From a virus: DNA of 24,980 nucleotides. The translations under genes and the position numbers were made by a program. Below are positions 1 through 24,980 of the stretch, one piece after another. The stretch is from positions 1 through 24,980 of IMG/VR virus record IMGVR_UViG_3300021379_000746; one strand, 5' to 3'. Position 1 is the first letter of the stretch, and the number at the start of each line of letters is the position of its first letter. The notes under the pieces are model-generated. The model ran no database searches and was not told where the DNA came from. It saw nothing but the letters and a program-made list of their open reading frames with translations.

Positions 1-763
1 CCGGAACCTCCCAAACAAAGAGTAGCATTCTTTGTAGAACACCTTTTTCAGCCATAACTGAATTTAGGTTGTTTGGTGGATAAGTCATAGCCAATACTGA
101 ACGCTCACAAAAACATTCCATAACTTGATTATCGTAAGATGTAAGAGCCTTAGAGATAACCCAAGATTCTCCTGCTAAACTATTCATTAGTGTATTTAGA
201 TATACAATTGAGTTTTCTTTGTGTTGAGATTGTTTAAAAATACCGGAGTATTCAAATTCATCCCAATGTGCTAATCCGCTACCTTCTAAAAGACCTGCTT
301 TTCTTTCCCAATTGATTTCTCCGTCATCATCTGTTTCTTTTTCATATCTACCAATTAATACTGAATCAGTATAATCGGTAACGCCAAAAGTATTGAATGT
401 TCTCATCATTGGTATGCCATCAGCATTAATGTATGCAGGATGCTGATTCATTTCATTTATTTTCTCAAATGTCCTATTAGCAACAGGGCCAACAAAATTC
501 CATAGTGTTGATTTTCCTGTTCCGCTTGTTTGAACCCAACAAAAATGAATCCTACAATCTTCGTGATTTCTGCCGTTTGGGATTGTAATAAAGTCTTTAC
601 AAATCTGTCCTAAAATAGTAAAGAAACTAATGGCGGCTGGTATGTTGTTGTAGTGCGATACTTCTATTGCTGACTTTTGAAAATCCCTAACTACTCTCGG
701 TAACGCTTCACTGAATACCCCTGCATTTGTTTCTAACTCTTCCATATACTCTTCTTCATTCAT
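1..763 (-). CDS. P-loop ATPase, candidate replicative helicase (partial, C-terminus outside window)
   Basis: About 254 residues are visible; the gene runs off the low-coordinate end. A Walker A-like stretch QTSGTGKST lies at about residues 78-86. A Walker B-like LAHWDEFE lies near 165-171. A later segment around 222-250 (RSVLAMTYPPNN, then QRMLLF) could hold sensor 1 and an arginine finger. This arrangement is like the phage and plasmid ATPases annotated as DUF3987 or primase-helicase type. The start ATG overlaps the stop of the ERCC4 nuclease gene by four bases (ATGA), which supports the start. No helicase is otherwise seen among the replication genes here, so a replicative helicase role is a sensible inference. 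The exact family is uncertain because the rest of the protein is missing. Confidence 0.6.
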   Translation of the reverse strand, partial: MNEEEYMEELETNAGVFSEALPRVVRDFQKSAIEVSHYNNIPAAISFFTILGQICKDFITIPNGRNHEDCRIHFCWVQTSGTGKSTLWNFVGPVANRTFEKINEMNQHPAYINADGIPMMRTFNTFGVTDYTDSVLIGRYEKETDDDGEINWERKAGLLEGSGLAHWDEFEYSGIFKQSQHKENSIVYLNTLMNSLAGESWVISKALTSYDNQVMECFCERSVLAMTYPPNNLNSVMAEKGVLQRMLLFVWEVP

Positions 764-1452
764 ATTCTCACCTTTTCTTCTGAATTTAGTGCGGAGATTA
801 TTCTTTTGGCTAAGGTTTCTCCAATTCCTTCAATGGCTTGTAATTCATATTCTGAACATTCACCTATTTCCATTATAGAGCCGAATTGTTTTATTAGTTG
901 TTTTGCTTTTTTAATTGATACGCCTTTTATGCTTGTTAGCATGTCTAATCTTAAATCATCTGTTGTTAATCTTTTGAATACTTGTGGTGCTATTGTTTCT
1001 CTTGTTATCGGTTTCATTTTACTTACTGCGGTTATAATTAATGATGCTTCTTCTTCTGTTTTTACCCAAAATGGTTTTATGTCTGTATCTAAAACTATTC
1101 TACCGATTGCACCTAAGAATTTATTATTTAGCATAATACTTCTTGTGCCAACAGGCATATTACTTTTAGAATTAGAAATAATTGTATCTATGGCTTCTTC
1201 TAAATCACCATGAATAATTACTATATTGGTTTGATAGTGTCTATCCATATTGTCTAATTGAGTCCACAATCTTTTATTCATAACTGAACCTAAAAAATCT
1301 ATTGTAGATTTGGCTTCAAAACAAACATCATCATAGACATAATCGCCTATCTCAATCCATCTTTTTTCACATGGTATTCTTAGAGCCTTCGCCTTTTGCA
1401 TGACTAATTTTGATAGTCGGGAGGTTTCTCTTGAGTCAACTATCAACATCAT
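760..1452 (-). CDS. ERCC4/XPF-family nuclease with helix-hairpin-helix domain
   Basis: The 230-residue protein has an N-terminal ERCC4 nuclease domain: VDSRE at about 5-9, IGDYVY at 35-40, FEAKSTIDF at 45-53 and R61/Q65. The family signature GDx(n)ERKx3D is present as GDY...EAK...D, so the usual Arg of ERK is Ala. A tandem helix-hairpin-helix region follows at about 165-225 (SIKGVSIKKAKQLIKQFG, then IEGIGETLAKRI). This matches the nuclease half of archaeal Hef/XPF, which cleaves branched DNA at forks and flaps as a dimer. No helicase domain is present. GGAGG precedes two consecutive ATGs; the second (1449) has the spacing seen at other genes in this window. The gene sits between primase and the candidate helicase, which suggests replication-fork repair or Okazaki-type processing. 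Confidence 0.9.
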   Translation of the reverse strand: MMLIVDSRETSRLSKLVMQKAKALRIPCEKRWIEIGDYVYDDVCFEAKSTIDFLGSVMNKRLWTQLDNMDRHYQTNIVIIHGDLEEAIDTIISNSKSNMPVGTRSIMLNNKFLGAIGRIVLDTDIKPFWVKTEEEASLIITAVSKMKPITRETIAPQVFKRLTTDDLRLDMLTSIKGVSIKKAKQLIKQFGSIMEIGECSEYELQAIEGIGETLAKRIISALNSEEKVRI

Positions 1453-2476
1453 GATACCTCCAACACTTCCCTATACAAAAACCTTCACTGATTAGTTTAT
1501 TACAATGAGGGGCATTATAATTACCAAACACTGTAAATTTTGCATGTTTCTTAGTTTCGTTTTTATCCCAATCCAACCAAACATCTTCTGATTTAGCAAA
1601 AACTCTTTCTAATTCATCTACTACCAAATTAAGAGTTTTTTGTTTGTCTTGAACCGATTCTAAATTTTGATAGCCGGAAATCAAATCTCGATACCATGCA
1701 ACCAAATAGGCTCTTGATATGTGCGAAGGATTCTCCACCATGACCGCACTATGCAAGCAGGGTAACATTGGCAAACTACCGATATTAGAAGGCACTGATA
1801 CCTCCCCTTTCATGGCTTGAATAGGGGGGGCTTTGGGAAAGATAGCCTTTGTTTTTCCGGACATTTCAAATGGTATCATTCTTTGTTGTTTGGCTAAATC
1901 AAGTATTTCTTGTATCGTTAAACTTAAGTCTTTTTTAATCAACGGTATGCAAAAATAAGGGTTTCCGTTTTCATCACTTGATGACATATTAACTGTATTG
2001 GGAACTCTTCTTAATCTTGTATGTTGTCCTACTCTATCATCTAAAGTATTATTTTCTCCTACTCTTGAAATTAAATACTTTTTAATTTCATGAAAAAGAG
2101 TTTGAACATTTCTCATGTTTTCTGTTTCTTCTCCGTATATGAATAAATGAAATCCTCTACCAGAAAAAAAGAAGGTGTGCAAATAATCCCTACTATGAAC
2201 TAATTCCATTACAATTTTTAAATCTCTCCAAGCACTTTCAATATCTTCTTCATGAGCATCAAAATCTAAAAAAATTCTATCTCTTATTACAGAAGAATCT
2301 ATATATGTTTTTTCAGAAAATTCCCTAAAATCATAAACAGTAGTGTAGACATTTGTTTTATTATTTTGAGCATGAACAAAATCAACATACTCATTCCTCG
2401 TTAAAACTACCTTCCTCGTCATTTGCGGTGCGTTTTTTATTTGACTTCCCGCCCAAACTACTCTCGGATATTTCAT
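1436..2476 (-). CDS. Archaeo-eukaryotic primase: PriS-like catalytic core fused to PriL-like Fe-S domain
   Basis: The 346-residue protein synthesises primers for the viral polymerase. The catalytic AEP motifs are FLDFDAHE at about 69-75 (metal ligands D71/D73), SGRGFH at 105-110 and a later acidic/basic stretch DDRVGQHTRLRRVPNTVN at 146-163. The C-terminal part has four cysteines at about 240, 325, 334 and 338, in contexts LPCLH, PHC, GFC and GKC. These match the spacing style of the Fe-S domain of the archaeal/eukaryotic large primase subunit. In cellular archaea these are two proteins; here they are one chain. An upstream TTG would add five residues, but it overlaps the GGAGG, so ATG 2476 is taken as the start. 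The first 86 bases overlap the end of the upstream small gene. Confidence 0.88.
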   Translation of the reverse strand: MKYPRVVWAGSQIKNAPQMTRKVVLTRNEYVDFVHAQNNKTNVYTTVYDFREFSEKTYIDSSVIRDRIFLDFDAHEEDIESAWRDLKIVMELVHSRDYLHTFFFSGRGFHLFIYGEETENMRNVQTLFHEIKKYLISRVGENNTLDDRVGQHTRLRRVPNTVNMSSSDENGNPYFCIPLIKKDLSLTIQEILDLAKQQRMIPFEMSGKTKAIFPKAPPIQAMKGEVSVPSNIGSLPMLPCLHSAVMVENPSHISRAYLVAWYRDLISGYQNLESVQDKQKTLNLVVDELERVFAKSEDVWLDWDKNETKKHAKFTVFGNYNAPHCNKLISEGFCIGKCWRYHDVDS

Positions 2477-2762
2477 TATTATTCCCTCCAAAATTTATTG
2501 TTGCATTACTTAGCATGTTTTTTATTGTTTCTGCTACTTCTCCTTGAAGAGAAGACATTACTGCTTGCCTCATAATATCTTCAAATGTAAAACCTACATA
2601 GTCTTCTCTAATTCTAAGTTCTCTTAATATATCGAATCTTTCTTGTAGTTTCATTTCTAAAAACAATTCACTTGAAAGACTTTCAATAGTATTCTTAAGA
2701 TTAGATATTTCATTAAAAGACCAATTTCTTGATAACACTTTTTGTTTAATCAAATCATTCAT
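2391..2762 (-). CDS. Hypothetical protein, helical, acidic tail
   Basis: I do not recognise this 123-residue protein. It is predicted mostly helical over residues 1-85 and ends in a Gly/Asn/Ser-rich, charged, probably disordered tail. It starts by a 4-base ATGA overlap with the upstream zinc protein and overlaps the primase start by 86 bases. The position between the Cas4/RecB-like nuclease and primase suggests a replication accessory role, for example a primase partner, but nothing in the sequence shows this directly. Confidence 0.7.
   Translation of the reverse strand: MNDLIKQKVLSRNWSFNEISNLKNTIESLSSELFLEMKLQERFDILRELRIREDYVGFTFEDIMRQAVMSSLQGEVAETIKNMLSNATINFGGNNNEISESSLGGKSNKKRTANDEEGSFNEE
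2485..2489 (-). promoter_or_regulatory. Ribosome-binding site that sets the primase start
   Basis: GGAGG on the minus strand lies eight bases before ATG 2476. The alternative TTG at 2491 would overlap this site, so it cannot use it. Confidence 0.75.
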
Positions 2763-2950
2763 TGATATTCCCTCTCAAAATTTCTACGATTAATGTGTAT
2801 TCCTAATCTTGTGGGAATAACAATATTGTCATTACAATCATCACAACATCTACCACTATTAACAGGTTCAGCATTGTGACCTTTATCCCAAAATATTTTT
2901 CCATTATGTTGTTTCTTTTCTATTTCTTTTTTACATATACTACATTTCAT
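2759..2950 (-). CDS. Small zinc-binding protein of a type common in phages
   Basis: The 63-residue protein has CSIC at 3-6 and a second cysteine group in GHNAEPVNSGRCCDDCN, followed by VIPTRLG. I recognise the GHNAxPVxxGRCCxxCNxxVIPxRL pattern from many small uncharacterised phage proteins; their function is unknown. A longer reading frame exists upstream, but it lies inside the nuclease gene and encodes an unlikely hydrophobic leader. The ATG at 2950 follows directly after the nuclease stop (GGTGTGATAAA before it), so this start is chosen. The stop overlaps the next start as ATGA. Confidence 0.8.
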   Translation of the reverse strand: MKCSICKKEIEKKQHNGKIFWDKGHNAEPVNSGRCCDDCNDNIVIPTRLGIHINRRNFEREYQ

Positions 2951-2954
2951 TTTA

Positions 2955-3860
2955 TCACACCCATGTATCTGTATTTGCCGCATCGCAAATTCCAAAATAA
3001 CTACAATGAGAACAAGTTTTGTAAAACCATTTAGTAGGAAACTCTTTTCTTTCATAAGCATGAATTAGTTTTGCTATATTAGTCATAACAGAAGTCATTG
3101 ACCTTGTTTTAATTGGCTCTACTGCAATATAATTAGAAATAGGATAATACCATCCCCAATGACTCACTTTCATATCTTTGGTTAGGCCGTTCTTTTCGAG
3201 AACTTCTTCCGAAGCATTTTCTATAAGCAGTTGATAGAAAGCCATTTCCTTTCTCATAGAGGAAGATTTGTAGTCTTTCCATTGGCCTGTCTTAAATTCA
3301 AAAGGAATCAATGAGCCATTTTCAATAAATATTCTATCAATAATACCTTGAATATGAATTACATAATCTCTTTTTAGAGGGTATTTATCTGATAGATTAG
3401 CAGGTATTGTTATTTCCGCATCAAATTTACCTTCATTTACAATAGGCAAAAACTCTTCAATTTTATTTTCACTTCTTGCTTCGATAAACCTTTGTGCTTC
3501 AAAGGAAGCCATAGTTAATGAATCATCATAGTATTCATCAATAGGCAACAATGATGTGCAGTAATCTAATACTTCACTATTATTCATAGTTTCCGCTTTC
3601 TTAATATCAAAATCATTAAAGAAGTTCTCTCTATGATTGTGTAGTATAGTTCCTTTACGCATGGCTTCGGTTTGGTCTTGAGGTAGACGCTGAATATAAC
3701 TAAAGTCATACTTCTTAGGACACCAATCAAATGAACCGAGAGAAGATTTCGTAATCTTCAATATGGGTTTTGATGGGTCGTCATAATTTTCGGGCTTCCA
3801 ATCATAAGTAAATTCTCTCATTGATGCTATTCTTGCTTTGTATTTTTCATCTGTATTCAT
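2955..3860 (-). CDS. Cas4/RecB-like PD-(D/E)XK exonuclease with Fe-S cluster motif
   Basis: The 301-residue protein has RecB-family nuclease features in order: FDWCPKKYDF (C47), GTILHNHRE (H74), IQGIIDRI (D175), IPFEFKTG (E188, K190), the AFYQLL helix (207-212), and a C-terminal CSHCSYFGIC (C283, C286, C292). The one-plus-three cysteine layout is that of the 4Fe-4S cluster in Cas4, AddB and Dna2 nucleases, which cut single-stranded DNA ends and flaps. All catalytic residues look intact. There are no cas1 or cas2 genes or repeats near, so a replication/recombination role (5' end resection, flap processing) fits better than CRISPR adaptation. It starts by an ATGA overlap with the upstream small gene. 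Confidence 0.9.
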   Translation of the reverse strand: MNTDEKYKARIASMREFTYDWKPENYDDPSKPILKITKSSLGSFDWCPKKYDFSYIQRLPQDQTEAMRKGTILHNHRENFFNDFDIKKAETMNNSEVLDYCTSLLPIDEYYDDSLTMASFEAQRFIEARSENKIEEFLPIVNEGKFDAEITIPANLSDKYPLKRDYVIHIQGIIDRIFIENGSLIPFEFKTGQWKDYKSSSMRKEMAFYQLLIENASEEVLEKNGLTKDMKVSHWGWYYPISNYIAVEPIKTRSMTSVMTNIAKLIHAYERKEFPTKWFYKTCSHCSYFGICDAANTDTWV

Positions 3861-4066
3861 CTTTTATTCCCCCTATATTGCGGGTGGTCTTTCATTTGCC
3901 ATTCTCTAAGTTCTTTGGATGCCCAACGCCATTCAGCAGAAATTAAATCGTGCATATAAATCATATAATCTTCAAAATCATAATCCTCAAAAAACCCTTG
4001 AACTTGTGCTGATTGGTAATCTTTCCATAACTCTTCTTTTCTTTTATCTAATTCTTCTCTATTCAA
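3857..4066 (-). CDS. Hypothetical small acidic/aromatic protein, likely TTG start
   Basis: I do not recognise this 69-residue protein. It is helical, rich in Tyr, Trp and acidic residues (QGFFEDYDFEDYMIYMHD) and has a basic C-terminus. An ATG at 4072 directly abuts GGAGGA and would be badly spaced. TTG 4066 is seven bases after GGAGG and makes a TTGA overlap with the polymerase C-half stop, matching other junctions here, so TTG is preferred. It lies between the polymerase C-half and the Cas4/RecB-like nuclease. Confidence 0.65.
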   Translation of the reverse strand: MNREELDKRKEELWKDYQSAQVQGFFEDYDFEDYMIYMHDLISAEWRWASKELREWQMKDHPQYRGNKR

Positions 4067-4977
4067 AACCATTCCTCCAAACTTTTCTGTATTTTTCCTG
4101 TTCTAATTGTAGATAAATCCCAACCCATAGCCTCGTAAATAGGCTTTGCTTTATCTATTACTTGATTCGCATAATGTTGCCAATTAGGTGTATATTCTTT
4201 TAAATCCGAATATACTCTACCTGCTACAAATTCAACAGGTTTGTTTTCTTTTGTTATTGGATTAACATAACTCTCATTAGAGTTTTTAACTTTAAGATAA
4301 ATATAACTATCATCAAAGTTTATTTTTTTATTCTGCCAAGAAGCGACTACTCCTGCTACTCCCGAACCTATTGTTGGTCTTTTACCTTCAACAGTGGTAA
4401 AGGTATTAACAGGTTGACCGCACTTGTGTATTCCATCTTTGCCTTCACCTTCACCACAGACTTTAATATGTTGAATGTCTTTTAGATTATATTTTCTATT
4501 ACAATCAGGACACTTAACAGTAAATCTAAGTTTTCTTAGACGGGTGCGCTTAATTAACTTAGTAAAATCATAGTTACCATTTAAGACATTTAAATAGGTC
4601 TTATTCAAAAACGCATTTATTTCTTCAAGGGTATTTTGATTAGCCCACATTTTTAATACAGTAGTTTGTGTTTCCTTAGCGAGTTTTGTTTCGCTTACTC
4701 TTTTAGCAATAAAACCCGTCATTGTAAATTTAGGTTCATCTAACCACTGTCCGTCTTCCCAAGTAATCATACCCGCATTTCTGTTTTTTACAGTTCCGAC
4801 TCCTAGAGCCTTGTAGTATTTTTCAAATTCTAATACTACGGGATGCTCATTAAGTCCTAGAACATTAGGAAAATGTTCTCTAACACTTGCTTCTATTTCT
4901 TTGATAGCAGTTTGAGCCTTTTCAACCGAATCAATCTGAACATAGATTGAATCAGTGTGGCCATAAACTACTTTCAT
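4063..4977 (-). CDS. Family B DNA polymerase, C-terminal half (motif C, thumb, zinc ribbon, PIP box)
   Basis: The 304-residue protein begins MKVVYGHTDSIYV, that is, two residues before the strand carrying polymerase motif C (YGDTDS in most family B enzymes; here YGHTDS, keeping the second Asp, D9). FEKYYKALGV at 51-60 and KNRNAG at 64-69 match the post-motif C region (KKRYAG in relatives). Four cysteines at 156, 159, 174 and 186 form a zinc-ribbon-like insertion in the thumb region. The chain ends with QKSLEEWF (297-304), a textbook PCNA-interacting box. Together with the N-terminal half at 5614-7329 it would rebuild a complete polymerase of about 875 residues. It starts by an ATGA overlap with the coiled-coil gene. 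Confidence 0.93.
   Translation of the reverse strand: MKVVYGHTDSIYVQIDSVEKAQTAIKEIEASVREHFPNVLGLNEHPVVLEFEKYYKALGVGTVKNRNAGMITWEDGQWLDEPKFTMTGFIAKRVSETKLAKETQTTVLKMWANQNTLEEINAFLNKTYLNVLNGNYDFTKLIKRTRLRKLRFTVKCPDCNRKYNLKDIQHIKVCGEGEGKDGIHKCGQPVNTFTTVEGKRPTIGSGVAGVVASWQNKKINFDDSYIYLKVKNSNESYVNPITKENKPVEFVAGRVYSDLKEYTPNWQHYANQVIDKAKPIYEAMGWDLSTIRTGKIQKSLEEWF
4074..4078 (-). promoter_or_regulatory. Ribosome-binding site inside the polymerase PIP-box codons
   Basis: GGAGG is read from codons for Leu-Glu-Glu of the polymerase C-terminal PIP box and sits seven bases before TTG 4066. It decides a TTG start for the next gene. Confidence 0.6.
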
Positions 4978-5213
4978 ACTCCGCCCACCTTATCGGGTGC
5001 ATATATCAGATTGTTGAATGCTAATTCGGGATGCAACTTTTGTAGGTCGTTTTGTATTTCATGAATTGCTTTTGCTATCAAATATATGCTAGTTGATTCT
5101 TCGCTTTCTTCTTCTAAAAGCCTTATTCTATTTTCAAGACCTTTTATTCTTTCAGCCAATCCTTCGTTTTCTATTGTCAATCTTTTTATTTCTTCTTCTA
5201 ATTTTTCCGTCAC
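4974..5213 (-). CDS. Hypothetical coiled-coil protein in the polymerase gap
   Basis: The 79-residue protein has a strong coiled coil at about residues 1-40 (heptad Leu/Ile between Glu/Lys), then a mixed tail. The start is GTG, set by a GTGA overlap with the upstream membrane peptide and preceded by GGTGATAAT. Its stop overlaps the polymerase C-half start. No family is recognised. A role in holding the two polymerase halves together is possible but purely positional inference. Confidence 0.72.
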   Translation of the reverse strand: MTEKLEEEIKRLTIENEGLAERIKGLENRIRLLEEESEESTSIYLIAKAIHEIQNDLQKLHPELAFNNLIYAPDKVGGV

Positions 5214-5341
5214 ATTATCACCGTCACTATTGTTAAAATGGTTGCTATGTTCACGATATTTACCATCATTAATATCTTATTTGATTTTGCTATCATAGCC
5301 AGCAATTCCTCTAATAATTCATTTGTCTTGTCCATCATCAT
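5210..5341 (-). CDS. Tiny single-pass membrane protein
   Basis: The frame gives 43 residues: a short polar N-terminus (MMMDKTNELLEELL) and a hydrophobic C-terminal helix of about 20 residues (MVNIVNIATILTIVTVIM). Upstream is GGTGTGAATAAAA. It overlaps the 57-residue gene by 23 bases and the coiled-coil gene by GTGA. There are three consecutive ATGs, so the exact start is uncertain. Function unknown. Confidence 0.55.
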   Translation of the reverse strand: MMMDKTNELLEELLAMIAKSNKILMMVNIVNIATILTIVTVIM

Positions 5342-5492
5342 TTTTATTCACACCCTGTTCAATAGATATAATAATGGCATGACGCTTTAAATTATTCATC
5401 ATTTGAAATATCTCTTTTACTTCTTGTAAAGTAATATCCCAAGTTTCTTCTGTGTCATATGACACCTTAATTGTTACATATTTTGTTTTCAT
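5319..5492 (-). CDS. Hypothetical 57-residue protein
   Basis: It begins MKTKYVTIKVSYDTEETWD: two probable strands, then a helix (LQEVKEIFQMMNNLKR) and a third strand (HAIIISIE). This is a compact alpha/beta small protein of unknown function. GGAGAG lies six bases before the ATG, and the start overlaps the upstream zinc-ribbon stop as ATGA. Confidence 0.65.
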   Translation of the reverse strand: MKTKYVTIKVSYDTEETWDITLQEVKEIFQMMNNLKRHAIIISIEQGVNKNDDGQDK

Positions 5493-5617
5493 TCAAATCT
5501 CTCCACATGGTTACAATTACTACATTTTAATAGGCCTTTATCTCTTGACATACCATTAGGTCTTGCTCTAAAACTTTTCATTTTTAGTTCTCCTTGTTTG
5601 CATACAGGACATTTCAT
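5489..5617 (-). CDS. Small zinc-ribbon protein in the polymerase gap
   Basis: The 42-residue protein has CPVC at 3-6 and CSNC near 32-35, a minimal two-knuckle zinc ribbon with a basic loop (KSFRARPNG). Its ATG overlaps the polymerase N-half stop as ATGA, so it is translationally coupled to the polymerase. Nucleic-acid or protein binding is likely; the exact role is unknown. Confidence 0.72.
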   Translation of the reverse strand: MKCPVCKQGELKMKSFRARPNGMSRDKGLLKCSNCNHVERFE

Positions 5618-7329
5618 ATTTCCATCTCCTTTGCTTTAAAAGCCGCTAATCTAATTGCTTCTCTTGCGCTTGCGGTAATAGATGAGGCTAAAGTAGAATC
5701 AGCCCACGCAAAGCCTGTAAATCCAAGAACCCCATAGAAAGATGCAGATAGCCTCTTTACTGCCATTTGGTTATTATACCACTTTTGATATTCACCGTTT
5801 GGTTTTCCTCTTGCTTCTTTCATTCTTGCTTTGTATTCGTTTCTTAGTTCTTTTAGTTCTAAAACTGCTCTCGGTAAAAGACCTAATTTATCTGTTTTAA
5901 AATAAACCATTTCTTTTTCTTTTACTTCACTGAAATCTCTTGGAGTAAGAATATTAACTCCAAATTCAGTCGGCACATCTGAAATAGTTTCAAAAGAAAT
6001 ATTACGAGCAATCATCATTGAAGGATATAGACCTGCAAAATCAAATGCGGCCACATTAAGATGTAGGCCGTTTGTATCTTCGCTTAACGGGTCATAAATC
6101 ATAGCCCCTTCGTATGGTTTCTTTTTCTCATCTCTATTTCCTGTTTTGGCTTTCCACCAAGCATTTCTCATAAAGTAAATGCTACCCATGTGAGAAGCAA
6201 AGAAACAAGCATCAAATGGTGCTTTCAATAGTCTTTGTAATGCTAAGATAGCATCACTACAATAATTAGATTCATCTATTTCTACCATTAGTTGAACATC
6301 TATCAAAGCATATTTAAGATATGTTTCTGTATCTTCTAACCACGCTCTACGGTAGAACTCGTTAGGGTCAGGAAACTTTTCTGAAACTAATTTCTTTTTA
6401 CCTAATACTTCTTCTGCTACATAATCTAACGCCAATGATGGTAATGTTCCTCTTTGTGAATCATTCCATTGTCTTTCAAACGCCATATCTAAATTTAGAA
6501 CAATACGGCCAGCAATCGGTTGTTCTATTTGACCGAATCCATTTTCAGCATATTTAAATCTATTATTACTAATACCTTTAACTGAACCAATTGGAGATAT
6601 AATCGTAGGGTCTAAACCATTGACACAAGCCCTATCTAATAACTTAGGAATATCGGCAAAATTACCAAACCAAGCAATTAGCATATCGGGGTCTTTTACA
6701 AGCATTGTTCTCATAAAATTCTCAATCATATCTTTTTCGCTATTGAAAATTCTTAGGCTTGAATCCGTTCTTCTTTTTTTCTTGCCAATCATTTTCTCTT
6801 GTGCTAAAACTAATCTATGATATGGGCGACCAATTGTGCCTTCTTTTCCTTTAGGCTTTTTATCTTTAGGAAACCACACCCATTGATAATAGTCCTCATC
6901 ATAATTATCATACATTACGATAGTAGTAATACAATCGTGATATTCACCGCCTTGTTGCCATTCCATATCCCAATACCATTTACGCATTTCATACTCCGGC
7001 ATTTCATCAATACAATCTACTGCATATCTAAAATGATAAGGAACATCTGCTTCATATGTTTTTGAAAATTGGTCTTTCACCTTTTTAATATCTTCATGTC
7101 TTTCAACATAGACTTTCTTTAGAGGTTCACCATCAATATTAACCCAATTACCCTTTTCATACTCAAAATCTCTTATCAAGTATTTACTTGGCTTGTATGT
7201 TTTTCTTTCTTTTTCTGAATCTAAAACAAAAAAATAAGGTCTAAAAGGCACTAATTCAAACCGCTTTACTTTATTTTCTCTCCATGATTTGTATATTGTT
7301 TTACCATCATCTAATTTACTTATTATCAT
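5614..7329 (-). CDS. Family B DNA polymerase, N-terminal half (exonuclease, motifs A and B)
   Basis: The 571-residue protein carries the 3'-5' exonuclease and most of the palm. Exo I is YWDMEW (D121, E123). Exo II is WFGNFADIP (N223, D226), one residue tighter than the usual spacing. Exo III is YALID (Y340, D344). Motif A is AAFDFAGLYPSM (D430), and motif B is VKRLSASFYG (K525-G533). The chain stops right after the helix that precedes motif C (REAIRLAAFKAKEMEI); motif C is at the start of the gene at 4063-4977. GAGG lies seven bases before the ATG. The clamp gene is immediately upstream. Proofreading residues look intact, so an active two-subunit replicase is expected. Confidence 0.95.
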   Translation of the reverse strand: MIISKLDDGKTIYKSWRENKVKRFELVPFRPYFFVLDSEKERKTYKPSKYLIRDFEYEKGNWVNIDGEPLKKVYVERHEDIKKVKDQFSKTYEADVPYHFRYAVDCIDEMPEYEMRKWYWDMEWQQGGEYHDCITTIVMYDNYDEDYYQWVWFPKDKKPKGKEGTIGRPYHRLVLAQEKMIGKKKRRTDSSLRIFNSEKDMIENFMRTMLVKDPDMLIAWFGNFADIPKLLDRACVNGLDPTIISPIGSVKGISNNRFKYAENGFGQIEQPIAGRIVLNLDMAFERQWNDSQRGTLPSLALDYVAEEVLGKKKLVSEKFPDPNEFYRRAWLEDTETYLKYALIDVQLMVEIDESNYCSDAILALQRLLKAPFDACFFASHMGSIYFMRNAWWKAKTGNRDEKKKPYEGAMIYDPLSEDTNGLHLNVAAFDFAGLYPSMMIARNISFETISDVPTEFGVNILTPRDFSEVKEKEMVYFKTDKLGLLPRAVLELKELRNEYKARMKEARGKPNGEYQKWYNNQMAVKRLSASFYGVLGFTGFAWADSTLASSITASAREAIRLAAFKAKEMEI

Positions 7330-7348
7330 TTTTATTCCTCTATTAATT

Positions 7349-8116
7349 TTAATTATTAACCGCAGGTGCTTTTAACATCAATCTATCATTAGATATTATG
7401 ATTACAGGAAATTCATCTTTTACATAAAAATTCAATAATTGTCCTTTATCGAAAAAGGAATATAACGGGCTTGAAAACTCAAGCGTAGCGGGTTCCCCTA
7501 AGTGGAACGCAGGAGTTAAAATTACACTAAACTTAGAAGAGGTATTACTACCACTTGTAAAGTGAACTAAATTATCTTTGTAATCTAATTTGTATATTCC
7601 TGTTTTAGCCAACTCACATGATTTAATAGTATCAGCAAACTGTTCTTGTGATAAAGTAAAAGCCCCCTCAAGAGGAATTTTATTGAACGCAAAAAGAGTT
7701 TCGGGAACTGTTTCATAGTTCATGTGTTTTATCATAGTTCTCATTCTTGTAATAGCATCAAAGCCACTATGTATTGCTACTTTTGGTATCTTTGCACCTT
7801 TGCCTTCTACTGTAATATTAATAGAAGAATCGTCAACTGAAAACTGAACTGTATCGGTAAATGACTTTAGAAACGGTATAATTTCCTTAGCATCACCAAT
7901 AAAATTACCATTGGATTCTCCCACTACTTCTAAATTAAGACAACAGATAATAGTAGCATCACCATTCCACAATTTTAGGTTGTTTTCCTCTAATTCAGCC
8001 CAAAACAATGAGCCAATAGTAGAAGAAGAAAAGCCATTTGAAGATAGGTGCTTACCCTTTACTTGTATCTTTTCTAAAGCATTTTGCATTTCTTTACTGT
8101 CTACATTGAACTTCAT
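7349..8116 (-). CDS. pcn: Sliding clamp (PCNA-like)
   Basis: The 255-residue protein has the usual PCNA length. It opens MKFNVDSKEMQNALEKI, a clamp-like first helix. A FIGDAKEIIPFLKSF segment and the C-terminal strand pair FPVIIISNDRLMLKAP are typical of clamp domains. Overall similarity to cellular PCNA is low by eye, so the call rests on fold pattern, length and its place next to the polymerase. The PIP box at the end of the polymerase C-half shows that a PCNA-type partner is expected. The start is ATG with GGTGA upstream and an ATGA overlap with the preceding gene. Confidence 0.8.
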   Translation of the reverse strand: MKFNVDSKEMQNALEKIQVKGKHLSSNGFSSSTIGSLFWAELEENNLKLWNGDATIICCLNLEVVGESNGNFIGDAKEIIPFLKSFTDTVQFSVDDSSINITVEGKGAKIPKVAIHSGFDAITRMRTMIKHMNYETVPETLFAFNKIPLEGAFTLSQEQFADTIKSCELAKTGIYKLDYKDNLVHFTSGSNTSSKFSVILTPAFHLGEPATLEFSSPLYSFFDKGQLLNFYVKDEFPVIIISNDRLMLKAPAVNN

Positions 8117-8349
8117 ATTTTTTCACCTTTTACTAACCAAGCACTAACTCCAAATACAGGATTAGCACCGTAAATAACCCAACCAAACCAACAACGGTCA
8201 TTGGAGGTTTCGTAATCTTTAATTTCTTTATCAGACCAACGAGTTAAACAAGGGCGATAATAAATTTTATCGCCTGTTTCTTCTTCCTCTTCTAAGAAAG
8301 TCAATTCGCCTAAATTATCATGAGAAGGTAATTTGTCACTTAATCTCAT
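8113..8349 (-). CDS. Hypothetical protein between Sak4-like ATPase and clamp
   Basis: The 78-residue protein is acidic in the middle (FLEEEEETGD) and aromatic after it (CWFGWVIYGANPVFGVSAWL). It has ATGA overlaps on both sides. The family is not recognised. The two-sided coupling to recombination and clamp genes suggests a replication accessory protein. Confidence 0.72.
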   Translation of the reverse strand: MRLSDKLPSHDNLGELTFLEEEEETGDKIYYRPCLTRWSDKEIKDYETSNDRCWFGWVIYGANPVFGVSAWLVKGEKI

Positions 8350-9164
8350 ATCTTACCCTCTCTTAATTCTGATAAACCATTCCATGTCACGCCATTTCCA
8401 ACTACAAGAGTTTCCCATGATTTACCTACTAATTCTGTATTGGTTTTACTACTTTCTAAAGTAGCCTTATACACTACATCACCTTGTTTTAGTATTCTTT
8501 TTGTATGAATAATTTGAACTAATACATCACCCCAATTATGCCAATTAGGTTTTGTTCCTACTACTTCTCCTGTTGAGCCGTAGTCATTCTTAGAATGAGT
8601 AATGTAAATTTGGTCGCATTCTAAATCTCTTGCCATAAACAAACAAGAATAGAACGGTGCATTTCTTTTACCCCATTCAAATTTCATCTTTTGTGGTTTT
8701 CCAATCTTAGAAGAACCTGTTACATGAAGTGTGCAACAATCAAGCCACTTATCTACTCCATCAAATACAAAGAGAACATCTTCTCCTTCTTCAATTTTAG
8801 ACTTTACATAAAGAATAAAATCTTCTGAATTTTTTTCAGAAGCGTCTATGTCTAATTCACCATTAGCGTTTCTTACTGCTGGATTCCATAAAGTAATCCT
8901 ATCTGTCATTTCGTGGTTTTGCCTCCATGTTGGTTCGCAACCATTATCCCAATCTAATACATAGATTTGTTTGTTAGGAAAATCCAATGCTAAACCGCTT
9001 TTAACGGTTTTAGGTTCTCCCCAAATTCCACATACTAAATGTGATTCTCTCTCTAATCTTTTGCTCGTTTGTCCGGCTATCTTATCTTTAAATGCTAATA
9101 CTCTCGCATTATTGTGCATCTCATCAGATACCGCTTTTGTTTTCAATCCATCTGTCAATCCCAT
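8346..9164 (-). CDS. Sak4/RecA-like P-loop ATPase (single-strand annealing recombinase type)
   Basis: The 272-residue protein has a variant Walker A, GEPKTVKSG (about 49-57, Val in place of the second Gly), seen in Sak4/AAA_24 phage ATPases. A strand IYVLDWDNG follows at about 67-75, then Walker B VLFVFDGVDKW (130-140). A further strand is QIYITHSKND. Sak4 proteins are RecA-core ATPases that work with a single-strand-binding protein in phage recombination. An upstream in-frame ATG would add 18 basic residues, but it lies inside the previous gene; ATG 9164 with GGAG eight bases before it is chosen. Confidence 0.85.
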   Translation of the reverse strand: MGLTDGLKTKAVSDEMHNNARVLAFKDKIAGQTSKRLERESHLVCGIWGEPKTVKSGLALDFPNKQIYVLDWDNGCEPTWRQNHEMTDRITLWNPAVRNANGELDIDASEKNSEDFILYVKSKIEEGEDVLFVFDGVDKWLDCCTLHVTGSSKIGKPQKMKFEWGKRNAPFYSCLFMARDLECDQIYITHSKNDYGSTGEVVGTKPNWHNWGDVLVQIIHTKRILKQGDVVYKATLESSKTNTELVGKSWETLVVGNGVTWNGLSELREGKI

Positions 9165-9166
9165 AT

Positions 9167-9409
9167 TCACAACTCCATTATATCTATTTCTATTTCTTTT
9201 CCTCTTATTTTCGCCCATTCTTCTAACACATCTCTTAGTGTTTGAATATCACAAATATATCTTGCTTCTTTTCCTCCCATGTGAAACTTCACACGATAAG
9301 AACCTAATTCCTGTTCGTTTTCTTTCCATGTTATGAAATCTACGCTGAATAAATCAATAATATAACTATTAGATTTAAGCAGGTATCTTTCCGCTTTTAA
9401 TTCATTCAT
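9167..9409 (-). CDS. Hypothetical protein, possible paralogue of next upstream gene
   Basis: The 80-residue protein shows strands (YIIDLFSVDFITWKE, SYRVKFHMGG), then an acidic helix (IQTLRDVLEEWAKI). Its order of elements and the Y-x-V-K strand resemble the neighbour at 9406-9621, so the two may be diverged duplicates. The start is ATG with GGTGA upstream and an ATGA overlap. Function unknown. Confidence 0.72.
   Translation of the reverse strand: MNELKAERYLLKSNSYIIDLFSVDFITWKENEQELGSYRVKFHMGGKEARYICDIQTLRDVLEEWAKIRGKEIEIDIMEL
9173..9176 (-). promoter_or_regulatory. Ribosome-binding site that sets the Sak4-like start
   Basis: GGAG lies eight bases before ATG 9164 and overlaps the last codons of the upstream gene. 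It argues against the longer in-frame start at 9218. Confidence 0.6.
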
Positions 9410-9621
9410 ATTTGTTCACCTACTCTTTTATATTCTTTGTATAATTCATTAAAATAACTAAAGTTATTTTTATTAAAATCTTCGATAATATATCCTGCTT
9501 GAGAATATATTTTTACTTCATAGCAATCATCCCCGATAATGTTCCAACTGTAATGTTGAATCATATCAAAATGGATAAATGCTCTTTTTGTTTTTATTGC
9601 ATTTCTGTATAATTCTATCAT
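9406..9621 (-). CDS. Hypothetical protein, first gene after the intergenic gap
   Basis: The 71-residue protein has strands around YSWNIIGDDCYEVKIYSQAG and a C-terminal helix FSYFNELYKEYKRV. It is preceded by AGGTGATTTT and the longest non-coding gap in the window, so it may be the first gene of a transcription unit running down to the helicase. No family is recognised. Confidence 0.72.
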   Translation of the reverse strand: MIELYRNAIKTKRAFIHFDMIQHYSWNIIGDDCYEVKIYSQAGYIIEDFNKNNFSYFNELYKEYKRVGEQI

Positions 9622-9724
9622 AAAATCACCTGTTAGGGCTTTGCACCCATTTGAGTATCTATTTTCCCCATTTAGTTTATACTTACACTAAAGAATTTGC
9701 TATCGTTTTACTTAGTAGTCACAA
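9622..9724 (-). promoter_or_regulatory. Possible promoter/operator region upstream of the replication gene run
   Basis: This is the only gap of about 100 bases in the window. On the minus strand it holds a TATA-like stretch GTATAAACTAAA near 9673-9684, about 55-60 bases before the ATG at 9621. A 6-base inverted repeat (TTTAGT at 9671-9676, ACTAAA at 9687-9692, 10-base spacer) overlaps it. A weak GGG/CCC hairpin (about 9636-9650) lies between the TATA-like box and the ribosome-binding site. Promoter function is inferred from position and composition only. Confidence 0.35.
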
Positions 9725-10936
9725 TCAAAACCAATCAAAGTTTTCCTCCATTGGTTGTGAAATTTCTACTGCTGAACCTTTTCTAAAGGTGCATAGAAGT
9801 CCTGAAACATTGATAGTCACAGGCTCTACTCCTTCATCAGTAGTTCTTTGACTTGTTCTACCTACTACAATTACTGTTGAACCAATTCCGAAATCAAGTG
9901 TTAGATGTTCGGGAATCCAACAAGTAGTTGTTCCGGAGTCATTTTCATAATCTAACTCCGCATTCAAATCAGTAATATTGATAATTCTATTACCGTTTGA
10001 AGTAGGGGTCATGTTCATATTACAAACTGTTCCATCTGTAATAATGTATCTTTCTTTAGAAGCCTCTCCTTGTCTTTGAAGATGTTCCCTGTCTAAATTA
10101 ACTAAAGGAACTAACTTGTTAGCAAAATCATTCTGCAAACAAGATTCAAAATCAAAGTTAGTCATATCTCTATACAGTTCACTTTCGGGATTCATGTCTG
10201 TATTAAGCGTTAGACTGTTCAAGGTCAAATCTTTGGCCCCGTAAATATCAGTTCCATTTGAACCTGCTACACATAAGAAATGGACGAACTCAAATGTATT
10301 CGGTGCAAAGTCTACACCGGCTTGATTCTTGTAGGAAAAGAAATATGGTTTCATATCTCCAATTCCTAACGAACCGTAAAAAATACCTGTTCTTCTCATT
10401 TGTTCTTTTGGTAGTGGTCTACCATAGTTTGCATTTTTACCGCCATTCATATAGGTAGCGGTATTATCTAAAGGAATGTAGATTCTACCATCTTCAAGTG
10501 TTTCAGCACCTTCCGGTAGTTCGTTTCTAACTGCTTCTCTAAATTCCCCATTATGGTATCGGGTAATCTTCCAACCGTTTGTTGTTTCAACGGCTTGGGC
10601 TACTATTCCTGTTTCAAGAGCCATTTCTGAATCTCTTAGAAATTCTTCTCTTGCTCTTGCTCTATTCCAACTCATCATATCTCTTGGTGCATCTAATGAA
10701 ACAAAGAAACCAAACGCATTTTTGTAATAAGAATCATTGTTATTACTATTATCCGATTGGTTGCTTCTTCTTGCGTTTGCTACAAAGTTTCTCCAAAGGG
10801 CTTTTGCCGTTGGGTCTGAAACTTGTAGCGAGTTTTCGGAACATATGCCCTCAAACTTCGCAACTGCTTCATCAACGCTCATGTTGATATATTGTGCGCT
10901 CTTTTCAATTTCTGCTCTAATTTCTTCCGGTATCAT
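9725..10936 (-). CDS. Candidate RPA/SSB-like single-stranded DNA-binding protein
   Basis: The 403-residue protein has an N-terminal helical domain (1-60), a Ser/Asn linker (57-68), a central domain, and a C-terminal beta-rich region. The latter (about 290-390: YIITDGTVCNMNM, RIINITDLNAEL, STVIVVGRTSQ, VTINVSGLLC) reads like an OB-fold. The chain ends MEENFDWF, an acidic-aromatic tail like those used by bacterial SSB and T7 gp2.5 to contact partner proteins. It lies next to the clamp loader and near the Sak4-like ATPase, a known SSB partner family. The OB-fold is judged by eye; a structural or nucleoid role cannot be excluded. GGTGA precedes the ATG. Confidence 0.58.
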   Translation of the reverse strand: MIPEEIRAEIEKSAQYINMSVDEAVAKFEGICSENSLQVSDPTAKALWRNFVANARRSNQSDNSNNNDSYYKNAFGFFVSLDAPRDMMSWNRARAREEFLRDSEMALETGIVAQAVETTNGWKITRYHNGEFREAVRNELPEGAETLEDGRIYIPLDNTATYMNGGKNANYGRPLPKEQMRRTGIFYGSLGIGDMKPYFFSYKNQAGVDFAPNTFEFVHFLCVAGSNGTDIYGAKDLTLNSLTLNTDMNPESELYRDMTNFDFESCLQNDFANKLVPLVNLDREHLQRQGEASKERYIITDGTVCNMNMTPTSNGNRIINITDLNAELDYENDSGTTTCWIPEHLTLDFGIGSTVIVVGRTSQRTTDEGVEPVTINVSGLLCTFRKGSAVEISQPMEENFDWF

Positions 10937-10969
10937 TTTTCTTCACCTTTTTTTTTTCTCCTTTTTTTC
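10937..10969 (-). other. Polypurine leader between clamp loader and ssDNA-binding protein genes
   Basis: On the coding strand this gap is entirely purine (A/G), with two successive Shine-Dalgarno-like cores (AAGGAG and AAGGTGAAG) before ATG 10936. It may give extra-strong translation of the abundant ssDNA-binding protein. Confidence 0.5.
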
Positions 10970-11881
10970 CTACAACAATTGTCCTACTAACCACGATAGC
11001 AATAATTTTGGGGTCATTGTTTGGGAACGGTATTCACTTTCTCCTATTGTTCTTAAAAATTTAAACTTAATATTATTATCAAGGCCGTCAGCATTAATGA
11101 CCGCCTCATGTAATCCGATACAAACTTCTTTTACAGTTTGTCCTTCATACAATAAGTTGTGAATATCATTTAATACATTGGCATTTTTATTTATTATTTT
11201 CATCATTATTTCTTTGTAATCTTCAAGGCTCACTTCAACCTGTTTTTGTAATGTTGAATTACTCGATTTTGCCGCTTGCAGTTCGGTAATTGCCCTACGA
11301 ATATCACCGTTCATGGCATATATAAATGGGTGCAAATCTTCCCTGCTAAATCGAGTCACGCCTTCTTTCTCAAGAATGGACTCTATAACGGTAAGCATAG
11401 ATTCGTTATTGATAGGCTTGAAGTGATAATTAGCACATCTGCTTTGTAAAGCAAATATGATTTTATTCCTATCGTTGCATGTAATAATGAATCTAATATT
11501 TGACGCATAGCGTTCTATAATTCTTTTAAGTGCATTTTGAGCATCATTAGTCATTCCTTCCATTTCGTCTAATAAACAGATTCTAAAAGGAACATCACCA
11601 AATGATGCACTTCTCGCAAACGATTTTATTTTTTCTCTAACTGTTTCTAACTTTCTATCATCAGAAGCATTTATTTCAATAAAGTTATCTGAATAAGATT
11701 CACCTAACATAGTTTTAGCCAATACTACACTTGCAGTAGTTTTGCCATTACCACTATTACCGTATAACAATAAGTTAGGCATGTTGTTTTCTTCTTTCCA
11801 AGAATGAGCATCCATAACGAAATGCTCTTGTCCTAGAATATCTCCTAGTTTATTTGGTCTATATTTTTCAGTCCACAACAT
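10970..11881 (-). CDS. rfcS: Clamp loader small subunit (RFC-S)
   Basis: The 303-residue AAA+ protein starts WTEKYRPNKLGDILGQEH, the classic RFC box. Walker A is GNSGNGKTT (41-49), Walker B is CLLDEMEGMTNDAQNAL (102-118), sensor 1 is FIITCN, and the SRC arginine-finger motif is LQSRC (145-149). Sensor 2 is GDIRRAI near 214-220. Length and all motifs match cellular archaeal RFC small subunits (about 320 residues), so it should be active in loading the sliding clamp. It begins at a TAATG junction with GGAGG seven bases before. A large-subunit candidate lies three genes upstream at 12729-13568. Confidence 0.96.
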   Translation of the reverse strand: MLWTEKYRPNKLGDILGQEHFVMDAHSWKEENNMPNLLLYGNSGNGKTTASVVLAKTMLGESYSDNFIEINASDDRKLETVREKIKSFARSASFGDVPFRICLLDEMEGMTNDAQNALKRIIERYASNIRFIITCNDRNKIIFALQSRCANYHFKPINNESMLTVIESILEKEGVTRFSREDLHPFIYAMNGDIRRAITELQAAKSSNSTLQKQVEVSLEDYKEIMMKIINKNANVLNDIHNLLYEGQTVKEVCIGLHEAVINADGLDNNIKFKFLRTIGESEYRSQTMTPKLLLSWLVGQLL

Positions 11882-12105
11882 TATAATTCCTCCAATTTAG
11901 ATTCTATTTCGCTAACTAAATTAAAAATAATTTCACTTAGCCAACCATGAGGTTCTTGAATATCAACTTCTCCTATATTATTTAATATATCAGTAATATA
12001 TCCTTCTGCTTTATTAGCCCATTCAAGTAGTTCTTCAAGTAGTTCTGCTTTGTATGCTTTTTCTTTTAGTTCTTCACTTTTTCTTTCTAATTCATCACTT
12101 TTCAT
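11881..12105 (-). CDS. Hypothetical coiled-coil protein
   Basis: The 74-residue protein is Glu/Lys/Leu rich and almost wholly helical (a first helix to about residue 35, a short break at QEPHGW, a second helix to the end). Its final Glu-Glu-Leu codons make the GGAGG for the RFC-S gene. Preceded by GGAGGAATAAAA. Function unknown. Confidence 0.72.
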   Translation of the reverse strand: MKSDELERKSEELKEKAYKAELLEELLEWANKAEGYITDILNNIGEVDIQEPHGWLSEIIFNLVSEIESKLEEL

Positions 12106-12107
12106 TT

Positions 12108-12515
12108 TTATTCCTCCGTCACTATTCCATCTTTTACTTGATAATTCTTAATTACGATTCCTTGTTGAGTTTCCCTAAATACAGGAACTTCTTTTATTAC
12201 TTCTACTTCTTTTACTACTTCCACTTCTTTCACCACTTCTACTTCTACTATCTCTTTACCAACTGCATATTTAGTTTCATAATACCACTTTTGCGGATAG
12301 TAGAAAATGTAATACAGTAAAGGAAATCCTGTTGTGTGGATTATTGCCATTAGCCAAAATACTATTTCTGCTATATCTCCTTCATGATTTCCTTCATTAA
12401 TTTCTATTAATAATATGATATAAAAGAAAAATAGCCAAAGATTCAATACAAAAAATCCTGCTAAAGACCTCATTCTTATTTTTCCATAAGTAGAAAGACT
12501 ATCATAGTCAATCAT
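12108..12515 (-). CDS. Two-pass membrane protein with Val/Lys/Glu repeat tail
   Basis: The 135-residue protein has two hydrophobic helices at about 18-39 and 49-73 and no obvious signal peptide. A soluble tail follows with a repeat of alternating Val and charged residues (about 88-112), then a mixed C-terminus. The strict alternation favours a beta or extended rod rather than a coiled coil. It is an unexpected membrane protein between clamp-loader genes. It could anchor replication at the membrane or act in exit or exclusion; the sequence does not decide. GGAGG lies seven bases before the ATG. Confidence 0.75.
   Translation of the reverse strand: MIDYDSLSTYGKIRMRSLAGFFVLNLWLFFFYIILLIEINEGNHEGDIAEIVFWLMAIIHTTGFPLLYYIFYYPQKWYYETKYAVGKEIVEVEVVKEVEVVKEVEVIKEVPVFRETQQGIVIKNYQVKDGIVTEE
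12180..12254 (-). repeat. In-frame tandem repeat of about 18 bases encoding Val-Lys-Glu-Val-Glu-Val
   Basis: About four imperfect 18-base units encode VEVVKE-like hexapeptides within the membrane protein tail. Wobble differences between copies show it is not a very recent expansion. Confidence 0.75.
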
Positions 12516-12732
12516 TTTTGAGCCTCCATATTGTTTTTTTATTTACTTCGCCTACTTTTTCAAAGTCACCGCTTCTTAGAACCTGCCCTACTCTTTGAAT
12601 AGTTATTGCGTTTGTTATTCTTTTATTTTTTGTAGTAGAATTTAACTGATGGCATAACTCATTAAGAGTCATTTCTTTTCCATCTAAAATATCTATCATT
12701 CTTATTTTCATTTGTTTCATTACCCATTTCAC
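12508..12732 (-). CDS. Small winged-helix/HTH-like protein, GTG start
   Basis: The 74-residue protein reads as a compact DNA-binding fold: helix KIRMIDILDG, helix LNELCHQLN, a third helix ITIQRVGQVLRS and a wing-like strand pair FEKVGEVNKKTIWRLK. The start is GTG, seven bases after GGAGG and overlapping the upstream stop as GTGA. It may regulate viral transcription. The HTH is judged by pattern only. Confidence 0.6.
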   Translation of the reverse strand: MKWVMKQMKIRMIDILDGKEMTLNELCHQLNSTTKNKRITNAITIQRVGQVLRSGDFEKVGEVNKKTIWRLKND

Positions 12733-13568
12733 ATAAATTCCTCCAATTTTTTATTTTTAATTTCTATTTTTCTTTTTCTTTTCTTTTTCTTTTCTCCGAG
12801 TTTTAAAACTCGGCAATCTGCGTTATTTAATTTCTTTTTAAAATGTTCAACTAAATCCTCATCCATACAAAGTTGTTTTAAAATCTTAGGATTTTTAACT
12901 CCGAGTCTTTTAGACAATTTAGGAACTTGTGAATACTTTCTTTTCATAGGCATAGATAATCTACCAAATGAATTACCTCCATGAGCGTAGGCTAACATTT
13001 CATAAAAGTATCTTTGACTCCATCTTCTTTTTACTACCCCATCTACAAAAATTAATTTGTTAGGGTGTATATTACCACTAAGCCAAGATATGATTTGTGT
13101 GTCTGATGGCTTGTTAAATAGTAGTAACTTCGCAATCAAATCTCTATTTGATACTTTCAAATATTCATGAACTAATGCGAAAGTATCTCTATCATAAGAT
13201 GATGGTTCTTCACTATGTATTGCCATAGTAGCGATTTCATTTCTAAGATAATTAACTGAACCTGCTCTTTTAATTTGACACATGTTTTTAATTTCTTTAG
13301 GAACAGACTTTTCATTGATTGAAGTTAATACTACTTGACCTTTATAGTTTCTAAGAACTGTAAGTATTGCTTGAGTATTAGGTTTGTAATGCACATCTTC
13401 TATTATTATGCCATTATCAATAGGTTGAGAAAACACATCAAAATCCATTTCATTAGCATAAATAATAACAGGGTCATTAACAAAAGTCTTAGCCTTTGTT
13501 GATTTACCTGTTCCTGTTTTTCCTGTAATTAATATTGCTCTATTTTTATTTATATTAGTTAGACCCAT
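12729..13568 (-). CDS. P-loop AAA+-like ATPase, candidate reduced RFC large subunit
   Basis: The 279-residue protein has Walker A GKTGTGKST (16-24), a Walker B-like strand GIIIEDVHY near 53-61 and a sensor-1-like strand QVVLTSIN near 78-85. A helical region follows, then a very basic tail (KKKKRKRK) and the end NKKLEEFM. Archaeal RFC large subunits also end in a Lys-rich stretch followed by a C-terminal PIP motif. Together with RFC-S three genes downstream, this makes it a candidate large clamp-loader subunit, though it is much shorter than the usual 450-500 residues and lacks the RFC box. The Leu-Glu-Glu codons also serve as the next gene's GGAGG, so the PIP resemblance is partly confounded. 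It could instead be an unrelated ATPase. Confidence 0.6.
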   Translation of the reverse strand: MGLTNINKNRAILITGKTGTGKSTKAKTFVNDPVIIYANEMDFDVFSQPIDNGIIIEDVHYKPNTQAILTVLRNYKGQVVLTSINEKSVPKEIKNMCQIKRAGSVNYLRNEIATMAIHSEEPSSYDRDTFALVHEYLKVSNRDLIAKLLLFNKPSDTQIISWLSGNIHPNKLIFVDGVVKRRWSQRYFYEMLAYAHGGNSFGRLSMPMKRKYSQVPKLSKRLGVKNPKILKQLCMDEDLVEHFKKKLNNADCRVLKLGEKKKKRKRKIEIKNKKLEEFM

Positions 13569-13941
13569 TTTCTATTACTCCTTTAATTTTCATTATATAT
13601 TCTAAACCTTCTAAGGTTAAGTGTTGTTTATTTTCAAATATTTTTACTAAGTTTCTGAACTCACTTAGTTTGTTTTGGCTATCGGGAAGATTAGGAAGCA
13701 AGTTTATTATTTTAGAAATATGCTTTATGTTACCTATAAATAATCCTTGACTATTTACACTACTTTTTATTTCATGTTGTAAAAAACTTCTTTGGATTGC
13801 TAATAGGAAATCTTTCTTGCCGTTTATTCTAAACTGCAATCGTGTATTATATCCTAATTTATAATTAGGATTTCTTTCCAAACGAATATCATAAGAACCT
13901 TTGGATAGTATTATACCAATTAACATATCCTTACTATACAT
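13555..13941 (-). CDS. LAGLIDADG-fold protein lacking the catalytic acids
   Basis: The 128-residue protein fits a single LAGLIDADG domain. The core motif aligns as LIGIILSKGSYDI at about 7-19, against LAGLIDGDGSFYI in active enzymes. Strand RLQFRINGKKDFLL, then FLQHEIKSSVNSQGLFIGNI, then HLTLEGLEYIMKIK near the end (the conserved H-L-T-x-E-G-L signature) follow in family order. The metal-binding Asp is Leu, and the second acid is Lys, so cleavage is not expected. A DNA-binding role without cutting is likely. No intron or intein surrounds it. GGAG precedes the ATG; it overlaps the ATPase gene by 14 bases. Confidence 0.72.
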   Translation of the reverse strand: MYSKDMLIGIILSKGSYDIRLERNPNYKLGYNTRLQFRINGKKDFLLAIQRSFLQHEIKSSVNSQGLFIGNIKHISKIINLLPNLPDSQNKLSEFRNLVKIFENKQHLTLEGLEYIMKIKGVIENGSN

Positions 13942-14290
13942 AAGAATAACTCCTTTTGCTTGATATGTATTCTGATTTATATCTTAGATATTCAAGACCA
14001 TCCCCGATAACCATTTGAATAACAGGTTCTAATTGAATAACATCACCTGCAAAGACAAAGGAAAGACTTGTTCCTCTATACACCTTCCATGCTACTGCTT
14101 CTTCTTCGGAAATTTTATCGAAGAAAATTGCCATACTTTTTGTATGTATTTCATCTTCTAGCATTATAACCAATCCCTTGATTAGCAAATCTACTTCTTC
14201 TTGAAGCAAATCACCATACACGATAAAAGTAAAACTTGTGGCTACGCCATGACTTTCAATCCAATTTTGAATCTCTTTGTCATGTAACAT
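13934..14290 (-). CDS. Hypothetical alpha/beta protein
   Basis: The 118-residue protein has no recognised family. It shows two similar halves, each with a strand ending in Gly-Asp (FIVYGDLLQEEVDLLIKGL and FVFAGDVIQLEPVIQMVIG), which hints at an internal duplication. AAGGA precedes the ATG. It lies between the histone-fold and LAGLIDADG-like genes. Confidence 0.7.
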   Translation of the reverse strand: MLHDKEIQNWIESHGVATSFTFIVYGDLLQEEVDLLIKGLVIMLEDEIHTKSMAIFFDKISEEEAVAWKVYRGTSLSFVFAGDVIQLEPVIQMVIGDGLEYLRYKSEYISSKRSYSYV

Positions 14291-14292
14291 TT

Positions 14293-14745
14293 TTATTCCT
14301 TCATGTATTTTTCATTTTCCGGCCAAAAACCGTTAGGAGAAGTGTTGGTTTCAAGCCAATATACATGACTCGCAGTTATTCTTTTGTCGCCTCTATTTAT
14401 AGCATTTTCTTCCGCATTGGCAAGGAGATTCAATAATGCCGTTTCTAACCATTCGGCTAAGAAATAGCGGGCTGAATTAGAAACCTGCAAGTCTGTATTC
14501 TGTTTAATTAATTTAGTTACATTAAATGCAGTTTTAATTTTAGGTTTAGATTTAACTTTGGGAGTTATTATTTTACCATCTACAACATAAGGACATTCTT
14601 TAACAGGAATTATCTTATATTTACCTCCTGCACCTTCTGTTGTAACATCTCTAAGAACGGCATTGTTATCTTCTATTCTTACACAAATGTAGGTTTTAGC
14701 ATGACCTCTATTTAAAATAATAGTCATTTCTCCTGCTTTAATCAT
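14293..14745 (-). CDS. Histone-fold protein with extra N-terminal beta domain
   Basis: The 150-residue protein has a C-terminal histone fold at about 74-132: helix FNVTKLIKQNTD, then LQVSNSARYFLAEWLETALLNLLANAEENAINRG as the long central helix, then KRITASHVYWLE. This is the order VxxLIKENTDLxVSxxAxxxL...RxTVTxxDV of archaeal histones; the usual Asp of the last element is His. Residues 1-60 form a beta-rich domain (MTIILNRGHAKTYICVRIED), possibly KOW/SH3-like, absent from ordinary archaeal histones. A Lys/Pro-rich linker joins them. It probably binds or wraps viral DNA, or acts as a transcription factor subunit. ATG with GGAGG; ATGA overlap with ligase. Confidence 0.75.
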   Translation of the reverse strand: MIKAGEMTIILNRGHAKTYICVRIEDNNAVLRDVTTEGAGGKYKIIPVKECPYVVDGKIITPKVKSKPKIKTAFNVTKLIKQNTDLQVSNSARYFLAEWLETALLNLLANAEENAINRGDKRITASHVYWLETNTSPNGFWPENEKYMKE

Positions 14746-16283
14746 TCTAATTCCTCCAAGTCTTGTAAAGTATTACAGTCAATTACAAATTTATCATCTC
14801 TAATTCTTTTACATCTAGGAAATCTTAAACCTATATTATTAGAAGAATCCCTTGTAATTAAATCAGCACTAACTTCCAAAACAGTTCTTGGAGTAAAGAA
14901 ATAGGTTCCATTATCTATACTTATAGTAATGGTTCTAAGTTCTCTTGTAAGTCTAAGTAAGTCCTCATCACTAAAGCCTGTTCCGACAGAACCTACCGGA
15001 ATCCATTCTCCTTCGTTTTTTACTGCAATTCCAAAGGTAGCAAATACATTTGATTTTGCACCTTCTCCATATTTAGCAGATATGATAGCAACATCTAATT
15101 CTATTCTAGGAGGCTTGTATTTAGCCCACCCCTTGCTTCTTTTACCTGCTTCATAGGGTAAGGTAGCATCTTTGACAATAATGCCTTCAAAACCATCGTT
15201 AATCGCTCTATTATAGAATCCTAGAATATCATCACCTTCTTCCATTCTATGTGCTTGGTCGGGTAATGTTTTGATTGCTATTATTCTATCAGAATATGGT
15301 GAATCCATAATAGTATCTTTACCGAATTTAAGACAATCAAATATAACCCATTTGACTTTTACCTTTTCCCTCGCTTCTTCATGGTCTTTAGAATGAACTC
15401 TAGTTGCCATTAGTTTATGTTCAGCAGGAGAACCATCTTCATTAATAGGGTATATCTCTCCATCAAGAATACAAGTATGAATATTGTATTTTCTAACCTG
15501 TTCTACAACATCTTGAAATTGCGGGGTAACTACCTTACCTTTACGATTAAAGATAATTACACTATCTCCTTCTTTGTGTATTTGATACCTATTACCATCA
15601 TACTTGTAATCTACAATTTTGCTTTCGGGCCATTTACTCATAGGTATATCTTTGGCTAACATAGGTGCTACAAAGTTCCCATGAGTTAATACCATAGGCG
15701 GGTTTTCTCCCATAAGATAATAACGAGTTGTGTCTGTTATACTATTGAGATTTAGATGATTTTTTACATCTGTTAATTTTTTATTAGACCACTTTGCTAA
15801 TATTTTAGTTACTGTTCCTTTATCTATCCCATTACGAGGAATCCTTAACCAATAACGAATAAACCATTTTCTTTCTAGTGATGACATATTAGTAATAGCA
15901 TAATCAAGAATATTATATTCGTTACTATGTAACTTGCCACAATTCATTTGTAAAAGATTTAAAATTGATTTAATCCCTATCGCTTCTTGTGTTTCGGCAG
16001 AATAATCCATGTGATATATTGCGCTTCCTAAATCATTATGAGCAGTATAAGTTGCTTTAAGTTCATCTTCATGCACACCTATAATTTCTGATAGCCATTT
16101 TTGGGCTTTTGCTAAACCTATACTATTAGATTGTAATTCATTAATAGAAAGCAAAGTCAAAACATCGGGAATATAAGGCTCAAAGTTTTCTAACTCTTTA
16201 CTGATTCTCGTTATTTGTATCGTAGGTAATAGGTTCTCCGTTGATTCTAACATTCGGCAAAGATTCATCCATGTGTTCGTCAT
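14742..16283 (-). CDS. lig: ATP-dependent DNA ligase
   Basis: The 513-residue protein has an N-terminal DNA-binding domain (to about 195), nucleotidyltransferase domain and OB-fold. Motif I is KYDGNR (adenylated Lys 227), motif III CILDGEIYP (271-279), IIIa VIFDCL, motif IV EGIIVKD (366-372), motif V WAKYKPP (386-392). The C-terminal region FRTVLEVSAD-like strand and GLRFPRCKRIRDDK carry motif VI. Size and motifs match archaeal LigB/DNA ligase I enzymes that seal Okazaki fragments. The start overlaps the upstream gene by 86 bases, yet the overlapped part (LESTENLLPTIQITRISKEL) still fits the ligase DNA-binding domain, so the overlap looks real. M6 is an alternative start. Confidence 0.95.
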   Translation of the reverse strand: MTNTWMNLCRMLESTENLLPTIQITRISKELENFEPYIPDVLTLLSINELQSNSIGLAKAQKWLSEIIGVHEDELKATYTAHNDLGSAIYHMDYSAETQEAIGIKSILNLLQMNCGKLHSNEYNILDYAITNMSSLERKWFIRYWLRIPRNGIDKGTVTKILAKWSNKKLTDVKNHLNLNSITDTTRYYLMGENPPMVLTHGNFVAPMLAKDIPMSKWPESKIVDYKYDGNRYQIHKEGDSVIIFNRKGKVVTPQFQDVVEQVRKYNIHTCILDGEIYPINEDGSPAEHKLMATRVHSKDHEEAREKVKVKWVIFDCLKFGKDTIMDSPYSDRIIAIKTLPDQAHRMEEGDDILGFYNRAINDGFEGIIVKDATLPYEAGKRSKGWAKYKPPRIELDVAIISAKYGEGAKSNVFATFGIAVKNEGEWIPVGSVGTGFSDEDLLRLTRELRTITISIDNGTYFFTPRTVLEVSADLITRDSSNNIGLRFPRCKRIRDDKFVIDCNTLQDLEELE

Positions 16284-16416
16284 CTATTATCATCTCCATA
16301 TTCGTATTAATTTTGTAAATTAGTTCTTTCAAAAGGCGACTATACCTTGTTCCTTTGTTTCTTTCTGAATAATTCCACATGAAACTACCAAGATAAATCC
16401 AATCATTCTTGTTCAT
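16198..16416 (-). CDS. Hypothetical protein overlapping the ligase start
   Basis: The 72-residue protein has a helical N-half (NDWIYLGSFMWNYSERNKG, then RLLKELIYKINTN) and a polar acidic tail. ATG 16416 is five bases after GGTGA; a GTG three codons earlier sits inside that site and is rejected. Its last 86 bases are shared with the ligase gene in another frame. Function unknown. Confidence 0.62.
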   Translation of the reverse strand: MNKNDWIYLGSFMWNYSERNKGTRYSRLLKELIYKINTNMEMIIDDEHMDESLPNVRINGEPITYDTNNENQ

Positions 16417-16774
16417 TTGATTCACCTTTAGTTTGTGGATTATCCAATACTTGTAATAATCTCAAGAAATTATTCATAATTTGCTGAACAACATTTACTT
16501 CTTCAAATCTTTCTTGTTCTAAGAAACGATGTAACATATGAATTAATGTGGCTTGAGTAACGGCTGGTGCTAATTTTGCTAGACTACCATTGGAATATAT
16601 TTCCCAATAACAAACAAAGGAGGCTCTTGCTAAATAATTGCCCCTCGCTATATCACTGTATGCAACATTAAAATGGTCTAATGCAGAAGCATTCTTGTTT
16701 AGTTTCTTTCTAGTTTGTTTAGCCCAATCATCAAATTTTTTATCGTTAGTTGTTATTAAATATAATCTGTTCAT
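16403..16774 (-). CDS. Hypothetical helical protein
   Basis: The 123-residue protein starts with a strand (LYLITTNDKKF), then is wholly helical, including LARASFVCYWEIYSNGSLAKL and VQQIMNNFLRLLQVL. No family is recognised. GGAGAAATAAAA lies before the ATG. Its neighbours, a candidate histone-fold protein and ligase, do not fix its role. Confidence 0.7.
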   Translation of the reverse strand: MNRLYLITTNDKKFDDWAKQTRKKLNKNASALDHFNVAYSDIARGNYLARASFVCYWEIYSNGSLAKLAPAVTQATLIHMLHRFLEQERFEEVNVVQQIMNNFLRLLQVLDNPQTKGESNEQE

Positions 16775-16776
16775 TT

Positions 16777-17016
16777 TTATTTCTCCTTTAATTCTATCAT
16801 TCTATCTAAAAATGCTATGAGAGGAACATAAGCATCTTCAATATGAGTAGGTTGTATTCTACTTCCGCTTCCTTCTTTAGTTAGTGATAGGCTAACTAAA
16901 TAGGCTAATTTACCTAAAAACTCATCAGTGTTTTTGACTAAACAATCTATTGAGCCGTTTCCTATGGACGCACCTGTTGAACCCAATAGGGTATTTGCTT
17001 TGCTTTTACTTATCAT
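16777..17016 (-). CDS. Candidate minimal histone-fold protein
   Basis: The 79-residue protein is of histone size and follows the histone-fold order: short helix KANTLLGSTGA, strand-loop and long helix IGNGSIDCLVKNTDEFLGKLAYLVSLSLTKEG, then SRIQPTHIEDAYVPLIAFLDR, where IQPTHIEDA parallels the V-T-x-E-D-V element before the last helix. It is less basic than typical archaeal histones, so a heterodimer with the histone-fold protein at 14293-14745 is possible. It could also be an unrelated helical protein. The start overlaps the PC4-like gene's stop as ATGA. Confidence 0.5.
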   Translation of the reverse strand: MISKSKANTLLGSTGASIGNGSIDCLVKNTDEFLGKLAYLVSLSLTKEGSGSRIQPTHIEDAYVPLIAFLDRMIELKEK

Positions 17017-17210
17017 TCTAACTCACTCCTTAAAATCTGTAAAAGAAGTTTTGCTTCGTCTACATTAAGACGAATACCTTTATTGGTAGGCTTATCATTT
17101 TTAAACCATCTTATGTCTAACACTTCAATGTTCCAATAATTTCCTCTCTTTATAAGGCAATCAGTCTGTGAGTCACGGACAATTCTTCCCACAATAGGCA
17201 TTTCAGTCAT
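17013..17210 (-). CDS. PC4-like single-stranded DNA-binding/transcription coactivator protein
   Basis: The 65-residue protein matches the PC4 core: strands GRIVRDSQTDCLIKRGNYWN, then VLDIRWFKNDKPTNKGIRLNVDEAKLLLQIL. The I-R-x(7-9)-P-T-x-K-G-I-x-L-x(n)-L pattern is the PC4/Sub1 signature, a dimeric fold that binds melted DNA in transcription and replication. It is half the length of eukaryotic PC4 and lacks an N-terminal regulatory region. GGTGATGAATA precedes the ATG. Linked to a candidate histone-fold gene by an ATGA overlap. Confidence 0.7.
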   Translation of the reverse strand: MTEMPIVGRIVRDSQTDCLIKRGNYWNIEVLDIRWFKNDKPTNKGIRLNVDEAKLLLQILRSELE

Positions 17211-17298
17211 TATTCATCACCCACAATGACTTATCAGTATAGTCCATTTCTTCTTCTAGGTATTCTTCGTATATGTTGTGTATTAATCTATTAATCAA
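17203..17298 (-). CDS. Possible tiny acidic peptide, TTG start
   Basis: The frame gives 31 residues (ending LWVMNND) from TTG 17298, five bases after GGTGA, which is the spacing used by confirmed genes here. It fills a stretch otherwise without a gene and slightly overlaps the PC4-like start. The non-ATG start and small size keep this tentative. Confidence 0.4.
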   Translation of the reverse strand: MINRLIHNIYEEYLEEEMDYTDKSLWVMNND

Positions 17299-17434
17299 TT
17301 ATTTCACCTTCTAATGTCACTCTTTTTTTACATTTAAAACAGATAGGAATTAATAATTCCCCATCTTCTCTATAATCCGTATAAATAAAAACGATTGAAC
17401 CGCAACATTGAGTATGGTGGATTTCTGTCGTCAA
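17291..17434 (-). CDS. Small zinc-binding protein, TTG start
   Basis: The frame gives 47 residues with HTQCCGS near the N-terminus and CFKCKKR near residue 32, a probable zinc knuckle pair. TTG 17434 overlaps the upstream stop as TTGA, and GGGGTGGATGA lies just before it. Function unknown. Confidence 0.55.
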   Translation of the reverse strand: MTTEIHHTQCCGSIVFIYTDYREDGELLIPICFKCKKRVTLEGEIID

Positions 17435-17829
17435 TTCATCCACCCCTGTTTGAATTTATCTAATTCACTTCTTGATTTGAAATATCTTGGAGTATCTAAT
17501 TCATCTAAACGATTAACTACCCAACATGCCCCACCAAGAGAAGAAATCTGAACAATTTCAAATTGGCCTCCATTAACCTCTAACACTTCTACTGTGTTTA
17601 TTTCCGGAACTAAGCCATATTGTCTTGTAATTTCGCTTGCTACATCGTGCATATTGTCTACTACATATTTGATAATGTGAGTTCGTTGAATAGGTATTTT
17701 AGGTGCTACTTCTATTCCTAACTCTCCCGACATTTTACATACCTTGCATTTATTTCCTTCACAAATAGGACAAGTAACTCTTGATTTATGAGGTGCAGGT
17801 AAAGTTACAGTAACGGCTTTTTTAGTCAT
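17431..17829 (-). CDS. Zinc-binding protein with C-terminal alpha/beta region
   Basis: The 132-residue protein has a CPICEGNKCKVCKMSGE cluster at about residues 20-36 that resembles half of a DnaJ-type zinc domain (CxxCxGxxxCxxCxGxG), so it may be a reduced DnaJ-like zinc module. The rest (HIIKYVVDNMHDVASEITRQYG, VEVLEVNGGQFEIVQISS) is of unknown fold. ATG 17829 is five bases after GGTGA; an earlier GTG lies within that site and is rejected. The GroEL/GroES genes are upstream, but no link beyond proximity is shown. Confidence 0.72.
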   Translation of the reverse strand: MTKKAVTVTLPAPHKSRVTCPICEGNKCKVCKMSGELGIEVAPKIPIQRTHIIKYVVDNMHDVASEITRQYGLVPEINTVEVLEVNGGQFEIVQISSLGGACWVVNRLDELDTPRYFKSRSELDKFKQGWMN

Positions 17830-17917
17830 TATCTTCACCTTTACAATCTAAGCATTTGCCCCATCTTCTTAATTCATAAGGGAGGCAATCATTTCCACAA
17901 TCCGGACATAGTTTCAT
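17822..17917 (-). CDS. Tiny zinc-ribbon protein
   Basis: The 31-residue protein contains CPDCGNDC and CLDC, a minimal zinc ribbon. It starts by an ATGA overlap with the 37-residue gene and has GAGGAG upstream. Too short for family assignment. Confidence 0.6.
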   Translation of the reverse strand: MKLCPDCGNDCLPYELRRWGKCLDCKGEDND

Positions 17918-18027
17918 TTTTCTCTCCTCTCTACACTAAGACTACCATCTTTTTCTTTCTTTAAGATAGTCATAGAACCATCTTCATAAACAATAGTCAT
18001 TCTTATAATCGTTTTATCGTCAAACAT
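17914..18027 (-). CDS. Tiny hypothetical protein
   Basis: The 37-residue protein (MFDDKTIIRMTIVYEDGS, then a Lys/Glu-rich end) looks like a beta hairpin. The ATG forms a TAATG junction with the upstream gene, seven bases after GGAGG. Function unknown. Confidence 0.6.
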   Translation of the reverse strand: MFDDKTIIRMTIVYEDGSMTILKKEKDGSLSVERREK

Positions 18028-18242
18028 TATTCTTCCTCCTTTGGCGGTCTTGTATAGACTATTCTATCAACACCTGTATTTCCTAAATAATCTTTGTAAA
18101 TCATTGAGGAAATATACTCCAAGCCACCTTCTTTGGTTTCAGCGTAAAGGTAATATGTTTTATTCTGTAAATCAGAACGAACTGTAAATCTCCAACAGTC
18201 GGCTGATGGCAAACTTATATTTGGATTATCAATGAGTTGCAT
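18027..18242 (-). CDS. Hypothetical protein
   Basis: The 71-residue protein is beta-rich (CWRFTVRSDLQNKTYYLYAET), then helical and polar. GGAGGAATAAAT precedes the ATG, directly downstream of the GroEL-like gene. Its terminal Glu codons make the GGAGG for the next gene. No family recognised. Confidence 0.7.
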   Translation of the reverse strand: MQLIDNPNISLPSADCWRFTVRSDLQNKTYYLYAETKEGGLEYISSMIYKDYLGNTGVDRIVYTRPPKEEE

Positions 18243-18244
18243 AT

Positions 18245-19750
18245 TTATTCCTCCAATAATACTGCTACATCAGTAGTATAAAACAATTGAGCAATAGAAA
18301 GTGCGGCTAAGAAACTATTCTTAGTAACTTTAACAGGGTCATAAACTCCCGCTTCTATCAAATTTTCATATTCTCCTGTTAAGGCATTAAATCCTAATTC
18401 TCCTGCTAAATCATCTTTTACCCAATTACTTTGTTTGTTAGAATTTTGTAAAAGAACATTGTAAGGTTCTTGAAGTGCCTTTGTTAAGAAAGTAAAAGGT
18501 GTATGCACACTATCACCGACATGGGCTAATGATGTTCCACCACCAAGAATAATACCTTCTGATAAAGCGGCTTTTGTAGCATTTAAAGCATCATCAAGTC
18601 TTTCTTTTCTTTCTCTTAGTTCCATTGAAGAAGATGCGCCTATCTTAATAGTAGCAACTCCTCCACTTAATCTTGATAATCTTGATTTGATTCTTGCTTT
18701 ATCATGACCTTTCATATCTTCTAATTGACCTCTTAGTTTTTCTATTTGTTCAGAAGCATCTCCTTGTCCTCCGACAATAGTAGTATTTTCTTTAGTCACT
18801 ACAATACTTTCACAAGTGCCAAAATCACTTACAGTAATGTTAGTAGGTTCATCCTTACTTTCTTGAGTAAATATATTACCGCCAACTAATGCTTTAATAT
18901 CTGCTAATTCATCCAATTGTTTGTCACCAAAATTGGGTGCTAAGATAGCACAACATTCTACTGTTTGATTCATTAGATTCATAATTAAATTATTTAATGC
19001 TGAACCCGACATTCCTCCACAAAATATAACCAATGGTTTTCCTTGATTGGAAGCCAATTCAAGCATAGGTATTAAGTCTTTAAAATTCTTAAAGTTTAGA
19101 TTAGAACAAAAGATTAGAGGATTATCAAATTCAGTTTTGCCACTTGCAGTATTTACCATCAAGTGACTAATATATCCTTCCGTTAATTCCATTCCTTCTC
19201 TAATTATTAGTTCTGTATTATGTGACTTAGATTCTTCTACTGTTACTACCCCATCTCTACCTACTGCGTCTAAAGCATCAGAAATAAGTTGACCTAAGTA
19301 TCTATCATTATTTGCCGCAATTGTCGCTACTTCAATAATATCTTCATCTTGAATATCTTCTGAAAGATTATCTAAATGGGCTAATACATTTTCTCTAAAG
19401 GTATCAAACATTTTCATAACAAAATGAGTAGTGTATTTAGTATCATCTAAATGTTCAAAGATACCGTTACAGAAGGCTTGTGCCAAAATACAAGCGGTAG
19501 TTGTTCCGTCACCACTTCCTTCTTGTGCTTTACTTGCTAAGTTCTGAACCATTTGAATACCCATTTGAATATAAGGGTCGTCACTTCTAATGTGTCTTGT
19601 AATCGTTACACCGTCATTAATGATGATAGGCGGATTACTTTGCAGTATTACCGTTTTGGCTTGTGGGCCAAGTGTAGGTTTTACTGTATTAGCAACTAAA
19701 TTAATTCCCTCTAACAACTTTTCTTTTACTTCTTTTCCATGTATAATCAT
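18245..19750 (-). CDS. groEL: Group I chaperonin (GroEL-like)
   Basis: The 501-residue protein folds proteins in an ATP-driven cage with the GroES partner encoded 167 bases upstream. Group I hallmarks are VKPTLGPQAKTV (P-loop-like), INDGVTI, SGDGTTTACILAQA (GDGTT nucleotide-binding), IATIAANND, GRDGVVTVEES, and ERLDDALNATKAALSEGIILGGG, which keeps the conserved Asp of the ATPase site. The protein is shorter than bacterial GroEL (about 548) and lacks the C-terminal Gly-Gly-Met repeat. It is GroEL-like, not thermosome-like, in a gene set otherwise archaeal in type, so acquisition from bacteria or a bacterial virus is likely. ATGA overlap with the zinc protein. Confidence 0.95.
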   Translation of the reverse strand: MIIHGKEVKEKLLEGINLVANTVKPTLGPQAKTVILQSNPPIIINDGVTITRHIRSDDPYIQMGIQMVQNLASKAQEGSGDGTTTACILAQAFCNGIFEHLDDTKYTTHFVMKMFDTFRENVLAHLDNLSEDIQDEDIIEVATIAANNDRYLGQLISDALDAVGRDGVVTVEESKSHNTELIIREGMELTEGYISHLMVNTASGKTEFDNPLIFCSNLNFKNFKDLIPMLELASNQGKPLVIFCGGMSGSALNNLIMNLMNQTVECCAILAPNFGDKQLDELADIKALVGGNIFTQESKDEPTNITVSDFGTCESIVVTKENTTIVGGQGDASEQIEKLRGQLEDMKGHDKARIKSRLSRLSGGVATIKIGASSSMELRERKERLDDALNATKAALSEGIILGGGTSLAHVGDSVHTPFTFLTKALQEPYNVLLQNSNKQSNWVKDDLAGELGFNALTGEYENLIEAGVYDPVKVTKNSFLAALSIAQLFYTTDVAVLLEE

Positions 19751-19920
19751 CTTAATCTCACCACTTCATTTTCATCATATGGATTCAATTGCATAAAATT
19801 TTCATCTACATAAACAAAGCCTTCGTATTCACAATAACATTTGACTGAACAAAACGCTCTTTGTCCTACTGCCGTCATTTCTAAATACTTAGGACTTTTA
19901 TGACACATAGCACATATCAT
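19747..19920 (-). CDS. Small zinc-finger protein between GroES and GroEL
   Basis: The 57-residue protein has CAMCHK at 3-8 and FCSVKCYCEYEG near 24-35, an FCS/MYM-like CxxC...CxxxC arrangement. It is coupled on both sides by ATGA overlaps, so GroES, this protein and GroEL are translated as a set. Function unknown. Confidence 0.72.
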   Translation of the reverse strand: MICAMCHKSPKYLEMTAVGQRAFCSVKCYCEYEGFVYVDENFMQLNPYDENEVVRLR

Positions 19921-20132
19921 AGCCACACCGCCATTATTTGTGTTATTGGCACAAACTTATATCCATCATATTCTTGAATTGTTTTTGCTTCACTGAATAT
20001 AACGGTTTTACCAATGAGCGATTTATCTACTTGACAATCAATCACTTTACCTATATTATTTTCTTTTACCATAATACTTCCCGTATTAGATACTTCTTGC
20101 TCTACTATTACATAATCTCCTACTGCTCTCAT
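19917..20132 (-). CDS. groES: Co-chaperonin GroES (Cpn10), short form
   Basis: The 71-residue protein caps the GroEL-like cage. It shows the Cpn10 pattern DYVIVEQE, a mobile loop ending SIMV (I-x-V contact to the chaperonin), then IGKVIDC, LIGKTVIFSEA, and the closing KFVPITQIMAVWL. Bacterial GroES has about 97 residues; here the mobile loop and roof hairpin are shortened. AGGTGTAAAAA lies before the ATG, and the start overlaps the upstream stop as ATGA. Confidence 0.85.
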   Translation of the reverse strand: MRAVGDYVIVEQEVSNTGSIMVKENNIGKVIDCQVDKSLIGKTVIFSEAKTIQEYDGYKFVPITQIMAVWL

Positions 20133-20209
20133 TTTTTACACCTACATATTTTTTCTATTCTGTAAAATACTCCACATACTTCACATTGTATCGGAACTGC
20201 CCCGCACAT
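20129..20209 (-). CDS. Tiny zinc-knuckle peptide
   Basis: The 26-residue peptide contains CEVCG and CRCKK. GAGGTGAAATAA directly precedes the ATG, and the start abuts the upstream stop. Coupled to GroES by ATGA. Confidence 0.6.
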   Translation of the reverse strand: MCGAVPIQCEVCGVFYRIEKICRCKK

Positions 20210-20473
20210 TTATTTCACCTCAAATTTATTATTTCTTGCTATTTGACAACAAAGCCTAATTTTTTGTGTTGATTCTAAATCCCAAAAGGTATTTTCTTTC
20301 CATCCAAACTTATGTTCAATATAAGAACACAATTGTTTTCTCGACATATTTTCAAAATCTTCATCAATAGATATTCCTAATATATCTCCTGTTTCGTGTT
20401 TTAGAAATTTATCTAAAAACACATAGACTTTACCCATGAGTTTTATTATTTTTCTAATACACCACTGAATCAT
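20210..20473 (-). CDS. Hypothetical protein
   Basis: The 87-residue protein has a basic amphipathic N-terminal helix (IRKIIKLMGKVYVFLDKFLK), then a compact helical part (SRKQLCSYIEHKFGWKE). It starts by an ATGA overlap. Function unknown. Confidence 0.7.
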   Translation of the reverse strand: MIQWCIRKIIKLMGKVYVFLDKFLKHETGDILGISIDEDFENMSRKQLCSYIEHKFGWKENTFWDLESTQKIRLCCQIARNNKFEVK

Positions 20474-20706
20474 TCTTCCTCACCTAATGAAATCCAACCT
20501 GTATTAATCCCGCCCCAATTATTTTCTTTGTAGAACTGTCTTAGGTCTTTGTCTTTTCCTGTTTCCTTTCTCCAAACTATTCCTGTTTCTTTAGGTTCTT
20601 TATGGGGATGGGCTTTTTCGTGCCTTGTTCTTCTTTCTAAGACAGTTAGTTTTTCTTTACTTTGACTTGCATACAAATCTATTTTTTCTTTTTTTCTTCT
20701 TTTCAT
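20470..20706 (-). CDS. Hypothetical basic protein
   Basis: The 78-residue protein is strongly basic up to residue 55 (MKRRKKEKIDLYASQSKEK, RRTRHEKAHPHKE), then ends with NNWGGINTGWISLGEEE. It is probably disordered and nucleic-acid binding. ATGA overlaps on both sides. Confidence 0.65.
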   Translation of the reverse strand: MKRRKKEKIDLYASQSKEKLTVLERRTRHEKAHPHKEPKETGIVWRKETGKDKDLRQFYKENNWGGINTGWISLGEEE

Positions 20707-21098
20707 TCTTCCTCACCATATTTAATCTTCCACTTTTTATCACAATCTGCACAAAGACTATGCCAATATTTTTTATTCTTGGGATTTTCTTGGCATTCAG
20801 CGCATAATTCGGTGTTATATCCACACCACTTACATTCATTTCCATTATCAAAATCATGCCAAAAATCTTGTCTTGAAACACATAATGGTTTAGCACCGTG
20901 TAGTTTTCTATATTCATTTACTAGGGCGGTGTTCTTAGACAAGAAACCTATCAAGTTATCTATGCTTCTAACTTGAGAATGAGAAACATTTCCTCCATGC
21001 TTCCAACATCTCGGTAAATAATCCACAGTTTGTATTATATCACTTTCTTGTATTTGTCCAAGACTAACACACATAGCACAATCATCTAAAGTAACCAC
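20703..21098 (-). CDS. Zinc-ribbon protein, GTG start
   Basis: The 131-residue protein has cysteine pairs near the N-terminus (DDCAMC), then CKWCGYNTELCAEC and LCADCDK near the C-terminus, consistent with two zinc sites. A frame extension with ATG 21125 exists, but it overlaps the protease gene. GTG 21098, seven bases after GGAGG and forming a TAGTG junction, fits the local rule better. Role unknown. Confidence 0.68.
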   Translation of the reverse strand: MVTLDDCAMCVSLGQIQESDIIQTVDYLPRCWKHGGNVSHSQVRSIDNLIGFLSKNTALVNEYRKLHGAKPLCVSRQDFWHDFDNGNECKWCGYNTELCAECQENPKNKKYWHSLCADCDKKWKIKYGEEE

Positions 21099-21712
21099 TA
21101 TTCTTCCTCCTCTTTTCTTCCCCATGTTTGGGTTCTTTCTAACTGAAAATCTCTATAAATACTAAGTTGTTCAGGTTTTTCACAAGACCATATTCCATAA
21201 TGGCCTTTTCCTCCTAAGACAATAGCATCAATCATATCTTCTCTCCAAATACTTACAGTCCTAATATCGGTTCCGCTAAAATAAGCACTACCGAAAGGAT
21301 GGGTATGAATCCAACATCTTACAGGCATTTTCATACCCACCGGAGGTCGCATACCAAATTCAACATATCCTGCCGAACCCGTAGAAACGAAACATTTGTT
21401 GTTAGAATCAACAACTACTTGGACTTCCAATGAAGGTAATATTTCTGTTGAAGCATGCCAAATAGCATCATGAAATTCAGAACTTGTATATACCATTTCA
21501 TCTAATTTAGTAGTATCTTCTACAATAGTATTAGTGCTTAGTTCTATACCTTTTACTTCTAATTCAAACAACTCTTGAAATTTATTTTCAATGTGTTGTT
21601 CTGCTCTTTCTCGCCAATATTCCATTTCTTGTTGTTCTGCTAAGAACAAATCATATCCATCGTCTTCTTTTCCTTCTGTTTCTCTTCTATGCCATTCACT
21701 ACTTTTACTCAT
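21098..21712 (-). CDS. JAMM/MPN (JAB) metalloprotease
   Basis: The 204-residue protein has a charged helical N-terminal extension (1-70), then a JAB/MPN domain. The zinc signature is complete: H136-T-H138-P-x6-S146-x2-D149 (WIHTHPFGSAYFSGTDI), with an upstream Glu (E80 or E90) as catalytic candidate. Such enzymes cleave isopeptide or peptide bonds at ubiquitin-like proteins; in phages they also process tail proteins. With the E1-like gene at 22115-22678 it suggests a ubiquitin-like conjugation or deconjugation module. ATG 21712 is five bases after GGTGA; an earlier GTG within that site is rejected. Confidence 0.9.
   Translation of the reverse strand: MSKSSEWHRRETEGKEDDGYDLFLAEQQEMEYWRERAEQHIENKFQELFELEVKGIELSTNTIVEDTTKLDEMVYTSSEFHDAIWHASTEILPSLEVQVVVDSNNKCFVSTGSAGYVEFGMRPPVGMKMPVRCWIHTHPFGSAYFSGTDIRTVSIWREDMIDAIVLGGKGHYGIWSCEKPEQLSIYRDFQLERTQTWGRKEEEE
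21106..21110 (-). promoter_or_regulatory. Ribosome-binding site that sets a GTG start
   Basis: GGAGG encoded by the terminal Glu codons of the JAMM protease lies seven bases before GTG 21098. It would lie inside the coding region if ATG 21125 were used. Confidence 0.6.
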
Positions 21713-21842
21713 TATTTTCACCTACTGCAATTTTCGTCCTAATTCTTCCCAAAAGATAAGAGTATAATAACTCTTCTAAAATGCTAGAGTAATTTACATA
21801 ACTTGATAAATTATCCCCGCCTAAGTTTGTTTTAAATCCCAT
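21705..21842 (-). CDS. Small hypothetical protein upstream of JAMM protease
   Basis: The 45-residue protein (MGFKTNLGGDNLSSYVNY, then a helix SILEELLYSYLLGRIR) is preceded by GGGGAAATAAAT. It overlaps the protease start by eight bases. No family recognised. Confidence 0.58.
   Translation of the reverse strand: MGFKTNLGGDNLSSYVNYSSILEELLYSYLLGRIRTKIAVGENNE
21718..21722 (-). promoter_or_regulatory. Ribosome-binding site that sets the JAMM protease start
   Basis: GGTGA lies five bases before ATG 21712; its own GTG is the spurious in-frame start at 21721. Confidence 0.6.
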
Positions 21843-21854
21843 ATTTATTTCCCC

Positions 21855-22118
21855 TTAATAATACCTGACATCTATTTTAGTTGCTAAATATACTAAGGAA
21901 TACCATTTATCTAAATAGTCCTGTGAATCAGAAATATCCATAGAATCAATAATTCCTAATATCTCTAGTAATAGTTTTTTATTTTCTTCACCGAGAGTTT
22001 CATTCTCTAAAACATCTGTAATGGTATTTCTCATTAATGGCACAGTTTCTATTACTGAATCCATGAATGTTTGAGATTGTTCTTCTTTTGTAAGCCAATC
22101 ATCTATATTTATGCTCAT
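21855..22118 (-). CDS. Hypothetical acidic helical protein
   Basis: The 87-residue protein is acidic and helical (MSINIDDWLTKEEQ, NKKLLLEILGIIDSMD). It is coupled to the E1-like gene by ATGA, which suggests it works with that enzyme. It does not look like a ubiquitin fold and has no terminal Gly-Gly. Confidence 0.7.
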   Translation of the reverse strand: MSINIDDWLTKEEQSQTFMDSVIETVPLMRNTITDVLENETLGEENKKLLLEILGIIDSMDISDSQDYLDKWYSLVYLATKIDVRYY

Positions 22119-22678
22119 ACATTCACCACCTTAAAATCACAAACTTCTTCATCGTTAAACCAACGCTGAATCCATTGTGCGCCCATTCCTGCGATAGCCA
22201 CTTGCATAAAGTGAACTCCTTTATTAGAACCATCCCATGAATCTCCTTGACAACTAAATGACCTTTCTTCACCTGCTAATAATGTATCATACATAGCAGG
22301 GTCAGCAGTATAAGATACCATAGCGGCATTTCGTCCTTGCGCTCTCAAATCTAACCACTTCAAATCTTTACAATTATACATGGTTCTTCTTAGTCCGATA
22401 TTATCTACACAACAAATAATCAAGTCATATCCTTGCATTTGCTTTTCACTAAGAATAGGATATTTACTAATCAATTCAACACTATTAAATCGAGCCTTCA
22501 TACTACTTACTTTGTATAAATTAACATCGCCCTCTCTAAAGTTTTGATATGCTAGATTCTTAGTTTCTACTTTATCGGGGTCTGCTACTGTAATATCATA
22601 CAAACCTACTTTATCTAAAAGAGGAATAAGAAAACTTCCTATTCCACCTGCGCCAATTACTAATACTTTTCTTTTCAT
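22115..22678 (-). CDS. E1/ThiF-like adenylyltransferase
   Basis: The 187-residue protein activates a C-terminal carboxylate with ATP. It has the Rossmann GxGGxG loop VIGAGGIGS (7-15), VADPDKVETKNLAYQNF (31-47), K61-A-R-F-N, and the DLIICCVDNIGLRR strand (85-98), all ThiF/E1 hallmarks. C143 (FSCQG) sits where phage-type ThiF proteins have their catalytic Cys; the zinc CxxC pairs of MoeB/ThiF are absent. It is smaller than MoeB (about 250). The JAMM protease lies two genes downstream. Whether it activates a ubiquitin-like protein, or modifies another small protein or peptide, is not shown. Confidence 0.88.
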   Translation of the reverse strand: MKRKVLVIGAGGIGSFLIPLLDKVGLYDITVADPDKVETKNLAYQNFREGDVNLYKVSSMKARFNSVELISKYPILSEKQMQGYDLIICCVDNIGLRRTMYNCKDLKWLDLRAQGRNAAMVSYTADPAMYDTLLAGEERSFSCQGDSWDGSNKGVHFMQVAIAGMGAQWIQRWFNDEEVCDFKVVNV

Positions 22679-22683
22679 TTAAT

Positions 22684-22773
22684 TCACTCCCCAAATAAAC
22701 TTGCTAACCACATAATCGGGAAAGCAATACAGGCGGTCAATATTAACAAAATCATTTCTAATATTATTCTCAT
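22684..22773 (-). CDS. Tiny membrane peptide
   Basis: The 29-residue peptide (MRIILEMILLILTACIAFP and on) is one hydrophobic helix. GGAGATGATAAA precedes the ATG. Its last codons (GGGGAG) form the ribosome-binding site of the E1-like gene. Confidence 0.55.
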   Translation of the reverse strand: MRIILEMILLILTACIAFPIMWLASLFGE

Positions 22774-22777
22774 TTTA

Positions 22778-22927
22778 TCATCTCCTTATTTTTTGTATAA
22801 CCAATATACTTTTTGTTTTTCCATTTACTCTAAAATCTATTCTTTCTTTATTTACTATCACTACTTCGGTAATATCATCTATATGATATTCTAACCAATC
22901 TGTGATTTGTTTTTTCCAATCCATCAT
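22778..22927 (-). CDS. Small hypothetical alpha/beta protein
   Basis: The 49-residue protein has a helix (WKKQITDWLEYHID) and three short strands (EVVIVN, RIDFRVNG, SILVIQK). ATG 22927 overlaps the upstream stop as ATGA; ATG 22924 is an alternative. Function unknown. Confidence 0.58.
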   Translation of the reverse strand: MMDWKKQITDWLEYHIDDITEVVIVNKERIDFRVNGKTKSILVIQKIRR

Positions 22928-23112
22928 TCCACCTTCCTAAACTTTTTCGGAACACATTTGCCTTCTTTATGATAAACATAGACAAAATCATCCGTTGGTT
23001 TTGCTACCACTATTTGAGAACATTCTCTACAAGTGGGCTTACTACAATTGTCGCAATTTGTAACAGAAGTCTGACTACATTTTGCACATAATACATTCTT
23101 TTTTCTTATCAT
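22924..23112 (-). CDS. Small cysteine-rich zinc-binding protein
   Basis: The 62-residue protein has three CxxC pairs (CAKC, CDNC, CREC), spaced as in B-box or treble-clef zinc domains, then a beta-rich tail (DDFVYVYHKEGKCVPK). ATG 23112 is five bases after GGTGA; an earlier GTG within that site is rejected. It lies just after the TFIIB homologue. Confidence 0.7.
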   Translation of the reverse strand: MIRKKNVLCAKCSQTSVTNCDNCSKPTCRECSQIVVAKPTDDFVYVYHKEGKCVPKKFRKVE

Positions 23113-23113
23113 T

Positions 23114-23923
23114 TTATTCACCTATTTTTCCTAATTCTTTTCCTTTTAATTCTTTAACAGAAACATAACCAAATATTCCTATTATTCTTTTTACTTCTTT
23201 TGAAACTTTATTTCTACTAAAGCCATTTTTTTCTGAAATCATTTTAATGCTAAAACCTCTAACAAATACTTCCGAAGCAATAACACAAATTGCCGCAAAA
23301 TATGTTTTATTCTTGTTAAAGAAAGAAGGTAAAACCACTTCAAAATGTTCCATTACTTTATTTGCTTGATGCAAAAATAATGGTTCATCACAAACCATCC
23401 TCGCAGTTTGATGTATCAAAAACGAGTTATTGTTATTGAAATGTATAGAGTTTCTATAAAACTGATTAATCTTTCTAATTAATTTATTAACTCTTTTAGT
23501 ATTGGCAGAAAATTCTGCTTTTACTTTCTTAAGAGGTTGGGGTGTGCCGTTTTCTTTTAGAAGATAATAAACAATAGCGGTTGCTCTTTCTTCAAAGGAA
23601 AAACCCCTTAGTATGTGATTTCTATACAGTTCCATATACACTTTATCTATTCTTTCTGAATTTAGAGAAAGACCTAGAAAGGATAAAACCATTTTACAGT
23701 GACTTATTCCTAGTTTAATGTTAGAAGAAACATTGTCATACTTATTAGATACAGAACCTAAATGTCCTCTATCTGCTGAATGTATTAGTTCATTCGCTTT
23801 CCAAGCACTTGTTGTATTCTCAAACAATTCTTTGATAAGGACAAGTCCACAATCAGAACAACATCTTTCACCTAATCTTTCATCAAATTCATTTTCATTA
23901 CTATTGCATTCAGGACATTTCAT
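23114..23923 (-). CDS. tfb: Transcription initiation factor TFIIB homologue (TFB)
   Basis: The 269-residue protein starts with a TFIIB zinc ribbon (CPEC at 3-6, CSDCGLVL at 22-29). A linker follows (ELIHSADRGHLGSV) like the B-reader/linker region. Two cyclin-like repeats come next, for example RATAIVYYLLKENGTPQPLKKVKAEF and YFAAICVIASEVFVRGFSIKMISEKNGFSRNKVSKEVKRI, the latter ending with the DNA-binding HTH of TFIIB. TFB recruits archaeal RNA polymerase to TATA/BRE promoters. The repeats are quite diverged, and the protein is slightly shorter than cellular TFB (about 300). A virus-coded TFB could retarget host polymerase to viral promoters. The start ATG 23923 is chosen over upstream TTG. Confidence 0.88.
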   Translation of the reverse strand: MKCPECNSNENEFDERLGERCCSDCGLVLIKELFENTTSAWKANELIHSADRGHLGSVSNKYDNVSSNIKLGISHCKMVLSFLGLSLNSERIDKVYMELYRNHILRGFSFEERATAIVYYLLKENGTPQPLKKVKAEFSANTKRVNKLIRKINQFYRNSIHFNNNNSFLIHQTARMVCDEPLFLHQANKVMEHFEVVLPSFFNKNKTYFAAICVIASEVFVRGFSIKMISEKNGFSRNKVSKEVKRIIGIFGYVSVKELKGKELGKIGE

Positions 23924-24980
23924 TATTATCAACTCTATATTTATTTGGACTAGCGATAAGATATCGCCTAATTGTATTAACCATTGTCGTTGTTATATTG
24001 TCATTTAATAGTGCTAATGCTCTTGTAGCAAATTGGTCGCCTAAAGGAGAATCGGGGGCCATATTATCAATACATATTGGGCCTTTCCAAGATGGGTCAG
24101 ACTCAACTCTATCAACAACATTATAATCTTCATCTCTAAGTGCTTCTATGCTTGGTTGCCATACATATGTAGATACTTGTTGTCTATCTGCTTTAAACTC
24201 ATTATTAGTTAATAGCCAATCGTAATCATTTCCTTTAACTAAGATTGATTTGAGTGTATTATTCTCCCATTTAGCGTGTAATCTACCTTCGTATTCTTCT
24301 ATAAGTTCATTTACTAACTCTATCGCTCTCGCCTCAACGATATCGCTTTTTCTGTTCTGTTTAAGAAAAGCAATCATTACTTTCAATTCAGAATCTAATG
24401 GGTCTCTACCCATAACTAATTTATATAAATCATAAGGAGAAAGATAGCGGTATTTGCTTTTCTTATTACCATCTACATAAAATAGACAAAGTTTGTCTGC
24501 CTCTTTAATAGATAGAACTCCCCAAACCCCATCAGCCACTTCTAAGGCTACTTCGGTATCTGAAACCTGTTGCATGTTTAGTCTTACTTCTTCTCTTTCA
24601 TAATTATCATAAAAGAAATAAGGGAAACGGTTTTCTAAACAATATCTAATTGTTTCCGGTATTGCTAAATTAGAATATAAAGATTTTAACAATACTTCCG
24701 TATCATTCTCATATGCGGCTCTAAAGGTTAATCTTGCCAATAAAGCACAAAGAGCAGGTCTGCGTAAAACCTTTCCATTTACTCTATATGTTCTTTTAGT
24801 TTTAATAATATGAACAGGACAAGATGCTATTTTTAAAATACTATTATATTCAATAGGAACTCTATAATCATTTAGAATTTTATCCCAAATTCTGATTAAA
24901 CCGCCTTGTATGGGGTCTTTCTGTTCTATGTTGGGGTGTGCATTTTTATCATAACTGCTACTGTATTCCCACTCTAGGTC
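23910..24980 (-). CDS. Unrecognised large protein (partial, N-terminus outside window)
   Basis: At least 357 residues are open to the window edge; no start need lie within it. It mixes alpha and beta regions (for example LSPYDLYKLVMGRDPLDSE, ARAIELVNELIEEYEGRL), has no P-loop, zinc site, signal peptide or membrane helix that I can see, and no family is recognised. A Cys/Lys-rich basic segment (KTKRTYRVNGKVLRRPA) lies near the start of the visible part. Its stop overlaps the TFIIB homologue start by 14 bases, so it is probably cotranscribed with it. Confidence 0.75.
   Translation of the reverse strand, partial: DLEWEYSSSYDKNAHPNIEQKDPIQGGLIRIWDKILNDYRVPIEYNSILKIASCPVHIIKTKRTYRVNGKVLRRPALCALLARLTFRAAYENDTEVLLKSLYSNLAIPETIRYCLENRFPYFFYDNYEREEVRLNMQQVSDTEVALEVADGVWGVLSIKEADKLCLFYVDGNKKSKYRYLSPYDLYKLVMGRDPLDSELKVMIAFLKQNRKSDIVEARAIELVNELIEEYEGRLHAKWENNTLKSILVKGNDYDWLLTNNEFKADRQQVSTYVWQPSIEALRDEDYNVVDRVESDPSWKGPICIDNMAPDSPLGDQFATRALALLNDNITTTMVNTIRRYLIASPNKYRVDNNEMS

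What the first reader, a model, noticed from the sequence alone, without database searches (positions are those of the whole stretch)
4063..7329. Family B polymerase split just before motif C, with four tiny genes in the gap
The N-half ends after motif B (REAIRLAAFKAKEMEI) and the C-half begins MKVVYGHTDSIYV, so the break falls in the loop right before the catalytic strand with nothing apparently lost. Between them lie a zinc ribbon, a 57-residue protein, a membrane peptide and a coiled-coil protein, all coupled by 4-base overlaps or short overlaps. Each half has its own start. A split before the same motif is known in Methanothermobacter PolB; this may be independent. The gap proteins could be assembly factors or remnants of an insertion.
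Basis: partly seen in the sequence, partly recalled or inferred. Interest (0 to 1): 0.82.

Follow-up and report, generated by a model that had tools for sequence, protein, structure and literature searches.

The report
Split replicase of marine archaeal viruses
The DNA-copying enzyme of this magrovirus-like virus is encoded as two separate genes cut at one fixed point in its active-site region; the cut happened once in the ancestor of a large virus group, and the gap then became a landing place for mobile endonucleases and tiny genes.

Summary
A family B DNA polymerase is split into a 571-aa N-half (through motif B) and a 304-aa C-half (starting MKVVYGHTDS), with four small, overlapping ORFs between them.

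It is not an assembly break. In IMG/VR, 130 unique related loci are split at the same residue. Their nearest relatives (36 unique loci) carry one intact polymerase at the same place in the same replication module. A tree puts all split forms in one clade (100/100), so there was one ancient split, with nothing lost: 13-15 residues span the junction versus 14 in the fused form.

Both halves are under strong purifying selection and keep the catalytic motifs and a clamp-binding-like C-terminus. The best reading is an active two-chain polymerase; this is inferred, not shown.

The gap proteins are not obligatory. The 57-aa and membrane proteins are real, but absent from the gap in deeper lineages. 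One HNH-endonuclease family sits exactly at the N-half stop codon, with an occupied and an empty site.

Bonus: every polymerase of this group, fused or split, has HTD for the canonical DTD in motif C.

Split PolBs were already known, and a 2023 ICTV map labels PolB-NTD/CTD in one magrovirus.

The parts
5614..7329 (-). PolB N-half (571 aa): exonuclease domain, motif A (DFAGLYP), fingers and motif B
   Evidence: conserved and split in 130 unique loci; dN/dS 0.15
5489..5617 (-). 42-aa zinc-ribbon ORF (f3), ATGA overlap with the N-half stop; lineage-variable
   Evidence: 27 of 80 gaps; dN/dS 0.63; only sub-threshold Pfam zinc-ribbon hits
5319..5492 (-). 57-aa protein (f0b), conserved in the crown of the split clade
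   Evidence: 79 of 80 gaps by HMM; dN/dS 0.155; homologue just upstream of the fused PolB in L256
5210..5341 (-). 43-aa protein (f1) with a C-terminal hydrophobic stretch, probable tail-anchored membrane protein
   Evidence: 79 of 80 gaps; dN/dS 0.137; found outside the gap in L273 and kin and in fused L256
4974..5213 (-). 79-aa coiled-coil ORF (f2), GTG start, ATGA overlap with the C-half start
   Evidence: 77 of 80 gaps by single linkage, 40 by phmmer; dN/dS 0.64
4063..4977 (-). PolB C-half (304 aa): motif C strand, rest of palm, thumb
   Evidence: 130 unique split loci; dN/dS 0.16; Foldseek best hits archaeal PolB
4948..4965 (-). Motif C YGHTDS: His in place of the first Asp
   Evidence: Invariant His in 166/166 unique fused-or-split relatives
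4420..4512 (-). Four-cysteine putative zinc site inserted in the thumb (C156, C159, C174, C186)
   Evidence: All four Cys invariant in 13 diverse sequences
4066..4089 (-). PIP-box-like C-terminus QKSLEEWF (putative clamp contact)
   Evidence: Similar tail in 155/166 unique relatives

Best explanation
A two-chain replicative family B DNA polymerase of a magrovirus-like (Poseidoniales virus) lineage. In the common ancestor of the split clade the single gene was cut once in the loop between the motif B helix and the motif C hairpin: a stop codon after the helix, and a start codon replacing the residue four positions before YxHTDS. Nothing was lost. Both halves come from one operon, coupled by ATGA overlaps through small ORFs, and are inferred to fold together, the palm being completed by the C-half (second Asp of HTD) against motif A of the N-half, with the C-half thumb and PIP-box-like tail contacting a clamp. 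The junction then became a tolerated insertion site: one HNH-endonuclease family repeatedly occupies the exact N-half stop codon, and short Cys-rich ORFs and later, in the crown of the clade, the 57-aa, membrane and coiled-coil genes accumulated there. Shown: the split, its fixed position, single origin, purifying selection, the present/absent HNH gene, the variable gap. Inferred: assembly and activity. Less certain: that an HNH invasion caused the original cut (about 0.4).
For: 130 unique split loci, 0 fused inside the split clade; one clade with 100/100 support, fused-HTD sister 95/93, same in a larger tree; spacing 14 in fused versus 13-15 summed in split; dN/dS 0.148 and 0.160; motif A 166/166, motif B 164/166, exo I 163/166, PIP-like tail 155/166; C-half fold matches archaeal PolB, and its palm is uncertain alone while the thumb is confident; occupied versus empty HNH site L275/L273; the HNH family lies only at this junction in magrovirus contigs. 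Precedent: the split gp43A/B of Aeromonas phage 25 co-purify and are active (PMC2988022).
Against: No complex prediction or biochemistry could be run. The N-half model was poor, and the low palm confidence of the C-half could also come from a shallow alignment. The first Asp of motif C is missing, which lowers activity in several polymerases when mutated (PMC8764526). Gap ORFs other than HNH exist in the deepest lineages, so an HNH origin of the cut is not proven.
Confidence: 0.82

Rival explanations
1. Assembly or sequencing artefact, or a polymerase broken in this one virus.
For: The window is a fragment record of 24,980 bases.
Against: The same break in 130 unique loci, several on 90-96 kb contigs; both halves have dN/dS about 0.15 and intact motifs.
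Confidence: 0.01
2. The gap is an intron or a (split) intein: the halves are joined at RNA or protein level into one chain.
For: Polymerase genes are common hosts of introns and inteins; the Methanobacteriales split is attributed to erratic intein excision (PMC4104785); an HNH gene sits in some gaps.
Against: No Rfam intron in the window or in L273, L266, L275, L286; no intein-like extension on either half; N-half stop and C-half ATG lie exactly at the junction and the gap is tiled by overlapping ORFs.
Confidence: 0.05
3. The gap genes are dedicated assembly or tethering subunits of the split polymerase, and the split is kept because of them.
For: f0b and f1 are strongly conserved and nearly always in the gap in the main clade; small two-CxxC ORFs are enriched right after the N-half, 28/67 versus 25/257 in the control, not corrected for relatedness.
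Against: Gaps of deep split lineages lack the trio; f1 lies elsewhere in those genomes and f0b/f1 occur in a fused genome; the junction zinc ribbons of the window and L273 show no detectable similarity.
Confidence: 0.1
4. The polymerase is degenerate (first Asp of motif C lost, gene broken) and another enzyme replicates the genome.
For: His for Asp in motif C throughout.
Against: Strong purifying selection on both halves; all other motifs kept; the fused sisters also have His; Dpo2 without this Asp is active (PMC8764526).
Confidence: 0.05

Closest known systems
PolB of magroviruses: Aoguangviridae virus YSH_150918 (ICTV profile, PMC10768690)
   Same: Magrovirus replication module; the published map legend names PolB-NTD/CTD, so the two parts are already labelled
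   Different: The split, its position, origin and gap are not discussed in the text that could be read; the record ON649702 is not held, so its junction was not compared
Split PolB of Methanobacteriales (Kelman et al. 1999, cited in PMC4104785)
   Same: A family B polymerase encoded as two genes
   Different: Cellular PolB3, attributed to erratic intein excision; its break position was not tested here; the nearest relatives of the viral form are fused, so origins are separate
gp43A/gp43B of Aeromonas phages 25 and 44RR
   Same: Viral PolB in two genes with a homing endonuclease between them in phage 25; the parts co-purify and are active (PMC2988022)
   Different: Break is before motif B in the fingers, and a group I intron lies in 43B; bacterial T4-like phages
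Nanoarchaeum equitans split PolB with trans-splicing intein (PMC4104785)
   Same: PolB in two genes
   Different: Parts are non-adjacent and rejoined by a split intein; no intein seen here
Fused PolB of tailed haloviruses (HCTV-1, HRTV-25, HRTV-27, VOLN27B)
   Same: Homologous enzyme in archaeal tailed viruses
   Different: Single chain of 811-908 aa with canonical YGDTDS
Archaeal PolB2 (Sulfolobus Dpo2)
   Same: Lacks the first motif C aspartate and is nevertheless active (PMC8764526)
   Different: Translesion enzyme without exonuclease; here a probable replicase with exonuclease motifs and His at that position

Membership tests
Family B DNA polymerase | DNA_pol_B and exonuclease profiles | tested here: met
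   PF00136 in both halves consecutively, PF03104 in the N-half, all above cut-off
Family B DNA polymerase | Motif A Asp, motif B Lys and second Asp of motif C | tested here: met
   Motif A 166/166, motif B 164/166, HTDS in all
Family B DNA polymerase | First Asp of motif C (DTD) | tested here: not met
   His in all 166 unique loci, fused or split; not fatal, as Dpo2 is active without it
Two-subunit (split) PolB | Two complementary ORFs that together cover one polymerase | tested here: met
Two-subunit (split) PolB | Halves associate into an active enzyme | not testable with these tools
   No complex prediction of two chains was available; precedent only
Intein-containing or trans-spliced PolB | Intein sequence attached to the halves | tested here: not met
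   Both halves stop and start exactly at the junction; no extension in 130 loci; no dedicated intein HMM beyond Pfam was run
Intron-interrupted PolB | Group I/II intron in the gap | tested here: not met
   Rfam search of the window region and four relatives
Order Magrovirales / magrovirus | Archaeal-type replication module with chaperonin and TFB genes | tested here: met
   RFC-S-like AAA, Cpn60, ERCC4, TFIIB zinc ribbon, matching the gene list in PMC10768690; clamp assignment not confirmed by Pfam or PHROGs
HNH homing endonuclease at the junction (in relatives) | HNH domain, fixed site, occupied and empty alleles | tested here: met
   Pfam/PHROGs HNH matches; L275 versus L273; 17 magrovirus loci, all at this site
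HNH homing endonuclease at the junction (in relatives) | Cleaves the empty site and is copied into it | not testable with these tools
   Needs biochemistry

The most novel reading that the evidence does not exclude
The small proteins encoded at the junction (recurrent zinc ribbons and, in the crown clade, the 57-aa and membrane-anchor proteins) are accessory subunits that help assemble the two-chain polymerase or tether it to the membrane, replacing one another over time at a fixed operon position.
Probability: 0.1. Interest if true: 0.75.

Novelty: new variant of a known kind. Interest (0 to 1): 0.52.

Why it matters
It traces a polymerase split to one event, with the unsplit sister lineage at hand, and shows a replicase that appears to have worked in two chains through a long diversification. 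This makes it possible to test how an active site tolerates a break next to its catalytic strand, and whether a nuclease invasion made the break. The clade-wide Asp-to-His change in motif C, shared with the fused sisters, is a second, independent puzzle about which residue is dispensable in a replicative polymerase.

Tried and rejected
Synonymous divergence of f0b/f1 looked far lower than that of the polymerase halves in a few window pairs; a codon profile over 2272 pairs showed no clear anomaly, so nucleic-acid constraint or a recently exchanged cassette was dropped. Rfam for introns: none (one sub-threshold chance hit). Cellular copies: none found in genome contigs with the N-half. The C-half gave no tblastn hit in annotated phages. 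The N-half AlphaFold model was too poor to use. ON649702 and OR863078 are not in the collections. L329 first seemed to have no gap ORF in an ATG-only gene list; reading its gap sequence shows a 33-aa Cys-rich ORF with a GTG start, so a gap without any gene is not claimed.

Full report
1. Observation. The window encodes, on the minus strand, a family B polymerase in two ORFs: 5614-7329 (571 aa) and 4063-4977 (304 aa). Between them lie four ORFs of 42, 57, 43 and 79 aa that overlap each other and the two halves by 4 to 23 nt. Pfam DNA_pol_B is matched consecutively by the two halves, and the exonuclease domain lies in the N-half. The record is a 24,980-base viral fragment with an RFC-S-like AAA protein, Cpn60, an ERCC4 nuclease and a TFIIB-type zinc ribbon, as in magroviruses.

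2. Breadth. Scans of IMG/VR returned hundreds of relatives. After removing duplicates, 130 unique loci are split and 36 are fused with HTD; 34 further loci, haloviruses and others, are fused with YGDTDS. Three more loci (L369, L377, L381), first counted as N-half only, have a C-half downstream with a non-ATG start. All scored C-halves have exactly four residues before YxHTDS. The helix-to-motif-C spacing is 14 residues in all 36 fused sequences; adding the two halves gives 13-15 in 126 of 130 split loci and 17-19 in the other four.

3. Phylogeny. With the two halves placed end to end for tree building only, the split forms are one side of a branch (100/100; 100% of 200 bootstrap trees), the fused-HTD forms are sister (95/93), and DTD polymerases are outside (100/100). 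A larger tree with deeper lineages agrees (split 100, fused-HTD 98, SH-aLRT only). Outgroup polymerases sit on long branches, so their internal order is unsure. The inferred order of change is DTD to HTD first, then the split.

4. Function. dN/dS is 0.15 (N-half) and 0.16 (C-half). Motif A is kept in 166/166, motif B in 164/166 and exo I in 163/166; 155/166 end in a PIP-box-like tail. The C-half aligns by sequence with Pol delta and by fold with archaeal PolB. Its modelled palm is uncertain alone while the thumb is confident, as expected if the palm needs the N-half, although a shallow alignment could give the same. Activity of a split PolB has precedent in Aeromonas phage 25 (PMC2988022).

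5. The gap. In 80 unique gaps of the main clade, f0b and f1 occur in 79 each by HMM, and f2-like coiled coils in 77 by single linkage. f0b and f1 are under strong purifying selection, whereas f2 and the zinc ribbon evolve fast. But the trio belongs to the crown: none of it is in the gaps of the 16 YAHTDS loci or of most other deep lineages. f1 lies near the primase-like gene in L273 and kin, and near RFC-S in fused L256; f0b abuts the fused PolB in L256. These are replication-neighbourhood genes that changed place, not obligate partners of the split. The first gap ORF is positionally coupled to the N-half stop in 117 of 130 loci, 92 of them by the 4-nt overlap.

6. The mobile element. L273 and L275/L276 are near-identical around the junction except that L275/L276 carry an HNH-type ORF (167 aa in L275) exactly at the N-half stop codon. 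The same family (E down to 3e-14) occupies the same position in seven main-clade gaps. A whole-collection scan found it in magrovirus contigs only there, 17 loci. A T5orf172 (GIY-YIG-like) ORF takes the same slot in L009. HNH-type ORFs also follow the intact PolB in L256 and, more weakly scored, L439. The split could have begun with such an insertion, or the nuclease may exploit a site that the split made harmless; the data do not decide.

7. Motif C. His replaces the first Asp in every one of the 166 unique polymerases, fused or split. Sulfolobus Dpo2 also lacks that Asp and is active. No paper in the open library contains 'YGHTDS', which does not exclude a description elsewhere. The C-half search used a pattern that includes the His, but the N-half and fused searches did not.

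8. Known or new. Split PolBs are a known kind, and the ICTV map of one magrovirus labels the two parts. What is added here is the clade-wide fixed junction, the single origin with a fused sister, the occupied/empty HNH site, the late arrival of the gap trio, and the HTD motif. The original magrovirus papers (Philosof 2017, Zhou 2023) could not be read and may mention the split. The claim that Methanothermobacter breaks at the same motif was not tested.

Noticed in passing
4948-4965 (motif C of the C-half): Motif C reads YGHTDS; the His in place of the first Asp is invariant in 166 unique fused or split relatives, so it predates the split.
   Followed up: partly
first gap ORF in split loci (window 5489-5617): Small two-CxxC ORFs are enriched directly after the N-half (28/67 unique versus 25/257 control ORFs), though not corrected for relatedness; the window and L273 examples show no similarity.
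   Followed up: partly
L331:4993-5124: 43-aa gap ORF resembling the start of a DNA methyltransferase (PHROG E 0.03), perhaps a remnant of an inserted gene.
   Followed up: partly
L019/L127 and L183 (contig 3300021958_000021, 184,733 bases): One contig carries two different split PolB loci; its length is about twice a magrovirus genome, so it may be a chimeric assembly.
   Followed up: no
7349-8116: ORF in the position where magrovirus maps show the sliding clamp, but it matches no Pfam or PHROG family.
   Followed up: partly
9725-10936: 403-aa ORF conserved in the same place in fused and split relatives with no Pfam or PHROG match; possibly a single-strand DNA binding protein.
   Followed up: no
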